Assembly: GCF_013377085.1 (NCBI RefSeq)
Contig: NZ_JACAAX010000001.1
Span: 1-64,000 of the forward strand
Reading direction: 5' to 3'
Length of the DNA: 64,000 bases
Source of the DNA: Rhodoplanes sp.
GTDB lineage: Bacteria; Pseudomonadota; Alphaproteobacteria; Rhizobiales; Xanthobacteraceae
In this document: positions 1 to 64,000 of the stretch, in pieces
How positions within the stretch are numbered: the stretch's first letter is position 1
Layout of the letters: every line of letters starts with the position of its first letter
Made by a program: the position numbers and the translations under genes
Notes under the pieces: model-generated
Seen by the model: the letters and a program-made list of their open reading frames with translations, nothing else
The model's database searches: none
What the model was told of the DNA's origin: nothing

Positions 1-42
1 GCCGCGGTCCACATCGCCGCGACCGTCTGCTACTGGTTATGA
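1..42 (+). CDS. 3' end of an unidentified gene (partial)
   Basis: Frame 1 is open from the first base and reads AAVHIAATVCYWL before a TGA stop at 40-42. A G+C-rich hairpin follows at 106-139. Thirteen residues are too few to name a product. It is listed because it would explain the hairpin upstream of the tRNA. It could equally be a chance open frame. Confidence 0.3.
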   Translation, partial: AAVHIAATVCYWL

Positions 43-105
43 GTCCGGACCCTAAATCATTGCCCGACCGGGGCTGGCGTCCGGTCCGGACGATGTGCTA
101 TGGAG

Positions 106-139
106 CCGTCCCCGATGCCTCGCACGAGGCGCGGGACGG
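106..139 (+). terminator. Hairpin between the upstream gene end and tRNA-Met
   Basis: CCGTCCC at 106-112 pairs with GGGACGG at 133-139, and an inner GCCTC/GAGGC pair extends the stem. No T-run follows, so it is only a candidate terminator. It could also be a processing signal ahead of the tRNA. Confidence 0.4.
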
Positions 140-159
140 CCGGCCATATCGGCTGTCGG

Positions 160-236
160 GGCGGAGTAGCTCAGCTGGTTAGAGCAGCGGAATCATAATC
201 CGCGTGTCGGGGGTTCGAGTCCCTCCTCCGCTACCA
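160..236 (+). tRNA. tRNA-Met (CAU anticodon, elongator type)
   Basis: A full cloverleaf can be drawn. The acceptor arm GGCGGAG pairs with CUCCGCU (G1-U72), there is a D-loop with GGTTAGAGC, and the anticodon arm GCGGAAUCAUAAUCCGC carries CAU. The T-arm has the GTTCGAGTC signature, and A73 plus an encoded CCA end at 236. The CAU anticodon could also indicate tRNA-Ile2 with lysidine, but the anticodon arm matches the elongator tRNA-Met of rhizobia as I remember it. The 3' end serves as the left boundary of the island that follows. Confidence 0.95.
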
Positions 237-259
237 TTAACGAAATCAATGACTTAGCC
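225..259. repeat. Left attachment-like repeat at the tRNA 3' end
   Basis: The 13 bases at 225-237 (CCTCCGCTACCAT) recur exactly at 6168-6180. The similarity continues on both sides as AAATCAAT, then ACTT and GC with scattered mismatches, to about 259 and 6202. A direct repeat of a tRNA 3' end about 5.9 kb apart is the usual footprint of site-specific integration. No integrase gene lies between the copies, so the assignment rests on the repeat and on the lower GC of the enclosed genes. Confidence 0.6.
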
Positions 260-752
260 AGTTTCGACCCGCTACCATCGATCCCCCACGCTGAAGTGCG
301 CATGACCGATTGGCTAATCCTGCGGGAGCCTCGAGATAGAATAGCCCCGCGGCTGGCGGCTCGGCGACTGGCTTCGGGAGACCTCCGGCATCGCGATCGA
401 AACGAGGGCGACGGCGGCGAGTTTGTGCATTAAATGCACTGTCACCGTAATCCCTTGGAGTCCTTTCGGTTAGGATCATCCGCGATATCGAAGGCGACCT
501 GAAATGCTGCGTGCGCATGCGAACCAGGTTATATCGTTCGGCAGCGTCGATCTCGACCTGTCTGCGCGTGAACCCACAACACACATGGCAACGAGGGCTG
601 CGGTGTCAAGGTGATAGAATAGATCCGTGACGACACAGCGGGGGCTTGTGATCAAAATGCACAATAAAAGCCAATAAAAACGCGACGTGTACCGAGTATA
701 AAGTAGTTAAGCACAACCAGTCGACATCCCGCTCAACGAGTCAATAAACCCT
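260..752. other. Non-coding left end of the island, upstream region of mod
   Basis: No reading frame here has credible codon use or recognisable motifs. The last 130 bases are A+T-rich compared with the rest of the window (runs such as ATAAAAGCCAATAAAAA near 663-680), as expected for a promoter region of horizontally acquired genes. I do not see a clear -35/-10 pair that I would defend. Confidence 0.5.
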
Positions 753-2960
753 ATGGCCAGAATTGAAGAGCTCGTGGCTCAAATCGGCAACGAGCATCTC
801 CGCAAGGAGATCGCTGCTGAGGTTCGCGAGCTAAAGCGATCCAAGAAGTTCGGTCTCGTTTTCGAGGAACATCTCCCCGAGACCGTCCGCCTCCCGAACC
901 TTCCAATTGGCGAGGGCGATCTCGTTGCCCGAAAGCGGGAGCGCGGGAACCAGCTCTGGCACATCAAGGGCATCCGGCGCGGTATTGCCACACTGGAAAG
1001 CGCCGTCGAAGGTCCATCACCCGTCACGCAGGAAGCCCCGGTTTCCGACCTCGTTGCGGTTCGCCGGTTCGGCGATCCGATCTATCCGATGCTGACGCCC
1101 ATTGATCGCGTGGGACGTGGCGGACCCGAGAAGCCGTGGCACACACTGATCAACGCGGAAAATTACCACGCGTTACAGCTTCTCCTCTACTGCTACGAGC
1201 GCCAAGTCGATGTCATCTACATCGACCCGCCCTATAATTCCGGTGCGCGCGACTGGAAATACAACAACGATTATGTCGATCAGGCAGACTCGTTCCGCCA
1301 TTCTAAATGGCTCGCAATGATGAAAAAAAGGCTGCTTTTGGCGAAGCGGCTTCTGAAATCGGACGGCGTTCTAATAATCACGATCGACGAAAATGAGCTT
1401 CACCATCTAGGCATGCTTCTTGAAGACGTCATTGGAAGCCACCTTCGGCGAATGGTGACGATAGTTATTAATCCAAAGGGGGCGGGCCGCTATAACTTCG
1501 CCCGGATGGAAGAGCATGCGGTCTTTTGCATTCCGAGTAGCAATCAGTCGGTCGTCAACGCCAATTTTCTTCGGGACCTGGCCCGGATCGGTGTCACCGA
1601 GGAAGTGATCGCTGAGGAGCAAGACGAGGACCAGGAGGAGGAGGAAGACGAGGACGAGGACGAGGGGACGAGCGAGGCCGACGACAAGAGCACGGAAGTC
1701 GAGATCTCGGCTTTGCGTGCCGATCTTCCCTTCCCTCCCGAGGACATCGAACTCTGGACCCTTCGCCACGCGCGTCGACGTGGCAATCAGTCGAGTTACC
1801 GGCATCAGCGTTGGCGGCAATTCTACCCGATCTTCATCGACCCTGAGACTAGGACGGTGAAGGATGTTGGAGATCCGATACCCCTTGGCCAAGATCCTAG
1901 CTTCGCCAACAGGAATGGCTACACCGCGATTTGGCCAATTGATGCTGATGGAAATCAACGGTGCTGGCGGTTTAGTTCGCCTTCAATGCGAGCGGCGCTT
2001 TCTGAAAAGCGCGTAGCTGTTGGTCGGAAAAACCAGGTTACGGGAAGTTGGACGATAAATGTTTGGTATAGAAAAACCAACACTAAGCTGGTGAAAACAG
2101 TCTGGTGGCATTCGCGCCATGACGCAGGCACACATGGCACATCAATGCTTCACCAACTTCTTGGTCGACGCGACGCCTTTCCCTTTGCCAAGTCCCTATA
2201 TGCCGTTCGCGACACGTTGTTGACCGTGATCGGCGACCGGCCGAACGCTCTAGTGCTGGATTTCTTTGCCGGCTCCGGCACCACCTTGCACGCGACCGCT
2301 CTCATTAATGCGCAGCTTGGCGGCTTCCGCCGCTGTATCCTGGTATCAAACAACGAGCCCGGCGAGGTAGTCGCGACGCGACTCATGAAGCAGGGTCACT
2401 TCCCTGGAGATCCGGAGTTTGAACGGGTCGGCATTTGCCAGAGTGTCACTTGGCCTCGATGCAAAGCGGCTGTTACCGGCACCCGGCCAGACGGTACAGC
2501 TCTGCCGGGTGCTTATCTCGATATTGAGGGCCACGCCAAGCAGCTTCGCATTGTGGGCGGCTTCGAGGAGAACGTCGAATACTTCCGGCTCGATTTCATC
2601 AATCCGGACGACGTGGCGCGCGGGGAAGCGTTCAAGGCAATCCTTCCGATCTTGTGGATGATGGCTGGGGCGACAGGGGAACGCGCGGATTCCAAGGGCA
2701 CCAGCTCATGGTTTATCCCGAAGCACTCCCCCTTTGCCGTGCTCATCAAGGAGAAGAAATTCCGGGAGTTCAGGGAGAAGCTCCGAGAGAGGCCCGACAT
2801 CAACATGGTGTTCCTGGTGACAGACAGCGACGAGAACTTTGCGCTGATGCGGCGAGCCATCGGCGTGCGCTACACATGTTTTCAGCTATACAAGAGCTAT
2901 CTCGAAAACTTCCGCCTCAACAGCCAAAACTCCTTCGCACCTGAGGCGCCGAAGTCATGA
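753..2960 (+). CDS. Type III-like site-specific DNA methyltransferase (Mod)
   Basis: This 735-residue protein would transfer a methyl group from S-adenosylmethionine to an amino group in DNA and give the specificity of a restriction-modification pair. The catalytic DPPY motif is at residues 158-161, and the cofactor motif FAGSGTT begins near residue 505. Catalytic motif before cofactor motif is the beta-class order used by type III Mod subunits. Between the two is an unusual run of almost only Glu and Asp (about residues 288-305), in a region normally given to target recognition. The stop overlaps the start of the helicase gene (ATGA at 2957), so the two are translationally coupled. GC is clearly lower than in the rest of the window. 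The recognition site cannot be read from sequence. Confidence 0.88.
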   Translation: MARIEELVAQIGNEHLRKEIAAEVRELKRSKKFGLVFEEHLPETVRLPNLPIGEGDLVARKRERGNQLWHIKGIRRGIATLESAVEGPSPVTQEAPVSDLVAVRRFGDPIYPMLTPIDRVGRGGPEKPWHTLINAENYHALQLLLYCYERQVDVIYIDPPYNSGARDWKYNNDYVDQADSFRHSKWLAMMKKRLLLAKRLLKSDGVLIITIDENELHHLGMLLEDVIGSHLRRMVTIVINPKGAGRYNFARMEEHAVFCIPSSNQSVVNANFLRDLARIGVTEEVIAEEQDEDQEEEEDEDEDEGTSEADDKSTEVEISALRADLPFPPEDIELWTLRHARRRGNQSSYRHQRWRQFYPIFIDPETRTVKDVGDPIPLGQDPSFANRNGYTAIWPIDADGNQRCWRFSSPSMRAALSEKRVAVGRKNQVTGSWTINVWYRKTNTKLVKTVWWHSRHDAGTHGTSMLHQLLGRRDAFPFAKSLYAVRDTLLTVIGDRPNALVLDFFAGSGTTLHATALINAQLGGFRRCILVSNNEPGEVVATRLMKQGHFPGDPEFERVGICQSVTWPRCKAAVTGTRPDGTALPGAYLDIEGHAKQLRIVGGFEENVEYFRLDFINPDDVARGEAFKAILPILWMMAGATGERADSKGTSSWFIPKHSPFAVLIKEKKFREFREKLRERPDINMVFLVTDSDENFALMRRAIGVRYTCFQLYKSYLENFRLNSQNSFAPEAPKS

Positions 2961-5431
2961 GATACGAACTCAAGACGTTCCAGACCGAGGCCGCCCGAAG
3001 CATCCTCAACAAACTTGCCCAGGCCCGTCCGGGTGTGACGGAAGGCGAGTTGGAGGCGATCACTCTCAGCGCGCCTACAGGCTCTGGGAAAACCATAACT
3101 GTAGCGGCCGTGATCGATTGGTTGTTCGGCGGTGCTGACGGCATCGTAGCGCGCCCTCAAACAACCTTCCTGTGGCTATCGGACTCGCCCGAACTCAACG
3201 CGCAGAGCAAGGCCAAGCTCATGGCCGCGTGCGACAATGTCCCGTTCCACAAACTCATCACAGTGGACAGCGAGAGCTTCAACGAACTCCGCTTGCAGCC
3301 GGGGCATGTGTATTTCATCAATACGCAGTTGCTCGGCCGCGACAAGATTTTGACCAAGCAGGGAGACCGCAAAAACGTCACTTTCTGGCAAACGATCGCC
3401 AACACTGTCGCCGCCGCTCCCCAGGATTTCGTGGTGATCATCGACGAGGCGCATCGCGGCGCCGGCGTTGCCGAGCGTCAGCGAAAGCCGATCATGCAGA
3501 AATTCATCACTGGGTCCGACGAGGACGGGTTGCTGCCAGTTCCCCTGGTTCTCGGCATGAGTGCCACTCCGCAGCGGTTCACCGAGCTTCTCGGGAATAC
3601 CAGCCGCACGCAGCGGCCCGTCTCGATCCCGCCGGATGCCGTGCAGCGGAGCGGGTTACTAAAGGATCTGATCGTCGTAACTTCCCCTGCAGCGGCGGCG
3701 CAAAGCGACCTGACGCTTCTTGAAAATGCGGCGGCACGCTGGAAGGATTTTCGTAACAGGTGGGCTGCCTATTGCACGCGGGAACGCGAGAAGGAACTAG
3801 TAAGTCCGGTTTTGGTTGTTCAGGTGGTAGATGGGGGCGACAATATTCTCACCCGCACCCCGCTGGATGACGTGGTGCGGGTCATTGAGCGTCAGATCGG
3901 CCAACTCGGGCCGCATGAAATTGTACACTGCTTCCAAAACCGAGAGGATATCCAGTATAGCGGCCGGATCATCCGCCGGATGGATGCCTCCCGGATTCAG
4001 GGTGCCGCAGACGTTAAGGTGGTCTTCTTCAAGACGGCTCTGACGACGGGCTGGGACTGCCCACGCGCTGAAGTGATGATGAGCTTTCGCCGCGCGCAGG
4101 ACCCGACCAGCATTGCCCAGCTTGTCGGACGCATGATTCGCACGCCTCTCGCGCGGCGAATCGAAAGCGATGAGGTTCTCAACACGGTTGAGCTCTTCCT
4201 CCCGCATTACGATTCCCAGACACTTGAGGATGTCCTTGCCCGGTTGCGCAGTCCGGATGAGCACGACGGCACGCCGAGCAATGTCACAACGAAGGCCGTG
4301 GAGTATCCCCGCAATCCGGCGTTCGAGGCCGTGTTCAGCCATCTGGCGATGCTCAAGAACTACAGCATCGCCCGTGCCCCAAAAATGAGCGAGATCAAGC
4401 GCGCCCTTCGCCTTGCTGGATTACTGGTTCACGATGGTCTCGACGAGGACGCGGATGAGCGGCTTCGTTCCGAGTTCGCTGAGGCACTGAAGAGCCTCAG
4501 GGATGATTACGCCACAAGTGATCCGGGTTGGGATCGGACGGTCCGCGAGGGCGGCGAGATTGACGTGGACGTGACTGCCGTCGAGATCGGCGCGATGAAC
4601 GTGACCGGTCACCGAACGGCCAGAATGGTTCTGTCCGCCGAGAACATCGAGCAGCTTTTCGACGAAGCGGGCCGCGTTCTGGCGGCTGGCGAGGGACTGC
4701 ATCGGACCTATTGGAAGCGATATCACGACCGGGCGAAGCCTAACGAGGCTAAGCTTGAGCTCTTTGCCATACTCCAGAAAGAGCAGACCGATGGGACCAT
4801 GAAACGCCTTGCACGGATGGCTTTCGATACGATGTGGGAGGCCAATAAGCAGGCTATCAACAGGCTGCCAGCCTCGCAGCGCGCTCGCTATAAACATCTC
4901 ATTCAGACAAGCGGGAAAGCGGAAGCGCAGGACTGGGAATTGCCGGATGTCATCGTCGAGATGCCGGGCTCGGCCGTGTGGACCAAGCACCTCTTCGCGG
5001 ACGGCAAGGGTGAGTTTTCCGCGACCCTAAACACGTGGGAGGCCGGTTTTCTGGCATGGGCGATGAGGCAAGAGGGGTTTGTCTGCTGGCTTCGGAACCT
5101 GCCGCGCCGGGATTGGGCTTTTTGTGTGCCGTATGAGCATGGCGGCGAGAAGCCCTTCTATCCGGATTTCGTCATCGTTCGTCAGATTGGAGCTTCCTAT
5201 CTGGTCGATTTGCTCGAGCCGCACGACGACAGCCGTTTGGACACATGGGCCAAGACAAAGGGGTTGGCGAAATTTGCCGAGGAGCATCACCTCGAATTTG
5301 GGCGCCTCATGGTCGGCCGCAAAAAAGATGGCACGATTCAGTTGGTAGATGTCTCAAACGCTAGAACGCGGGCACAGGCTTTGCGAATGGCATCGCCTGC
5401 GGATCTGGAGGCACTATTTAGCGCAGCATGA
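2957..5431 (+). CDS. Type III-like restriction subunit (Res): helicase with C-terminal nuclease-like domain
   Basis: This 824-residue superfamily 2 helicase has Walker A APTGSGKT near residue 40, the Walker B/DEAH motif IIDEAH near 160-165, and later helicase motifs including TTGWDCPRA and QLVGRMIRTP. The last 100 residues look like the PD-(D/E)xK fold of Res subunits: YPDF with D737, then LVDLLEPH with E754. The motif's lysine is replaced by His756. With Mod it would form an ATP-dependent restriction complex. It overlaps mod by 4 bases, which supports one transcript. Whether the nuclease is active with His in place of Lys is open. Confidence 0.85.
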   Translation: MRYELKTFQTEAARSILNKLAQARPGVTEGELEAITLSAPTGSGKTITVAAVIDWLFGGADGIVARPQTTFLWLSDSPELNAQSKAKLMAACDNVPFHKLITVDSESFNELRLQPGHVYFINTQLLGRDKILTKQGDRKNVTFWQTIANTVAAAPQDFVVIIDEAHRGAGVAERQRKPIMQKFITGSDEDGLLPVPLVLGMSATPQRFTELLGNTSRTQRPVSIPPDAVQRSGLLKDLIVVTSPAAAAQSDLTLLENAAARWKDFRNRWAAYCTREREKELVSPVLVVQVVDGGDNILTRTPLDDVVRVIERQIGQLGPHEIVHCFQNREDIQYSGRIIRRMDASRIQGAADVKVVFFKTALTTGWDCPRAEVMMSFRRAQDPTSIAQLVGRMIRTPLARRIESDEVLNTVELFLPHYDSQTLEDVLARLRSPDEHDGTPSNVTTKAVEYPRNPAFEAVFSHLAMLKNYSIARAPKMSEIKRALRLAGLLVHDGLDEDADERLRSEFAEALKSLRDDYATSDPGWDRTVREGGEIDVDVTAVEIGAMNVTGHRTARMVLSAENIEQLFDEAGRVLAAGEGLHRTYWKRYHDRAKPNEAKLELFAILQKEQTDGTMKRLARMAFDTMWEANKQAINRLPASQRARYKHLIQTSGKAEAQDWELPDVIVEMPGSAVWTKHLFADGKGEFSATLNTWEAGFLAWAMRQEGFVCWLRNLPRRDWAFCVPYEHGGEKPFYPDFVIVRQIGASYLVDLLEPHDDSRLDTWAKTKGLAKFAEEHHLEFGRLMVGRKKDGTIQLVDVSNARTRAQALRMASPADLEALFSAA

Positions 5432-5672
5432 CGTTATTCAATCGTAGACATAGTCTATGCGGGCACGCTGCGACATTGCCGCGACCTTGCTGACGGCGCC
5501 GGTTGCCGAGGCCCTCGCCCTGCAGCACCCGCTGGCCGACGACGCGCTCCGGATCGTCGCGACGCGGGCGAACAGAAGGACGAGGCACCGGCGCCGTGAT
5601 CGGAGCGCGACGACGTTGGCTAGCCCGGCGCGGCGGCCTAGGATCGACGCCCGCAACTCCGAGTCGACCGCA

Positions 5673-6035
5673 ATGGGTGTCCGCGACCGCATCCCGCGCA
5701 TGAAAGCGCGTGCCTTCGACCTCGCCGAGGACCGGGCGCGGCAAGAGTGGGCGCGCGCCGTCGTCGGCCGCTGGAACGCCGGGCTCGCCAGTGACGAGTT
5801 GCCGCTGTGGTCGCCTAGCCTCCGGGCCGCGCTGCTCGCCGGCATGCCCTTCCTCGAAGTGCTGTGCCCAGCCTGCGTCACCATCGGCGCCGTCGACCTC
5901 CGGCGCGTCGACCGACACCCCGAGGCGGCGGTCGCCAGCCTCGTCTTCGGCCTCACCTGTTCGCGGTGCGGACCGTCCGCCCCGATGCCGCGGCTGGTCG
6001 GCCTGCATGCGCTGCCGGCTTCGCGGCGGGCTTGA
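5673..6035 (+). CDS. Small conserved-looking protein with two CxxC pairs
   Basis: This 120-residue protein begins at ATG 5673; ATG 5700 in the same frame is equally possible. The C-terminal half has CPAC (about residue 68) and CSRC about 36 residues later, separated by a DRHPEAAVASL-like segment, which suggests a zinc-binding fold. I recall similar short proteins of unknown function on mobile DNA of Bradyrhizobium and Methylobacterium, but cannot verify this. It lies between the restriction genes and the right attachment-like repeat, so it may be island cargo. No function is proposed. Confidence 0.5.
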   Translation: MGVRDRIPRMKARAFDLAEDRARQEWARAVVGRWNAGLASDELPLWSPSLRAALLAGMPFLEVLCPACVTIGAVDLRRVDRHPEAAVASLVFGLTCSRCGPSAPMPRLVGLHALPASRRA

Positions 6036-6159
6036 GGGGCTGGTGGCTAGATTCTGACGCTTGATACACGTTTCGCGGTCCCGCAGCCCGAGAGGCCAGG
6101 CCCGTTTCGGTTTAGGCGACCCTGCAACAGAATGGGAACGGACGGTGGGGGGATCGGAT

Positions 6160-6202
6160 GTAGCGGACCTCCGCTACCATCAATAAATCAATCACTTGGC
6201 GG
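6160..6202. repeat. Right attachment-like repeat with tRNA 3'-end fragment
   Basis: 6168-6180 repeats the last bases of the tRNA-Met gene, and the next 22 bases resemble 238-259. The repeat sits inside a perfect 8-bp inverted repeat, GTAGCGGA/TCCGCTAC at 6160-6177 with a 2-base centre, which the left copy lacks. It marks the likely right edge of the island. Confidence 0.55.
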
Positions 6203-6443
6203 ATTCTTGGGCCCACTGCCGTCGATCCGGCTGCTTGCCGCCCTTGGCCCGCCACGCCACTGAGCGCCGGCGGCGCGTTCCGAGCCGCTGTTGTGCGGCG
6301 ACCGAGCGGCGAGGGACCGCACCGAAGCGGGGCAGCCGCACCCGACGGGCGTGCCGCCCTGACGGCCTGCCGCCGGACCGGGGTGAAAAGAGCCCCGTGA
6401 AGCAAGCTGCAGTCCGGGTCTGCCCCGAAGCGGATCTCCGCGG
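6203..6443. other. Gene-free stretch after the island
   Basis: Open frames here are long only because of the GC content and show no recognisable protein. No hairpin followed by a T-run was seen, although this is a convergent junction between the island and the methyltransferase gene. Confidence 0.4.
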
Positions 6444-7310
6444 CTACGGTCGGCGCCCGATTGTCAGCAGCAATTCGTTCGGACCCTCCCATCCGTCGGG
6501 TGTGGCGAAGGCGTCGAGCCTGTCCTCGATCTCCGCCCAGGCGGCCCGTTTGCGGGACTCGTCCAGCCGGTCGAGGATTTGCAGGATTGGGCTGGCCGAC
6601 ATGCGGATGAAATCGAGATAGTCGCCGACGCACGGCAGCCGGAACGGGGCATTGAGCCGCGTGGTGGCAACCAGGGAAAATCCGGCTTGACGAAACAGCG
6701 CGTCAGTCAGTCCCGCCTTGCCGAGGCTGAGCAGACCGCCGGGCTGGTCGGGGTCGCGCAATGGCAGGCCGGCATGCGCGAGAGCGACGGCCATGAGGAT
6801 ACTCACGCACGGGTTTTTCTCGGGAGTCGAGAACACCACGGTGCAGGCCCGGCCGCCCGGCTTCAGCAGGCGGAACATCTCGCCGAGTCCGCGCGCCGGA
6901 TCCGGGAAGAACATCAGACCCAGTCGGCAGATCGCCGCATCGAAGTGGGCCGGCAGGCCGCCCAGATCTTCTCCATCGGCGGCCCGAGCCTCGACATTGC
7001 GGATGCCCGCGCGCCGCAGTCGATCGTCAGCCAGTGCCAGGATGGCCGGCGAGAGGTCGGTGGCCAGCACGAACCCGGTCGGGCCGACGCGCTCTGCAAT
7101 GTCGAGCGTCTGATCGCCGGCACCGGCGGCCACGTCGAGCACGCGCATTCCCGGTCCGACCTCGGCCATGGCCAGCATGGCGTCCGTCGCGCCGCGCAGC
7201 CAGCCGCGGATGATGTTGCTCTGATCGCTCCACCCCTGGGCGGACCTGTCCCAATGCCCGCGCGTCGCGTCCTTGAACTGCCGTGGATCAAATGGTGATG
7301 CCGTATTCAT
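6444..7310 (-). CDS. Class I SAM-dependent methyltransferase (UbiE/Methyltransf_11-like)
   Basis: This 288-residue cytoplasmic methyltransferase has motif I VLDVAAGAGDQT near residue 60, an acidic residue after the second strand (ATDLSP), and a post-motif FDAAICRLGLMFFPD typical of the UbiE/Coq5-like branch. The small-molecule substrate is unknown. It lies 33 bases downstream of the cytochrome c gene on the same strand, so the two are probably cotranscribed. The divergent LysR gene is a plausible regulator of both. Confidence 0.8.
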   Translation of the reverse strand: MNTASPFDPRQFKDATRGHWDRSAQGWSDQSNIIRGWLRGATDAMLAMAEVGPGMRVLDVAAGAGDQTLDIAERVGPTGFVLATDLSPAILALADDRLRRAGIRNVEARAADGEDLGGLPAHFDAAICRLGLMFFPDPARGLGEMFRLLKPGGRACTVVFSTPEKNPCVSILMAVALAHAGLPLRDPDQPGGLLSLGKAGLTDALFRQAGFSLVATTRLNAPFRLPCVGDYLDFIRMSASPILQILDRLDESRKRAAWAEIEDRLDAFATPDGWEGPNELLLTIGRRP

Positions 7311-7343
7311 GATGTTTTGCTCGGCCGGAGTGTCGGGTGGGCG

Positions 7344-8291
7344 CTATTCTGCGGGCGGTACCGTGCGAAGCCACGCCACGATCGCCTGCACGTCCTCTTC
7401 GTGAAGGCCGGCATACCAGGCGTACCCCATCGGAGGTTTCAGCACCCGTCCGTCCCATCCGAGTCCCTGGGTCATCGCGCGCTTGATGTCGGCATCGCTC
7501 CGCCCACCGATACCCTTGCTCGTGTGCGACGTGATGTTCGGAGCCGTCGACCCCTGCCAGTCGGCGGCGAAGCCCTGAACGAGGTCCGGCCCGAACTTGC
7601 GCCCGCCCTTGCCGAGGCCTGTCGCATAGTCGGAGATGCCGCGCGCCCAGGCGGAATGGCACTCCATGCAATGCCCGATGGTGACGAGATAGGCGCCGCG
7701 CTTCACCGGATCTCGCAGGCTGTCCTCGGAGAATCCAGCCTCGGCGTCCGGATAGGCGTCGCGGTGCACCGGAGCTTTGTATTCAGGGACACGCACGGCG
7801 TTGCGCACCGGCTTCACGGTGCGCAAATACGCGACGATGGCGTCGAGATCGCGGGGCAGCAGGGCCTTGTAAAAGCCTGCAGGCATCACGGCCGCAAGCG
7901 GTGCGCCCGGCAGCCGCGCATGCGCAGGGCGTGCTCCTGCCGTGAGCGCCTGCTTGATGTCGTCGTCGCTCCAGGCGCCGATGCCGGTCTCGGGATCGGG
8001 CGTGATGTTCGACGCGGTGACATTGAACGCCGGCGTCGTGAACGACAGCCCGCCACCGGCCAGTTCCTTCTCCTCGACGGCGCGGCCGTCGGCGGTCTTG
8101 GGCGTGTGGCAATTGGCGCAGGCCAGGATCGTGTTGACCAGATAGCTGCCGCGCTCGAGAAGCGTCTCGGCGCGACCGGGTCCGGGGCATGCGGCCGTCG
8201 CGGCGATGACCACCGCGACGAGCATCGACGCTGCCCGGGGCTGGCCGCCTGTGGGCGACTCGAGGGCAATGGTCTCGATTGCTCGTTGCAT
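7344..8291 (-). CDS. Periplasmic diheme cytochrome c
   Basis: This 315-residue protein has two class I cytochrome c modules, with haem motifs CANCH in the first half and CMECH in the second. Each is followed by the SDDDIKQAL or SDADIKRAM stretch and a Met-containing C-terminal segment (MPAGFYKAL, PMGYAW) that could supply the axial ligand. The layout resembles the cytochrome subunit of membrane alcohol/aldehyde dehydrogenases and thiosulfate dehydrogenase-like proteins. An N-terminal hydrophobic segment ending near AEA suggests export. ATG 8291 is used; a start nearer the signal sequence is possible. No partner dehydrogenase is adjacent, so the electron donor is unknown. Confidence 0.82.
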   Translation of the reverse strand: MQRAIETIALESPTGGQPRAASMLVAVVIAATAACPGPGRAETLLERGSYLVNTILACANCHTPKTADGRAVEEKELAGGGLSFTTPAFNVTASNITPDPETGIGAWSDDDIKQALTAGARPAHARLPGAPLAAVMPAGFYKALLPRDLDAIVAYLRTVKPVRNAVRVPEYKAPVHRDAYPDAEAGFSEDSLRDPVKRGAYLVTIGHCMECHSAWARGISDYATGLGKGGRKFGPDLVQGFAADWQGSTAPNITSHTSKGIGGRSDADIKRAMTQGLGWDGRVLKPPMGYAWYAGLHEEDVQAIVAWLRTVPPAE

Positions 8292-8398
8292 GGGGGTGAC
8301 GGCTCCTCGCCTTGCCTGTCGCGACGTGTACGCGACGGCGAGGGCATGCGGCAGCAGCGAGATTGCGGTCGGGGGCCTCGGAATTGCATAATCCCCGA

Positions 8399-9277
8399 AT
8401 GTTGGATTGGGACGATCTCAAATACTTGCTCGCGGTCGCTCGCCATGGCAGCACGATCGCCGCCGGAAAGGCGCTTCGCACCAGCCAGTCGACGGTGTCA
8501 CGCCGGCTGGCCGATCTGGAGAAGACGATCGGGCACAAGCTGGTGATGCGGACGGCCACCGGATATCGCCTGACCGACACCGGACAGCAGTTGCGGCCGT
8601 TCGCGGAACGGGTCGAAGCCGCGGTCGAGGATTTCCAGCGGCAGATCGGCCAGCGCGATCGGCCCGGGATCATCCGGGTGACCTGCCCCGAACCGATCGT
8701 GCAGCGCATGATGCCGCTGATCGATCGATTCCACGCGCGTCACCCGATGCTTCGCGTCGAGTTTGTCATGAGCGACCGCTATCTCGACTTGGCCAAGGGC
8801 GAAGCCGACGTGTCCTTTCGGTCCGGCGATACGGATGACGAACTGGTCGGCCGGAAGATCGCCGATTCGATCTGGGCCGTTTATGCGAGCCGCGAATACA
8901 TCCTTCGTCACGGCAGACCGGAGAGTGTCGCCGAGATGTCGCGCCATGCGCTCGTATGTCTGGACGAGACGATGAGCAAGCATCGGGTGGCGCAGTGGCT
9001 GACACAGGTTGCGCCGGATGCGCGCATCGCGGCCCGCAACAACAGCGTTCTCGGACTGATGTACGGGGTGAAGTCGGGTGTCGGCATCGGTCCGCTGCCG
9101 ACCGCAATCGCGGACGGAGAGCCGGATCTCGTCCGGGTGCTCGGGCCGATCCCGGAATTGGCCAGGAGCTGGCGTCTGCTCACGCATCCCGATCTGCGCC
9201 GGACGCCGCCTGTTGCCGCGTTCTTCGATTTCATGGCGACCGAGCGCGATGCGCTCAAGTCGATCCTCACAGGTTGA
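8399..9277 (+). CDS. LysR-family transcriptional regulator
   Basis: This 292-residue protein has a winged helix-turn-helix at residues 1-60 (DDLKYLLAVARHGSTIAAG...TSQSTVSRRLADLE) followed by a LysR substrate-binding domain. It is divergent from the cytochrome c/methyltransferase pair with 107 bases between starts, the classic arrangement for a LysR regulator acting on its neighbour. The effector is unknown. Confidence 0.88.
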   Translation: MLDWDDLKYLLAVARHGSTIAAGKALRTSQSTVSRRLADLEKTIGHKLVMRTATGYRLTDTGQQLRPFAERVEAAVEDFQRQIGQRDRPGIIRVTCPEPIVQRMMPLIDRFHARHPMLRVEFVMSDRYLDLAKGEADVSFRSGDTDDELVGRKIADSIWAVYASREYILRHGRPESVAEMSRHALVCLDETMSKHRVAQWLTQVAPDARIAARNNSVLGLMYGVKSGVGIGPLPTAIADGEPDLVRVLGPIPELARSWRLLTHPDLRRTPPVAAFFDFMATERDALKSILTG

Positions 9278-9472
9278 GGGAAATCGGGCGAGTGTCCGGG
9301 CTCGGCCCTGATCACGTCCCGTGGGGTGGTGTAGCCGGCGGCCTGTCACCGCTGGTGCCGGCGTTGGCCGGGCAGGTCAGGCTGCGGCGCGCACGCCTGC
9401 CGCCCAATGCTCGCGATCAGGGGCGTCCCGAGACACCGAAAGCCTGAGAGCCGTCGCCCGAACCGGCGTGCC

Positions 9473-10495
9473 TCACTGCCCGGCGGAGGCGTAACGATCG
9501 CTGCCGTCGTCGCGCGCGAACAGCTTCTTGACCGTGTCGGTCAGCCACCCCGAACCGGAAGCGACCTTGGGGCCGGGCGGGCTGTCGAGGCGATCGACCA
9601 CCACCATGCGGGTGACCTCGCCCCTCTGGAACGCCGCCAGGAAGGCCGGATAGTCGTTGAACGACACGCAGCCGTTCGAATCGCCGTTCGGGCCGAGCAT
9701 GTAGGAGTGCGCCAGGATGCCGGCGCGGCCGTGCATCTTGCTGTGGTCGACCGGGTTGAGGCGGATGGCGCGAACCCCGTGAAAAAGCTGCTCGCGCATC
9801 GTGAGCTTGTAGACGTTCGGCGGCGTTGCACCATGCATCCGCACATGCACATGGCGCGGATCGTCCATCAGGCTGCCGAGGCCGGAATGGGCCTCGAGCT
9901 TGCGCCCGTTCGGCAGATACACGACGCGGGCCGAGATGTCGTAGATCGCGGTGCGGCCGTCGTCCTCCTCCGGGACGGCGACGGGGTCCGGGCGCGCCTG
10001 TCCAGGACGGATGTGCTTCTTGGGCGCCGCCGCGGTCGTGGCTGGTGCTGCGTCCGGCAGCCGGCCCATCGGACGGGCGGCCTTCTGGACGTTTCGATCC
10101 GACGGCAGCCTGACGCTGCCGGTGATGCCCCGTGGGCGGGATCCGAAACGGTCTTCGAAGCCGGCCGCGGGCTCGTCGAGCGAGCCGAAGCGTTCATGGA
10201 AGGATGCGGTCTGCCAGGTGGCCGGGGAGTCGCCCTGGAGATCCTGCGTCTCGAGCCCGATCTGCGGGTCGAGGCTCGCCACGCGGACACCGAGCGGGGA
10301 TGCGCCGATCGGCGCGCGCAGCCGGAAGATGTCCGGGTGGATGGTCCCGAAAACCGAGAGGCGCGGCTCGGCGCCCAACCCGGCGTCGGCCGGAGTCGCC
10401 TGCGTCACCACCGATTTGAGGACGAACCCCATGGCCAGCGCCGCGATCCCGATGGGAATCGCGCGAACTCCAACACGAACCAATGCTTCCCCCAC
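9473..10495 (-). CDS. L,D-transpeptidase-like protein (DUF2778/tlde1-type domain)
   Basis: This 340-residue protein has an N-terminal membrane or signal segment (about residues 11-30), a Pro/Ala-rich middle, and a C-terminal catalytic domain. The domain carries a HVHVRMHG histidine region and the cysteine motif SNGCVSF preceded by HSYMLGPNGD. This Cys/His pair is typical of DUF2778 proteins, related to L,D-transpeptidases and to the Tlde1 effector domain. The likely role is periplasmic peptidoglycan modification. It appears monocistronic, and no secretion-system genes are nearby. Confidence 0.75.
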   Translation of the reverse strand: MGEALVRVGVRAIPIGIAALAMGFVLKSVVTQATPADAGLGAEPRLSVFGTIHPDIFRLRAPIGASPLGVRVASLDPQIGLETQDLQGDSPATWQTASFHERFGSLDEPAAGFEDRFGSRPRGITGSVRLPSDRNVQKAARPMGRLPDAAPATTAAAPKKHIRPGQARPDPVAVPEEDDGRTAIYDISARVVYLPNGRKLEAHSGLGSLMDDPRHVHVRMHGATPPNVYKLTMREQLFHGVRAIRLNPVDHSKMHGRAGILAHSYMLGPNGDSNGCVSFNDYPAFLAAFQRGEVTRMVVVDRLDSPPGPKVASGSGWLTDTVKKLFARDDGSDRYASAGQ

Positions 10496-10676
10496 CCGTA
10501 TTCGCCACCCGTGGTGAGGTCTCCACCGGCGACACGCGTCCCCCGACGCACCGTCACACTAAGCCTGCCGAATGCGGCAAGGTTGAGTCGTCCGGAGGGT
10601 CGTTTGCGGACCTTGGGGTTCCTGCGTATCAACCAAAGGTTGCCGCGCCGCTTCTTCGCCCCGTCAGTTCAGGTTC

Positions 10677-12230
10677 TCAGTTGAAGACCCCGGCCTGCCA
10701 GGGCACGAACTCGTTGTCGCCGACACCCAGCAGCTCGCTTTTGGTCCTCTGGCCCGAGGCGACCCGCAGGAACTGCTCGAAGATCGTCCGGCCCATCGAC
10801 TCGATGGACTCCGAGCCGTCCAGGATCGTGCCGCAGTTGATGTCCATGTCGTCCGCGAGACGCGTGAACATCGGCGTGTTGGTGGCGAGCTTGACGGTCG
10901 GGGCCGGCACCGAGCCGAAGCACGAGCCGCGGCCGGTCGTGAAGGCGATCAGGTTGGCGCCGCCCGCCACCTGGCCGGTCACCGAGATCGGATCGAAGCT
11001 CGGCGTGTCCATGAAGACCAGTCCGCTGGCCCGCACCGGCTCGGCATAGCGATAGACCGCCATCAGCGGACCGGTGCCGCCCTTCATCGACGAGCCGAGC
11101 GACTTCTCCAGGATGTTGGCGAGGCCGCCGGCGGCATTGCCCTGGGTCACCCGCCCGTTGATCTGGGTGTCGCGCCCGACCGAGTACTCCTCCTTCCACC
11201 ACCGGATCCGATCGATGAGCTGCTCGCCGATCTCCCGCGAGGCGGCCCGCCGGGTCAGGATGTGCTCGACGCCGTAGATCTCGGCCGTCTCCGACAGGAT
11301 GCCGGTGCCGCCGTGGCGCGCCAGGATGTCCACCGCGGCCCCGAGCGCCGGGTTTGCCGTGATCGACGAGAAGCCGTCCGATCCGCCACACTGCAGGCCG
11401 ACGACGATGTGGCTGGCCGACACGGGCCGGCGGGTGATGCTGTTCACCTCGGGCAGCATCTCGCGGACCGCGGCAATGCCGGCCTCGATCGATTTTTTCG
11501 TGCCGCCCTGGTCCTGCATCACCAGGGCGTGCAGCAGCGGGCCTTCGGTGAGCCGCTCGTCGGCGAACAATTCGACGATCGGATTGCGCTCGCAGCCGAG
11601 CCCTACCACCACGGCGGCCGCCATGTTGGGATGGCGGATGTAGCCGCCGAGCGTCCGGCGGAGAATCGCCATCGGCTCGCCGGTCATTTCCATCGAGCAG
11701 CCGAGGCCGTGGGTGAGCGCGACGACGCCGTCGATGTTGGGGAACGCCGCCAGCCGCTCCGGCGTGAACCAGTCGGCGACCCGCTTGGCCACGGTGGCCG
11801 AGCAGTTCACCGTGGAGACGACCCCGATATAGTTGCGGGTGGCGACGCGGCCGTCCGGGCGGATAATCCCCTGGAAGGTCGCGCGCTCGGCCTCCGGCAC
11901 CATGTCGACCGGGCAATAGTCGCGCCCATGCGCGTAGTCGCGTGAAAACTCCCGGAACGCGATGTTGTGGCTGTGGACATAGGTGCCGGCCGGGATGTCG
12001 GCGGCGGCGAAGCCGATCACCACATTGTACTTGAGGAACGGCTCGCCGGCCCGCACCGCGCGCAACGCGACCTTGTGGCCGGCCGGAACGTCGCTTGCCG
12101 TCACCGCATCGCCGGCTCCGATCGGCGTGCCGGCCGGAACGGCGCTGCGGGCGACCGCCACGTTGTCATCGGGGTGAAGCCGGATGAAGGGGCCGAACGT
12201 CTGCTTCTGCGACGTCTCGATGCGCGCCAT
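10677..12230 (-). CDS. UxaA-family sugar-acid dehydratase (altronate/galactarate dehydratase-like)
   Basis: This 517-residue protein has an N-terminal SAF domain (about residues 10-90) and the long C-terminal domain of the altronate/D-galactarate dehydratase family, with signatures THGLGCSMEMTG, VVGLQCGGSDGFS and CFGSVPAPTVK. The family removes water from sugar acids using bound iron. Here both halves are in one chain, unlike the split forms. It lies 68 bases downstream of a GntR regulator on the same strand, with a TctC-type binding protein divergent from that pair. This suggests a sugar- or carboxylic-acid catabolic module whose exact substrate is not readable. Confidence 0.82.
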   Translation of the reverse strand: MARIETSQKQTFGPFIRLHPDDNVAVARSAVPAGTPIGAGDAVTASDVPAGHKVALRAVRAGEPFLKYNVVIGFAAADIPAGTYVHSHNIAFREFSRDYAHGRDYCPVDMVPEAERATFQGIIRPDGRVATRNYIGVVSTVNCSATVAKRVADWFTPERLAAFPNIDGVVALTHGLGCSMEMTGEPMAILRRTLGGYIRHPNMAAAVVVGLGCERNPIVELFADERLTEGPLLHALVMQDQGGTKKSIEAGIAAVREMLPEVNSITRRPVSASHIVVGLQCGGSDGFSSITANPALGAAVDILARHGGTGILSETAEIYGVEHILTRRAASREIGEQLIDRIRWWKEEYSVGRDTQINGRVTQGNAAGGLANILEKSLGSSMKGGTGPLMAVYRYAEPVRASGLVFMDTPSFDPISVTGQVAGGANLIAFTTGRGSCFGSVPAPTVKLATNTPMFTRLADDMDINCGTILDGSESIESMGRTIFEQFLRVASGQRTKSELLGVGDNEFVPWQAGVFN

Positions 12231-12298
12231 GTCATGGGTCTCCGATCAGGGTGGCGCGCGGCGCGCCGCGGCTCGCGGCCGTGCAGAGAACGGCCTGC

Positions 12299-12973
12299 TC
12301 ACGCGAGGCCCCGCCGCTTCAGCGCCGCGACATAGGCGGTCCGGGCCGGGATCAGGTGCCTGCGGCAGAGCGCGACCAGGCCGTCGCGGTCGCCGGCGCG
12401 CAGCGCCGCGATCATGGCCAGATGCTCGTCGCGTGCCTGGGCGAGCAGCGCCGGATCGGCCGCCGTGATGGAGCGGATGCCGTGCACCTTCTGCTCGAAG
12501 CCGCGAATGGCATCGGCGAGATGCGGATTGCCGCAGCTCGCGAACAGCATGTCGTGGAAGGCGATGTTGGCACGGAACGCTTTTCGCGGGTCGCCGGCCG
12601 CGACGGCGGCGGAATGCTGCGTCTGGATGTCCATCAGGCGCGCGATCAGGTCGGGCGCGGCCGGCAGCGGAATCTGCTCCGCGGCGAGCGTCTCCAGCAC
12701 CTCCCGCACCGAATAGATCTGCTCGACATCGGCGGCGCCGAGCATGCGCACGACCGCGCCCTTGTTGGGCACACGATCCACCAGCCCGATGCGCTCGAGG
12801 GTCAGGATGGCGTCGCGGGCGACGTGCCGCTTGACGCTCCAGCGAAGCGCCACCTCCTCCTCGACGAGCCGTTCGCGGGGCAGCAGATAGCCCAGCACGA
12901 TCTCCTCTTCGAGGATGTCCGCAAGGGGACGCTGCTGGTCCTTCTCGGCCGTCGCGGCAGGGGTGGACGTCAT
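12299..12973 (-). CDS. GntR-family (FadR/FCD type) transcriptional regulator
   Basis: This 224-residue protein has an N-terminal winged helix (LADILEEEIVLGYLLPRERL...DAILTLERIGLV) and a C-terminal all-helical FCD domain with the metal-type FHDMLFASCGN and RDEHLAMIAAL stretches. ATG 12973 is chosen because the helix-turn-helix begins soon after it. A palindrome lies just upstream at 12993-13004. It probably controls the UxaA-family gene downstream and the divergent tctC-like gene. Confidence 0.85.
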   Translation of the reverse strand: MTSTPAATAEKDQQRPLADILEEEIVLGYLLPRERLVEEEVALRWSVKRHVARDAILTLERIGLVDRVPNKGAVVRMLGAADVEQIYSVREVLETLAAEQIPLPAAPDLIARLMDIQTQHSAAVAAGDPRKAFRANIAFHDMLFASCGNPHLADAIRGFEQKVHGIRSITAADPALLAQARDEHLAMIAALRAGDRDGLVALCRRHLIPARTAYVAALKRRGLA

Positions 12974-12992
12974 CAGAATCTCCGTCACCAAG

Positions 12993-13004
12993 ATTGTTGA
13001 CAAT
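12993..13004. promoter_or_regulatory. Palindromic operator candidate for the GntR regulator
   Basis: ATTGTTGACAAT is an inverted repeat, ATTGT/ACAAT with two central bases, 20 bases upstream of the GntR start. It resembles the short GT-N-AC palindromes bound by FadR/VanR-type regulators. The divergent gap 12974-13308 (335 bases) otherwise contains no gene that I can support. Confidence 0.5.
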
Positions 13005-13308
13005 ATTGGTGGGAAGTCAATACTGACCTCGCTGGGGGTTGCAGCATGGCTACGTCCTTCGGACGCAGGCGCATTCGCGCGGGGGCTGGCGACGCGATCG
13101 TCGGCGGCCTCGCCGAGGATGTCGCCGCTGCGCGCCGTGAGGCCGGCGGCCCTTTGGCTCGTTCCACCATCGGCATCGTCGATACCGACATCACGGCGTC
13201 GCGGACATAAGTCGCGGAACAGCGGCGCCTCGCTCGCGATCTCGACACGACCGGAGACCACCCCCAGGCACAGCGTTCCTGCAATTGCGCGAACAGTCGG
13301 AGGCTTTG

Positions 13309-14280
13309 ATGTCCAGGCTTGCTTTCGCAGTACTTTGCATGTTGGCAGCGACGACCGCCACGGCGTTCGGCCAGGCCTATCCGTCGCGTCCGATCACCAT
13401 CGTGGTTCCGTTCTCGGCCGGCGGACCGACCGACACCATCGCCCGCATCTTCGCCGAGCGCATGCGGGTGACGCTCGGCCAGCCCGTGATCGTCGAGAAC
13501 ACCACCGGGGCCGGCGGCTCGATCGGTGTCACCCGCGTGGTGCGGGCGACCGGCGACGGCTACACGTTCGGCATCGGCCATGTCGGCACGCATGTGATCA
13601 ACGGGGCGATCTACAATCTGCCCTTCGATCTGGTGAAGGACCTCGAGCCGATCGCCGTCATCGCCTCCAACCCGCAGATCCTGGTCGGGCGAAAGACGCT
13701 GCCGGCCCAGAACCTGGCCGAGCTGCTGGTGTGGATGAAGGCCAACTCGGGCAAGATCACCTTCGGTACCTCGGGCGCCGGCACACCGTCGCATGTCAGC
13801 AGCCTGGCCCTGCAGAGCCGGCTCGGCGTGCAGGGGCAGATCATTCCGTATCGCGGCAGCGGGCCGGCCTTGCAGGACGTGATGGCCGGGCAGATCGACG
13901 TGCTGTTCGAGCAGGCGGCCAACGCCGTGCCGCAGGTGATGGGCGGCACCGTCCGGGCCTTCGCCGTGACCTCCAACGAGCGGCTGCCGGCGACCCCGCA
14001 GGTTCCGACCACCGACGAGGCCGGCCTGCCGGGCTTCTACATGTCGATCTGGCACGCCTTCTGGGCCCCGAAGGGCACCCCCAAGGAGGCGATCGCCAAG
14101 CTCGCCGCCGCCGTGCAGGCCGCCTTGAAGGAGCCGGAGACGAAGAGGCGTCTCGGCGAGCTCGGCCAGGCGATTCCGGACGCCTCGCTGCAGACCGCGG
14201 AGGGCCTCGGCGCCTACCACAAGGCGGAGATCGACAAGTGGTGGCCGCTGGTCAAGGCCGCCGACATCAAGATGGACTGA
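13309..14280 (+). CDS. TctC/Bug-family periplasmic solute-binding protein
   Basis: This 323-residue protein has a cleavable signal peptide (about residues 1-21, ending AFGQA) and the family signature YPSRPITIVVPFSAGGPTD immediately after. Members bind carboxylates for tripartite tricarboxylate transporters or act as orphan sensors. ATG 13309 is preceded by CGGAGG, a good ribosome site. No tctA/tctB genes are present nearby, as for most Bug proteins. Divergence from GntR-uxaA suggests that it captures the substrate of that pathway. Confidence 0.87.
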   Translation: MSRLAFAVLCMLAATTATAFGQAYPSRPITIVVPFSAGGPTDTIARIFAERMRVTLGQPVIVENTTGAGGSIGVTRVVRATGDGYTFGIGHVGTHVINGAIYNLPFDLVKDLEPIAVIASNPQILVGRKTLPAQNLAELLVWMKANSGKITFGTSGAGTPSHVSSLALQSRLGVQGQIIPYRGSGPALQDVMAGQIDVLFEQAANAVPQVMGGTVRAFAVTSNERLPATPQVPTTDEAGLPGFYMSIWHAFWAPKGTPKEAIAKLAAAVQAALKEPETKRRLGELGQAIPDASLQTAEGLGAYHKAEIDKWWPLVKAADIKMD

Positions 14281-14523
14281 CCAAGCACTTAGACGACGGT
14301 CGCGGCGTCCGACGGGGCCGCCGGTTTGCGGGCCTTGCGCCCGGCCGTCTCGTCTCTCGATTCGATGGTCGGGTGGCATGGGGCGGCCGGCTCGGGCGCA
14401 TTGCGGGCGGCGCGTGCGCCGGCGGATCTGTCGCGGGCCTCGGTCGGGAGTAGGCCAATCGCCAAAGCGGAATAGTAGGGTTGGGTGGAGGGTTGGTGGC
14501 CCTGCAACCCGGGATCTTGGCGA

Positions 14524-14576
14524 GTGTGGCAAAAATACAACCAAAAGTTTGGCGGCTCGATTACATTAGGCCACAC
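14524..14576 (+). promoter_or_regulatory. Leader region of the outer-membrane protein gene with long-arm inverted repeat
   Basis: In the 327-base gene-free stretch 14281-14607, GTGTGGC at 14524-14530 can pair with GCCACAC at 14570-14576, enclosing an A-rich loop. It ends about 30 bases before the start codon, so it may form a 5' UTR structure affecting translation or mRNA stability. No protein-coding signal is seen in the rest of the gap. Confidence 0.35.
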
Positions 14577-14607
14577 TTGGACGTGGGGAAATTCACAGGG
14601 GGGTCCC

Positions 14608-15408
14608 ATGAAGAAGCTGCTGTTGGGAAGTGTGGCGTTACTGGCCTGTGCGACGGCGGCTTCGGCTGCGGACATGCCCGTGAAAGCGCCGCCCGTTGTC
14701 GTGCCGGTTCCGGTTGCGACCTGGACGGGCTGCTTTATCGGTGGCCACTTCGGCGGCGGTATCGCTCGCGCCGAGTCGACCAATGTGGGCGTGCTGAACA
14801 GCACCAGCTTCCCGTATGGCTCCTCGTACACCGAGGACAAGCTCGGCGTGATCGGCGGCGGCCAGATCGGTTGCGACTACCAGTTCGCGCCGAACTGGGT
14901 CATCGGCGCGGCGGCCGATTTCTCGTGGAGCGGCGTCGACGGTGACGCCACCGTCCTGAGCCCGATCGCCCCGGCCCGCATCGTGGCCTATCACACCGAT
15001 CGTCTCGACTGGTTCACCACGGCGACGGCCCGCCTCGGCTGGACGTCGAACGACTTCATGCTCTACGTGAAGGGCGGCGCGGCCTGGACCCGAGACGTTA
15101 CCTCGAGCGCGACCTATGTGGGAAACACGCTGTCGACGGCCTCCGGGTTCACCGAGAACCGTCAGGGCTGGGTGGTCGGCGCCGGTATCGAGCAGCGGTT
15201 CCTGCAGAACTGGTCGTTCACGCTCGAGTACAACTACCTCGACTTCGGCACCAAGACCGCAGATTCGTTGGTCTCCTTCAGCACCAGCACCCAGATTCCG
15301 GTCGGCAGCGTCCTGCAGCGCGACGTGGATCTGACGGCTCACCTCGTCAAGGTCGGTGTGAACTACCGCTTCAACTTCTTCGGCGCTCCGGTCGTGGCGC
15401 GGTACTGA
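14608..15408 (+). CDS. Outer-membrane beta-barrel protein (Omp25/Omp31 type)
   Basis: This 266-residue protein has a signal peptide ending ASAAD at about residue 22 and a short Pro/Val-rich linker. An eight-stranded barrel pattern with alternating hydrophobic and polar residues follows (WTGCFIGGHFGGG, LGVIGGGQIGCDYQF, NWSFTLEYNYLDFG). The C-terminal strand, VKVGVNYRFNF plus a few residues, is typical of rhizobial surface barrels. ATG 14608 is used because the signal peptide begins there. It is followed by a strong terminator and stands alone. Confidence 0.88.
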   Translation: MKKLLLGSVALLACATAASAADMPVKAPPVVVPVPVATWTGCFIGGHFGGGIARAESTNVGVLNSTSFPYGSSYTEDKLGVIGGGQIGCDYQFAPNWVIGAAADFSWSGVDGDATVLSPIAPARIVAYHTDRLDWFTTATARLGWTSNDFMLYVKGGAAWTRDVTSSATYVGNTLSTASGFTENRQGWVVGAGIEQRFLQNWSFTLEYNYLDFGTKTADSLVSFSTSTQIPVGSVLQRDVDLTAHLVKVGVNYRFNFFGAPVVARY

Positions 15409-15440
15409 TCGGCCGCACCGACTACGAATGCCCCTCTGAC

Positions 15441-15480
15441 ATGGCCCCGGAGCTCGTCTCCGGGGCCATGGTTGTTTCGC
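15441..15480 (+). terminator. Rho-independent terminator after the outer-membrane protein gene
   Basis: A perfect 12-bp stem (15441-15452 with 15458-15469) with a 5-base loop is followed by GGTTGTTT. It ends the barrel gene transcript. The long operon converging from the other side would read the same stem. Confidence 0.8.
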
Positions 15481-15537
15481 TGTGCGGGTTTGCGACTCGC
15501 GAGGACCGGCCATCGGGTCCGTCGCGAACACCTTCGG

Positions 15538-16995
15538 CTACGCGTCCATCAGTCTGGTGAGGGCGGCGTAGTCCGGCTTCGACCGGTGTCGGCGGTCGAG
15601 CGGGATCGCGGCGAGCGGCCGCACCGCGATGCCGAGCGTCGCGAGCCGGTTCGCAAAATCGTCGCCGAGCCGCGGCGCCGCCCCCTCGACGAACAGCACG
15701 ACGCGATCCTGCACTGCCACCACGGCGGCGCCCGTGACGCCCGGCTGCAGGCGCGCCGCCGTCTCGATGGCGAAGGGGTGCAGGCCGGGACGTGACGCCG
15801 CCAGCCGCCCGAGCAGCCAGAGACGGCCTTGCTGGTCGAGCCGCCCGGCGTCGCCGGTGCGATGGAAGATGCGGCCGTCGCGGCGCAGCTTGGTGACGGC
15901 GTCCTGCGCGCGATCCATGTAGGTCTCGTTGACGTGCGGACCGGCGACCAGGATCTCGCCGTCCTCGATCAGCACGGTCGCCTCCGGCACCGGCGCGCCG
16001 ACCGGCAGGCCGCCGCCGCGCGCCGCCTCCTGCCAGTCTGTTTCGGACAGCGCCTCGGCCTCGACGTGGCTGATCGGCTCCGCCTCGGTCGAGCCGTACA
16101 CGATGGTGAGACCGGTACCGGGGTTTCTTGTCAGGAACGCGCGGGCGACGTCGGGATAGACCGGTCCGCCGCCGGTGAGCACGCGCCGCACCGGCGTGGT
16201 GAGTCCGTCTTGCGCAAGGCGTGCCGTGATCACGGGCGGCACCAGCAGGCGGGTGACGCCCATGGCCCGCGCCTGACGGGAGATGGTCTCGCCGCTCACC
16301 CTGTCGTGCCGGCGCAGGTCCCAGCCCGGCATCACCACCGTGGTGCCGTGGCCCAGGCAGGTGAGCACGAAGGCCGGGAAGGCGACCAGGTCGGTCTCGT
16401 GTTCGTCCTGCGGCGCGATCAGCGAGGCCAGCGCCTCGTGCTGGGCCAGCAGCAGGCCGTGGCTGCGCACCATGCCCTTGGGCTTGCCGGTCGTACCACT
16501 GGTGAACGAGATCAGCGCCGGATCGGCTGCCGCCACGGTGGGAGAGGGCGCCGCGTCGGCGTCACCGACCGAGCGGGGAGACAGGCCGAGCGGAATTTTT
16601 CGCGTTTCAGGAAACAGCCATGACAGCAGCCGGATCGGCCGGTCGGCCAGCAGCGCCTTCGGCGCGGCCGCGGCCGCGGCATGGCGGAACCCGGCGAGAC
16701 CCATGGCCGCCTCGGGCAGCACTGCGACGGCGCCGAGTCGCCAAAGTGCCGCGAGCGATGCGTAGAGCGCGATGCCGGGCCACACGGCGACCAGCACGTG
16801 GTCGCCTTTGCCGATCCCCTTCGCCGCCCATGCGGCGGCGAGTTCTTCGGCGCGCTTCGATAGACCGGAATAGGTGATCGTGCTGCCGTCGCGCTCGACG
16901 ATGGCAGTTCGGTCCGGATGCTCCGCCGTTCGCTGCGAAAAGTGGTCGAGCAGCGTCACGTTTCGGCATCCCGGCTCGTGTTTGATTGGCGTCAT
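15538..16995 (-). CDS. AMP-dependent ligase, OleC/acyl-CoA-ligase-like
   Basis: This 485-residue adenylate-forming enzyme is the last gene of the seven-gene operon. It has the P-loop motif FTSGTTGKPKG, the core motif VYGSTEAEP, the HRTGDAGRLDQQGRLW stretch, and a late Lys in RSKPDY that fits the catalytic lysine. The TEAEPISHVEAEAL and VAGPHVNETYMDR segments resemble OleC-type ligases (beta-lactone synthetases of olefin biosynthesis) more than ordinary acyl-CoA ligases. That comparison is from memory. Expected chemistry is ATP activation of a fatty, hydroxy or other carboxylic acid. Its start lies 30 bases past the stop of the upstream GNAT gene. Confidence 0.82.
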   Translation of the reverse strand: MTPIKHEPGCRNVTLLDHFSQRTAEHPDRTAIVERDGSTITYSGLSKRAEELAAAWAAKGIGKGDHVLVAVWPGIALYASLAALWRLGAVAVLPEAAMGLAGFRHAAAAAAPKALLADRPIRLLSWLFPETRKIPLGLSPRSVGDADAAPSPTVAAADPALISFTSGTTGKPKGMVRSHGLLLAQHEALASLIAPQDEHETDLVAFPAFVLTCLGHGTTVVMPGWDLRRHDRVSGETISRQARAMGVTRLLVPPVITARLAQDGLTTPVRRVLTGGGPVYPDVARAFLTRNPGTGLTIVYGSTEAEPISHVEAEALSETDWQEAARGGGLPVGAPVPEATVLIEDGEILVAGPHVNETYMDRAQDAVTKLRRDGRIFHRTGDAGRLDQQGRLWLLGRLAASRPGLHPFAIETAARLQPGVTGAAVVAVQDRVVLFVEGAAPRLGDDFANRLATLGIAVRPLAAIPLDRRHRSKPDYAALTRLMDA

Positions 16996-17025
16996 GGCGA
17001 GAATCGCTTCAAACCGAGCACGGTT

Positions 17026-17826
17026 TCAGAGACGCCTTCCCATCAGGGCGTAGCGGCGGATCGGCCGTCCGCCGAACTTCTTGCTCTGCGACGCCGAGGC
17101 GATGCCGTCGCGCATCAGCGCGTGAACGACCTCGGAGAAACCCGCCTCGGCCGCGGTGGCGTGGACGATGTCGGCCATCCGCCGGCCGATGCCCGGCAGC
17201 AGCCCCGCATAGGTCTTCAGCACCACGGCGCCTTGGCGGAGTGGATCCGGGAACGCCAGCGTGAAGCCGACCGGGCGGCCGCCGGCATCGCGTGCCGCCA
17301 GCACGAAGCGCGGATCCGCCTTGGCGAGGGCCGGCCGATAGGCGGCGACGAAATGCTCGCGTGGGATCGGCCGGAAGAAGGCCGTCCTGGCGAAGGCCGC
17401 CATGACGACCCCATGCGCGTCGGCGAGCAACATTTCAGAATCGCGGCCGTCCCACGCCGTCACGGTGACGTCCTGCGGGCCGACGGTCGTAAAACCGCGC
17501 GAGCCGGGCGCGGCGACGGCGGACGAATGCGTCTCGGCGATGTCGAAACCGGCCGCGAGATAGGCCTCGAGATCATACGGCCCGGTCTTCGGTTCACCGA
17601 AAAAGGCCGGGCTGCCGTCGCTCCAGATCACGACGCGATAGGAGCCCCAGGTGTCGCCCGCCATCGGCCCGACGATCGCCTCGAAGCCGCGGTGCCGGGC
17701 CTCGGCTTTCGCCTCGCTCAGATAGGCTTCCCCGGCGGCGGCGTCGGCAAAGACAGGGCTGGCGATCGCCGCGGTTCGGCGGCTGTTCCACGGCAGGGTT
17801 TCCGAGATCGCGATGTCCTGTGTCAT
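17026..17826 (-). CDS. GNAT-like acyltransferase of unknown substrate
   Basis: This 266-residue protein has a VGPMAGDTWGSYRVV segment and an FFGEPKTGPYDLEAYLAAGF region, a pattern I associate with a GNAT-superfamily subgroup. The C-terminal half (GRPVGFTLAFPDP... GIGRRMADIVHATAAEAG) fits the acyl-CoA-binding half. ATG 17826 is preceded by CAGGAG at good spacing. ATG 17850, which overlaps the upstream stop as ATGA, is an alternative. It would transfer an acyl group to an amine within the operon pathway. No specific substrate can be named. Confidence 0.62.
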   Translation of the reverse strand: MTQDIAISETLPWNSRRTAAIASPVFADAAAGEAYLSEAKAEARHRGFEAIVGPMAGDTWGSYRVVIWSDGSPAFFGEPKTGPYDLEAYLAAGFDIAETHSSAVAAPGSRGFTTVGPQDVTVTAWDGRDSEMLLADAHGVVMAAFARTAFFRPIPREHFVAAYRPALAKADPRFVLAARDAGGRPVGFTLAFPDPLRQGAVVLKTYAGLLPGIGRRMADIVHATAAEAGFSEVVHALMRDGIASASQSKKFGGRPIRRYALMGRRL

Positions 17827-17846
17827 CACCAAGACTCCTGACTGCG

Positions 17847-19154
17847 TCATCCGCCCCGACAGGCGATTGCGTAGGCGACTGCGGGAATCGCAAGCGCCAG
17901 CGCCGTGAACAGCGGGCCGCGGCGATAGGGCAGGATCGGCCGCCAGGCGGCGCCGAACGCACAGGCCGCGATGGTCAGCGCCGCCGTCACGGCCGCTTCG
18001 GCCCGCCCGGCCCACAGGATGTCGGCGCCGTCGCCCGAAATGATCCAGCGTTGCACCAGAAAGGTCGCCACCGAGATTGCGGCGGCGGCGGCGAGCCGTC
18101 GGTCGAGCGCCCTGGTCTGCAGGCACAGCACGGCGAGGCCGGCGAGCACGCCCGCAAACGTGATGGTGTAGAACTCGGTGCCGAGCTTTCCGGTGATGCC
18201 GGCCACCGTCAGCCAGAACACGCCGATCAGGCAGACGACGGCGACGAAGTCGAGATCGTCGAGCTCGGGGTTCTGGGCGTCGCGGCGCGAGAAGACGTGC
18301 GCGACGAAGGCGGCGACCGGCAGGATGGCGTGGCGTGGCGCCGTCATGCCGGCGGTGAGAAACAGGCACACGGCGGTCGAGCGCAGCGCATGCGGCGTCA
18401 TGCCGACGAAGCGTGCGGAAAGCTGCGCCACCGCCATGGATCCGACGAAGGCGGCGGCGAGCAGCGCCAGCAGCAGCGGGTCGGCGTCGCCGTTGAAGGT
18501 GAGGAGCGCGTGGATGCCGAGCGGCACGAAGATGTTGTCGAGCCCCTTCCACGACTCCGCCTCGACCTGCGCCGCGAAGGCCGCCACCACGGTCGCCAGC
18601 AGCACGGTGTTGAGGCGCGGTACGTCGGTCGCCGTGATCAGGATCGTCACCGCCACCATCCAGGTGACGACGAAGAAGACGGCCGTGCCCTCGATGCTCT
18701 TGATGCGGTCGCCGGAGCCAAAGCGGCGCCGGCCATAGGCGGTGCCGATCACGGCGGCGGCGGCGTCCGACAGCGTCAGCACGGCGATCGGCAGCACGTA
18801 GAGGGCAGGGCTCCCGGGTGCGCGCACGAACAGCACGGCGACCGACAGCAGGAACAAGAGGTCGCCCCACGAGCGCCGCTCGACCGAATGCACCGAGGCG
18901 CCGGCGCCGCGGCTGCCCCAGGGCGAGCGCAGGATCATGAGCGCGACCAGCGCCAGCGCGGCGAAGATGAAGAAAGAGGCGCGGTCGAGCACCAGCGGCA
19001 GCAGCATCGCGTGCACGCCGACGCCGACATGCACGAGCTTGCGCTGCGCCTCCGCCGGCCAGCCGAACTTGAGCCCGGCGATGCGCACGCCGTAGGCCAT
19101 GCCGAACAGCGCTGCGACCGAGGCGATGGCAATCAGGATGCCGAGCGTCGTCAC
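17847..19154 (-). CDS. Phytol/dolichol-kinase-like (VTE5/CDP-diglyceride-synthase superfamily) membrane protein
   Basis: This 435-residue integral membrane protein has roughly ten hydrophobic segments. The AEAQRKLVHVGVGVHA, SDAAAAVIGTAYGRRRFG, KSIEGTAVFF and WKGLDNIFVPL stretches match the layout of CTP-dependent prenol kinases (VTE5, Sec59) and related cytidylyltransferases. The expected reaction is phosphorylation, or CDP activation, of a long-chain isoprenoid or lipid alcohol. It is longer than typical VTE5 proteins, with extra C-terminal membrane segments. GTG 19154 is chosen because it overlaps the stop of the upstream gene (GTGA). Confidence 0.75.
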   Translation of the reverse strand: MTTLGILIAIASVAALFGMAYGVRIAGLKFGWPAEAQRKLVHVGVGVHAMLLPLVLDRASFFIFAALALVALMILRSPWGSRGAGASVHSVERRSWGDLLFLLSVAVLFVRAPGSPALYVLPIAVLTLSDAAAAVIGTAYGRRRFGSGDRIKSIEGTAVFFVVTWMVAVTILITATDVPRLNTVLLATVVAAFAAQVEAESWKGLDNIFVPLGIHALLTFNGDADPLLLALLAAAFVGSMAVAQLSARFVGMTPHALRSTAVCLFLTAGMTAPRHAILPVAAFVAHVFSRRDAQNPELDDLDFVAVVCLIGVFWLTVAGITGKLGTEFYTITFAGVLAGLAVLCLQTRALDRRLAAAAAISVATFLVQRWIISGDGADILWAGRAEAAVTAALTIAACAFGAAWRPILPYRRGPLFTALALAIPAVAYAIACRGG

Positions 19155-20242
19155 GTCACGTCCTCGATGACCAGATCGGCGTAGAAGAACGCCTTGTCGG
19201 CGGCGGCGAGCCGCGCTTCGAGCTCGGCGTTCCGGCGCACTGCGCTCGCGTGAACGGCCGGCACCCTGCGCGGTGCCATCATGTTCCAGTAGACCAGCCG
19301 CGCGCCGGGATTCGAAAGGCTCAGCAGCCGCCCGTAGCAGGCCGAAAACTCGTCCGCCGCCATATACTCGAACACATCCGACAGATTGAAACCGTCGAAT
19401 TTTTGCGCCGCTTGGTCGTCGACGCGGCCGAGGCCGACGTCGAGACGATCGAGCCGCGCCCGGATGGTGGCAAAATGCTCCTCGCGCCAGGCGAGCGGCA
19501 GCGCGCCCGCGTGACGGCCGATCAGGATCCACTGCATGTACGGATTTTTCGACGGATCCTGGTCGACCGCGGCCTGCCGCACCTTTCGCCGCACCTGCGC
19601 CGGCAGGCTCCCCTCTGCATGAGCGAAGAAGGCGGGATCGCGGCCGAGCCGCCCCATCACAAAACGCGAGAAGAAAAGATTTGTTGCGAGCCGCCAGCGC
19701 CAGTTGTTCCAGTGCTCGGTGAAGAAGTTTTCGCGGTCTTCGCGAGAGCGCGGCACGAACACGCCCTCGACCGTCGCGGCGCCATGAATCAGTGGCAGGA
19801 TGCGGCGCCGGAACACCGCAAAATAGTGCTCGAATTTTCCGACTCCGGCGAGACCGAGTATTTCGACCGCATCGAGCCGCGTCTGCCAGAACTCGCGCGC
19901 GGCGGGCGAGAGCGCCGGCAGCACGCGCTGCATCAGGGCGGTGCGGTCGATCGCGGGCGTCGGCTCCATCAGGGCGACGAACTCGGCCCAGGCCAGCGTG
20001 CGCATCGCCGCGATACGGACCGCGAGGCAGTGGAGCTGCGCCTCCGACAGGTCGCGCACCACGACGGTGCGGGGATCGAGCAGCAGCAGCGCCAGCGCGT
20101 TGTCGCCGGCCGAGCACACCGACAGGAAGGTGCGTCCGGGCGGGCCGGCGAGCGCGTCCACGAGAATATCGGCGTCCTCCCACACCTGCGCGTAGCGCAC
20201 GATGTCGAAGCGCGCCTTTGATGCGATCCCTGTTTCAGGCAT
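19151..20242 (-). CDS. DUF3419 protein, BtaA-like 3-amino-3-carboxypropyl transferase
   Basis: This 363-residue protein's YAQVWEDADILVDAL and FLSVCSAGDNALALLLLDPRTVVVRD-like start (two adjoining segments near residues 17-65) fits DUF3419/BtaA. It has the AG-x-NALxL SAM-binding loop and the later NLSDVFEYM and LVYWNM segments. BtaA moves the aminocarboxypropyl group of S-adenosylmethionine to diacylglycerol in betaine-lipid synthesis. The companion methyltransferase BtaB is absent here, and the neighbours are isoprenoid enzymes, so the acceptor may differ. It overlaps the PEP-synthase-like gene by 8 bases and the kinase-like gene by 4. Confidence 0.8.
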   Translation of the reverse strand: MPETGIASKARFDIVRYAQVWEDADILVDALAGPPGRTFLSVCSAGDNALALLLLDPRTVVVRDLSEAQLHCLAVRIAAMRTLAWAEFVALMEPTPAIDRTALMQRVLPALSPAAREFWQTRLDAVEILGLAGVGKFEHYFAVFRRRILPLIHGAATVEGVFVPRSREDRENFFTEHWNNWRWRLATNLFFSRFVMGRLGRDPAFFAHAEGSLPAQVRRKVRQAAVDQDPSKNPYMQWILIGRHAGALPLAWREEHFATIRARLDRLDVGLGRVDDQAAQKFDGFNLSDVFEYMAADEFSACYGRLLSLSNPGARLVYWNMMAPRRVPAVHASAVRRNAELEARLAAADKAFFYADLVIEDVT

Positions 20243-22841
20243 CGATCCGCCTCACGGTTCCGATCGAGCCGTCGACCTCGACCTCCTCGCCGGTGGTGAG
20301 CCAGGCGCAGGCGCCGGCGAGCGCGACCACGCATGGGATGCCGAGCTCGCGCGACACGATGGCAGAGTGCGACAGCACGCTGCCGCGCTCGACCACCACG
20401 GCGGCGGCGTTGACGAAATGCTGAATCCAGCCCGGATCGGTGTGGCGGGCGACCAGGATTTCGCCCGGCTGGAGCTGATCGGTCACCGGATCGCGGATGA
20501 CGCGGACTTTTCCCCTCGCGCGACCGGACCCGCAAGGCGTGCCGCGGCGCTCTTTTTGCGCATCGATGCCGGGGGACACCGTGGCCGTCGTGCCGGCACG
20601 AATGCGCGCCGAGCGATCCCCCACGGCGCCGCGCAGAAGAATGCGCTCGGGTGGATCGGGCAGGGCGGCGTCGCGGGTGCGCTCAGCCTTGCGCAGCGCC
20701 ACCAGCCCAGCGAGGTCGTGAGTCACGGCATGGCCCTCGGCGGCGCCCAAGACCTCGTCGACGGTGAGGCAGAACACGTCCGCGGCGTTTTCCACACGCC
20801 CTGTCGCGGCAAGCGCCGCGCCCATGGCGAGGAAGACGCGCCGGGCACGCCCGAAAATCCGGGTGCGCTCGAACCGCAAATTCTCGCGGTCGCGCACCCG
20901 CGCCTTGGTGTAGGCGAGCAGCGCCGAAGCGACGCGGCGCTTCACGGGCTTGTCGTGGAACAGAGCCGAGAGGGTGGTGTCCGGGGCCGGCGCCGTTCCC
21001 CCCACCCCCGACCCCTCCCCGCCACTCGCTTCGCTCGCGGGGGGAGGGGAGTCGAGGCGCTTCGGCTCCCCTCCCCCCATTCGCGTCAGCGAATGGCGGG
21101 GAGGGGTCGGGGGTGGGGGGCTCTTTCGGAAGCCCGTATCGTTCTTACGCGACGCCGCCAGCACGGCGGCGAGCAGGGGGGCGGGGTCGTCCGAGAGGGT
21201 GGGGGATTCGAGCTTCAGCTCGCCGATGCGGCGGTCGCCGAAGCGGTCGATGTAGGCGCGCAGTTGCGGCCCGAGCGCCGGATGCGCGAAGGCGGCAGCG
21301 ACGTCGCCGGCCGTGATCTGATCACGCAGCGCCGGCCCGGCCTGCGCCAGCGCCTCGCCGGCGGCGCGGATCAGGCGTGCCGGCTCGGCCGAGACGATGT
21401 CGCCCTGGCCGATCATCACGTCGTTGTGGAGGGCGAGGCCGTTTGGGCCGGCCCAGCGCTCCATCAGGCGGCGGGAGCCGCCATAGGCCATCATGCACAG
21501 GAAGTCGTTGACGATCGGCGCGTCCCAGCGGTCGAGCAGCGCCGCCTCGATGCGGCGATACTCGGCGGCGAGCGCCGACAGCGGCTTTTGGGCGAGGTCG
21601 TCGGCGCTGCGGCCGGGCGGGACGCAGGCCGCCATGCGGCTCATGAAGCGCGCCCGCGTGACCGGCAGCAGCAGCGCCCCGCGAAAAAGGCCGAGGATCA
21701 TGCGCAACGCCGCAAGAACGCCCGGCCGCGCCGTGTCGCCCACCGCCTCGTCGGGCAGCGGCTGCGACACGCCCATCATGGTCTCCATGCTGGCGCGGTT
21801 TTTTGTAAACAGCGGCAGCAGCGACAGGAGCCGGTACCAGCTCCCGAGATTGTAATACATGCGGCCGTCGACCAGCGTCAGCATCCCGGCGAGGTCGGCC
21901 GCGTGCGCATCGATGACGGTGCGCCGCACGCCGATCATCCCTAAGAACGCGCGGTAGACGCGGTCGTAGGCCATGGCGGCAAAGCTGAAGGTGAGCGGCG
22001 AGACGAGGCCCGGATAGCTCTCGACGATGTTGGAGTTGTCGAGCACGGTCAGCTTGGTCTCGGGCGTCCAGGCGGGCAGCAGCCGGCTGGTGATCGGCCG
22101 GTCCTGCAGGTGAAAGGGCCCGGCGCCGTCGGGACCAAAAGCCCATTCGATGTCCTGCGGCCGGGCTTTTCGCGCCTCGGCGCGCACGCACAGGGCGGCG
22201 ACGGCCTTGGCCTGCGCATCGGTCAGGATCGCGTCGTCGGGGCTGTCCAGAATCTCCAGCGTCGCCTTGTCGAGCCGCCAGGTCTCGCCGTCCTGCTCGC
22301 CGGCGACCAGCCGGTCGCCGAGGCCTTGCACGGCCGAAATCACCACCCTGTCGGTGCGGCCCGACACCGGGTCGGCCCCGAAGGCGACACCCGCCGCGGA
22401 CGCCGCCACCATGCCCTGGACGACCACGGCCGGCAGCTCGGCGCCGGTGAGCCCCTTGGCGGTGCGATAGTCGGCGACGCTGCCGGCGAGGCCGGATCTG
22501 ATCACATGCACCACGGCCGTCGGCACGTCGTCCGCCGTCACGTCGAGCACGGTGAGAAACTGGCCGGCATGGGAGTCGGCGGCGCCGTCCTCCGAGCGCG
22601 CCGAGGAGCGCACGGCGAACCGCGTCAGCTTTTCGCGCACGAGGCCGGCGAGGCGCGTCTCGATCTCGGCGACCGCCTCCGGCGGCAGCGAGCCGTCCTC
22701 GCCCAGCGCCTCGGGGACGACGACGAAGAAGCCCGGCATCGGCACGCCGGCCGAAGAAGACTGCGCGAGGGCAAACCCCTTGCCGCCGGCGACGCCCGCG
22801 CCGGCCGCGATGATGTCCTGGATCGCCAGCGTAAAGGCCAT
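20235..22841 (-). CDS. PEP-synthase/rifampin-phosphotransferase-like phosphotransfer enzyme with in-frame palindromic insert
   Basis: This 868-residue protein (about 827 without the insert) has an N-terminal ATP-grasp PPDK-type domain (GGKGFALAQ near residue 20, then FAVRSSARSEDG). A central substrate domain begins with DNSNIVESYPGLVSPL, and the C-terminal swivelling histidine domain carries GSVLSHSAIVSRELGIP. Domain order and length match rifampin phosphotransferases and other dikinases that move phosphate from ATP through the histidine to a small acceptor. The acceptor is unknown; isoprenoid neighbours suggest a lipid alcohol or carboxylate. A 123-bp repeat adds 41 Pro/Gly/Ser-rich residues near 574-614, between the central and histidine domains. 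ATG 22841 lies 2 bases past the ubiA-like stop. Confidence 0.8.
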   Translation of the reverse strand: MAFTLAIQDIIAAGAGVAGGKGFALAQSSSAGVPMPGFFVVVPEALGEDGSLPPEAVAEIETRLAGLVREKLTRFAVRSSARSEDGAADSHAGQFLTVLDVTADDVPTAVVHVIRSGLAGSVADYRTAKGLTGAELPAVVVQGMVAASAAGVAFGADPVSGRTDRVVISAVQGLGDRLVAGEQDGETWRLDKATLEILDSPDDAILTDAQAKAVAALCVRAEARKARPQDIEWAFGPDGAGPFHLQDRPITSRLLPAWTPETKLTVLDNSNIVESYPGLVSPLTFSFAAMAYDRVYRAFLGMIGVRRTVIDAHAADLAGMLTLVDGRMYYNLGSWYRLLSLLPLFTKNRASMETMMGVSQPLPDEAVGDTARPGVLAALRMILGLFRGALLLPVTRARFMSRMAACVPPGRSADDLAQKPLSALAAEYRRIEAALLDRWDAPIVNDFLCMMAYGGSRRLMERWAGPNGLALHNDVMIGQGDIVSAEPARLIRAAGEALAQAGPALRDQITAGDVAAAFAHPALGPQLRAYIDRFGDRRIGELKLESPTLSDDPAPLLAAVLAASRKNDTGFRKSPPPPTPPRHSLTRMGGGEPKRLDSPPPASEASGGEGSGVGGTAPAPDTTLSALFHDKPVKRRVASALLAYTKARVRDRENLRFERTRIFGRARRVFLAMGAALAATGRVENAADVFCLTVDEVLGAAEGHAVTHDLAGLVALRKAERTRDAALPDPPERILLRGAVGDRSARIRAGTTATVSPGIDAQKERRGTPCGSGRARGKVRVIRDPVTDQLQPGEILVARHTDPGWIQHFVNAAAVVVERGSVLSHSAIVSRELGIPCVVALAGACAWLTTGEEVEVDGSIGTVRRIDA
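20998..21120. repeat. Palindromic repeat element inserted in frame in a coding gene
   Basis: The ends 20998-21024 and 21094-21120 are perfect 27-bp inverted repeats. Inside are a 13-bp perfect pair (21039-21051 with 21066-21078) and a small hairpin ATTCGC/GCGAAT. The whole element is 123 bases, a multiple of three, with no stop in the reading frame of the host gene. It could fold into a branched cruciform. The composition and CCCCTCCCC core resemble palindromic repeats scattered in rhizobial genomes, as I recall them. Confidence 0.85.
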
Positions 22842-22843
22842 GG

Positions 22844-23779
22844 TCAGATCCGGATGACGAACGGCAGCGTCGCGGCGAGCACGTAGCAGAGCAGGATCCA
22901 GATCCCCGACAGGGTCTCCAGCCGCTTCTGCGCCGCCGGCGTCGGGCTCGCCAGTAACGTGATCATGCTGCCGGCGATCGGCAGCGAGGCCGCCGCGCCG
23001 GCGATCACGAACCATTTGGTCATCGCCAGCACGTGCCCGTAGGCGATGAGCGCGAAGAATCCCAGAAGCCAGGCGCCGGCGAGCGCGGCGACGGCGGCCG
23101 AAATTCCCCAGGCCGACGTGTAGGTGTCGACGCCCGGCCGCTCGTTCACCGGCGCCCAGATTTTTCGGCTGAACTCGGCGACGCAGCCATTGGCGAGGCT
23201 CATCAGCAGGAAGGTCCACAGGCCGGTGGGCAGGCCGTGGCCGGCCGGCAGCCACTCGCAGCCGGTCAAAAACACGTCGATCAGCGGCATGATCGCCATG
23301 TGGGTGGCGAGATAGAGCGCCGGTGAGGCATGCAACAGCTTTGGGGCGAAGAACTCGACCGTCATCAGGCCGAGCCAAGCCCACACCATCAGCACCAGCA
23401 GCACCAGCCACGGATCGAACGCGAAGGCCGCTGCGAGGGCGACGAAGGACGACGCGATGCCGAGCCCGACGATCAGGCGCAGCGAGACCAGGCCGCGCGG
23501 GATCGGCCGCTCGGGCCGCCAGCGGGCGTCGGTGTCGGCGTCCTTCACCTCGTCGGCGACCCGCATCTGCCAGAAGAACACCAGCACGACGACAAAGGCC
23601 GTCGCGTAGGCCCAAAACTCCGGTACCGGCCGCCCGGCGAGATGCGCCGACGCCGTCACCGAGGAGGCCGAGAAGGCGAGCAGCAGGGGAATGGTGCGAG
23701 CGAGGGGGAAGCGCTCCGCCTGATAGATCCACAGCCGGCCGGCCAGGCTTTTCGGATCGGCTCCGGCGAGATCGGACAT
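22844..23779 (-). CDS. UbiA-family membrane prenyltransferase
   Basis: This 311-residue protein has about eight or nine transmembrane segments. The first Asp-rich motif is seen as DEVKDADTDARWRPERPIPRG, split at residues DEVKDADTD and RPERPIPRG, near residue 75. A second polar loop follows near NGCVAEFSRKIWAP, where the usual DxxxD is only partly kept. The family attaches prenyl chains to aromatic or polar acceptors at the membrane. The ATG shares its A with the TGA of the HMG-CoA reductase gene, so coupling is tight. The chain donor and acceptor are unknown. Confidence 0.83.
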   Translation of the reverse strand: MSDLAGADPKSLAGRLWIYQAERFPLARTIPLLLAFSASSVTASAHLAGRPVPEFWAYATAFVVVLVFFWQMRVADEVKDADTDARWRPERPIPRGLVSLRLIVGLGIASSFVALAAAFAFDPWLVLLVLMVWAWLGLMTVEFFAPKLLHASPALYLATHMAIMPLIDVFLTGCEWLPAGHGLPTGLWTFLLMSLANGCVAEFSRKIWAPVNERPGVDTYTSAWGISAAVAALAGAWLLGFFALIAYGHVLAMTKWFVIAGAAASLPIAGSMITLLASPTPAAQKRLETLSGIWILLCYVLAATLPFVIRI

Positions 23780-25050
23780 CAGTGTCTCCCGCGGGCGAGG
23801 CGCTTGTGGGCGGAGCCGAACTGGCCGCCCGCGACTGCCGCCGTGAGCGACAGCTCGCCGCACAGGCAGAGCGCGGCCGCGACCTCGGCGAGCGCCGGTG
23901 CGTGCCCGGTGCCGGCGAGCCCCATCACATCGAGTGCGGCGCGTTGCGACGGCAGGCCGGTGCCGCCGCCGACGGTGCCGACCAGAAGGTTCGGCAGCGT
24001 CACCGTCACCTTGAGGCCGATGTCGGAGGGCTCCATGCGGGTGTAGCCGACGGCGGATTCGGCCACGCAGGCCGCGTCCTGGCCGGTGGCCAGATAGAGC
24101 GCCGCGAGCGCGTTGGCATAGTGGGCCTGCGCGCCGATCTGGCCGGACAACAGCGAGCCCAGATTGGCGATGCGGCCGTATTCGAGAATGCGCGCAATGC
24201 CGACGCCGAGCACATCCTCGACCACGGCCGTCGGCAGGTCGACCTGGGCCGTCACCTTGCGGCCGCGCCCCTGCATGACGCCGAGGAACGAGGCTTTCTT
24301 GTCGCCCGAGTAGTTTCCTTCGAGGAACCAGGAGAGCGGCGCGATCGGGCACTGCGCCAGCGCGGCGCGGCAGAGCGCGTCGGTCGCGAACGTCACCATG
24401 TTCTGGCCGGCGGCGTCGCCGGTAAAATAGGTGCACAGCAGGAACACGACCTCGCCGTCGATCACCGGGTCGATCGAGACGAGCGCGCCGTGCCGGGTGG
24501 TTTCGTTCGCGGCCGCGGTGAGCAGCTCTGGATTGCCCGCCACCCAGTCGACGAAGCGGCCGGCATCGGCGATCGAGGCGAAGCGGAAGGCGGGCGTGCG
24601 CAGCACGCCGTCGGAGAGCGTCGTCGCGGCGATGCCGCCGGCCCGGTTGGCGGCGGTCGCGCCGCGCGCATAGGAGGCGACCAGCGCCGCCTCGGTGGTC
24701 GCCATCGGGATCAGAAAGTCGCCATGCGCGTTGAGGCCGTTCACCCGCAGCGGCCCGACGATGCCGACCGGCACCTTCACGGTGCCGATCATGCTCTCGA
24801 TATTGGCGGAAAAGCTCTCGGCTGCGGCGATGGTCGCGTCGTCGGCGAGCGCCGCCTGGGCGGAGGGCGGAACGCCGGCGGCCACGAGCCGCGACCACAG
24901 CCGCGCGATCGTGCCGGCGGTCGTGCGCGGCACGATGCGGAACGGCGTCGGTGCGCCCGGACGGGAGTCCAGCCGTCCGGCCGCCTCGGCGACCGACATC
25001 ATGGCGCGGATGCGCGCGATGAAGCGGGCGGTCTTTGGAGCGATCAGCAC
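23779..25050 (-). CDS. Hydroxymethylglutaryl-CoA reductase, class I-like
   Basis: This 423-residue protein has the catalytic residues of HMG-CoA reductase: Glu in ESMIGTVKVPVGIVGPL, Lys in FLEGNYSGDKKAS, Asp in GDAAGQNM, and the late His in GSAHKRL. The motif forms resemble the class I (eukaryote/archaea-like, NADPH) branch rather than the class II enzyme of some bacteria. The reaction reduces HMG-CoA to mevalonate and is committed in the mevalonate pathway, unexpected because alphaproteobacteria normally use the MEP route. No other mevalonate gene is in the window. It is the first gene of the seven-gene operon. Confidence 0.88.
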   Translation of the reverse strand: MLIAPKTARFIARIRAMMSVAEAAGRLDSRPGAPTPFRIVPRTTAGTIARLWSRLVAAGVPPSAQAALADDATIAAAESFSANIESMIGTVKVPVGIVGPLRVNGLNAHGDFLIPMATTEAALVASYARGATAANRAGGIAATTLSDGVLRTPAFRFASIADAGRFVDWVAGNPELLTAAANETTRHGALVSIDPVIDGEVVFLLCTYFTGDAAGQNMVTFATDALCRAALAQCPIAPLSWFLEGNYSGDKKASFLGVMQGRGRKVTAQVDLPTAVVEDVLGVGIARILEYGRIANLGSLLSGQIGAQAHYANALAALYLATGQDAACVAESAVGYTRMEPSDIGLKVTVTLPNLLVGTVGGGTGLPSQRAALDVMGLAGTGHAPALAEVAAALCLCGELSLTAAVAGGQFGSAHKRLARGRH

Positions 25051-25137
25051 GCGGGTCCCCTTCTCGCGCCTGGCATCAGGATAGGGACGGGCGTCTTCTG
25101 GTCAATGCGATCCGGGGGACGTGGTTTATCCGCCGTC

Positions 25138-25154
25138 AAAACCCGAAAGGTTTT
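25138..25154 (-). terminator. Weak terminator-like hairpin upstream of the HMG-CoA reductase operon
   Basis: AAAACC at 25138-25143 pairs with GGTTTT at 25149-25154 across a 5-base loop, in the 141-base gap after the GntR gene. Six base pairs with only four T residues is a marginal terminator. If real, it separates the regulator from the operon. The promoter of the operon should lie in the same gap. Confidence 0.3.
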
Positions 25155-25191
25155 CAAATCGTGTATGCCGCCGGACCGGAAAGTTTCCAAG

Positions 25192-26073
25192 TCAACGATC
25201 CGGCTTCGGCAAAACCTTCTCGCGGCCGACCGAGTCCAGGTGACGCCGCATCAGCGCGGACGCCTCCTCGCGGTTATTCGCGAGCAGCAGGTCGACCAGC
25301 ACGACATGCTCGCGGCAGCGCACCACGGCGTTCTTGCGATCGAGCGACTGCTTGTACTCGATCAGCCGTCGCAGCGTGTCGACCCGCTTCAGCGCATCGA
25401 TGAAGAAGGTGTTGCGGCTGCAGGTGACGATGGCCTCGTGCAGGCGGCTGTTGAGATCGAACAAGGTGGCGTTCGAGACGGTCCAGATGTCGCCGTCGAG
25501 CAGGCGCTGCTGCTCGGCCCGGCAGGCGACGAGGGCGTCGCGGTCGAGCACGAAGCCCGGCTCGAGGATCGCGGCCGGCTCGATAGTCTGGCGGAACCGG
25601 TAGCTGTCCTCGTAGGCCTGCATCGAGGTCAGCACGGGCAGGAACTCCCAGCCGTGGCCGGGCAGCCGCGCGATCCAACCCTCGCCGGCGATGCGCCGGA
25701 GGATTTTGGTCAACTGAACACGCGTCAGTCGGTAGCGGCGGACCAGCGCGTTCTCGGTCACCCGCTCGGGCAGCGTGCCGTCCAGCCGGTCGCGGGCGAT
25801 CCGGTAATAGGTCTCCTCGTCGCTCGGCGTCGGCGTCGCCCGCGGCTCCGAGGCGAGCTGCGGATCGAGCACCACGTAGCCGCCGCCGTCGGCGCCGCCG
25901 ACCACGCCCTCGGCCTCCAACAGCCGCAGTGCATTGCGGACCGGCGACCGCGACACCCGGAGCTGCTCGGCGAGCTTGCGTTCCACCAGCCGCATGCCCT
26001 TCGGGACATTCGCGGTGCGGATGATGTCGGTGATCCGGGCCGCCAGTTGATGGGTGAGAACGGTCTGATTCAT
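25192..26073 (-). CDS. GntR-family transcriptional regulator (FCD-like)
   Basis: This 293-residue protein has a GntR winged helix-turn-helix at its N-terminus (KGMRLVERKLAEQLRVSRSP, then RNALRLLEAEGVV). A second helix-turn-helix-like stretch (LVRRYRLTRVQLTKILRRIAGEG) follows near residue 110, and a helical ligand domain with FDLNSRLHEAIVTCSRNTFF ends the protein. Two DNA-binding-like segments are unusual for this family. It is divergent from the dehydrogenase gene, with a clear palindrome between them, so it most likely controls that gene and itself. Confidence 0.82.
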   Translation of the reverse strand: MNQTVLTHQLAARITDIIRTANVPKGMRLVERKLAEQLRVSRSPVRNALRLLEAEGVVGGADGGGYVVLDPQLASEPRATPTPSDEETYYRIARDRLDGTLPERVTENALVRRYRLTRVQLTKILRRIAGEGWIARLPGHGWEFLPVLTSMQAYEDSYRFRQTIEPAAILEPGFVLDRDALVACRAEQQRLLDGDIWTVSNATLFDLNSRLHEAIVTCSRNTFFIDALKRVDTLRRLIEYKQSLDRKNAVVRCREHVVLVDLLLANNREEASALMRRHLDSVGREKVLPKPDR

Positions 26074-26184
26074 CGTCCGTTTCCGGTCGTGTGCGCCGCG
26101 ATCCGCCGGCCCTCGATGCTAGCCGGGCCGGGTCGGCGCGTCATCACGGCATGGCGACCGCTTGCCGTGGTGGTTCAGTCTATA

Positions 26185-26210
26185 TGGTATTTTGATGTTG
26201 TAAAATACCA
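26185..26210. promoter_or_regulatory. Operator candidate: 9-bp inverted repeat
   Basis: TGGTATTTT at 26185-26193 and AAAATACCA at 26202-26210 are perfect inverted repeats separated by 8 bases. They lie in the most A+T-rich part of the divergent gap between the GntR gene and the dehydrogenase gene, 94 bases before the latter. The position fits an operator of the GntR protein overlapping the promoter. Confidence 0.6.
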
Positions 26211-26304
26211 ATATGTCTGCTATGTGTGGTCGAAGCAAGATTGCAGGTGTGTTCGATCCAGCGCCCGCGCCGACAGTCCTCCGCTCCAGCAGAGAGAAGC
26301 CGCC

Positions 26305-27375
26305 ATGGATATCCTGGTTCTTCCCGGCGACGGCATCGGTCCCGAGATCGCCGCCAGCACCGTGACGGTTCTGGAGACGGTCGGCCGCGCCCTCTCGCTC
26401 GACCTGCGCTTCGAAAGCCGGGACATCGGCTTCGCGTCGCTCGCGGCGCAAGGAACGACGCTGCCGCAGGCCGTGATAAGCCGGATCCCCGAGGTCGACG
26501 GCACCATACTCGGACCGGTGTCGCATCTCGACTATCCGCCCCGCCAGGAGGGCGGCATCAATCCGTCCGGCGCGCTGCGGGTGGCGTTCGATCTCTACGC
26601 CAATATCCGCCCGAGCCGCTCGCGGCCGGACCTGAGCATCCTGCGCAAGCCGATGGATCTGGTGATCGTGCGGGAGAACACCGAGGGCTTCTACGCCGAT
26701 CGCAACATGGTGGCCGGCACGGGCGAGTTCATGCCGGATCACGACATGGCGCTGGCGGTGCGCAAGATCACGGCGAAGGGCTCGGCCCGGGTGGCGCGGG
26801 CGGCGTTCGAGCTGGCGCGCGGCCGCCGCCGCAAGGTGACGGCGGTCCACAAGGCGAACGTCATGAAGCTGACGGACGGGCTCTTTCTGCGCGAGGTCCG
26901 GCAGGTCGCAGCCGGCTTTCCGGACGTGACGCTCGACGAGCTGATCGTCGACGCCACCGCGGCCCTGCTGGTGCGCTCGCCGGATCGGTTCGACGTCATC
27001 GTCACCACCAACATGTTCGGCGACATCCTCTCCGACGAGGCGGCCGAGCTGTCCGGCAGCCTCGGCCTCGCCGGCTCGATCAATGCGGGCGACACGGTCT
27101 GCATTGCCCAGGCGCAGCACGGCTCGGCGCCCGACATCGCGGGGCAGAACATCGCCAATCCGACCTCACTGATCCTGTCGGCCGCCATGCTGCTCGATTG
27201 GCGCGGACGGCGCGATAAAAACGCCAGCCAGTGCGCCGCTGCGGCCGTGATCGAGCGCGCCGTCGAGGTCGTGCTCGACGATCCGGCGACCCGCACCCGC
27301 GACGTCGGCGGCACGCTCGGCACCGACGCGTTCACGCAGGCCGTCGTCGCCGCGATCGCCGCCGACCTCGCCTGA
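26305..27375 (+). CDS. Isocitrate/isopropylmalate/tartrate dehydrogenase-family enzyme
   Basis: This 356-residue protein starts LVLPGDGIGPEI and has substrate-loop residues RENTEGFYADRN, the KANVMKLTDG lysine region, and NMFGDILSDEAAELSGSLGLAGS. These mark the beta-decarboxylating NAD(P)-dependent dehydrogenases. The substrate cannot be fixed. Location next to a GntR regulator, away from leu or citrate-cycle genes, favours a catabolic role (tartrate, malate or related hydroxy-acid type) over leucine synthesis. ATG 26305 follows a GAGAGAAG ribosome site. Confidence 0.85.
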   Translation: MDILVLPGDGIGPEIAASTVTVLETVGRALSLDLRFESRDIGFASLAAQGTTLPQAVISRIPEVDGTILGPVSHLDYPPRQEGGINPSGALRVAFDLYANIRPSRSRPDLSILRKPMDLVIVRENTEGFYADRNMVAGTGEFMPDHDMALAVRKITAKGSARVARAAFELARGRRRKVTAVHKANVMKLTDGLFLREVRQVAAGFPDVTLDELIVDATAALLVRSPDRFDVIVTTNMFGDILSDEAAELSGSLGLAGSINAGDTVCIAQAQHGSAPDIAGQNIANPTSLILSAAMLLDWRGRRDKNASQCAAAAVIERAVEVVLDDPATRTRDVGGTLGTDAFTQAVVAAIAADLA

Positions 27376-27388
27376 GGCGTCGCCGCCC

Positions 27389-28024
27389 TCACCAGCGCAG
27401 CAGCCGCACCGCGATGGTGCGGCCCGCGACCGCCACGGCCGCGATCGCCGGCGGATACCACGCGGCGACGAACAGCGGCGAGTCGTCCGGGCAGTGGCTG
27501 GCATAGAGGAAGGCGCCGAGACCGCCGGCCAGGAGGCCGACGAAGATGCCGGCGAGATCCGGCCGGGTCGGTGCGCCGCGCCGCAGGGCGATCAGCGTCA
27601 CGGCGAGCACGGGGGCCGACAGCAGCGGAATGCACAGCATGCAGGCGACGGCGTTCTCGCCGATCAGGCGGGCGCGCCACGCCGACGGGTCGACCACGGC
27701 CATCTCGATCAGGACGCCGAAGCAGAGCAGGAGCGGCGCCGCCAGCAGGGCGAGCCAGGCCGTCCCGGCGCCGCCGTCGGGGCGCGCCATCCGGTTCACC
27801 AAAGGGGCCGCGGCCGCAGCGAGCAGCAGCGCCACCACGAGCTTGAAGACGAAGCGGGGGGCAAGCACGGCGGTGGCGAGATCCCGGGGGGCGAGCGTCG
27901 CCGCATAGATCAGGAGCGAGCCGGCGAGGCCGAGCGCCACGGCCCCGACCAGGGACGGCGCCATTGCGGTCTCGCTTGTGTCTCGGTCTGCCACCAGGGC
28001 CTGGATCAGCTCGTTGGTCTTCAT
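27389..28024 (-). CDS. NrsF-family (DUF1109) membrane anti-sigma-like protein
   Basis: This 211-residue protein begins KTNELIQALVADRD, the typical NrsF N-terminus, followed by six hydrophobic segments. NrsF proteins are anti-sigma factors for ECF sigma SigF. Two cysteines (VACMLCIPLL) in a membrane segment and one in ASHCPDD could be redox-sensitive. In this family they sense metals or oxidants. The usual sigF partner would be directly upstream but is not there. In some perchlorate reducers sigF-nrsF controls a hypochlorite defence system, which makes its position next to cld notable. Confidence 0.75.
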   Translation of the reverse strand: MKTNELIQALVADRDTSETAMAPSLVGAVALGLAGSLLIYAATLAPRDLATAVLAPRFVFKLVVALLLAAAAAPLVNRMARPDGGAGTAWLALLAAPLLLCFGVLIEMAVVDPSAWRARLIGENAVACMLCIPLLSAPVLAVTLIALRRGAPTRPDLAGIFVGLLAGGLGAFLYASHCPDDSPLFVAAWYPPAIAAVAVAGRTIAVRLLRW

Positions 28025-29300
<1,276 letters not shown>

Positions 29301-29310
29301 CCGATCGATC

Positions 29311-29352
29311 GGAGCGACAGCGGCGGCTGCAACTCGGCCGCCGCCGTGCTCC
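29311..29352 (+). promoter_or_regulatory. Hairpin just after cld
   Basis: GGAGC/GCTCC outside and CGGCGGC/GCCGCCG inside form a strong interrupted stem directly after the cld stop. There is no T-run, so it may be a 3'-end stabiliser or a partial terminator between cld and pcrA. Confidence 0.45.
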
Positions 29353-29493
29353 GTGACGAGGCGACGCCGTCATGCCGAGAACACGCTGCTCAGAGGTCTC
29401 GCCAACAGTCGCCGGTGCGGTGGCTGCACCTGATCAGCATGCGTACTCGCACCGATCCGTCCGATTGATCTTTGTCACAAACGGCATCCAATG

Positions 29494-29519
29494 CCGATCA
29501 GCTAAGCTGAGCTGCTCGG
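29494..29519 (+). promoter_or_regulatory. Imperfect inverted repeat in the cld-pcrA gap
   Basis: CCGA-CAGCT at 29494-29503 pairs with AGCTG-TCGG at 29510-29519, with one mismatch, about 140 bases before pcrA. It may be an operator or mRNA structure. The gap 29301-29657 contains no gene. Its length suggests that pcrA can be transcribed from its own promoter. Confidence 0.35.
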
Positions 29520-29657
29520 CTTTGGTGTCTCCCCGACGCCAGACTGTCCCCCGCGGTCTGCCCCTCGGCTTCTTCGGAATGCTTCCGTTCGATCGCCGCG
29601 ACCTTCGTCGCGCGAGCCCATCAATCGATCAACGATCGTCCGCCGGGAGATCTCATC

Positions 29658-32459
29658 ATGCAGAAAACGACCCGCAGGGACCTGCTGCAGTTGAGCGGTG
29701 CCGCCTATCTCGGCACGCTTTTCGGCGGACCGTTCCCCCTCAAGGCATTGGCGCAGACAGCGACGCAGAGCGCCGATGCGCAGCACGACTACAGCGGGTG
29801 GGAGCAGCTCTATCGTGACAAATGGAGCTGGGACAAGAAGACCCGCGGCGCCCACCTGATCAACTGCACGGGCGCCTGCCCGCACTGGGTCTACAGCAAG
29901 AACGGGATCGTCATCCGCGAGGAGGCGTCCAAGGACATGCCGGCGCTCGCCGGCGTGCCCGAGTACAATCCGCGCGGCTGCAACAAGGGCGCCTGCGGCA
30001 CCGATTATCTTTACGGACCGCACCGGGTGAAGTACCCGCTGATCCGCACTGGCGCGCGCGGCGAGGGTAAGTGGCGGCGCGCGAGCTGGGACGAGGCGCT
30101 CGGCATCATCGCTACCAAGATCCTCGACACCATCCGGGACCATGCGGTCGATTGCATCAGCGTCTACTCGCCGGTTCCGGCGGTGGCGCCGGTGTCGTTC
30201 TCGGCCGGCCACCGCTTCGCCAACCTGACCGGCGCGCACGTCCATACCTTCTTCGACTGGTACGGCGACCACCCGACCGGCCAGACCCAGACCTGCGGCG
30301 TGCAGGGCGACACGGCCGAGACGGCCGACTGGTTCAACGCCAAGCTGGTCATGCTGTGGGGCTCGAGCCCGGCCGTGACCCGCATTCCCGACGCGCATTT
30401 CCTCAGCGAGGCGGCCCTGAACGGCACCCGGGTGGTCAGCATCACGCCCGACTACAACCCGTCCACCATCAAGGCCGACACCTGGATCCACCCGAAACCC
30501 GGCACCGACACGGCGCTGGCGCTCGGCTTCGCGCATGTGATCATTCGCGACAAGCTGGTCGACCTCGCCAACGTCAAGGAGCAGACCGACCTGCCGTATC
30601 TGGTACGCTCCGACAACAAGCGCTTCCTGCGCGAGGCCGACGTGGTCGAGGGCGGATCGCCCGCCAAGTTCTACATCTGGGACGCCAAGACCAAGAAGGC
30701 CGTGATCGCCAAGGGCTGCTGGGGCGAGGAACCGCCCGGCGGACGCCCGGCGCTGCAGCCGCCTTTCCTGGGCCGCAACACGCTCACCTTTCCGGACGGC
30801 ACCATCGCGCTCGGCGACCTCGATCCGGCCCTCGAAGGCAGCTTCAAGGTCACGCTCAAGGACGGCAAGTCGGTCGACGTCAAGCCGGTCTACGCGCTCT
30901 ATGCCGAGCGCATCCTGCGCGACTACACGCCGAAGAAAGTGTCGGAGATCACCGGCGTCGCCGAGAAGACCATCGTCGACGTCGCCAAGGCCTATGGCAG
31001 CGTGAAGCCGGCCATGATCGTCAGCGGCGGCGGCACCAATCACTGGTACTGGAGCGACATCGAGATCCGTGCCTTCCACCTGCTGTCGTCGCTGACCGGC
31101 AACGAGGGCAAGAACGGCGGCGGCGTCAACCACTATATCGGCCAATGGAAGCCGGTGGCGGCGCCCGGCGTGCTGGCGCTGTCCTTCCCGCTGACGCCGG
31201 CGCGGCAGCGCTTCGCCCAGACCACGATCTGGACCTACGTGCATGCCGACGCCTACGACGCCATGGAGACGGTGGGCATCGACACCCGCAAGTATCTCCG
31301 GGCCAGCCTCGAGCAGCGGATGATGCCGATCTTTCCGCGCGAGGGCCGCGATCCCAAGGTGTTCATCGTCTATCGCGGCAACTTCCTCAACCAGGCGAAG
31401 GGCCAGAAATACGTCCTGCAGAACCTGTGGCCGAAGCTCGACCTGATCGTCAATCTCAACCTGCGCATGGACTCGATGGCGCTCTACTCGGACATCGTGC
31501 TCCCGGCCGCGCATTGGTACGAGAAGCTCGATCTGAACATGACGGAGGAGCACACCTTCATCAACATGACCGAGCCGGCGACCCCGCCGATGCACGAGTC
31601 CAAGCACGATTGGGACGTGTTCGCGCTGCTCGCCAAGAAGGTGCAGGATCTCGCCGTCCAACGCGGCATGTCGCGGGTGTTCGACGAGCAGTTCAATCTC
31701 TCGCGCGATTTTTCGACTCTCTACGCCCAGCAGACCGACAACGGCAAGCTGGAGACCGCCGAGCAGGCCGCCCAGTTCATCCTGGACAACGCGCCCGCCA
31801 CCAAGGGCATGACGCTCGACATGATCCGCGAGCGGCCGCAGCGCTTCAAGGCGAACTGGACCTCGCCGATCAAGGAGGGCGTGCCTTACGTTCCGTTCCA
31901 GTTCTACACGGCCAACAAGAAGCCGTGGCCGACCCTCACGGGCCGCCAGCAATTCTACATCGATCACGACTGGTTCCTCGAGATGGGCGTCGAGCTTCCG
32001 GTCTACAAGCCGCCGGTGGACGCCGACGCGTTCCCGCTGCGGTTCAACACGCCGCACAGCCGGCACGCCATCCACTCCACCTTCAAGGACAACGTGCTGA
32101 TGCTGCGGCTGCAGCGCGGCGGTCCGGTGCTGGAGATGCCGCCCGGCGAGGCGAAGTCCCGCAGTCTGCGCGACAATGACTGGGCCGAGGTGTGGAACGA
32201 CCACGGCCGCATGATCTGCCGCGTCAAGATCCACAACCGGGAGCCGGAAGGGCGGGTCACCATGACCCACACGCCGGAGCTCTACATGGATCTGATCGAG
32301 GGCTCGACCCAGAGCGTCTGCCCGATCCGCATCAACCCGACGAGTCTGGTCGGCAATTACGGTCATCTCGTCTTCCGGCCGAACTACTACGGACCCGGGG
32401 GAACCCAGCGCGACGCCCGCGTCCAGGTGCGCCGTTTCACCGGCGTGGTCCCGACCTGA
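29658..32459 (+). CDS. pcrA: Perchlorate reductase catalytic subunit (type II DMSO-reductase family)
   Basis: This 933-residue molybdopterin enzyme should reduce perchlorate and chlorate to chlorite in the periplasm. A twin-arginine-like signal is present (TTRRDLLQLSG). The [4Fe-4S] ligands are His66, Cys70, Cys74 and Cys108, the type II pattern. The Mo ligand is Asp204 in DWYGDHP. Phe198 and Phe199 precede it and Trp497 lies in GQWKP; these correspond to the aromatic gate positions described for Azospira PcrA, with one Tyr changed to Phe. Neighbours pcrB, pcrC, pcrD and cld support (per)chlorate rather than selenate, DMS or ethylbenzene. A chlorate-only enzyme cannot be excluded from sequence alone. 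Confidence 0.88.
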   Translation: MQKTTRRDLLQLSGAAYLGTLFGGPFPLKALAQTATQSADAQHDYSGWEQLYRDKWSWDKKTRGAHLINCTGACPHWVYSKNGIVIREEASKDMPALAGVPEYNPRGCNKGACGTDYLYGPHRVKYPLIRTGARGEGKWRRASWDEALGIIATKILDTIRDHAVDCISVYSPVPAVAPVSFSAGHRFANLTGAHVHTFFDWYGDHPTGQTQTCGVQGDTAETADWFNAKLVMLWGSSPAVTRIPDAHFLSEAALNGTRVVSITPDYNPSTIKADTWIHPKPGTDTALALGFAHVIIRDKLVDLANVKEQTDLPYLVRSDNKRFLREADVVEGGSPAKFYIWDAKTKKAVIAKGCWGEEPPGGRPALQPPFLGRNTLTFPDGTIALGDLDPALEGSFKVTLKDGKSVDVKPVYALYAERILRDYTPKKVSEITGVAEKTIVDVAKAYGSVKPAMIVSGGGTNHWYWSDIEIRAFHLLSSLTGNEGKNGGGVNHYIGQWKPVAAPGVLALSFPLTPARQRFAQTTIWTYVHADAYDAMETVGIDTRKYLRASLEQRMMPIFPREGRDPKVFIVYRGNFLNQAKGQKYVLQNLWPKLDLIVNLNLRMDSMALYSDIVLPAAHWYEKLDLNMTEEHTFINMTEPATPPMHESKHDWDVFALLAKKVQDLAVQRGMSRVFDEQFNLSRDFSTLYAQQTDNGKLETAEQAAQFILDNAPATKGMTLDMIRERPQRFKANWTSPIKEGVPYVPFQFYTANKKPWPTLTGRQQFYIDHDWFLEMGVELPVYKPPVDADAFPLRFNTPHSRHAIHSTFKDNVLMLRLQRGGPVLEMPPGEAKSRSLRDNDWAEVWNDHGRMICRVKIHNREPEGRVTMTHTPELYMDLIEGSTQSVCPIRINPTSLVGNYGHLVFRPNYYGPGGTQRDARVQVRRFTGVVPT

Positions 32460-32536
32460 GCGGACGCGATCGCGCGTCGGATCGCCGCCCGGTCGCGGCG
32501 GTCCGCCGAGAGACCCGGGTTTGAAGGATACCGATC

Positions 32537-33559
32537 ATGGCCAAGCAGATCACCAAACCGCAGAAGCAGCTCTCCTTCGTCGTCGACCTCAACAAGTGCA
32601 TCGGGTGCCAGACCTGCACGGTTGCGTGCAAGAAGCTGTGGACCAACCAGAAGGGCGAGGACCCCATCTACTGGCGCAATGTCGAGACCAAGCCGGGTCG
32701 CGGCTATCCGCGCGACTGGGAGGCCAAGGGCGGCGGCTTCAACGCCGCCGGCGAGGTCCAGCGTGCCCGCATGCCGACTGCCGGCGAGTACGGCGTGCCG
32801 TTCGAGTTCGACTACCAGGCCCGCCTGTTCGAGGGCGTGCCCGGCCGCGTGCGGCCACGGCCGGGGGCGACGAATGCGGGCTTCGGCTCGTGGGCGCCGA
32901 ACTACGACGAGGACCAGGGCGCCGGCGCCTATCCGAACAACTACTATTTCTACCTGCCGCGCCACTGCAATCACTGCAGCAAGCCGGCCTGCCTGGAAGC
33001 CTGCCCGAACGACGCGATCTACAAGCGTGCCGCCGACGGCATCGTGCTGGTCGACCAGACCAAGTGCAAGGCAGCGCGCAACTGCGTGCAGGCCTGCCCC
33101 TACGACAAGACCTATTTCAACACGGCCACCCAGAAGGCCAGCAAGTGCATCGGCTGCTATCCGCGCATCGAGAAGGGCGTCGCGACCGCTTGCGTCGCCC
33201 AGTGCGTCGGCCGCGCCATGCATGTCGGCTTCATCGAGGACACCGCCAGCTCGGTGCACAAGCTCGCCCGCGTCTGGAAGGTGGCGCTGCCGCTCTATGC
33301 CGAGCGCGGCACCGAGCCGAACATGTTCTACGTGCCGCCGGTGCTCGGCCCGGTGAACGAGGACGCGCAGGGCAATCTGCGCACCGACCAAAAGATCCCG
33401 GTCGAGTACCTGGTCAAGCTGTTCGGCAACGAAGTGCCGCGCGTGCTGAAGACGCTGAACGACGAGCGCGCCAAGCGCATCGCCAACCAGCCGTCCGAGC
33501 TGATGGACATCATGATCGGCCGGCGCAGTGCCGACATGATGCTCGACCCGATGACCTGA
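32537..33559 (+). CDS. pcrB: Perchlorate reductase iron-sulfur subunit
   Basis: This 340-residue ferredoxin-like electron transfer subunit has four cysteine clusters: CIGCQTCTVAC (about residues 20-30), CNHCSKPACLEACP, CKAARNCVQACP, and CIGCYPRIEKG, continuing to a CVAQC pair. This is the NarH/PcrB/EbdB arrangement, normally three [4Fe-4S] and one [3Fe-4S] cluster. It has no signal peptide, so it would be co-exported with PcrA through the Tat pathway. It starts 77 bases after pcrA and passes electrons from PcrC or the membrane cytochrome to PcrA. Confidence 0.9.
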   Translation: MAKQITKPQKQLSFVVDLNKCIGCQTCTVACKKLWTNQKGEDPIYWRNVETKPGRGYPRDWEAKGGGFNAAGEVQRARMPTAGEYGVPFEFDYQARLFEGVPGRVRPRPGATNAGFGSWAPNYDEDQGAGAYPNNYYFYLPRHCNHCSKPACLEACPNDAIYKRAADGIVLVDQTKCKAARNCVQACPYDKTYFNTATQKASKCIGCYPRIEKGVATACVAQCVGRAMHVGFIEDTASSVHKLARVWKVALPLYAERGTEPNMFYVPPVLGPVNEDAQGNLRTDQKIPVEYLVKLFGNEVPRVLKTLNDERAKRIANQPSELMDIMIGRRSADMMLDPMT

Positions 33560-33611
33560 GAGTTTCGTGGAACGAGCAGGATCGGAGCGTCGGCTCCGGC
33601 GAGGAGGACTT

Positions 33612-34316
33612 ATGAGGAGCATCTTGCCGATCGGCGCCGCGTTCGCGATCCTGCTCGTTGCCGCGCCGTCGGCCGCCCAGGAGTTCGAGGGCGTCAGCGT
33701 CTGCCGCAAGTGCCACATCGACCAGGCAGAGAGCTGGGCGCAGACGTCCCATGCCAAGGCCTTCGAGTCGCTGAAGCCGAACGTCAAGGCGGCGGCGAAG
33801 CAGAAGGGCAAGCTCGATCCGGCCAAGGACTACACCACGGACGCGACCTGCCTCGGCTGCCACACCACCGGCTTCGGCAAGCCGGGCGGCTATTCGGCGG
33901 CGACGCCGGCGGTCGAGCTGAAGAACTTCGCCGTGGTCGGCTGCGAAACCTGCCACGGCGCCGGCAGCAAGTTTCGGGTCGAGCATGGCAGTGCCGAGGA
34001 GCGTTGGAAAACCGGCGGCGGCGAGACCGGGCGCGACGCACTCGTCAAGCTCGGCCAGAGCTTCGACTACAAGACCGCGTGCGCGACCTGCCACCTCAAC
34101 TACGAGGGCTCGGGCTGGTCGGGTGCGCATCCGCCCTACAAGGTGTTCACCCCGGCGGTCGATCCCAAATACGCCTTCGACTTCGACAAGGAGGCGGTGC
34201 GCTCCGGCAAGGGCTCCGGCGTGCACGAGCACTTCAAGCTGAAGAACGTGTTCAAGGGCGAGCCGGTGCCGGCCATCCGGGCGCAGACCCAGGCCGATGC
34301 CAAGGACCCCGATTGA
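33612..34316 (+). CDS. pcrC: Tetraheme cytochrome c, PcrC-like (cytochrome c554 family)
   Basis: This 234-residue periplasmic cytochrome has a signal peptide ending near SAAQ and four haem motifs: CRKCH, CLGCH, CETCH and CATCH. Its size and motif count fit PcrC of perchlorate reducers rather than the haem b ClrC subunit of chlorate reductases. ATG 33612 is preceded by GAGGAGG. It would carry electrons between the quinol dehydrogenase and PcrAB. Confidence 0.85.
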   Translation: MRSILPIGAAFAILLVAAPSAAQEFEGVSVCRKCHIDQAESWAQTSHAKAFESLKPNVKAAAKQKGKLDPAKDYTTDATCLGCHTTGFGKPGGYSAATPAVELKNFAVVGCETCHGAGSKFRVEHGSAEERWKTGGGETGRDALVKLGQSFDYKTACATCHLNYEGSGWSGAHPPYKVFTPAVDPKYAFDFDKEAVRSGKGSGVHEHFKLKNVFKGEPVPAIRAQTQADAKDPD

Positions 34317-34341
34317 CCAGACGGACCACGGAGCGATCGCC

Positions 34342-34998
34342 ATGATGGACCCGGCACGCAACGCCATTCTCCGGAGCGCGATCTACGGCGAGCTCGCACG
34401 CGCCTTCGCCTATCCGGGCCCCGACCTGTTCGAGGACGTCAGCGTCGGCGATCTCGCTGGCGATCTGGTCGACATGATCACAGACGTCTACCCGGACGAG
34501 ATCGGGCCACTCGCCGTGGCGCGGTCGGATCTCGACGTCACCGTCACGGATCTGGCGGAGCTGGAGGCGCAGTATCTCGCCACCTTCGAGACGGCGCTGC
34601 CGGCGACGCCGCTTTCGCTCTACGAGGGCAGCTATGTGACCGAACGGCCGCGCGCCGAGCTGCTGCTCGAGCTCGACGCCTTCTACCGGCATTTCGGCTT
34701 GGCGCCGAGCGCGGTGCAGCGCGACTTCGCCGACAATCTGACGGCCGAGCTGGAGTTCATGCAGTTTCTCGCCGCCAAGGAGGCGCAGGCTCTCGACCAG
34801 TCGCTCGACGCCGGCCCCTATCTGCGGGCGCAGCGCGATTTCCTCGACCGCCATCTCGCCCCGATGCTCGCCGCCATGGCGGGCTCCGCCGACAAGGTGG
34901 GCTCGCCGCTCTATCGCGGCCTGGTGCGGTGCGCAGGGCGCTATGTCGAGGCCGACCGCGTGACCGTGACAGAGCGTATCCCGGCCGCCGCGGCCTGA
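34342..34998 (+). CDS. pcrD: TorD-like chaperone for PcrA maturation
   Basis: This 218-residue all-helical cytoplasmic protein of the TorD/DmsD/NarJ family begins AILRSAIYGELARAFAYPGP. It has the conserved LYEGSYV and FYRHFGLAPS segments and a C-terminal FLDRHLAPML motif. Such chaperones hold the apo-enzyme and its Tat signal while cofactor is loaded. ATG 34342 is chosen from the GGAG site; the second ATG 3 bases later is equally possible. It lies 25 bases after pcrC. Confidence 0.85.
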   Translation: MMDPARNAILRSAIYGELARAFAYPGPDLFEDVSVGDLAGDLVDMITDVYPDEIGPLAVARSDLDVTVTDLAELEAQYLATFETALPATPLSLYEGSYVTERPRAELLLELDAFYRHFGLAPSAVQRDFADNLTAELEFMQFLAAKEAQALDQSLDAGPYLRAQRDFLDRHLAPMLAAMAGSADKVGSPLYRGLVRCAGRYVEADRVTVTERIPAAAA

Positions 34999-35026
34999 CA
35001 GCCGTCACGGATTCCACGGAGTGATC

Positions 35027-36841
35027 ATGTCGCAATCCACACCGGAGCCCGGCGGTCCGGGCCGCATCCGCCGTTTATGGGGCTGGCTGATGTCGCCGAG
35101 CGCGCGCTGGCCGCTCGCGGCGCTCGTCGCCGCGGGGTTCGTCGGCGGGGTGCTGTTCTGGGGCGCCTTCCACACCGCTGTCGAGGCGAGCAGCACGCTG
35201 GAGTTCTGCACCGGCTGCCATGTGATGCGCGACTTCGTCTACAAGGAGTATGCGACGACGATCCACTATCAGAACCGAACCGGCGTGAAGGCGGCCTGCG
35301 CGGATTGCCACGTCCCCAAGGAGTGGCTGCCGAAGATGCTGCGCAAGGTGCAGGCCACCAACGAGCTGTGGCACTGGATGCTCGGCACCATCGACACGAA
35401 GGAGAAGTTCGAAGCCAAGCGGCTCGAGCTCGCCACCCATGTCTGGGACCGGATGAAGCGGACCGACTCGCTCGAATGCCGCAACTGCCACACGCTGCAG
35501 TCGATGAACCCGGAATTCCAGAAGCCACGCGCTCGAAAAGTGCATCTCGACGCCTTCACGTCGGGACAGACCTGCATCGACTGCCACAAGGGTATCGCCC
35601 ACCACAGTCCGCGCGATCAGCTCACGGCGGCGCAGATCGAGGCGCTGGAAAAGCCCGATCCTGCCTTCGTGCGGCCGATCCCGGCGACCTTCATGGAGGG
35701 GCTCGCCCGGGTGACGGCGCGGGAGGCCGAGGAGGCGAAGGCGCGCGAGGAGGAAACCCGCGCGGCCGAGCAGGCGTTGCGCGCCCGCATCCAGGCCGAG
35801 ATTCTTCGCGCCGGTGCCGCGGACCCCGGCAAGGCCAGCGCAGCCGCCGGCGCGATCGACACTTTCGGGGTCGACTGGGCCGCCATTCCGCCGAAGACCG
35901 TGACGTTGTTCTATCCGGGCGTCAGCTCGTTCGAGTGGGTCCAGGTCACCAAGGACCATTCGGGTGCGCGCGGCTTCCTGCGCGCCGGCGAGCGCTGCGC
36001 CGAATGCCACGGCAAGGAGGTCAAGGAGATCGGCGCCAAGATCGTCTCCGGCGCCAAGAACGAGCCGACGCCGATCCCCGGCAAGCGGCCTTGGATCGAC
36101 GTCGCCGTGCAGGCGGCGCAAGACGGCAAGACCCTGTTCCTGCGCTTCGAGTGGAGCGACACGCCGCACACGCCGGCGCCGTTCGTCGACGGCGGCAAGA
36201 TGGATCCGCAGAACCCGTCGAAGCTGTCGATGATGATCGCCGGCAAGTCGGTGGACCGCGGCGAGCAGGCGGGCTGCTGGGTCACCTGCCATCACGACGC
36301 GCGTTCGATGCCGGATGCCAGGAAGGTCGACGCCAAGGCGGCGAACGGGTTGATGCCCAACGCCACCGACGCGGCGCTCACCGACGGTCTCACCAAGTAT
36401 CTGGCCCAGTCGCGAACGGCGGTCGATCTGCAGGGCAAGGACGGTGCGCGTGGCGGTGGCATTGCGGTCAAGCCGGCCGACGAGCTCGCGGCACTGCGCG
36501 CGGCCGGCACCCGGATGGAGCTTTTGCGCGTGCGGCCCGGGCATCCGGCGGAGTCCGGCTCGGTGCTGGCGCAGCGCCTGATGGACGGCGGCCTGCCGAT
36601 CTCCGGCTCGATCGACCGCATCGGCGACCGCTGGATCGCGACCATCCGTCGGCCGCTGGCGGCGGAACGTCCGGGCGACATCAGCCTGGTGCCGGGCGAG
36701 GTCTACACGGTGGGCTTCGCGGTCCACGACGATTTCGCCGATGCGCGCTTCCACCACGTATCGCTCGACCTGCGGCTCGCGCTCGACGATCCGGCCTCCG
36801 AGATCCCGGTGGCGAAGATCGCCGCGACGGCGCAGAAATAA
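35027..36841 (+). CDS. NapC/NirT quinol dehydrogenase fused to an EB_dh-type haem domain
   Basis: This 604-residue protein has one N-terminal membrane anchor (about residues 25-45), then a NapC/NirT tetrahaem domain with CTGCH, CADCH, CRNCH and CIDCH within the first 200 residues. A charged helical linker (EAEEAKAREEETRAAEQALR) follows. The C-terminal half resembles the gamma subunit domain of ethylbenzene dehydrogenase and chlorate reductase (LFLRFEWSDTP, GCWVTCHHDARSMPDA, YTVGFAVHDD). That half also has CAECH and a CWVTCH sequence, so five or six c-haems plus a possible haem b. It would oxidise membrane quinol and deliver electrons to PcrC/PcrAB. The fusion joins two roles usually on separate proteins. 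Confidence 0.8.
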   Translation: MSQSTPEPGGPGRIRRLWGWLMSPSARWPLAALVAAGFVGGVLFWGAFHTAVEASSTLEFCTGCHVMRDFVYKEYATTIHYQNRTGVKAACADCHVPKEWLPKMLRKVQATNELWHWMLGTIDTKEKFEAKRLELATHVWDRMKRTDSLECRNCHTLQSMNPEFQKPRARKVHLDAFTSGQTCIDCHKGIAHHSPRDQLTAAQIEALEKPDPAFVRPIPATFMEGLARVTAREAEEAKAREEETRAAEQALRARIQAEILRAGAADPGKASAAAGAIDTFGVDWAAIPPKTVTLFYPGVSSFEWVQVTKDHSGARGFLRAGERCAECHGKEVKEIGAKIVSGAKNEPTPIPGKRPWIDVAVQAAQDGKTLFLRFEWSDTPHTPAPFVDGGKMDPQNPSKLSMMIAGKSVDRGEQAGCWVTCHHDARSMPDARKVDAKAANGLMPNATDAALTDGLTKYLAQSRTAVDLQGKDGARGGGIAVKPADELAALRAAGTRMELLRVRPGHPAESGSVLAQRLMDGGLPISGSIDRIGDRWIATIRRPLAAERPGDISLVPGEVYTVGFAVHDDFADARFHHVSLDLRLALDDPASEIPVAKIAATAQK

Positions 36842-36847
36842 GCGGGC

Positions 36848-37954
36848 CTAAAGCGTCGGGGGCGGGCCGTCCGCCGACCGTCGCGACACCGCCGGGCGCG
36901 GCGAGCGCGCCAGGCTGCGGAGGGGATGGTCCGGCCCCGCCGCGCCGTCGGCATCGCGCTGCCAGGCTTGCGACATGTCCCTGACCTCGCCCGGCGTCAT
37001 GCCGAAGTGCCGGCGGAAGGCGCGGACGAAGGTGGAGTCGCTGCTGAATTGGAGATCGACGGCGAGATCGATCAGGCGCTTGTGCCGTGCTGCCGGCGCA
37101 GCGAGCAGTCTCAAGGCGCGATTGAGCCGCTGCTCTTGAACGTAGCGCGTGAGCCCGCCATCGGCTTCGAACAGGCGGTAGAGGCTGGCGCGGGACAGGC
37201 GAAACCGGCGGCAGAGATCCTGGGCGGTCAGCGACTCGGTCTCGAGATGGGCCTCGATGTGGCGCTTGATCATCGTGAGGAGCAGATGGCGATCGGCCCG
37301 GCCGGCCGCGTCCGCCGTGTCCGCGGCGCTGCCGGCCGCCGCGGCGACGATGTCGGCCATGGCCTCGACCGCGGCCGCATCGTCGCCCGCATCCGGCGAG
37401 CGGCGCCGCCGGAGTGCTGCGAGCTGGCTGGCCACGAGCCGCGCCCGGCGGTCGCTCCGCGGCAGCAACGACGCCGTCGCCGAATCCGGATTCGCGAGCC
37501 GCGGCGCCAGGACGGCACGGGGCAGGACGACCGTCGACATCCGCGAGTGCGCGCCGCCCGCCTCGGTCAACCATGTCCGGTTCGGCTGGGCCATGTCGAT
37601 CAGACAGATGTCGCCCGCCCGTATCGTCACGTCCCGACGTCCGGAGACGAACCGCATCTCGCCCTCGAGGCAGAGTGAGACCAGGTAATGATCGAGGTCG
37701 CCGCGGGCGATGTGGGCGGGCGTGCGATCATAGGTGAGGCGGGTCGAGACCGACTCGATCAGCAGGGACGTTCCGATCGCCACCGCATGGGACGAGAATT
37801 GGAAGACGTCCGGCGCCGTCAGGGCCGCCACGTCGCAGAGGTCGGCCATTGCTTCACGCATCGCGGAGAGCGCCGGCGCTCCACGAAACTCGTTCGTCGG
37901 TGTGTCGTCCAATCGGCCTCTCGTCTGCACCGTGACTCGACGCGCAGGCCGCAT
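36848..37954 (-). CDS. AraC-family transcriptional regulator
   Basis: This 368-residue protein has an N-terminal sensing domain of the AraC-binding-like type (YLVSLCLEGEMRFVSGRRD near residue 90) and a C-terminal double helix-turn-helix (LTAQDLCRRFRLSRASLYR, then DSTFVRAFRRHFGMTPGEVR). ATG 37954 is preceded by GAGAAGGAAGG; a longer start at 37996 is possible. It converges on the quinol dehydrogenase gene and is divergent from the autotransporter genes, so it could control either the (per)chlorate cluster or the autotransporters. Proximity of its promoter to the 64-bp upstream repeat slightly favours the latter. Confidence 0.85.
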   Translation of the reverse strand: MRPARRVTVQTRGRLDDTPTNEFRGAPALSAMREAMADLCDVAALTAPDVFQFSSHAVAIGTSLLIESVSTRLTYDRTPAHIARGDLDHYLVSLCLEGEMRFVSGRRDVTIRAGDICLIDMAQPNRTWLTEAGGAHSRMSTVVLPRAVLAPRLANPDSATASLLPRSDRRARLVASQLAALRRRRSPDAGDDAAAVEAMADIVAAAAGSAADTADAAGRADRHLLLTMIKRHIEAHLETESLTAQDLCRRFRLSRASLYRLFEADGGLTRYVQEQRLNRALRLLAAPAARHKRLIDLAVDLQFSSDSTFVRAFRRHFGMTPGEVRDMSQAWQRDADGAAGPDHPLRSLARSPRPAVSRRSADGPPPTL

Positions 37955-38101
37955 GGCCTTCCTTCTCGATCGCCGGTCCAGGGCCGAGTTTACCACCGGC
38001 TCGGGCTAATCCAAAACTGCGAGGCGGCGGAAAATGGTGTCTTGACACCTCAAACCGTGGCCCTCGGCTCTATCATCGTACCGCGCGGGCGGCTCTCCCA
38101 G

Positions 38102-38165
38102 CCGCTGTGACGCGGCGGCAACAGCGTCCGGCCGAATCTGCGCCTGGGACGCTGGGCACATCGCG
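38102..38165 (+). repeat. 64-bp repeat upstream of autotransporter 1 (copy A)
   Basis: 61 of 64 bases match 42448-42511, upstream of the second autotransporter. Copy A ends 53 bases before the GTG start at 38219. Conservation of a non-coding block at similar positions before two paralogous genes suggests a shared promoter or 5' UTR element. Confidence 0.8.
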
Positions 38166-38218
38166 GGTCCGCAGGATCAGTACGGTCTGTGTCTCGACCC
38201 TGCTCAGAGGACCGCACC

Positions 38219-41200
38219 GTGGCCCCCCGACTCCCGCGCCTCCCCGTCTCCCTCGGCCGGTCCGACCGCCCCCTGCCTGTTGCCGCCCGCGATCTGCGGA
38301 TCGCGGCGACACGGAGCGGCTCGCGCCCACTGCGGCGGCGCCGGCGCCGCCTGGCCATCGTGGTGGTGCCGCTCGGCTGGCTCGCGCTGTCGACGCCGGC
38401 GCGCGCCGGCATCGACAATTACGGCCTGCTCACCGGTGAAAACTTGGATCCGGGTGCCGTGGTCGAGTTCTCCACCCTGACCAACACGACCATCGGCTCG
38501 GTCATCACGGTCGGGGCCTATCCGAAAAACGCCGTGTTCTCGCCGGACGGCCGCTACGCTTACGTGGTGAATGCCGGGAGCAACTCCGTCACGGTGCTCG
38601 ACGTGGCGGCGCGAACGATCGTCGCCACGATCGGGGTCGGAAATTATCCGAACGGCATCGCGATCAGCCCGGACGGCCAATATGTCTATGCGACGGGCAA
38701 TGCGAGCGACTCGGTCTCGGTGATCTCCACCGCAACCAACCAGGTCGTCGGCGCCGCGATCCCGGTCGGCTCGCACCCTTACGGGGTCGCCGTCTCGTCG
38801 GACGGCAGCCGCATCTATGTGGCGAACCTCAGCGCCAACAGCGTGTCGGTCATCGATGCGGCGACCCGAACGGTTATTGCCACGGTTTCCGTGGGCATAG
38901 GCCCGAGCGGCATCTCAGTCTCGCCGGACGGCAGCAAGGTCTACGTCGCGAATCAAGCCGGTTCGGTCTCGGTCATCGACACGGCGACCCACACCGTGGT
39001 CGCCACCATCTCGCTCAGCGGTAACCCGTTGTGCATCGCCGTGTCTCCCGATGGAACGCGCGTCTATGTGACGGACCAGGCAAACACGCTGTTTGTCATC
39101 AACTCGGCAACCAATGCCGTCACCACGGTAACGATTCCGAACCTCAGCGTGGGCGTCACGGTGACGCCGGACGGGTCGCGGATCTATGTGTCGGGCTCGG
39201 GTGGCGCCACTGTCGTCGATGCGGCGACCAACACCGTTATCGACACCGTCAGCACGACTATCAACAGCGTCTTGAACGGCGGCACCGGCTGGATCGGGCC
39301 GAACGTCATCGTCGCGACCGGCGGTGCGGTGTCGGCCGGCAGCGACGCGGCGCTGACCACGCTCGGCTTCGACCAGTACGTCAATTTCAACGGCGGCACG
39401 CTGAAGCTCGATGCTTCGTTCTCCACGGCAAAGACGATCTCGCTCCTGGCGCTCGGCGGCGTCATCGACACCAACGGCTTCGATCTGACGCTGTCCGGCA
39501 CCATCACCAACAACGGCATGCTGACCAAGGCCGGCGCCGGCATCCTGACGCTCACGGGCACCAACACCTACACGGGCGGCACCCTGATCACCGGCGGCCT
39601 GATCAACTTCAACGCCGCCGCCAATTTCGGCACCGGCCTGATCACGCTCGACGGCGGCGGCCTGCAATGGGCGACCGGTAACACCACCGACATCTCGGCG
39701 CGGCTCACGGCCCTCGGCAGCAACGGCGGCACCTTCGACACCAACGGCAACGACGTGACCTTCGCGTCCGGCCTCACCGGCACCGGCGGCGTGACCAAGG
39801 CCGGCGCCGGCACGCTGACGCTCGGCGCCGTCAACACCTACACGGGTGCGACGATCATCAGCGGCGGCACCCTGGCACTGACCGGAACCGGCAGCATCGC
39901 GGCGTCGCGCGGCGTGAGCATTTCTTCGGGCGCCACCTTCGACATCTCGGGCACCACGGCCGGCGCCACCATCACGACGCTGGCCGGCCTCGTGGGCAGC
40001 TCGGTCGCGCTCGGCGGCGAGACCCTCACGCTGTCCAACGCCTCGTCGACCTTCGCCGGCCAGATCACCGGCACGGGCGGCCTGGTCATCGCCGGCGGCA
40101 CCGAGGCGCTCACCGGCGCCAGCACCTACACGGGCGGCACCACGGTCGCCAGCGGCACCCTGGTGATCGGCAATTCGGGGGCGATCGGCACCGGACCGCT
40201 GGTGCTCGCCGAGGGCACGACGCTCGGCTTCACCGGCGGCAGCTACACGATCGCCAACGCCATCTCGATCTCGGGCGACCCGGCGTTTGCGCCGGCCTCC
40301 GGCACGGTGCAGACCCTCACCGGCGTCATCGCCGACGGCACCTCGCCCGGAACCCTGGAGATGGTTGGTGCCGGCACCTTGGTGCTCGCCGGCACCAACA
40401 CCTACACGGGCGCCACCATCGTCGCCGCCGGCACCCTGGCGCTGAGCGGGACGGGGACCATCGCGGCGTCGAGCGGCGTCAGCATCGGCACCGGCGCGAC
40501 CTTCGACATCTCCGCCACCACGGCCGGTGCCACCATCACGACGCTGGCCGGCAGCGGCACGGTCGCGCTCGGCGACAAGATCCTGACGCTGTCGAACGCG
40601 TCCTCGACCTTCGCGGGCGTGCTCACCGGCACGGGCGGGCTGGCGCTCGCGGCCGGCGTGGAGACACTGACCGGCACCAGCACCTATACGGGCGCCACCA
40701 CGATCGACGGCGGCCTTTTGGTCGTGAGCGGCGCGATCGCGAGCTCGGCCACCACGGTGAACCGCGGCGGTACGCTCACCGGCACCGGCACGGTCGGCAG
40801 CCTCACGGTGAACGCCGGCGGCGTGCTGGCGCCCGGCGCGGGCACGCCCGGATCCACCATGACGATCGCCGGCACGCTCGCCTTCGCGCCGGGCTCGATC
40901 TATCAGGTCATGCTCGACCCGACGACGGCGTCGCGGGCCGTCGTCGGCGGCGCGGCGACGCTGGCCGGCACCGTGCAGGCCTATTTCGCCAGCGGCAGCT
41001 ATTTGAGCAAAAACTACACGATCCTCTCGGCCGCCAGCCGCACCGGCACTTTTGACGCCCTGGCGACCACCAATCTGCCGGCGGGGTTCCGGGCGAGCCT
41101 CGACTACTCGGTCGCCGGCAGCGTGATGCTCGACCTCTCCCTGAACCTGGACGCCGTCGCCGGCCTGTCCCTCAACCAGCGCAATGTCGCGGTCTCGCTC

Positions 41201-42379
41201 GGCCGGTATTTCAACGGCGGCGGCGCGCTGCCGCCCGGCTTCGTCTCGGTGCTGGGGCTGACCGGCCAAAACCTCGCCAATGCGCTGACCCTGCTCTCCG
41301 GCGAGCCGGCGACCGGCGCCCAGCAGGGCGCCTTCCAGATGATGACGGCGTTCCTGGGCCTGATGGTCGACCCGTTCGTCGACGGCCGTGGCGGGGCGGC
41401 CGGCATCGGCGCGGGTGGGGGCGGGGGCGCCCTCGGCTACGCCGACGCCGACGCGACGATGTCGCCTGCGCTCGCCTCCGCCTATGCGGCGGTGTTCAAG
41501 GCGCCCGCCAAGGCGCCGGCCGCGTCGCCGCTGCGCGAGCCACGCTGGACCGTGTGGGGCTCGGCCTATGGCGGCTACAACCGCACCGCGGGCGACCCCG
41601 CCGGGATCGGCAGCCACGACCTCTCGGCCCGGGCCGACGGGTTTGCGATCGGCGCCGACTACCGGGTCTCGGCCTCCACCCTGGTCGGCTTCGCGCTGGC
41701 CGGCGGCGGCACCGGCTGGAGCCTCGCGCAGGGGCTCGGCAGCGGCAAGAGCGATGCCTTCCAGGCCGGCGTCTACGGCAAGACGGTGGCCGGGCCGGCC
41801 TATCTGGCGGTCTCGCTCGCCTTCGCCGAGCACTGGATGTCGACCGACCGCATCTCGGTCGGCGCCGATCACCTCACGGCAGCCTTCGATGGGCAGAGCT
41901 ATGGCGGCCGCATCGAGACCGGCTGGCGCATAGCCTCGCCGGTCGTGTCCGTCACGCCCTATGCGGCCGTGCAGGCGCAGGCCTTCACGACGCCGGGCTA
42001 CCGCGAGAGCGACACGACCGGCGGCAGCTTCGGGCTCGCCTATGCGGGCCGCACCGCGACCGACACGCGCGGCGAGGTGGGCAGCCGCTTCGACCACGCG
42101 CTGGCGGTCGGCCCGAACGCCGTGCTGGCGCTGCGGGCAAAGCTCGCCTACGCGCACGACTGGGTGAGCGATCCGACGCTCGCCGCCACCTTCCTGGCGC
42201 TGCCCGGCGCGGGCTTCACGGTGACGGGCGCGACGCCTGCGCACGACTCCGCCCTCGCCTCGGCGGGCGCCGAGTTGCGCTTCGCCGGCGGATTCTCGAT
42301 CGCGGCGAAGTTCGACGCCGAAGCCGCCGCCCACAGCCACACCTATGCCGGAACCGCGACGGCCCGATACACGTGGTGA
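38219..42379 (+). CDS. Autotransporter with YVTN beta-propeller and PATR repeats
   Basis: This 1386-residue type V secreted protein has a long basic N-terminus and a signal peptide ending ARAG near residue 62. Residues about 70-370 form a beta-propeller of seven or so YVTN-type repeats (PDGRYAYVVNAGSNSVTVLD and variants). Residues about 400-950 carry passenger-associated repeats (GAGTLTLTGTNTYTGGT) folding as beta-helix. The C-terminal ~280 residues from WTVWGSAYGGYNRTAG are the translocating barrel ending TATARYTW. GTG 38219 is preceded by AGAGGA; GTG 38189 is an alternative. Likely a surface adhesin or protein-binding factor; the ligand is unknown. The repeats make the DNA at 39.5-40.8 kb internally repetitive. 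Confidence 0.88.
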   Translation: MAPRLPRLPVSLGRSDRPLPVAARDLRIAATRSGSRPLRRRRRRLAIVVVPLGWLALSTPARAGIDNYGLLTGENLDPGAVVEFSTLTNTTIGSVITVGAYPKNAVFSPDGRYAYVVNAGSNSVTVLDVAARTIVATIGVGNYPNGIAISPDGQYVYATGNASDSVSVISTATNQVVGAAIPVGSHPYGVAVSSDGSRIYVANLSANSVSVIDAATRTVIATVSVGIGPSGISVSPDGSKVYVANQAGSVSVIDTATHTVVATISLSGNPLCIAVSPDGTRVYVTDQANTLFVINSATNAVTTVTIPNLSVGVTVTPDGSRIYVSGSGGATVVDAATNTVIDTVSTTINSVLNGGTGWIGPNVIVATGGAVSAGSDAALTTLGFDQYVNFNGGTLKLDASFSTAKTISLLALGGVIDTNGFDLTLSGTITNNGMLTKAGAGILTLTGTNTYTGGTLITGGLINFNAAANFGTGLITLDGGGLQWATGNTTDISARLTALGSNGGTFDTNGNDVTFASGLTGTGGVTKAGAGTLTLGAVNTYTGATIISGGTLALTGTGSIAASRGVSISSGATFDISGTTAGATITTLAGLVGSSVALGGETLTLSNASSTFAGQITGTGGLVIAGGTEALTGASTYTGGTTVASGTLVIGNSGAIGTGPLVLAEGTTLGFTGGSYTIANAISISGDPAFAPASGTVQTLTGVIADGTSPGTLEMVGAGTLVLAGTNTYTGATIVAAGTLALSGTGTIAASSGVSIGTGATFDISATTAGATITTLAGSGTVALGDKILTLSNASSTFAGVLTGTGGLALAAGVETLTGTSTYTGATTIDGGLLVVSGAIASSATTVNRGGTLTGTGTVGSLTVNAGGVLAPGAGTPGSTMTIAGTLAFAPGSIYQVMLDPTTASRAVVGGAATLAGTVQAYFASGSYLSKNYTILSAASRTGTFDALATTNLPAGFRASLDYSVAGSVMLDLSLNLDAVAGLSLNQRNVAVSLGRYFNGGGALPPGFVSVLGLTGQNLANALTLLSGEPATGAQQGAFQMMTAFLGLMVDPFVDGRGGAAGIGAGGGGGALGYADADATMSPALASAYAAVFKAPAKAPAASPLREPRWTVWGSAYGGYNRTAGDPAGIGSHDLSARADGFAIGADYRVSASTLVGFALAGGGTGWSLAQGLGSGKSDAFQAGVYGKTVAGPAYLAVSLAFAEHWMSTDRISVGADHLTAAFDGQSYGGRIETGWRIASPVVSVTPYAAVQAQAFTTPGYRESDTTGGSFGLAYAGRTATDTRGEVGSRFDHALAVGPNAVLALRAKLAYAHDWVSDPTLAATFLALPGAGFTVTGATPAHDSALASAGAELRFAGGFSIAAKFDAEAAAHSHTYAGTATARYTW

Positions 42380-42447
42380 GCCGGCGTTCCGCGGCCCGGC
42401 GCAGCCGACCGCCCGACGCCTGACCTGCTCGCCCTTGGTCCCGTCTC

Positions 42448-42511
42448 CCGCTGTGTCGCGGCCGCAACAGCGGCCGGCCGAATCTGCGCCTGGGACGCTG
42501 GGCACATCGCG
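42448..42511 (+). repeat. 64-bp repeat upstream of autotransporter 2 (copy B)
   Basis: Near-identical to 38102-38165 with three substitutions. It ends 87 bases before the ATG at 42599. Sequence outside the block diverges, so the match is confined to this element. Confidence 0.8.
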
Positions 42512-42598
42512 CGGGAGAACGGGCTGCTAGGCCACCCTTGGACCTTGCGAAAAGTCCGACGCGCCGGCGAACCCGGCGCGACGAGCCGGGGGAATGCG

Positions 42599-44650
42599 AT
42601 GCGGATCATTGGAAAGGTGCTGGTCGCGCTGGCGTGGTTGTGCGCGACGGCGGGGTTATGGGGCGTCGCATGGGCGTCGCCGGGTTGCAACACCATCGGC
42701 ATCGCCTCCGACGGTTCGTTCGTCACCGACGGAACAGGATTCGTCAAAGGCGACACGATCACGGTCCACATCACGAACAACACCGGCAACAGCCATATCT
42801 TCCTCGCCGATGCCACAGCGGATTACACGACATTGGCCGGTCCGACGGGAACCGGGTTCACCTACGTCGTCCCAGCGGACACCTCCCATACGCTCTATTT
42901 CGGCGGCTCAACGTATCCTGGGGACACCGTCGTCAGCTCGTGCGTCAATGCGCCGGCGCCGACGGTGTCCTCGGTCGCCCCGAATGCCGGCGCGGCGACC
43001 GGCGGCTCGGCTGTCGTCATCACCGGCAGCGGCTTCACCTTCGCGACGGCCGTGACGTTCGGCGGCACGGCGGCGACCTCCTTCACGGTCAACAGCAGCA
43101 CCCAGATCACCGCCGTCGCCCCGGCGCACGCCGCGGGTGCCGTCGACGTGGTCGTGACCAACAATGTCGGCAGCGGAACGCTCGCCGGCGGCTTTACGTT
43201 CAACAGCGTCGGGACGCCTAACAACGTCAGCACGACGGTGACGTTGAGCTCCTCGCTGAACCCGAGCCAAGTCGGCCAAGCCGTGACATTCACGGCGACG
43301 GTGGCCAGCGGCGGCGGTACGCCCACGGGGACGGTGACATTCAGCGATGGGGGCACTGTTCTCGGCACCGTCGCGCTCACCGGCGGCGCTGCCGCGCTGA
43401 CGACGACGGGACTGAGTGCCGGCATGCACGGCATCACGGCCGCCTATGGTGGCGACTCCGGCTACGGCGCCGCCACGTCCGCGCCTCTCAGTCAGGTGGT
43501 GAACATACCGACCGACAGCAGCAGGCTGCGGGCCATGCAGATCGTCGCGACCAAGACCGTGTCGCAGATCTCGGGCCAGGCCGTTTCCGGCGCGATCGAC
43601 GGCGCGATCTCGGACGGTTTTTCCGACAATCCGCAGCTTGTGACGCCGAGCGGCAATGGCCTGCGTTTCAACTTCGCGGTGGACGAAGGCGGCGACACGA
43701 GGACCGTGTCGCGATGGCCGGATCGGGACGGCGTGTCGGCCACGACGCTCGCGGCGAAGCCTCAGGCACAGGCGACCAACCGCGTCGACGACGCGTTCTC
43801 GGCTCTGGCCTATGCCGGCGGCGCGCAGGCGACAACAAAAGCACCAGCGCGTGTCACGCCGCGCGATTGGCAGCTCTGGATCGACGTTCGCGGCTCGGGG
43901 CTCAGCGGCCGCTCCGGCACGCAGAACGACCTCTCCGGCGATCAGGTCAACGTGACGGCCGGCCTGACGCGCAAGCTGACACCCGACTTTCTGCTGGGCG
44001 TGTTCGCCGGTTATGAGAACTTCCACTACACCTCGGACTACTTGACCGCGAAACTGCGCGGCGACGGCTGGACCGGCGGCGCATATTTGGGCTGGCGGTT
44101 CTGGGATCGCCTCCGCCTCGACATGGCCGTCGCCTATACGGGGTTGGATTACGCCTTGACGGCCGGGACCGCCGCGGCCTCGCTGCCGGGGCAACGCGTG
44201 CTCGTGTCCGGCGGCGTCACCGGCAATTACCGCGTGGCCAGCCTGGACCTCGAACCCTCTGTCCGCGTCTACGCGCTGTGGGAGCATCAGGACGGCTACA
44301 CCGACACCCTCGGCACCACGCAGACCGAGCGCAACTTCTCCTCCGGTCGCGTCAGCGCCGGTTTCAAAGCGACACGGCCGTGGCTGATGACGCCTGATGT
44401 CTCCGTAGCGCCTTATGCCGGCATTTACGCCGATTATTACTTCAGCAAGGACGCGACCGACACCAGTGGCTTGACGGCCGTCGCAGCCGCGCCGCTCGTC
44501 GCCCTCGATGCCTGGTCGGCGCGCGCCATGTCCGGCGTGACCGTGAGCTTCGCGCGCGGGCCGCGCCTCACCCTCGGCGGCGAGCTCGGCGGCCTGGGTA
44601 GCGACTACACATTCTGGACCGCCAAAGCGCAGGCCAGTTTCGCATTCTGA
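42599..44650 (+). CDS. Autotransporter with cupredoxin-like, IPT/TIG and Ig-like domains
   Basis: This 683-residue protein has a signal peptide ending AWA near residue 23. A short domain with TVHITNNTGNSHIF follows, then an IPT/TIG domain (SVAPNAGAATGGSAVVITGSGF, split around residues 120-140) ending VVVTNNVGSGT. A bacterial Ig-like domain (TPTGTVTFSDGGTVLG) covers about residues 215-300. The C-terminal ~260 residues from WQLWIDVRGSG are an autotransporter barrel ending KAQASFAF. The passenger is short and built of Ig-like folds instead of the usual beta-helix. ATG 42599 is used because GGGGGA precedes it and the signal peptide follows. The exported role is probably adhesion. Confidence 0.82.
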   Translation: MRIIGKVLVALAWLCATAGLWGVAWASPGCNTIGIASDGSFVTDGTGFVKGDTITVHITNNTGNSHIFLADATADYTTLAGPTGTGFTYVVPADTSHTLYFGGSTYPGDTVVSSCVNAPAPTVSSVAPNAGAATGGSAVVITGSGFTFATAVTFGGTAATSFTVNSSTQITAVAPAHAAGAVDVVVTNNVGSGTLAGGFTFNSVGTPNNVSTTVTLSSSLNPSQVGQAVTFTATVASGGGTPTGTVTFSDGGTVLGTVALTGGAAALTTTGLSAGMHGITAAYGGDSGYGAATSAPLSQVVNIPTDSSRLRAMQIVATKTVSQISGQAVSGAIDGAISDGFSDNPQLVTPSGNGLRFNFAVDEGGDTRTVSRWPDRDGVSATTLAAKPQAQATNRVDDAFSALAYAGGAQATTKAPARVTPRDWQLWIDVRGSGLSGRSGTQNDLSGDQVNVTAGLTRKLTPDFLLGVFAGYENFHYTSDYLTAKLRGDGWTGGAYLGWRFWDRLRLDMAVAYTGLDYALTAGTAAASLPGQRVLVSGGVTGNYRVASLDLEPSVRVYALWEHQDGYTDTLGTTQTERNFSSGRVSAGFKATRPWLMTPDVSVAPYAGIYADYYFSKDATDTSGLTAVAAAPLVALDAWSARAMSGVTVSFARGPRLTLGGELGGLGSDYTFWTAKAQASFAF

Positions 44651-44695
44651 GCTGGCGCCATACCGATTGTCTGCGATTTGGCGGCACCGTTTGCC

Positions 44696-44999
44696 CGGCA
44701 TCGGCACACGGCGCCGCTCTTTGTCACGCTGACCTGGCTCGGGATGAGTACGCCATGCCAGGCAGGAATCGACAATTTCGGCGGGTGAGCGGCCCGACGC
44801 TCGCCGCCACCCTCCAGGCGCTGCCCGGTGCGAGCTTCACGGTCACGGGCGCGACCCCGGCGCACGACTCCGGCCTCGCATCGGCGGGGCCGAGCTGCGC
44901 TTCGCCAACGGCTTCGCGCTCGCGGCGAAGTTCGACGGCGAGGCCGCCGCCCACAGCCGCACCTACGCCGGAACCGCGACGGCGCGATACACGTGGTGA
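44696..44999 (+). pseudogene. Remnant of a third autotransporter (internal deletion plus frameshift)
   Basis: 44696-44788 encodes the end of a signal peptide and the first mature residues (LTWLGMSTPCQAGIDNFGG), paralogous to ALSTPARAGIDNYG of the 38.2-kb autotransporter. A TGA follows at once. From 44787 the sequence matches the last ~70 codons of the same paralogue (PTLAATLQALPGASFTVTG to TATARYTW), ending at a stop at 44997. A one-base deletion near 44890, relative to the intact gene, breaks that frame as well. About 1250 codons are missing between the two parts. Confidence 0.8.
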
Positions 45000-45045
45000 G
45001 CCCGGGAGCCGCCGACCTGCATCGATGTACAGGTCGGGCCGGCGT

Positions 45046-45576
45046 TCAGCCTTGCCCGCCGAGGCGCTCGCCGTGGTACGGGCCGACGGCTTCGCGACGA
45101 CCGCCCCACACCGCGAGACCACCCATCACGGCGAACAGCACGAACACCGCCACCTGCATGGTGAGCAGCCGCGGCTCGGATCCGCTCGCCGCCCAAGCGG
45201 CGAGGGCTGGGATCTTCTGGAACGCCTGAACGATCGCGGCGATCGTGTTGAAATAGAGGGCCAGCAGCGCGGACGCGACGTAGACGGGTCGCCACACGCC
45301 CGCGAGCCGATAGGCATAGGCGGCGAGACACGCGATCGCCAGCAACGCGATCGAGGCGATGCCGACCATATGGCGGGTCCCGAAGCTCGCCGACGGATAG
45401 AGAAGGCCGGTGAGGCTGGTCAGTGCCGTGCTGGCGAGAAACACCAGCGTCACCGACGCCATCCGCTTGCCGACCAGCATGCCGGACATCGCGACGAGCC
45501 CGGAGACGACGCCGATCAGGCTGATGGCGACGTGCAGGGCCGTGAACGTCGTGAACGACAGTCCGAGAATCATCAT
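45046..45576 (-). CDS. Small integral membrane protein of unknown function
   Basis: This 176-residue protein has five predicted membrane helices (TFTALHVAISLIGVVSGLVAM, split; TLVFLASTALTSLTGLLYP; HMVGIASIALLAIACLAA; VASALLALYFNTIAAIV; MQVAVFVLFAVMGGLAVWGG). Two consecutive ATGs at 45576 and 45573 are candidate starts. Upstream of these the frame stays open but reads Arg/Pro/Ser-rich non-protein-like sequence. I do not recognise the family. No operon partner is visible. Confidence 0.6.
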   Translation of the reverse strand: MMILGLSFTTFTALHVAISLIGVVSGLVAMSGMLVGKRMASVTLVFLASTALTSLTGLLYPSASFGTRHMVGIASIALLAIACLAAYAYRLAGVWRPVYVASALLALYFNTIAAIVQAFQKIPALAAWAASGSEPRLLTMQVAVFVLFAVMGGLAVWGGRREAVGPYHGERLGGQG

Positions 45577-46273
45577 GCGTCTCCAGTGCCGTTCGTTCGC
45601 ACCGTGTCGCTGCAGACTTGTGACCGATCGGTGACTCGATCGACGCGCAGGGGCTGGCGGTCGGTAACCCGCAGGCTGCGACCGACCGGGGACGGTCGGG
45701 CGCGATTGGGGCGCATCGGCCCCGCCCCGGTCAAGTGCGAAAGCGACACCGGCGGCGGTGCGACGCATGGGCGGCGGCCGCATGTGCTGGTGTTCTCGAT
45801 CCGTTTCGACCCGGTTGGCCCGGTGTGACGCTCCGGGGGCGGCGCCCGCGGGCATCGTCCGGCTCGATTCGAATCGCCGGGACGCGCTCACGGCCCTGGG
45901 TTGTGGCCCGCCATGGCGACCGCTTCGAGTGCTGAAATACCCGTTTTGTAACCGGCCGCTAACCACCCTCGCAGCGTACGTAATAACTCTGAGGAATCGC
46001 CGGAAAGCGCGCCGGATGTGGCTTTGCGACAACAACAAACATCGCGCTGTCCAAACCTGCACGGCCCATTCAGGCAGCATTCATGTGCCGGTTCACATGG
46101 TGGCGTCGCAAGAGGCTGGAAACGACCAAGAGCCTCGGGGGAATTCGCGAAGCTCTTCACACCGCGCCGCTGATCGATCTTGCCGGGGCCGCGAGGCACT
46201 GCGGACCCTGATCGGTCGCATCAGGCACCACGATCGACGAGCGCGCTGCGCCAGACAGAACCAGAGCAGAACA
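45577..46273. other. 697-base gene-free region upstream of the NRPS-like gene
   Basis: Frames here are open by composition only and show no protein features. The region must contain the promoter of the NRPS-like gene and that of the divergent small membrane protein. No palindrome or terminator stands out. Confidence 0.45.
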
Positions 46274-49200
46274 ATGGCCCATCGAATCGATTTCGGCGAC
46301 GCGCTCAACGGATCGTCCAGCGGCATCGGCCGTTCCGTCCGTTCGTTCGGGCAGTCCGACGGCCACGACCTGCTGGAAAGTCTCGGGCGGCGGCTCGCGG
46401 AGAGCGACGTTCTGTCCTGCGGCAGCCGTGACCCGTCGCCGCACTGGCAGCCGGGCGAGCGCCTGCATCATCTGTTCGAGGACGCCGCGGCGCGCTTCGG
46501 CCGCCACGCCGCCGTGCTGGCCGGCGACACGGCCCTCACCTATGCGGAGCTCGATCGTCGTGCCAACCAGGTGGCGCGTCACCTCGTTGCGCAGGGCGTG
46601 CGCCCGGGCGACCGCGTCGGCCTGCTGTTCGACAAGTCGATCGAGACCTATGTGGCGCTGGTCGCGGTGCTGAAGACCAACGCCGCCTATGTGCCGCTCG
46701 ATCCCGGCCTGCCGGCCGACCGCATCCGCTTCATGCTGGCCGACGCCGGCATCAAGGCGATCGTGTCGATGTCGGCGTTCGCGTCGCGGCTCGCCGAGCA
46801 GGATGCCACGGCGATCTTGCTCGACGCCGCCCGGCACGAGATCGACGTCCGTTCGCCGGCCCGCTTGACCGAGGCCGAGGTTGCCGCGACCGACGATCAG
46901 GCCTGCTACATCATCTACACCTCGGGCACCACCGGAAACCCGAAGGGCGTGCTGGTCGAGCATCCGAGCATCTGCAACTTCGTCCGCGTCGCCGCCGAGA
47001 CCTACGGGTACCGGCCGGGCGACCGCGTCTACCAGGGCATGACCATCGCGTTCGACTTCTCGATCGAGGAGACCTGGGTGCCGCTGATGGCGGGCTCGAC
47101 CCTGGTGCCCGGACGCGCCGGCGGCGGCCTGGTCGGCGAGGAACTGGCCGACTTCCTGCACGCGCAGCGCGTCACCGCGATGTGCTGCTGCCCGACGCTC
47201 TTGTCGACCATCGAGCGCGACCTGCCGCATCTGCGCCTGCTGATGGTGGGCGGCGAGGCCTGCCCGCAGAATCTGGTGATGCGCTGGAGCCGCCGCGGCC
47301 GCACCATCCTCAACACCTACGGGCCGACCGAGGCGACCGTGACGGCGACCGTGACGGAGCTTCACCCGGAGAAGCCCGTCACCATCGGCATTCCGATGCC
47401 GACCTACTCGATCGTGATCCTCGATCCGGCCGAGGCGCGCGCCATGCCGCGCGGCGAGCTCGGCGAGATCGGCATCGCCGGCATCGGCGTCGCCGCCGGC
47501 TATCTCAACCGCGAGGAGCTGACGGCCCAGAAGTTCATCCCGGACTTCCTCGGCATCGCCAACAACGCCTCCAAGCGCATCTATCGCACCGGCGACCTCG
47601 GCCGCATCAACGACTCCGGCGAAATCGAGTATCTCGGCCGCATCGACACCCAGGTGAAGATCCGCGGCTACCGCATCGAGCTGGTCGAGATCGAGTCGGT
47701 CCTGATGGAGATGCCGCAGATCGCCCAGGCCGCGGTGTCGACCTTCGAGCCGGAGCCCGGCATGCCCGAGCTGGTCGGCTACTACGCCCTCAAGCAGGGC
47801 GCCGGCGAGCTGCCGCGCAGAGAAATCCTCCAGGCGCTCAAGCGCCGGCTGCCCGCCTACATGGTGCCGGCCTATCTGGAGGAGCTGCCGGCGATCCCGA
47901 TGTCGGCGTCGAACAAGGCCGACCGCAAGAAGCTGCCGAAGCCGACCGGCTCGCGCTGCCAGGCCGCGGCGACCGGCAAGGTCGTCGCCGCCCGCACCGA
48001 CAACGAGCGGCTGCTGGTCGAGGCGATCGCCGAGATCCTGACCGTCGAGCGCGTGTCGATCGACGACCATTTCTTCGACGACCTCGGCGCCAACTCGCTG
48101 CTGATGGCGCGCTTCTGCGCTCGCATCCGCCGCAATCCCGGCATGGCGGGCGTGTCGATGCGCGACATCTACACGAACCCGACCATCGCCAAGCTCGCCG
48201 CGACCTTCGAGGCGGGCGGTGCGGCGGAGCCGGTCCCGGCGGCGCCGGAGCCGTTCCACGTCCCGTCCGACTTTTCGTATTACACCTGCGGCGCCGCCCA
48301 GCTTCTCTTTTACGGGGCCTACAGCCTGCTCGGCCTGTGGGTGTTCGACACCAGCTTCGAATGGGCCTATGCGGCGGCCGGCGATCCGGTGCAGCTCTAT
48401 CTGCGCAGCGCGTTCGCCGCGGTGGCCAGCTTCTTCGGCCTCACCGCGGTGTCGATCGTCGGCAAGTGGCTGCTGGTCGGCCGCTTCGAGGAAGAGCGCA
48501 TCCCGATCTGGAGCGCCCGCTACTTCCGCTTCTGGGCGGCCAAGACGCTGATCCGCAACGCGCCGGTGGCGCTGTTCGGCGGCCACCCGATCTACAACGT
48601 CTATCTGCGCCTGCTCGGCGCCAAGGTCGGCCGCAACGCGGTGGTCAAGTGCCGCTTCGTGCCGGTCTGCACCGACCTGATCTCGATCGGCGACGACACC
48701 ATCCTGCGCAAGGAGTCGATCGTGCTCGGCTACCGGGCGCAGTCGAACTTCATCCACACTGGCCGGGTGACGATCGGCGCCGGCGCCTTCGTCGGCGAGG
48801 CGAGCGTCCTCGACATCGACACCGCGATGGGCGACGACACCCAGCTCGGCCACGCCTCCTCGCTGCAGAGCGGCCAGCGTGTGCCGGACGGCAAGCGCTT
48901 CCACGGCTCGCCCGCCATCGAGACCACGGCCGACTATGTTCGGGTCGAGCCGCTGCCGTCGACGGCGCTGCGCCGCGGCCTCTCCGAGGTGGTGCAGTTC
49001 TCCCTGCTGTTCCTCCTCGTCGTGCCGGTCCCGATCGTCGCCATGGCGCTCTACGAGCACCACGCCGGCGCCGACACGGCCGCCGCCACCTTCTGGGGCT
49101 CGCTGCCGACCGTGCTGCTGGTGTCGCTCGCCTCCTTCTTCGGGTCGATCGTCACGGGGCTCGCGGGTGTCTATCTGGTGCCCCGGCTCGCCCGCCTGTT

Positions 49201-50473
49201 CCTGACCGAAGGCCGCACCTATTCGACCTTCGGCATCCATGCCTGGCTGCAGGGCCTCACCGAAAAATTCTCGAACTCGCTGTTCTTCAACGTGCTGTTC
49301 GGCGACTCGTCGGCCATCATCGGCTACATGCGCTTCGTCGGCTGGAACCTGAACAAGGTCGAGCAGACCGGCTCGAACATGGGCACCAACCAGAAGCACG
49401 ACAATCCGTTCATGTGCGACATCGGCTCCGGCACGATGGTCTCGGACGGCCTGTCGATGATCAATCTGGAGATGTCGGCGACGTCGTTCCGCCTGTGCAA
49501 GACCCGCATCGGCGACAACAACTATCTCGGCAACAACATCCAGTATCCGCCCGGTGGCCGCACCGGTGCCAACGTGCTGCTCGGCACCAAGGTGATGATC
49601 CCGGTCGACGGCCCGGTGCGCGAGAACTGCGGCCTGCTCGGCTCGCCGCCCTTCGAGATCCCGCGCATGGTCGAGCGTGACAAGAGCATGCTCTCCGCGA
49701 TCCCGGAGGACGAGCGGCTGCGCCGTCTCGCCGCCAAGAACCGCTACAATGCCGTCACGGCGGCGCTGTTCCTCGCCACCCGCTGGCTGCTGGTGTTCGC
49801 CTCGCTGGCCGTGTGGCAGGCCGCGCTGCTGGTCTATCCGACCTTCGGCGTGCTCGCCCTGTTCGCGGCCGGCGCCATCACCTCGGCCGGCGCCGTGCTC
49901 TACTTCACCATGATGGAGCGCGCCTCGCTCGGCTTCGGCGAGCTGAAGCCCGAGATGGTGACCATCTACGACCCCTATTTCTGGAGCCACGAGCGCCACT
50001 GGAAGCTCTCGGATTGGCCGCACGTGCAGCTCTTCGGCGGCACGCCGATCAAGAGCCTGATCCTGTGGCTGATGGGCGTGAAGGTCGGCCGCAAGGTCGT
50101 CGACCTCGGCTGCTCGATCACCGACCGCAGCCTCACCCAGGTCGGCGACTGGGCCAACCTCAACGAGGGCAGCGTCCTGCAGGCGCACTCGCTCGAGGAG
50201 GGCGTGTTCAAGTCCGACCACATCCGCATGGGCGCGGGTTGCACGCTCGGCCCGGCCGCCTTCGTCCACTACGGCGTCACGCTCGGCGACCACGTGGTGA
50301 TCGATACCGACGCGTTCCTGATGAAGGGCGAGGTGGTCGACGCCCACACGACCTGGCGCGGCAATCCGGCGAAGCTCTGGCGCCGGCACGGCACCGCCGA
50401 CGGTGCGCTCGGTGCCGCCGTCTACACGGTGCCCGAGACGGTCGAGCCCGAGTACCGCATCGCCGCGGAGTGA
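46274..50473 (+). CDS. Pls/PosA-family NRPS-like protein (A-PCP-membrane acyltransferase-like)
   Basis: This 1399-residue protein has an adenylation domain at about residues 60-560 (YIIYTSGTTGNPKG, NTYGPTEATV, YRTGDLGRINDSGEIEYLGR) with the amino-acid-binding Asp of FDFSIEE. A carrier domain follows with Ser608 in DLGANSLLMARF as the phosphopantetheine site. The remainder alternates about six membrane helices with hexapeptide, left-handed beta-helix segments (GDDTILRKESIVLG, GEASVLDIDTAMGDDTQLG, GDHVVIDTDAFLMKGEVVD). This is the layout of the epsilon-poly-lysine synthetase-related Pls/PosA family: no condensation or thioesterase domain, with peptide or amide bond formation at the membrane. 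A phosphopantetheinyl transferase follows two genes later. ATG 46274 is 8 bases after AGCAGA. Confidence 0.85.
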   Translation: MAHRIDFGDALNGSSSGIGRSVRSFGQSDGHDLLESLGRRLAESDVLSCGSRDPSPHWQPGERLHHLFEDAAARFGRHAAVLAGDTALTYAELDRRANQVARHLVAQGVRPGDRVGLLFDKSIETYVALVAVLKTNAAYVPLDPGLPADRIRFMLADAGIKAIVSMSAFASRLAEQDATAILLDAARHEIDVRSPARLTEAEVAATDDQACYIIYTSGTTGNPKGVLVEHPSICNFVRVAAETYGYRPGDRVYQGMTIAFDFSIEETWVPLMAGSTLVPGRAGGGLVGEELADFLHAQRVTAMCCCPTLLSTIERDLPHLRLLMVGGEACPQNLVMRWSRRGRTILNTYGPTEATVTATVTELHPEKPVTIGIPMPTYSIVILDPAEARAMPRGELGEIGIAGIGVAAGYLNREELTAQKFIPDFLGIANNASKRIYRTGDLGRINDSGEIEYLGRIDTQVKIRGYRIELVEIESVLMEMPQIAQAAVSTFEPEPGMPELVGYYALKQGAGELPRREILQALKRRLPAYMVPAYLEELPAIPMSASNKADRKKLPKPTGSRCQAAATGKVVAARTDNERLLVEAIAEILTVERVSIDDHFFDDLGANSLLMARFCARIRRNPGMAGVSMRDIYTNPTIAKLAATFEAGGAAEPVPAAPEPFHVPSDFSYYTCGAAQLLFYGAYSLLGLWVFDTSFEWAYAAAGDPVQLYLRSAFAAVASFFGLTAVSIVGKWLLVGRFEEERIPIWSARYFRFWAAKTLIRNAPVALFGGHPIYNVYLRLLGAKVGRNAVVKCRFVPVCTDLISIGDDTILRKESIVLGYRAQSNFIHTGRVTIGAGAFVGEASVLDIDTAMGDDTQLGHASSLQSGQRVPDGKRFHGSPAIETTADYVRVEPLPSTALRRGLSEVVQFSLLFLLVVPVPIVAMALYEHHAGADTAAATFWGSLPTVLLVSLASFFGSIVTGLAGVYLVPRLARLFLTEGRTYSTFGIHAWLQGLTEKFSNSLFFNVLFGDSSAIIGYMRFVGWNLNKVEQTGSNMGTNQKHDNPFMCDIGSGTMVSDGLSMINLEMSATSFRLCKTRIGDNNYLGNNIQYPPGGRTGANVLLGTKVMIPVDGPVRENCGLLGSPPFEIPRMVERDKSMLSAIPEDERLRRLAAKNRYNAVTAALFLATRWLLVFASLAVWQAALLVYPTFGVLALFAAGAITSAGAVLYFTMMERASLGFGELKPEMVTIYDPYFWSHERHWKLSDWPHVQLFGGTPIKSLILWLMGVKVGRKVVDLGCSITDRSLTQVGDWANLNEGSVLQAHSLEEGVFKSDHIRMGAGCTLGPAAFVHYGVTLGDHVVIDTDAFLMKGEVVDAHTTWRGNPAKLWRRHGTADGALGAAVYTVPETVEPEYRIAAE

Positions 50474-50477
50474 CAGC

Positions 50478-50972
50478 GTGGCTCGTGCCCTGACGAACGA
50501 CGTCGCAGCCGCCACTCTCGCCGAGGTGCGGCTCGCCGACGTGACGGCGGACAACTGGCGCGACGTGGCCGCGCTCGAGCTCGAGGCCGACCAGCGCGAT
50601 CTCGTCGCCGGCAACCTGTACTCGATCGCCGAGTCGAAATTCGATCCACTGGCGCGGCCGCGCGCCATCTATGCCGGAGCCAATCTGGTCGGCTTCCTGA
50701 TGTACGACGCCGACGGTGAGGGCGGCCGCCGCGCCGTCATCTACCGTTTCATGATCGATCGGCGCTGCCAGGGCCGCGGCTATGGCCGCGCCGCGCTCCA
50801 GCGGGCGCTCGATGAAATCCGCACGCTGCCGGGCATCGCCACCGTTTCGATCTGCTATGACCCGAGCAACCCGGCGAAACGCCTCTATGCGAGCGTCGGC
50901 TTCGTCGAGATCGGCTGCGACGAGGACGGCGAGGTCATCGCCGAGGTGCCGGTCGGGACGCTGTCCACGTGA
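50478..50972 (+). CDS. GNAT acetyltransferase, spermine/spermidine (BltD)-like
   Basis: This 164-residue protein has the acetyl-CoA loop RCQGRGYGRAALQ near residue 95 and an N-terminal half (DQRDLVAGNLYSIAESKF... GFLMYD) resembling BltD-type polyamine acetyltransferases. It starts at GTG 50478, 4 bases past the NRPS-like stop. Expected reaction: N-acetylation of a polyamine or similar amine. The deacetylase-like protein two genes on could reverse it. Confidence 0.75.
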   Translation: MARALTNDVAAATLAEVRLADVTADNWRDVAALELEADQRDLVAGNLYSIAESKFDPLARPRAIYAGANLVGFLMYDADGEGGRRAVIYRFMIDRRCQGRGYGRAALQRALDEIRTLPGIATVSICYDPSNPAKRLYASVGFVEIGCDEDGEVIAEVPVGTLST

Positions 50973-50988
50973 GGCCAGCCGAAGGCTA

Positions 50989-51639
50989 ATGTCCACCCGC
51001 ACGGATCCGGCCCTGCAGCAGGCGCTCGACGCTTTGGCGCCTTGTATTTCCATCGGCCATCGCCTGATCGCGCCGGGCGACGAGGCGGCGCTCACCGACG
51101 ACGAGGCCCGCTCGATCGCCACGACCGTGCTGGCCGTGCGGCGGGCGAGCGGCTCGGCCCGGCTGGTCGTGCGCGACCTCTTGGCACGGCTCGGCCATCC
51201 CGGCTGCGCGGTCCTCAAGACCGCGTCGGGTGCGCCGGCCTGGCCGGCCGGCATTGTCGGCTCGCTTGCCCATGACGACCAGGTCGCGGTCGCCGCCGTG
51301 GCGCGGCGCGGCGACGTCGCGGCGCTCGGCATCGACGTCGAGCCGGCCGAGCCGCTGCCGGACGACGTGCTCGATCTCGTCGCGACCGAGCCGGAGCGAC
51401 CGGGCCTCGCGGGCGATCCCATCGCCGGCCGACTCCTGTTCGTGGCCAAGGAGGCCGTCTACAAGGCCGTCTATCCGCTCGACGGGGTCATTCTCGATTT
51501 TCACGACATCACGGTCGATCTCGCCGGCCGCGAGGCGGTCGTCCACAACGGGCGCGTCCTCGACCTGCGCATCTGTCGCGTGCCACGTCTCGTTGTGCTG
51601 GCCTTGGCACGTCCCGATCCACGCGAGTCGAGTCCATGA
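50989..51639 (+). CDS. 4'-phosphopantetheinyl transferase (EntD/Sfp-like)
   Basis: This 216-residue protein has the signatures GIDVEP and FVAKEAVYKA of group II phosphopantetheinyl transferases (Asp and Glu bind Mg). It would activate Ser608 of the neighbouring NRPS-like protein. It ends in an ATGA overlap with the next gene, which supports a four-gene operon. Confidence 0.85.
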   Translation: MSTRTDPALQQALDALAPCISIGHRLIAPGDEAALTDDEARSIATTVLAVRRASGSARLVVRDLLARLGHPGCAVLKTASGAPAWPAGIVGSLAHDDQVAVAAVARRGDVAALGIDVEPAEPLPDDVLDLVATEPERPGLAGDPIAGRLLFVAKEAVYKAVYPLDGVILDFHDITVDLAGREAVVHNGRVLDLRICRVPRLVVLALARPDPRESSP

Positions 51640-52667
51640 TCACGGTCTACAGCGACGATCACGTCCTTCATGACGGCAAGGCCGAGCTGCACGACGGAAA
51701 GCTGGTCGAGAGCTTCGAGATGCCGCGCCGCGCCGCGCTGGTGCTGGCGCGAGTCCGCGAGGTCGGGCTCGGCCCGGTGGTGCCGCCCGACGCGCTCGGG
51801 CTCGACCCGGTGCGCCGCGTGCACGCCGACGACTTCGTCGATTTCCTCGGCGAAGCCTGGGACGCCTGGGTGGCCGAGCACGGCGAATACGACGCGCTGC
51901 CCTTCACCTGGCTCGCCCCCGGCATGCGCCGCATCAGGCCCGAGCACATCGACGGCCAACTCGGCTACTACGCATTCGATGCCGGCACGCCGATCACGGC
52001 CGGCACGTTTCGGGCAGCCACCGCGTCCGCCGCCGTGGCGGCGACCGGCGCCCGCCTGATCGCCGAGGGCGAGCGTGTCGCCTTCGCGCTGTGCCGCCCG
52101 CCCGGCCATCATGCGGGCCGCGCCTTCTATGGCGGCTACTGCTTCTTCAACAATGCCGCGGTCGCCGCGCAGGCGCTGCGCGACCGTGGCGCTGCACGCG
52201 TCGCCGTGCTCGACATCGACTATCATCACGGCAACGGCACCCAGGACATCTTCTACGACCGCGGCGACGTGCTGTTCGTGTCGCTGCATGCCGACCCGCT
52301 GCACGAATATCCTTACTTCCTCGGCCACGCCGACGAGACCGGCATGGGCGCGGGCGAGGGGGCGACCGCCAATTATCCGCTGCCCTTCGGCACCGGCTTC
52401 GCAGCGTGGGCGGAGGAGCTCGATCATGCGCTTCGGCGCGTCGCCGATTTCGGGGCCGAGGCGCTGGTCGTTTCGCTCGGGGTCGACACCTTCAAGGGCG
52501 ACCCGATCTCGCGCTTCACGCTCGACAGTCCCGACTTCGTCGCGATCGGCCAAAAGCTGGCCGGACTGCGCCTGCCCACCCTGATCGTCATGGAGGGCGG
52601 CTATGCCGTCGAGGCGATCGGCCTCAACGCCGTCAACGTGCTGCAAGGCTTCGAGGCGACGCTCTGA
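51636..52667 (+). CDS. Class II histone-deacetylase-family amidohydrolase (acetylpolyamine amidohydrolase-like)
   Basis: This 343-residue zinc amidohydrolase has RPPGHHAG (catalytic histidine pair), GYCFFNNAA, DIDYHHGNGTQD (zinc ligands Asp and His) and SLGVDTFKGDPISRF (second zinc Asp). The last motif is typical of bacterial acetylpolyamine amidohydrolases. Coupled by ATGA to the phosphopantetheinyl transferase gene, it would remove acetyl groups from an amine in the same pathway as the GNAT protein. Confidence 0.85.
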   Translation: MITVYSDDHVLHDGKAELHDGKLVESFEMPRRAALVLARVREVGLGPVVPPDALGLDPVRRVHADDFVDFLGEAWDAWVAEHGEYDALPFTWLAPGMRRIRPEHIDGQLGYYAFDAGTPITAGTFRAATASAAVAATGARLIAEGERVAFALCRPPGHHAGRAFYGGYCFFNNAAVAAQALRDRGAARVAVLDIDYHHGNGTQDIFYDRGDVLFVSLHADPLHEYPYFLGHADETGMGAGEGATANYPLPFGTGFAAWAEELDHALRRVADFGAEALVVSLGVDTFKGDPISRFTLDSPDFVAIGQKLAGLRLPTLIVMEGGYAVEAIGLNAVNVLQGFEATL

Positions 52668-52727
52668 CGCCCAGGCCCGCCCGCGTCGGCGATTGCGTCG
52701 CGGCTCCGATCCGGCGAGAATGATGCA

Positions 52728-53312
52728 ATGCAGGATGGGGTGGTCTCAGTCGCAGTGGTCGATGCTGATCGGGCGCGCGCGGCAATCATCGAGGAGGGAT
52801 TGCGCGCCGCCGGGATTCCGCGGGTCGCGATCGTTCCCGACTCGCCGGACCTGCTCGACCGGCTGGTCGCGCTCGCCCCCGACGTGGTGGTGATCGCGCT
52901 CGACAGCCCCAGCCGCGACGTGCTCGAGCAGATGTTCAAGGTATCGCGGGTGGTCGAGCGCCCGGTCGCCGTGTTCGTCGACCGCTCCGACACCGCCACC
53001 ATGCAGGCCGCGATCGACGCCGGCGTCTCGGCCTATGTGGTCGACGGGCTCAAGCCCGAACGGGTGCGCGCCATCGTCGACATGGCGGTGATGCGCTTCA
53101 ACGCCTACAGCCGCATGCGGCGCGAGCTGGACGAGGCCAAGACCGCGCTCGCCGACCGCAGGACCATCGACAAGGCGAAGGGCCTGCTGATGACCCGCAA
53201 GGGCCTGAGCGAGGCCGATGCCTACGCGTTGCTGCGCCGGACCGCGATGAACGAGAAGAAGCGCCTGGTGGAGATCGCGCAGGCGATCATCACGGCCGCG
53301 GAGCTGTTCTGA
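52728..53312 (+). CDS. nasT: ANTAR-domain response regulator NasT (RNA-binding antiterminator)
   Basis: This 194-residue protein has a receiver-like domain (about residues 8-115; PDVVVIALDSPS marks the phospho-acceptor region) and a C-terminal ANTAR domain (LADRRTIDKAKGLLMTRKGLSEADAY, split, residues 140-170). NasT binds paired hexaloop hairpins in leader RNA and prevents termination when nitrate releases it from NasS. The next gene starts at the A of its stop region (TGATG), giving the usual nasT-nasS pair. Confidence 0.87.
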   Translation: MQDGVVSVAVVDADRARAAIIEEGLRAAGIPRVAIVPDSPDLLDRLVALAPDVVVIALDSPSRDVLEQMFKVSRVVERPVAVFVDRSDTATMQAAIDAGVSAYVVDGLKPERVRAIVDMAVMRFNAYSRMRRELDEAKTALADRRTIDKAKGLLMTRKGLSEADAYALLRRTAMNEKKRLVEIAQAIITAAELF

Positions 53313-54346
53313 TGACGCGCCTGACCGCCGGATACGTGCCGCTGACCGATGCCGCCGTGCTGATCGCCGCGGCCGAGCGCGGCTTTGCGGAGGCGCAAGG
53401 GCTCGACCTCGTGCTGGTGCGCGAGACCTCCTGGGCGAACATCCGCGACAAGCTGGTGTTCGGTCATTTCGACGCCGCCCACATGCTGGCGCCGCTGGCC
53501 GTCGCGACCACGCTCGGCCTCGGCCATGTGGCGCTGCCGCTCGCCGCGCCCGTCGTGCTCAATCTCGGCGGCAACGCCGTCACGGTGTCGCGGCCGCTCG
53601 CCGACGCCTTGGCGGAGCATGGCGGCCTCGGCGGCGGGTTCGCGGCGGCCGCCGAGGCGCTCGGCGAGATCGCCCGCGCGCGCAGCGTGGAAGAGCCGCT
53701 CACGCTCGCCACCACGTTTCCGTTCTCCACCCACACCTATCTCTTGCACCGGCTGCTCGGCGCCGGCGGGCTCGATCCCGAGCACGACGTTCGCATCATC
53801 GTGGTGCCGCCGCCCTTCATGGTCGACGCACTGCGGCGCGGCCATGTCGACGGCTTCTGCGTCGGCAGCCCGTGGAACAGCGTTGCCGTCGACGACGGCG
53901 TCGGTACCATCCTGCTGCTCGGCAACCAGATCGTTCGGCTCGCGCCCGAGAAGGTCTTGGCCGTGCCGGCCGAGCGGGCCGATGACGCCGATATGGCGGC
54001 ACTGATCCGCGCACTGGCCGCGGCGGCGGCATGGTGCGCCGTGCCGGAGAACCACGCCGACCTCGCCGCGCTGCTGGGCGAGCCGCGCCATCTCGATCTC
54101 CCGGCCGCGCTGGTGCAGCGGACGCTCGACGGCGCCCTGGTGGTGGACAGCGCCGGCGAAAAGCGTGTCGATCCCGAGTTCCTGGTGCTCGACGCCAGCC
54201 GCCCCGAGCCGACGCAGGCCGATTGGCTGTTCGACGCGATGCGCGCCGCCGGCCATGTGCCGGAGTCTTCGCGCGATGCGGTGCGGGCCGTCTACCGCAG
54301 CGATCTGTTCGATGCGGCGATGGCCGGGACGCCGGTCACGCGCTGA
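53312..54346 (+). CDS. nasS: NasS-like cytoplasmic nitrate/nitrite sensor (NrtA/CmpA family without signal peptide)
   Basis: This 344-residue protein starts GYVPLTDAAVLIAAAERGFA and continues with WANIRDKLVFGHFDAAHMLAP. These are the NrtA/CmpA/NasS nitrate-binding signatures, followed by GFCVGSPWNSVAVDDG. There is no signal peptide, unlike the NrtA at 54.7 kb, so it should stay in the cytoplasm and sequester NasT until nitrate or nitrite binds. Confidence 0.87.
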   Translation: MTRLTAGYVPLTDAAVLIAAAERGFAEAQGLDLVLVRETSWANIRDKLVFGHFDAAHMLAPLAVATTLGLGHVALPLAAPVVLNLGGNAVTVSRPLADALAEHGGLGGGFAAAAEALGEIARARSVEEPLTLATTFPFSTHTYLLHRLLGAGGLDPEHDVRIIVVPPPFMVDALRRGHVDGFCVGSPWNSVAVDDGVGTILLLGNQIVRLAPEKVLAVPAERADDADMAALIRALAAAAAWCAVPENHADLAALLGEPRHLDLPAALVQRTLDGALVVDSAGEKRVDPEFLVLDASRPEPTQADWLFDAMRAAGHVPESSRDAVRAVYRSDLFDAAMAGTPVTR

Positions 54347-54489
54347 TTCCTCTGCTCAGCATTTGGTCAGGTGCTCTCGCCGCGTGCTCTTCACAGGCGC
54401 ATGAACGGTCACGGCGCGGCGTTCGACTTTGGTCGCAGATCCCTTCCTAGCTCCCGGGAACTAATTGATTTTCCGCAACGCGGCATGGT

Positions 54490-54513
54490 TGGCACGCCAC
54501 TTGTATAACAAGT
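54490..54513 (+). promoter_or_regulatory. Sigma-54-like promoter overlapping a palindrome
   Basis: TGGCACGCCACTTGTA at 54490-54505 fits the -24/-12 consensus TGGCAC-N5-TTGCA with one change (GC to GT at -12). It overlaps the perfect palindrome ACTTGT-ATA-ACAAGT at 54499-54513. The 315-base gap 54347-54661 has no gene. Transcription from here would produce the nrtA leader. Confidence 0.45.
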
Positions 54514-54514
54514 C

Positions 54515-54611
54515 TCGGCGGCCACCGCCGACGCTGACGGTGGTCGACCCGTAATCGCAGCAACGCCGCTGCTTCGAGCTGTCGTTACGCGCCTGGATCT
54601 CCGGGGCGCGT
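54515..54611 (+). promoter_or_regulatory. Candidate NasT-responsive leader RNA of the nrt-nas operon
   Basis: The leader upstream of nrtA contains several stems. TCGGCGG/CCGCCGA (54515-54531) competes with CCACCG/CGGTGG (54522-54543). GCAGC/GCTGC (54557-54572) closes the hexaloop AACGCC, which has A at position 1 and G at 4 as in ANTAR target hairpins. ACGCGCC/GGCGCGT (54587-54611) is a strong later stem, with a T-rich run at 54641-54650. This arrangement suits NasT antitermination. The first of the two expected hexaloops is not clear. Confidence 0.5.
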
Positions 54612-54661
54612 CGTGTCGGTTCGAAGCGGCGGCGTTTCTTTTTGCCGTGCGAGGAGACAGC

Positions 54662-55969
54662 ATGACCACGACGATCCGGCCGTTGCGTTCCAGCCGCCGC
54701 CAGTTCCTGCGCAACGCCGCCAGCACGGCCGCCCTGCTGGCCGCCGCCAAGGCGGCGCTGCCGGCCGGCGCCTTCGCGCAAGCGGCGGGCCCCGAAGTGA
54801 AGGGCACCAAGCTCGGCTACATCGCGCTCACCGACGCCTCGCCGCTGATCATCGCCAAGGAGAAGGGCTTCTTCGACAAGCACGGCCTGCCCGACATGGA
54901 CATCGCCAAGCAGGCCTCGTGGGGGGCGACGCGCGACAACATGGCGCTCGGCACCGAGCGTAACGGCATCGACGGCGGCCACATCCTGCGGCCGAAGACG
55001 CATCTCTACACCACCGGCAAGGTGATGCAGAACAATCAGCCGTTGCCGATGTACACGCTGCTCAATCTCAACGAGGACTGCCAGGCGATCTCGGTCTCCA
55101 ACGAGTACAAGGATCTGGCGATCCAGAAGGACTCCTCGCCGCTCAAGGCCGCGTTCGAGCGCAAGAAACAGCAGGGGAAAGAGCTGACAGCCGCCATGAC
55201 GTTCCCGGGCGGCACCCACGACCTGTGGATCCGCTACTGGCTCGCCGCCGGCGGCATCGACCCGGACACCGACATCAAGGTGATCACGGTGCCGCCGCCC
55301 CAGATGGTGGCGAACATGAAGGTCGGCAACATGGACTGCTTCTGCGTCGGCGAGCCGTGGAACGAGCAGCTCGTCAACCAGAACATCGGCTACACGGCGC
55401 TGACCACCGGCGAGCTGTGGTTCCGGCACCCTGAAAAGATCCTCGGCATGCGGGCCGACTGGGTCGACAAGAATCCGCGCGCCACGCAGGCCATCCTGAT
55501 GGCCGTGATGGAGGCGCAGCAGTGGTGCGACAGGGCCGAGAACAAGGACGAGATGGCGACCATCATCGGCCGTCGGCAGTGGTTCAACGTGCCGGTGCCG
55601 GACATCATCGGGCGCCTCAAGGGCGACATCAATTACGGCCTCGGCCGCACCGTCAAGGGCACCAATCTCTACATGAAGTTCTGGGGCGAGGGCGGGTCGT
55701 CGTCCTATCCGTGGAAGAGCCTCGACACCTGGTTCGTCACCGAGAACATCCGCTGGGGCAAGTTCGAGCCGTCGATCGACATCAAGGCGCTGGTCGACAA
55801 GACCAACCGCTCCGACCTGTGGATCGAGGCCGCCAAGACGCTCGGCGTCGCCGGACATCCGACCTCCGACAGCCGCGGCGTCGAAACCTTCTTCGACGGC
55901 GTCAAGTTCGATCCCGCCGACCCGATGGCCTATCTGCGCGCCCAGCGCATCAAGCGCGTGACGGTGTGA
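54662..55969 (+). CDS. nrtA: Nitrate ABC transporter substrate-binding protein
   Basis: This 435-residue protein has a twin-arginine signal (SRRQFLRNAAS, mature start near residue 40) and NrtA family motifs (KLGYIALTDASPLIIAKEKG, GTERNGIDGGHILRP, GGTHDLWIRYWLAAGGIDPD, NMDCFCVGEPWNEQL). It captures nitrate in the periplasm for NrtBC. A GAGGAG ribosome site precedes ATG 54662. A palindromic repeat separates it from nrtB. Confidence 0.92.
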   Translation: MTTTIRPLRSSRRQFLRNAASTAALLAAAKAALPAGAFAQAAGPEVKGTKLGYIALTDASPLIIAKEKGFFDKHGLPDMDIAKQASWGATRDNMALGTERNGIDGGHILRPKTHLYTTGKVMQNNQPLPMYTLLNLNEDCQAISVSNEYKDLAIQKDSSPLKAAFERKKQQGKELTAAMTFPGGTHDLWIRYWLAAGGIDPDTDIKVITVPPPQMVANMKVGNMDCFCVGEPWNEQLVNQNIGYTALTTGELWFRHPEKILGMRADWVDKNPRATQAILMAVMEAQQWCDRAENKDEMATIIGRRQWFNVPVPDIIGRLKGDINYGLGRTVKGTNLYMKFWGEGGSSSYPWKSLDTWFVTENIRWGKFEPSIDIKALVDKTNRSDLWIEAAKTLGVAGHPTSDSRGVETFFDGVKFDPADPMAYLRAQRIKRVTV

Positions 55970-55986
55970 CGAGCGTATCGCAGCCG

Positions 55987-56089
55987 GTCATTCCGGGGCG
56001 CACCGAAGGTGCGAACCCGGAATCCAGCGACCGTCTCCGAGGGCGTGGCTGGATTCCGGGTCCGGCGCTCCGCGCCGTCCCGGAATGAC
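55987..56089. repeat. Palindromic intergenic repeat between nrtA and nrtB
   Basis: GGTCATTCCGGG at 55986-55997 mirrors CCCGGAATGAC at 56079-56089, and an inner pair CCCGGAATCCAG/CTGGATTCCGGG extends it. The outline GTCATTCCGGG...CCCGGAATGAC is a common rhizobial intergenic repeat as I remember it. In this position it could stabilise the nrtA message and lower nrtB expression. Confidence 0.8.
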
Positions 56090-56121
56090 GCCTCGTTCAA
56101 CACTGACTTCTAGGAGCCCCC

Positions 56122-57030
56122 GTGGCGAATTCCATGCTGAAGTTGAAGACCGTCTCGGAAGGGGTTGCCGCCGCTGCGCCGGTGGCCACCGCGTCCGTCG
56201 TCCCGCTCGCGCGAAAACCGCCGCCGCTCTCCGCACGGCTCCTGCCGGTCGCGCAGAAGATCGCCGCCGCCACGGTGCCGCCGCTGATCATCGCGGCGCT
56301 GTTCCTGCTGGTGTGGGAGATGGCCTGCTGGAGCCCGACCTCGTCGCTGCCGCCGCCCTCGCGGGTGTGGAGCGAGGCGAAGGATCTGATCGTCGATCCG
56401 TTCTTCGTCGCCGGCACGCAGGACATCGGGCTCGGCTGGCGCGTGCTCACCTCGCTGCAGCGTGTCGCCATCGGCTTCGGCCTCGCCGCGGTCGTCGGCG
56501 TCGCCGTCGGCACCGTGGTGGGGCAGTCGGTGTGGGCGATGCGCGGCTTCGATCCGCTGTTCCAGGTGCTGCGCACCGTGCCGCCGCTCGCCTGGCTGCC
56601 GATCTCGCTCGCGGCGTTCCGCGACGCCAGTCCGAGCGCCATCTTCGTGATCTTCGTCACGTCGATCTGGCCGATCCTGATCAACACGGCGGTCGGCATC
56701 CGCAACATTCCGCAGGACTACCGCAACGTCGCGCGGGTGCTCCGGCTCAACCACCTCGAGTTCTTCGTCAAGATCATGGTGCCGTCGGCCGCTCCTTACA
56801 TCTTCACCGGCCTGCGCATCGGTATCGGGCTCGCGTGGCTCGCCATCGTCGCGGCCGAGATGCTCACCGGCGGCGTCGGCATCGGCTTCTTCATCTGGGA
56901 CGCGTGGAACTCGTCGCGGCTGCCCGACATCGTCGTCGCGCTCGCCTATATCGGCGGCGTCGGCTTCCTGCTCGACCGGCTGGTGGCGGGCGCCGCCGTG
57001 CTGGTCACTCGCGGCACCGCATCGAACTGA
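56122..57030 (+). CDS. nrtB: Nitrate ABC transporter permease
   Basis: This 302-residue protein has about six membrane helices. The EAA loop lies in NVARVLRLNHLEFFVKIMVPSAAPYIFTGLRIG (split, near residue 210). The TauC/NrtB-type segment IGLAWLAIVAAEMLTGGVGIGFFIWDA, also split, confirms the subgroup. GTG 56122 is preceded by TAGGAG; ATG 56134 is an alternative. It forms the membrane channel with the ATPase encoded 10 bases downstream. Confidence 0.9.
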   Translation: MANSMLKLKTVSEGVAAAAPVATASVVPLARKPPPLSARLLPVAQKIAAATVPPLIIAALFLLVWEMACWSPTSSLPPPSRVWSEAKDLIVDPFFVAGTQDIGLGWRVLTSLQRVAIGFGLAAVVGVAVGTVVGQSVWAMRGFDPLFQVLRTVPPLAWLPISLAAFRDASPSAIFVIFVTSIWPILINTAVGIRNIPQDYRNVARVLRLNHLEFFVKIMVPSAAPYIFTGLRIGIGLAWLAIVAAEMLTGGVGIGFFIWDAWNSSRLPDIVVALAYIGGVGFLLDRLVAGAAVLVTRGTASN

Positions 57031-57040
57031 GGGCCGAGCC

Positions 57041-57835
57041 ATGAATCCCTATCTCAAGATCGACCATGTCGGCATCAGCTTCTCGCGGGCCGGCGCCACC
57101 ACGGAAGTCCTGCGCGACGTCACGCTCAAGATCCAGCAGGGCGAGTACGTCTCCATCATCGGCCATTCCGGCTGCGGGAAATCGACGCTCCTCAACATCG
57201 TCGCCGGCCTGCTGCGGGCCTCGACCGGCGGCGTGCTCCTGGAGGAGCACGAGGTCGACGAGCCGGGGCCCGACCGTGCGGTCGTGTTCCAGAACCACAG
57301 CCTGCTGCCCTGGCTCACCGTCTACGAGAATGTCGCGCTCGCCGTCGACAAGGTGTTCGGCGGCAAGCGCTCGCGGGCCGAGCGGCGCGAATGGATCATG
57401 GAGAACCTGGCGCTGGTCAACATGGCACACGCCAAGGACAAGCGGCCGGCCGAGATCTCGGGCGGCATGAAGCAGCGGGTCGGCATCGCCCGCGCGCTCG
57501 CCATGGAGCCGAAGATTCTTCTGCTCGACGAGCCGTTCGGCGCGCTCGATGCGCTCACCCGTGCGCATCTGCAGGATCAGGTGATGGAGATCCATGCGCG
57601 CCTGAACAACACCATGATCATGATCACGCACGACGTCGACGAGGCGGTGCTCTTGTCCGACCGCATCGTGATGATGACCAACGGGCCGGCCGCGACCATC
57701 GGCGAGGTCCTGACGGTGGCCCTGGCGCGGCCGCGCCGCCGGCTCGAGCTGGTGGACAATCACGAGTACAACCGCTGCCGCGCCGCCGTGCTCGAGTTCC
57801 TCTACGCCCGCAACCGCTTCGTCGAGGCGGCGTGA
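57041..57835 (+). CDS. nrtC: Nitrate ABC transporter ATP-binding protein
   Basis: This 264-residue ATPase has Walker A GHSGCGKST, the signature ISGGMKQR, Walker B ILLLDEPFGALDALT and the switch THDVDEAV. It lacks the C-terminal NrtA-like extension of cyanobacterial NrtC, so it resembles NrtD in length. The symbol is by operon position only. Confidence 0.9.
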   Translation: MNPYLKIDHVGISFSRAGATTEVLRDVTLKIQQGEYVSIIGHSGCGKSTLLNIVAGLLRASTGGVLLEEHEVDEPGPDRAVVFQNHSLLPWLTVYENVALAVDKVFGGKRSRAERREWIMENLALVNMAHAKDKRPAEISGGMKQRVGIARALAMEPKILLLDEPFGALDALTRAHLQDQVMEIHARLNNTMIMITHDVDEAVLLSDRIVMMTNGPAATIGEVLTVALARPRRRLELVDNHEYNRCRAAVLEFLYARNRFVEAA

Positions 57836-57909
57836 GCGCCCGGACGGCTCTTCTGCTGGACCATCGGCCATGATATCAGGGAACCGAATAGTGCTGGGCC
57901 ATGTAGAAC

Positions 57910-58332
57910 ATGACAACAGAGTTCCTGTCGGCCGACGACATTGCGCATGTCCGCACCTCGTTCGACCGTATCTGGTCGGGGGCGAGGCGGCTGTCCGATG
58001 TCTTCTACGAGCATCTGTTCGAGGCCGTACCCGAGGTGCGACCGATGTTCCGCGGCGATATCGAGGAGCAGAAGCGGAAATTCATCGGAACGCTGGCCGT
58101 GATCGTCGGCAGCCTGGAGAACCCGGCCGTGCTGCTCCCGGCGGCCGAGAAATTGGCGCAGCAGCACGTCGACTACGGCGTCACGCCGTTGCACTATTCG
58201 GTGGTCGGCACGGTGCTGCTGGCGAGCCTCGCGCGTTGCCTCGACGGCCATTGGACACCCGAAGTGGCCGACGCCTGGACGAAGGCCTATCGGGTGCTGA
58301 CGGCCCATATGATCGCCACCGCCTACGCCTGA
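57910..58332 (+). CDS. Single-domain bacterial globin
   Basis: This 140-residue globin has the E/F-helix pattern AEKLAQQHVDYGV, in which His is the likely proximal F8 ligand, the CD-corner Phe of RPMFRGDIEEQKRKF, and a C-terminal H-helix (WTKAYRVLTAHMIATAYA). There is no reductase domain, so it is not a full flavohaemoglobin. Inside a nitrate-assimilation operon a role in nitric oxide or nitrite handling is likely. It would need an external electron donor, possibly the FAD protein encoded next. Confidence 0.87.
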   Translation: MTTEFLSADDIAHVRTSFDRIWSGARRLSDVFYEHLFEAVPEVRPMFRGDIEEQKRKFIGTLAVIVGSLENPAVLLPAAEKLAQQHVDYGVTPLHYSVVGTVLLASLARCLDGHWTPEVADAWTKAYRVLTAHMIATAYA

Positions 58333-58371
58333 TCGGGTTCGCGGCATGCCGGGTCCGCCCCGGAGTCCGCC

Positions 58372-59613
58372 ATGCGTGAGCGCCTCGTCGTCGTCGGCAA
58401 CGGCATGGTGGGCTTGCGCTTCGTCGAGGAGGTGACGCGGCGGGCGCCCGAGCGGTTCGACGTCACGGTGGTCGGCGCCGAGCCGGTGCCGGCCTACAAC
58501 CGGGTGCTGCTCTCGGCGCTGGTCGCCGGCGAGGCGAGCGAGGACGACTGCCGCTTGCGCGATCGCCGCTGGTATCTGGCCAACCGCGTGCGGTTGATCA
58601 CCGGCGCGCGGGCGAGCGCGATCGACTCCGCCGAGCGCGAGCTGCGGATCGACAATCACGGCGTCGTGCCGTTCGATCGCCTGGTGCTGGCGACCGGCTC
58701 GGAGCCGATCCGGCTGCCGGTGCCCGGCATGGATCTGCCCGGCGTCATCACGTTCCGGGATCTCGCCGACGTTTCGCGCATGCGCGCCGCCGCAGGGGCC
58801 GGCGGTCGCGCCGTGGTGATCGGCGGCGGGCTGCTCGGGCTCGAGGCCGCCTATGGGCTCGCCCGCCTCGGCGTGCCGGTGACGCTCGTCCATCTCGCCT
58901 CGCGCGTGATGGAACGCCAGCTCGACGACGGCGCCGCCCGGCTGGTCGAGGCGGCGATGCGGGCGCGCGGCATCGAGATCGTGCTCGGCGCTCAGACTGC
59001 CGCGATCGACGGAGAGGAACGCGCCGAGGCGGTGCGGCTCGCGGACGGGCGCGTGCTGCCGGCGTCGCTGGTTGTCGTCGCGGTCGGGGTGCGGCCGGCG
59101 ACCTCGCTGGCGCAGGCCGCCGGTCTCGCCGTCGATCGCGGCATCGTGGTCGACGATGTGTTGGCTACGTCGGTCCGAGGAATTTACGGCATCGGCGAGT
59201 GCGTCGCCCATCGCGGCACCGTCTATGGGCTGGTCGAGCCCGGCTACGCCCAGGCCGAGATGTTGGCACGGCGGATGGCAGGAGAGGACGCACGTTATGG
59301 CGGCACGCTGCTCACGACCCGGCTGAAAGTCTCCGGCGTGCCGGTGTTCTCCGCCGGTGATGTGGCGACTGCGGCGGGTGACGACGTGATCACGATGTCG
59401 GATTATTCCGCCGGCCGATACGCGCGGCTGGTGGTGCGCGGCCAAAAGCTCGCGGCCGCCATTCTGGTCGGCGAGACGCGCCACGCGGGCTTCTATCACG
59501 AGCTGATCGCGTCGAGCGCCGACGTGAGCGCGATGCGCGACGAGCTGGTGTTCGGCCCCGGCGATGCTCTGGCGGCCGACCAGCCGGCGGCGCCGGTCGC
59601 GCAGGCCGCGTGA
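58372..59613 (+). CDS. NirB-type FAD/NAD(P)H oxidoreductase (stand-alone)
   Basis: This 413-residue protein corresponds to the N-terminal FAD/NAD(P) part of the large assimilatory nitrite reductase NirB. It has GNGMVGLRFVEE (FAD), PAYNRVLLSALVAGE, VIGGGLLGLEAAYGLARLG (NAD(P)H) and IYGIGECVAHRG. The siroheme part is on the next protein, so nitrite reductase activity is split. It could also reduce the globin. It ends 11 bases before the next start. Confidence 0.85.
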   Translation: MRERLVVVGNGMVGLRFVEEVTRRAPERFDVTVVGAEPVPAYNRVLLSALVAGEASEDDCRLRDRRWYLANRVRLITGARASAIDSAERELRIDNHGVVPFDRLVLATGSEPIRLPVPGMDLPGVITFRDLADVSRMRAAAGAGGRAVVIGGGLLGLEAAYGLARLGVPVTLVHLASRVMERQLDDGAARLVEAAMRARGIEIVLGAQTAAIDGEERAEAVRLADGRVLPASLVVVAVGVRPATSLAQAAGLAVDRGIVVDDVLATSVRGIYGIGECVAHRGTVYGLVEPGYAQAEMLARRMAGEDARYGGTLLTTRLKVSGVPVFSAGDVATAAGDDVITMSDYSAGRYARLVVRGQKLAAAILVGETRHAGFYHELIASSADVSAMRDELVFGPGDALAADQPAAPVAQAA

Positions 59614-59624
59614 GGTCCGGAGAA

Positions 59625-61400
59625 ATGTCCGACTTCGACGCCGAGCAGAAGCGCTATCTCGAAGGCATGGCGGCCGGCGTGGCCGTGATGAGGTCGGTCG
59701 GCGGCGCGGCCGGAGCCAGCGCGCCGCCCGCACCGCCGACCGGTCCGGACGCCATCCACATCGCCGCGCAGGACAGGGTGCTGGCTACCGGCAAAAAGCT
59801 CGCCGACCAGGAGAAGTGGAAGCGGGCCGAGCATCCGCTCGACGCCTATGGCCGCATGAAGCGCGAAGCGGACACCGGCAAGGCGCCGCCGCCGCCCGAC
59901 AATTTCCGCTGGCGCACTCACGGCCTGTTCTGGGTGGCGCCGGCCCAAGACTCGTTCATGGCGCGGCTGCGCATCCCCAACGGGATTCTGAATCACTGGC
60001 AGCTCGCCGGCGTCGCCGATCTCGCCGACCGCTTTGGTGGCGGCTACGCCCATGTGACGACGCGGGCGAACCTGCAGATCCGCGAGATCGCGCCCGAAAG
60101 CGCCGCGCCGTTCCTGGAGGGCCTTACCGATCTCGGCCTCACGGCGCGCGGGGCCGGGGCCGACAACATCCGTAACGTCACCGGCTCGCCCACCGCCGGT
60201 ATCGACCGGCAGGAGCTGATCGACACGCGTCCGCTGGCGCGCGGGTGGCACTTCCACATCCTCAACGACCGATCGCTGATCGGGCTGCCGCGGAAATTCA
60301 ACGTGTCGTTCGATGGCGGCGGCATCATCCCGGCGCTGGAGGAGACCAACGACATCGGCTTCCAAGCCGTCGAGGTGCTGGGGGGCGCAGCCGTCGAGGC
60401 TGGCGCCTGGATGCGGCTCGTGCTCGGCGGCATATCGGGCCACCGTGATCTGGCACGCGACACCGGCGTGGTGGTGCGCCCGGCCGACTGCGTGGCGGTC
60501 GCCGACGCCATTGTCCGCGTCTTTAGCGCCGAGGGCGACCGCACGAATCGCGCGAAGGCGCGGCTCAAATACGTGCTCGATCGGCTCGGCTTCGACGCGT
60601 TCGTGACCAAGGTCGAGGAGGTCTTGGGCCGCAAGCTCGACCGCGTCGACGCCGCGCATGTGGCGCTGCGCCCAAAAACCGACCGGGCCGCGCATCTCGG
60701 CTTTCATCCGCAGGTACAGGTGGGTCGCGTCTATGCCGGCGTCGTCGTGCCGGTCGGGCGTCTCACGACCGAGCAGATGCGTGGCATCGCCGCGATCGCG
60801 CGCGAGCTCGGCGACGGCGACATCCGCCTCACCGTCTGGCAGAACCTGCTCGTCTCCGGCATCGCGACGGAGCGGGTGCCTGACGTGACGGCGCGGCTCA
60901 CCGGGTTGGGCCTGTCGGCGGAGTCGAGTTCGATCCGCGCCGGGCTCGTCGCCTGCACGGGCATGACCGGCTGCAAGTTCGCCAATGCGCACACCAAGGA
61001 GAGCGCGCTCGACATCGCTGCCCACGTCGAGGCGCGACTGGCGCTCGATGTGCCGGTCAACATCCATCTCACCGGCTGTCCGAACTCCTGCGCGCAGCAT
61101 TACATCGGCGATATCGGCCTGATCGGCGTGAAGGTGCCGGTCGGCAGCGACGGCGACACGGTCGAGGGCTACGACATCGTGGTCGGCGGCGGATTTGCCG
61201 AGAATGCCGCCATCGGTCGCGAGCTGTGGCGGGCCGTGCCGGCCGACAGCGCCGCCGTGCATGTCGAAGCGCTGCTGCGCGCATATCTCGCGGAGCGCAG
61301 CGGGCCGGAGGAATGCTTTCAGGCGTTCACGCTGCGGGTCGGCGTCGACCATCTGAAAGCCTGTGCGCCGGCCGGTGCCGCCCTGGAGGCCGCCGAATGA
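59625..61400 (+). CDS. nirA: Siroheme/[4Fe-4S] assimilatory nitrite reductase (NirA-like)
   Basis: This 591-residue protein has duplicated nitrite/sulfite reductase half-domains: FGGGYAHVTTRANLQIREI in the first half and IRLTVWQNLLVSGI in the second. The cluster and siroheme ligands are CTGMTGC and CPNSC (about residues 445-490). It reduces nitrite to ammonium with six electrons. Basic residues of the first half (TRANLQIR, NVTGSPTAG) fit substrate binding. It overlaps the diflavin-type reductase gene by ATGA, which suggests direct partnership. Confidence 0.88.
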   Translation: MSDFDAEQKRYLEGMAAGVAVMRSVGGAAGASAPPAPPTGPDAIHIAAQDRVLATGKKLADQEKWKRAEHPLDAYGRMKREADTGKAPPPPDNFRWRTHGLFWVAPAQDSFMARLRIPNGILNHWQLAGVADLADRFGGGYAHVTTRANLQIREIAPESAAPFLEGLTDLGLTARGAGADNIRNVTGSPTAGIDRQELIDTRPLARGWHFHILNDRSLIGLPRKFNVSFDGGGIIPALEETNDIGFQAVEVLGGAAVEAGAWMRLVLGGISGHRDLARDTGVVVRPADCVAVADAIVRVFSAEGDRTNRAKARLKYVLDRLGFDAFVTKVEEVLGRKLDRVDAAHVALRPKTDRAAHLGFHPQVQVGRVYAGVVVPVGRLTTEQMRGIAAIARELGDGDIRLTVWQNLLVSGIATERVPDVTARLTGLGLSAESSSIRAGLVACTGMTGCKFANAHTKESALDIAAHVEARLALDVPVNIHLTGCPNSCAQHYIGDIGLIGVKVPVGSDGDTVEGYDIVVGGGFAENAAIGRELWRAVPADSAAVHVEALLRAYLAERSGPEECFQAFTLRVGVDHLKACAPAGAALEAAE

Positions 61401-63004
61401 ACGCGCCCGTGTCGCCGCCACCGATCTTCACGTTGCCCGAGACGGCGCCCTTCACGCCCGAGCAGCGCGCCTGGCTGGGCGGCTTCTTTGCTGCGCTGGC
61501 GAGCGCCGGCACGGCCCCGGTGCCGGTCGATGCGCCGTCAGGCGCCACGCCGTCCGGGCCTGTGCTTGCCGACAACGACGACGCGCCGTGGCACGATCCG
61601 GCGATGCCGCTCGTCGAGCGGCAGACTCTCGCCGCGGAACGCCCCCTGGCGCCCCGGCTCATGGCCGCGATGGCGCAGCAGGACTGCGGCCAGTGCGGCT
61701 ACACCTGCGCGGCCTATGCCAACGCGCTGACGACCCGCGCCGAGGAGCGGCTGAATCTCTGCGCCCCCGGCGGCAAGGAGACTTTTAGGGCCGTGAAGGC
61801 GCTGGCGGTCGAGCTGAGCGGCGCCGATGCGCCGGCGGCGCCGTCCGTGGTGCCGGCCGCCGTGGAGGGGGCTGCCGAGACGCCCGCGGCCGTCCGTGGA
61901 TACGCCCGCGAAGCGCCCGTCGACGCGGTGTTCGTGGCGCGCCAAAAGCTCAACAGGGTGGGCTCCGAGAAGGAGACGTTCCACATCGAGCTCGACCTCT
62001 CCGACAGCGGCGTCAGCTACGCGGTGGGCGACAGCCTCGGCGTGTTTCCGCTCAACGCACCCGGCCTGGTCGACGCCGTGATCGCCCATCTCGGCGCCCG
62101 GCCCGAGGGTCTGGTCAACGGCAAGCCGCTGCACGACGTGCTGCTGCGCGACGTCTCGCTCGGGGCGGCGCCGGACGCGCTCTTTCAGCTCTTCTCCTAT
62201 GTGACGGGCGGCGCGTTGCGCCAAAAAGCGCGGGCGCTCGCGGCCGGCGAGGACCCGGACGGCGACGCCGCGGGGCTCGATGTGCTCGGCGCGCTCCACA
62301 AGTTCGGCGTGCGACCCTCGGCCGAGGCTTTTTGCGAGGCGCTCGATCCGCTGCAGCCGCGGCTCTACTCGATCTCGTCGTCGCCGCGCGCCAATCCCGG
62401 CCGGGTGTCGCTCACGGTCGATGCGGTGCGTTACGCCGTCAACCGCCGCGGCCGCTTCGGCGTCGCCTCGACGTTTCTTGGCGAGCGGCTGCCCGAGGGC
62501 GCGCGCGTTCCCGTCTATGTGCAGAAGGCGCACGGCTTCGGCGTGCCGAAAGACCCGGCGACGCCCCTGATCATGATCGGCCCCGGCACCGGCATCGCGC
62601 CGTTCCGCGCCTTCCTGCAGGAGCGCGCCGCCACTGGCGCATCGGGCAAGAACTGGCTGTTCTTCGGCCACCAGCGGCGCGACAGCGATTTCTTCTACGA
62701 GACCGAGCTGAACGCGCTGAAGAGCGCCGGCGTGCTGACGCGTCTGTCGCTCGCCTGGTCGCGCGACGGCACCGAAAAGTTCTACGTGCAGGACCGCATG
62801 CGCGAGCTCGGTGTCGAGCTGTTTTCCTGGCTGGAGCAGGGCGCCCAGGTCGCCGTGTGCGGCGACGCCAAGCGCATGGCCAGGGATGTCGAGCGCGCGC
62901 TGGTCGAGATCGTGGAACGACACGGCGGCAAGCCGGCCGATGCGGCGATCGCCTATGTGGCCGCGCTCAAGAAGGCCGGTCGTTATCAGGCCGACGTGTA
63001 TTGA
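61397..63004 (+). CDS. Sulfite-reductase-alpha-like flavoprotein with N-terminal Fe-S domain
   Basis: This 535-residue protein has an unusual N-terminal Cys motif (DCGQCGYTCAAYANAL, then LNLCAPGG, residues about 95-125) like the PF04060-type Fe-S domain of RnfB. Following it is a ferredoxin-reductase/CPR-type region with YSISSSPRANPGRVSLTV (FAD), GPGTGIAPFRAFLQ and a late NADPH half (WLFFGHQRRDSDFFYE) ending RYQADVY. There is no FMN flavodoxin domain; the Fe-S domain stands in its place. It probably passes NADPH electrons to NirA and/or NasA. Confidence 0.85.
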   Translation: MNAPVSPPPIFTLPETAPFTPEQRAWLGGFFAALASAGTAPVPVDAPSGATPSGPVLADNDDAPWHDPAMPLVERQTLAAERPLAPRLMAAMAQQDCGQCGYTCAAYANALTTRAEERLNLCAPGGKETFRAVKALAVELSGADAPAAPSVVPAAVEGAAETPAAVRGYAREAPVDAVFVARQKLNRVGSEKETFHIELDLSDSGVSYAVGDSLGVFPLNAPGLVDAVIAHLGARPEGLVNGKPLHDVLLRDVSLGAAPDALFQLFSYVTGGALRQKARALAAGEDPDGDAAGLDVLGALHKFGVRPSAEAFCEALDPLQPRLYSISSSPRANPGRVSLTVDAVRYAVNRRGRFGVASTFLGERLPEGARVPVYVQKAHGFGVPKDPATPLIMIGPGTGIAPFRAFLQERAATGASGKNWLFFGHQRRDSDFFYETELNALKSAGVLTRLSLAWSRDGTEKFYVQDRMRELGVELFSWLEQGAQVAVCGDAKRMARDVERALVEIVERHGGKPADAAIAYVAALKKAGRYQADVY

Positions 63005-63014
63005 GGAGAGACGA

Positions 63015-64000
63015 GTGCCCGTCGAAACCACGCCGGTCCGCACCACCTGCCCGTATTGCGGGGTCGGCTGCGGCCTTGTCGCGACGCGCGGGCGCGACGG
63101 CACCGTGGCGGTCGCGGGCGACCCGGCGCATCCCTCGAACTTCGGCCGGCTGTGCTCGAAGGGCGCGGCGCTCGGCGAGACGCTCGGTCACGACATGCGG
63201 TTGCTGCATCCGCAGGTCGACGGCGTGCGAACCGACTGGAACACGGCGCTCGATGCCGTCGCGGCCGGCCTGCGTGATGTGATCACGACGCATGGGCCGG
63301 AGGCGGTCGCCTTCTATCTGTCGGGCCAGCTCCTCACCGAGGACTATTACGTCGCCAACAAGCTCGCCAAGGGGTTTTTGGGGACGCCGCATGTCGACAC
63401 CAACTCGCGCCTGTGCATGGCCTCCTCGGTCGCCGGCCATCGCCGCGCCTTCGGGGCCGATGTGGTGCCGGGCTGCTACGAGGATCTCGACGAGGCCGAT
63501 CTGGTCGTGCTCGTCGGCTCCAATGCGGCGTGGTGCCACCCGGTGCTGTTCCAGCGGATCGCCGCCGCCCGCACGGCGCGCGGCACCCGCGTGATCGTCG
63601 TCGATCCGCGCCGCACCGCCACGGCCGAGGAGGCCGACCTTCACCTCGCCGTCGCGCCCGGCATGGACACGGTGCTGTTCGGTTTTCTGCTCACCCATCT
63701 CGCCGACACGGGCGCGCTCGACGAGGCGTTCGTGGCGGCGCACACGACGGGCCTCGAGGCGACGCTGGCGCAGGCGCGAAACATCGCACCGGGCGTGGCG
63801 GCGACGGCGGCACGCACGGGCCTCTCCGAAGCCGAGATCGTAGCCTTCGTCACGGCGTGGCGCGACACCGCGCGCGTCGTCACCGTCTACTCGCAGGGCG
63901 TCAACCAGTCGGCGCAGGGCACCGACAAGGTGACCGGAATCATCGCCTGCCATCTCGCCACCGGCCGCATCGGCAAGCCCGGCATGGGGCCGCTCTCCTT
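63015..64000 (+). CDS. nasA: Assimilatory nitrate reductase catalytic subunit, 5' part (partial)
   Basis: 328 codons are visible before the window ends. From GTG 63015 (GAGGAG ahead) the protein has the [4Fe-4S] motif CPYCGVGCGL, a later LCSKGA cysteine, and the molybdenum cysteine in NSRLCMASS. This is the NapA/NasA (type I) arrangement. It reduces nitrate to nitrite in the cytoplasm; there is no signal peptide. It is the last visible gene of the operon. Confidence 0.9.
   Translation, partial: MPVETTPVRTTCPYCGVGCGLVATRGRDGTVAVAGDPAHPSNFGRLCSKGAALGETLGHDMRLLHPQVDGVRTDWNTALDAVAAGLRDVITTHGPEAVAFYLSGQLLTEDYYVANKLAKGFLGTPHVDTNSRLCMASSVAGHRRAFGADVVPGCYEDLDEADLVVLVGSNAAWCHPVLFQRIAAARTARGTRVIVVDPRRTATAEEADLHLAVAPGMDTVLFGFLLTHLADTGALDEAFVAAHTTGLEATLAQARNIAPGVAATAARTGLSEAEIVAFVTAWRDTARVVTVYSQGVNQSAQGTDKVTGIIACHLATGRIGKPGMGPLS

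Follow-up and report, generated by a model that had tools for sequence, protein, structure and literature searches.

What do seven adjoining enzyme genes, led by a homologue of HMG-CoA reductase (HMGR), make together? The genes lie in one minus-strand block (15538-25050) of the window, by which we mean the whole 64,000-nucleotide stretch of Rhodoplanes sp. DNA analysed here. The initial annotation had proposed a specialised lipid bearing an S-adenosylmethionine (SAM)-derived aminocarboxypropyl group, and had taken the isolated HMGR to imply a specialised, possibly isoprenoid, product. No description of the seven-gene set was found among the matches listed in open-access PMC, PMC9500038, PMC3875450, PMC8609351, PMC3847144, PMC13001223 and PMC10491745 included. 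Our answer, which we consider a serious possibility though short of probable, is that these genes form a complete biosynthetic operon in themselves, spread by horizontal transfer, whose product is an amino-acid-headed lipid, or a metabolite resembling one, that has yet to be described.

Architecture and conservation of the operon

All seven genes are on the minus strand. Transcription runs from an HMGR homologue of class I type (23779..25050; GTG start; HMG-CoA_red, PF00368, E 4e-101, 339 bits against a cut-off of 27) through a UbiA-family prenyltransferase (22844..23779; UbiA, PF01040, E 2.6e-10, 40.5 bits against 34.2), an RPH/PEP-synthase-like phosphotransferase, hereafter the dikinase (20235..22841; PPDK_N and PEP-utilizers, PF01326 and PF00391), a DUF3419 (BtaA-like) protein that is a putative aminocarboxypropyl transferase (19151..20242; PF11899, E 1e-48, 167 bits against 28), a polytopic membrane protein with a VTE5/dolichol-kinase-like motif that is a putative alcohol kinase (17847..19154; GTG start; DAAAAVIGTAYG...KSIEG) and a tandem GNAT acyltransferase recognized from its model with Foldseek (17026..17826), to the last gene, for an AMP-forming acid ligase of the OleC or fatty acyl-CoA ligase type (15538..16995; AMP-binding, PF00501, E 7e-44). 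In this order the junctions are -1, +2, -8, -4, +20 and +30 bases, and an alternative in-frame ATG nine codons upstream in the GNAT gene (start 17853, from the translation) would turn the +20 junction into -7. Median junctions across the listed loci were -4, -4, -8, -4, -4 and -8 bases, all six being overlaps.

Gene order and strand were kept in all 80 listed loci, which were picked by DUF3419 similarity (327 further relatives lie beyond the listed matches); 74 of them are complete and six are cut by contig ends. Pairwise distances within the seven operon proteins were correlated at 0.83-0.95 (69 entries). Because the 80 listed loci keep order and strand and have overlapping median junctions, the operon is more than a product of chance, and the seven genes are one real, conserved unit. 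The block described in the initial annotation is thus upheld by its coordinates, by Pfam matches for five of its proteins and by the 80 loci. Its gene labels were borne out by Pfam for the HMGR homologue, UbiA, dikinase, DUF3419 protein and AMP ligase, and by fold for the GNAT, but that of prenol kinase stays at the level of a motif.

Distribution and neighbouring genes

The conservation of this neighbourhood does not extend to the relatives tested: the operon was not found in 59 relatives from the genus, family and order of the window genome, but it is strongly kept in the distant listed loci. It occurred in 12 of 149 genomes of one family and is plasmid-borne in Roseinatronobacter. Its hosts include many marine and soil bacteria, with many roseobacters, Hyphomicrobiales and some Halomonas, and type strains are among the carriers.

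By direct count, a P450 gene adjoins the operon in 20 of the 80 listed loci, with a sulfotransferase gene in 14 and without one in six; these genes are mostly upstream and lie downstream in two loci (L057 and L125). A universal eighth gene was ruled out, as the commonest extra clusters were each present in only part of 82 loci (ABC ATPases in 23, at scattered positions; P450 in 15; sulfotransferase in 13; a second P450 in six). The other clusters found in at least six of the 82 loci were short-chain dehydrogenases (six) and antisense ORFs, as judged by eye. The GntR gene upstream of the operon in the window was discarded as a partner, having no match in the 80 listed loci. Phosphate control was likewise rejected (74 upstream stretches, each 300 bases long, lacked any Pho-box-like site), as was a viral source, for which IMG/VR gave 20 pattern matches and no relative.

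A variant contig (G243) carries dikinase, DUF3419, UbiA and GNAT-like genes together with a gene of the phosphatidylserine decarboxylase family (PF02666, E 1.6e-47); no match to HMGR, the VTE5-like protein or the AMP ligase was found on it. Since all three go unmatched on this contig, they look like one module.

The HMG-CoA reductase homologue

The operon HMGR is the only HMGR found in the window genome, and its nearest solved structure is 6hr7. It shares with class I HMGRs (archaeal/eukaryotic type) the domain, the catalytic Glu, Lys, Asp and His, Arg590 and the cis-loop DKK. However, it scores 297 bits against an NCBIfam equivalog cut-off of 442, and three positions set it apart. These were compared between 73 complete operon HMGRs (the window protein and 72 of the 75 found, three incomplete ones being left out) and five canonical alphaproteobacterial class I HMGRs as controls. 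Glu244 (codon 24319..24321, minus strand) aligns to Ser684 of human HMGCR in the cis loop, Ala295 (24166..24168, minus) to Lys735 and Gln308 (24127..24129, minus) to Asn750; Glu, Ala and Gln occurred in 73/73 operon proteins, and Ser, Lys and Asn in 5/5 controls and also in the four listed PDB alignments. By human numbering, E559, R590, D690, K691, K692, N755 (Asn313 in the window protein), D767 and H866 were kept in all 73, so that the catalytic Glu559, Lys691, Asp767 and His866 are intact. According to PMC9500038, Lys735 forms a salt bridge to a bound statin through the carboxylate of its HMG moiety. At residue 293, close to where Lys735 has been lost, 48 of the 73 proteins have Arg and three have Lys, and the operon HMGR could therefore still bind a carboxylate. 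To judge from these replacements, which amount to a rebuilt acyl pocket, the homologue is probably not an HMG-CoA reductase; the invariant S684E/K735A/N750Q signature makes a role in isoprenoid synthesis doubtful and argues that the protein does not make mevalonate.

Genomic context points the same way. Neither HMG-CoA synthase (HMGS) nor mevalonate-PP decarboxylase (MDD) was found in 32 of 33 genomes, the window genome among the 32, and IspH was present in these same 32; the tests took in 31 of the 80 locus genomes. The remaining genome, that of Shimia sp. R10_1, gave no IspH match. It carries a cluster of mevalonate genes (MDD, HMGS and two GHMP kinases) together with another HMGR of canonical type (Ser684 and Lys735 present), and the operon HMGR is retained all the same. 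As for a full mevalonate pathway elsewhere, which was to be considered as an explanation of the isolated HMGR, a mevalonate cluster was seen in one of the 33 genomes, and there with its own canonical enzyme. On these grounds we rejected an isoprenoid route that includes the operon HMGR. That the operon is a fragment of the mevalonate route feeding ordinary isoprenoids would agree with the HMGR fold and class I assignment, yet it is largely refuted by the 32 genomes and the changed pocket, and we regard it as extremely improbable. The isolated HMGR does lie outside the mevalonate pathway, and its signature makes an isoprenoid formed through it doubtful.

A different use of mevalonate has more in its favour. 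The operon HMGR might still make mevalonate from HMG-CoA of leucine breakdown, which would render HMGS dispensable; the AMP ligase would form mevalonyl-CoA and the GNAT would move the mevalonyl group to the amine added by the DUF3419 protein, giving a mevalonyl-capped aminolipid. Mevalonate is used in this manner in fungal siderophores by SidI and SidF. The intact catalytic residues and Arg590, and the presence of AMP ligase and GNAT in one operon, fit this scheme, but Ser684 and Lys735 are replaced in every operon HMGR and Shimia sp. R10_1 holds a canonical enzyme alongside, and we consider it unlikely.

Two other odd lone HMGRs (L151 and L152) were examined and set aside, the surrounding 14 and 20 kb giving only a weak match of the AMP ligase to an acetyl-CoA-synthetase-like gene.

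The DUF3419 protein

DUF3419 is the family of BtaA, the SAM:diacylglycerol 3-amino-3-carboxypropyl transferase. The operon protein shares with BtaA-like relatives the domain and 32 residues conserved in both clades, but forms a well-separated group (class-search E-values drop from 5e-98 to 3e-24) in which 45 positions, each conserved within either clade, are switched. Because of these switches it may use another acceptor than its BtaA-like relatives, and may even catalyse another reaction. The family link and the 32 shared residues would allow the locus to serve a betaine lipid (DGTS-like), with accessory genes added to the operon. In betaine lipid operons, however, the methyltransferase BtaB adjoins BtaA, and no BtaB-like methyltransferase was recognized by eye from sequence among the clusters in at least six of the 82 loci; moreover, another DUF3419 gene of the window genome (C42) is closer to the BtaA-like set. 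With the 45 switched positions, this makes a betaine-lipid operon improbable.

The G243 variant shares the logic of Microcin C tailoring, namely a SAM-derived aminocarboxypropyl group and a decarboxylase. PMC10491745 assigns aminopropyl transfer in this tailoring to MccD/MccE and states that MccD is not homologous to BtaA.

UbiA and the dikinase

The first Asp motif of UbiA, DExKDxxxD, was kept in 75 of 76 orthologues. UbiA prenyltransferases are expected to have a canonical second Asp-rich motif; in its stead the operon proteins have ExxRK...E..GVxxY (75/76).

The dikinase combines an ATP-grasp with a swivelling C-terminal His domain in the same order as rifampin phosphotransferase (RPH), and its His-domain motif SxLSHSAIV was present in 77 of 80. 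These two domains are common to RPH and the PigC/RedH ligases, but the operon protein falls far under the equivalog cut-offs of all three (162.5 of 999 bits for RPH, 214 of 1350 for RedH and 187 of 1300 for PigC). Its PDB matches 9dae, 8a8e and 5fbs are all named PEP synthase. PEP synthase and pyruvate dikinase have a C-terminal PEP/pyruvate-binding barrel (PF02896); the Pfam search found no such barrel in the operon protein, only PPDK_N and PEP-utilizers.

Streptomyces clavuligerus has an AfsA-type cluster (L162) in which homologues of UbiA and the dikinase are also adjacent, as in the operon. This cluster differs in having AfsA, ICMT and an oxidoreductase, and in giving no match to HMGR, DUF3419, the VTE5-like protein or the GNAT; a second AfsA-type cluster, from S. 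durmitorensis (L161), has the dikinase and no UbiA match. Against the Pfam cut-off of 34.2 bits, the UbiA homologue of G243 reached 27.2 and that of S. clavuligerus 19.6.

The recurrence of this pair in an AfsA-type cluster, the patchy and partly plasmid-borne spread, and the P450 and sulfotransferase genes beside the operon in some hosts would suit a secreted small molecule, either a specialised metabolite or a signal, in place of a membrane lipid; an N-acyl homoserine ether and a phosphate ester are examples. Such a product seems rather unlikely to us: among the clusters in at least six of the 82 loci, nothing stood out by eye as a dedicated exporter, a regulator or a carrier protein, and the membrane location of both UbiA and the VTE5-like protein points to a lipid substrate.

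The VTE5-like protein, GNAT and AMP ligase

The VTE5-like and GNAT proteins of the window had no Pfam match at 1e-3. For the former, searches of Pfam, NCBIfam and the PDB gave no family or structure; its model is all-helical (pLDDT 89.6) and had one match in BFVD, an uncharacterised protein with a probability of 1.00 but an E-value of 0.37. The regular expression D..A...G...G...K[SK]..EG, presumably the VTE5/dolichol kinase motif, matched 64 of 80 orthologues, and among 1351 called ORFs it hit nothing that was not an orthologue. The protein is on this motif a putative prenol/alcohol kinase. In the tocopherol branch VTE5 is a phytol kinase and acts with a UbiA-type phytyl transferase. The operon likewise pairs a kinase-like motif with UbiA, but its kinase is putative, it is without visible genes for an aromatic acceptor, and its five other enzymes are unlike those of that branch.

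The GNAT model (pLDDT 91.5) matched 3tt2 (E 2e-11) and mycothiol synthase 2c27 (E 8e-9), with a Foldseek probability of 1.00 to tandem GNATs, and 11 of 39 aligned members matched Acetyltransf_1 at E<=1 (best 5.8e-4). The AMP ligase matched NF006754 (E 4e-72, under that model's cut-off) and remained below the cut-offs of the NCBIfam OleC equivalogs (142 bits where 900 are required, and 127 where 850 are); its motifs RTGD and RHxSK were each present in 74 of 78.

A proposed pathway

The enzymes present fit a specialised lipid with a SAM-derived aminocarboxypropyl group, as first proposed, but the prenol-kinase label is motif-level and an isoprenoid by way of HMGR is doubtful. We infer the following steps, and equally their order. 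The AMP ligase would activate a carboxylic acid to a CoA ester, which, being other than HMG-CoA, could undergo a four-electron reduction by the HMGR homologue, yielding a primary alcohol. Phosphorylation of this alcohol may fall to the VTE5-like protein, the dikinase or both, and UbiA, perhaps paired with the dikinase, would join it to an acceptor. The product would carry the aminocarboxypropyl group, whose amine the GNAT may acylate to an N-acyl group; in some hosts it may be further hydroxylated and sulfated.

A bolder form of this reading, which we put forward more tentatively, is that the product belongs to a new class of (phospho)lipid with a homoserine head, and that the operon HMGR is the first of a family with the class I HMGR fold whose members turn a non-HMG acyl-CoA into an alcohol and so feed the kinase/UbiA/dikinase coupling. 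P450 and sulfotransferase would decorate the lipid in some hosts, and the sister branch represented by G243 would decarboxylate the aminocarboxypropyl head through its phosphatidylserine decarboxylase homologue to an aminopropyl lipid. If true, a fixed seven-enzyme pathway makes a molecule for which we found no name, and a second use is gained for the fold of HMG-CoA reductase, whose presence is usually taken to mean a mevalonate pathway. Lone HMGRs in MEP-route bacteria would then need a check of the pocket before being annotated to mevalonate.

A repeat element within the dikinase gene

A palindromic repeat element (20998..21120, no strand assigned) lies within the dikinase coding sequence and is read through in frame, adding ~40-50 residues. 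Residues 569-601 and 608-617 are missing in >85% of 75 aligned proteins. The element has 70 matches in the window genome, on both strands, and a 141-nt stretch here folds at -129.5 kcal/mol (z -12.9).

Organization and conservation of the operon

Seven genes form a head-to-tail array on the minus strand from position 25050 to 15538 of the window, as the initial annotation proposed, and Pfam supports the assignment of five of their products: the HMG-CoA reductase homologue (HMGR, 23779-25050), UbiA (22844-23779), an RPH/PEP-synthase-like dikinase (20235-22841), a BtaA-like DUF3419 protein (19151-20242) and an AMP-forming acid ligase (AMP ligase, 15538-16995). The GNAT acyltransferase (17026-17826) is confirmed by its predicted fold (model pLDDT 91.5; Foldseek probability 1.00 to tandem GNATs). 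The product of the remaining gene (17847-19154) is a polytopic helical protein (model pLDDT 89.6) for which a family search and a PDB search returned no match; it is labelled a putative VTE5-like kinase after a VTE5/dolichol-kinase-like motif. This motif occurs in 64 of 80 orthologues (from the best 80 of 407 relatives) and in none of the non-orthologous ORFs among 1351 called. The window junctions are -1, +2, -8, -4, +20 and +30 bases, the fifth becoming -7 if an alternative in-frame ATG is used.

A contig scan gave 480 pattern matches. Relatives accounted for 407 of these, and the best 80 by DUF3419 similarity were examined. The proposal of a conserved seven-gene neighbourhood held throughout this set: gene order and strand were identical in all 80 loci (74 complete, six truncated at contig ends), with median junctions of -4, -4, -8, -4, -4 and -8 bases. 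Judged by record title, hosts among these best 80 of 407 include Ruegeria, Roseovarius, Sulfitobacter, Yoonia, Loktanella, Bosea, Devosia, Hyphomicrobium, Chelativorans, Rhizobium, Roseibium, Dongia, Marinicaulis and two Halomonas. All seven genes also occur in the same order on a Roseinatronobacter sp. S2 plasmid (38-65% identity), where the HMGR is split by the record start. Pairwise correlations of protein distances ranged from 0.83 to 0.95 across the 69 entries with seven complete genes. Among 60 genomes of relatives, including the window's own, the operon-type DUF3419 gene was present in the own genome only (runner-up E 8.6e-22); it was restricted to the own genome and G243, which carries a variant cluster, among 385 genomes of the class, and to the own genome among 398 of the phylum, in a table that does not include G243. 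Within the family of Roseovarius nubinhibens, 12 of 149 genomes contain the operon, and the order was kept, up to contig limits, in all five of these 12 that were examined. The operon is a cohesive accessory unit that has spread sideways and been kept whole.

A Roseibium locus gave the top score for six of the window proteins (HMGR 69% identity, UbiA 56%, dikinase 54%, VTE5-like protein 54%, GNAT 57%, AMP ligase 56%). The exception was DUF3419, at 54% to this locus and up to 57% to others, which hints, from these identities, that this gene alone may have been replaced in the window operon.

An altered HMGR homologue, probably outside the mevalonate pathway

The window HMGR is the only one found in its genome. 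An operon HMGR was detected in 75 of the best 80 of 407 relatives and, with three incomplete sequences (L046, L078 and L097) excluded, the window protein and 72 complete orthologues were aligned with class I enzymes and 19 other alphaproteobacterial HMGRs. All 73 operon proteins keep Glu559, Arg590, Asp690, Lys691, Lys692, Asn755, Asp767 and His866 (human numbering), and all 73 replace Ser684 with Glu, Lys735 with Ala and Asn750 with Gln, with a one-residue deletion just after the Ala. This pattern suggests an enzyme with conserved chemistry and a rebuilt pocket at the acyl end. Residue 293, which is Arg in 48 of the 73 and Lys in three, might substitute for Lys735. Five of the 19 other HMGRs are canonical class I enzymes retaining the Ser, Lys and Asn, and 12 do not have the DKK loop and were read as class II. 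The remaining two (L151 and L152) are lone HMGRs of another odd type, with Ser684 replaced by Pro, Lys735 by Asn and Arg590 by Ser; around them we found no match to UbiA, dikinase, DUF3419, VTE5-like or GNAT proteins.

The 73 operon HMGRs form a single clade in an 81-sequence tree (FastTree, support 0.84, midpoint root). Every operon enzyme that can be assigned is a member of a known superfamily; we do not class this HMGR as an ordinary member, since its clade lacks HMG-specific residues, nor the DUF3419 protein, since no BtaB-like methyltransferase partner was seen. A second DUF3419 gene in the own genome (G000:C42:23399-24448) is closer to the BtaA-like set. Among the matches listed in searches of open-access full text that targeted the gene set, HMGR in the host bacteria and related topics, we found no paper describing the gene set.

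The initial annotation regarded the HMGR as isolated, and this view was upheld in 32 of 33 genomes, a set made up of the own genome, G243 and 31 of the 80 genomes that supplied loci. Neither HMG-CoA synthase nor mevalonate-PP decarboxylase was found in these 32, and IspH was present in all of them. The sole exception in all three tests was Shimia sp. R10_1, which carries, apart from its operon, a cluster encoding mevalonate-PP decarboxylase, two GHMP kinases, HMG-CoA synthase, a member of the FMN-dependent dehydrogenase family and another HMGR (L164, contig 3). Because this additional HMGR retains Ser, Lys and Asn as usual and the operon enzyme shows Glu, Ala and Gln, one cell keeps both kinds, and this strain is a natural control. 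As IspH had no match in this genome, this roseobacter seems to have swapped isoprenoid pathways.

Variants, neighbours and a proposed pathway

In G243, a five-gene variant (L044:6810-13658) comprises dikinase, DUF3419 (46% identity), UbiA (31%, under the Pfam cut-off), a GNAT-like gene and, after this row of four, a phosphatidylserine-decarboxylase homologue (PF02666, E 1.6e-47). The GNAT-like gene has no Pfam hit and matches only weakly (E 3e-4, and as low as 8e-9 in comparisons with other loci). On the 14.9 kb contig, HMGR, the VTE5-like protein and the AMP ligase gave no match. As these three are jointly missing they can be grouped together, and would convert an acid to a CoA ester, an alcohol and then a phosphate. 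The decarboxylase beside an aminocarboxypropyl transferase suggests that the G243 product has an aminopropyl head; microcin C follows a similar logic with different enzymes (PMC10491745).

In an AfsA-type cluster on the Streptomyces clavuligerus megaplasmid (L162:5505-10882; AfsA, ICMT, dikinase and a UbiA-like 'hypothetical protein'), the dikinase homologue adjoins the UbiA homologue (E 2e-7; Pfam score under the cut-off), and this adjacency suggests that UbiA and dikinase might act together. In S. durmitorensis, another AfsA-type cluster has the dikinase and no UbiA match. The S. clavuligerus gene content may resemble that of phosphotriester (salinipostin-type) clusters.

No universal eighth gene was present across the best 80 of 407 loci. 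A P450 and a sulfotransferase adjoin the operon in 14 of these 80 (for example L052:2978-5361, where Pfam confirmed the pair), divergent from HMGR in 13 and immediately 3' of the AMP ligase in L057; L061 has a second sulfotransferase. A different P450 occurs in six other loci, directly before HMGR in five (for example L055:3961-5358) and after the AMP ligase in L125, and L174 retains a 63-residue sulfotransferase remnant just before HMGR. Both genes are absent from the window. The same partner genes at two sites suggest a functional link to the operon, with hydroxylation and sulfation as optional tailoring of its product.

Alongside the observed gene set, its conservation, the residue changes, the missing mevalonate genes and the optional P450 and sulfotransferase neighbours, a pathway can be proposed in which the AMP ligase would load an acid, the HMGR homologue would reduce it to an alcohol and a kinase activity would phosphorylate the alcohol. 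UbiA and the dikinase would couple the phosphorylated alcohol to an acceptor, DUF3419 would transfer an aminocarboxypropyl group from SAM, and the amine would be acylated by the GNAT.

The window dikinase gene contains a 123-base palindrome (20998-21120) that shares 85% identity with its reverse complement. It is translated in frame into roughly 40-50 Pro/Gly/Ser-rich residues, which are missing from >85% of 75 aligned proteins, and it has 70 matches in the own genome, on both strands and in about 35 places as counted from match rows.
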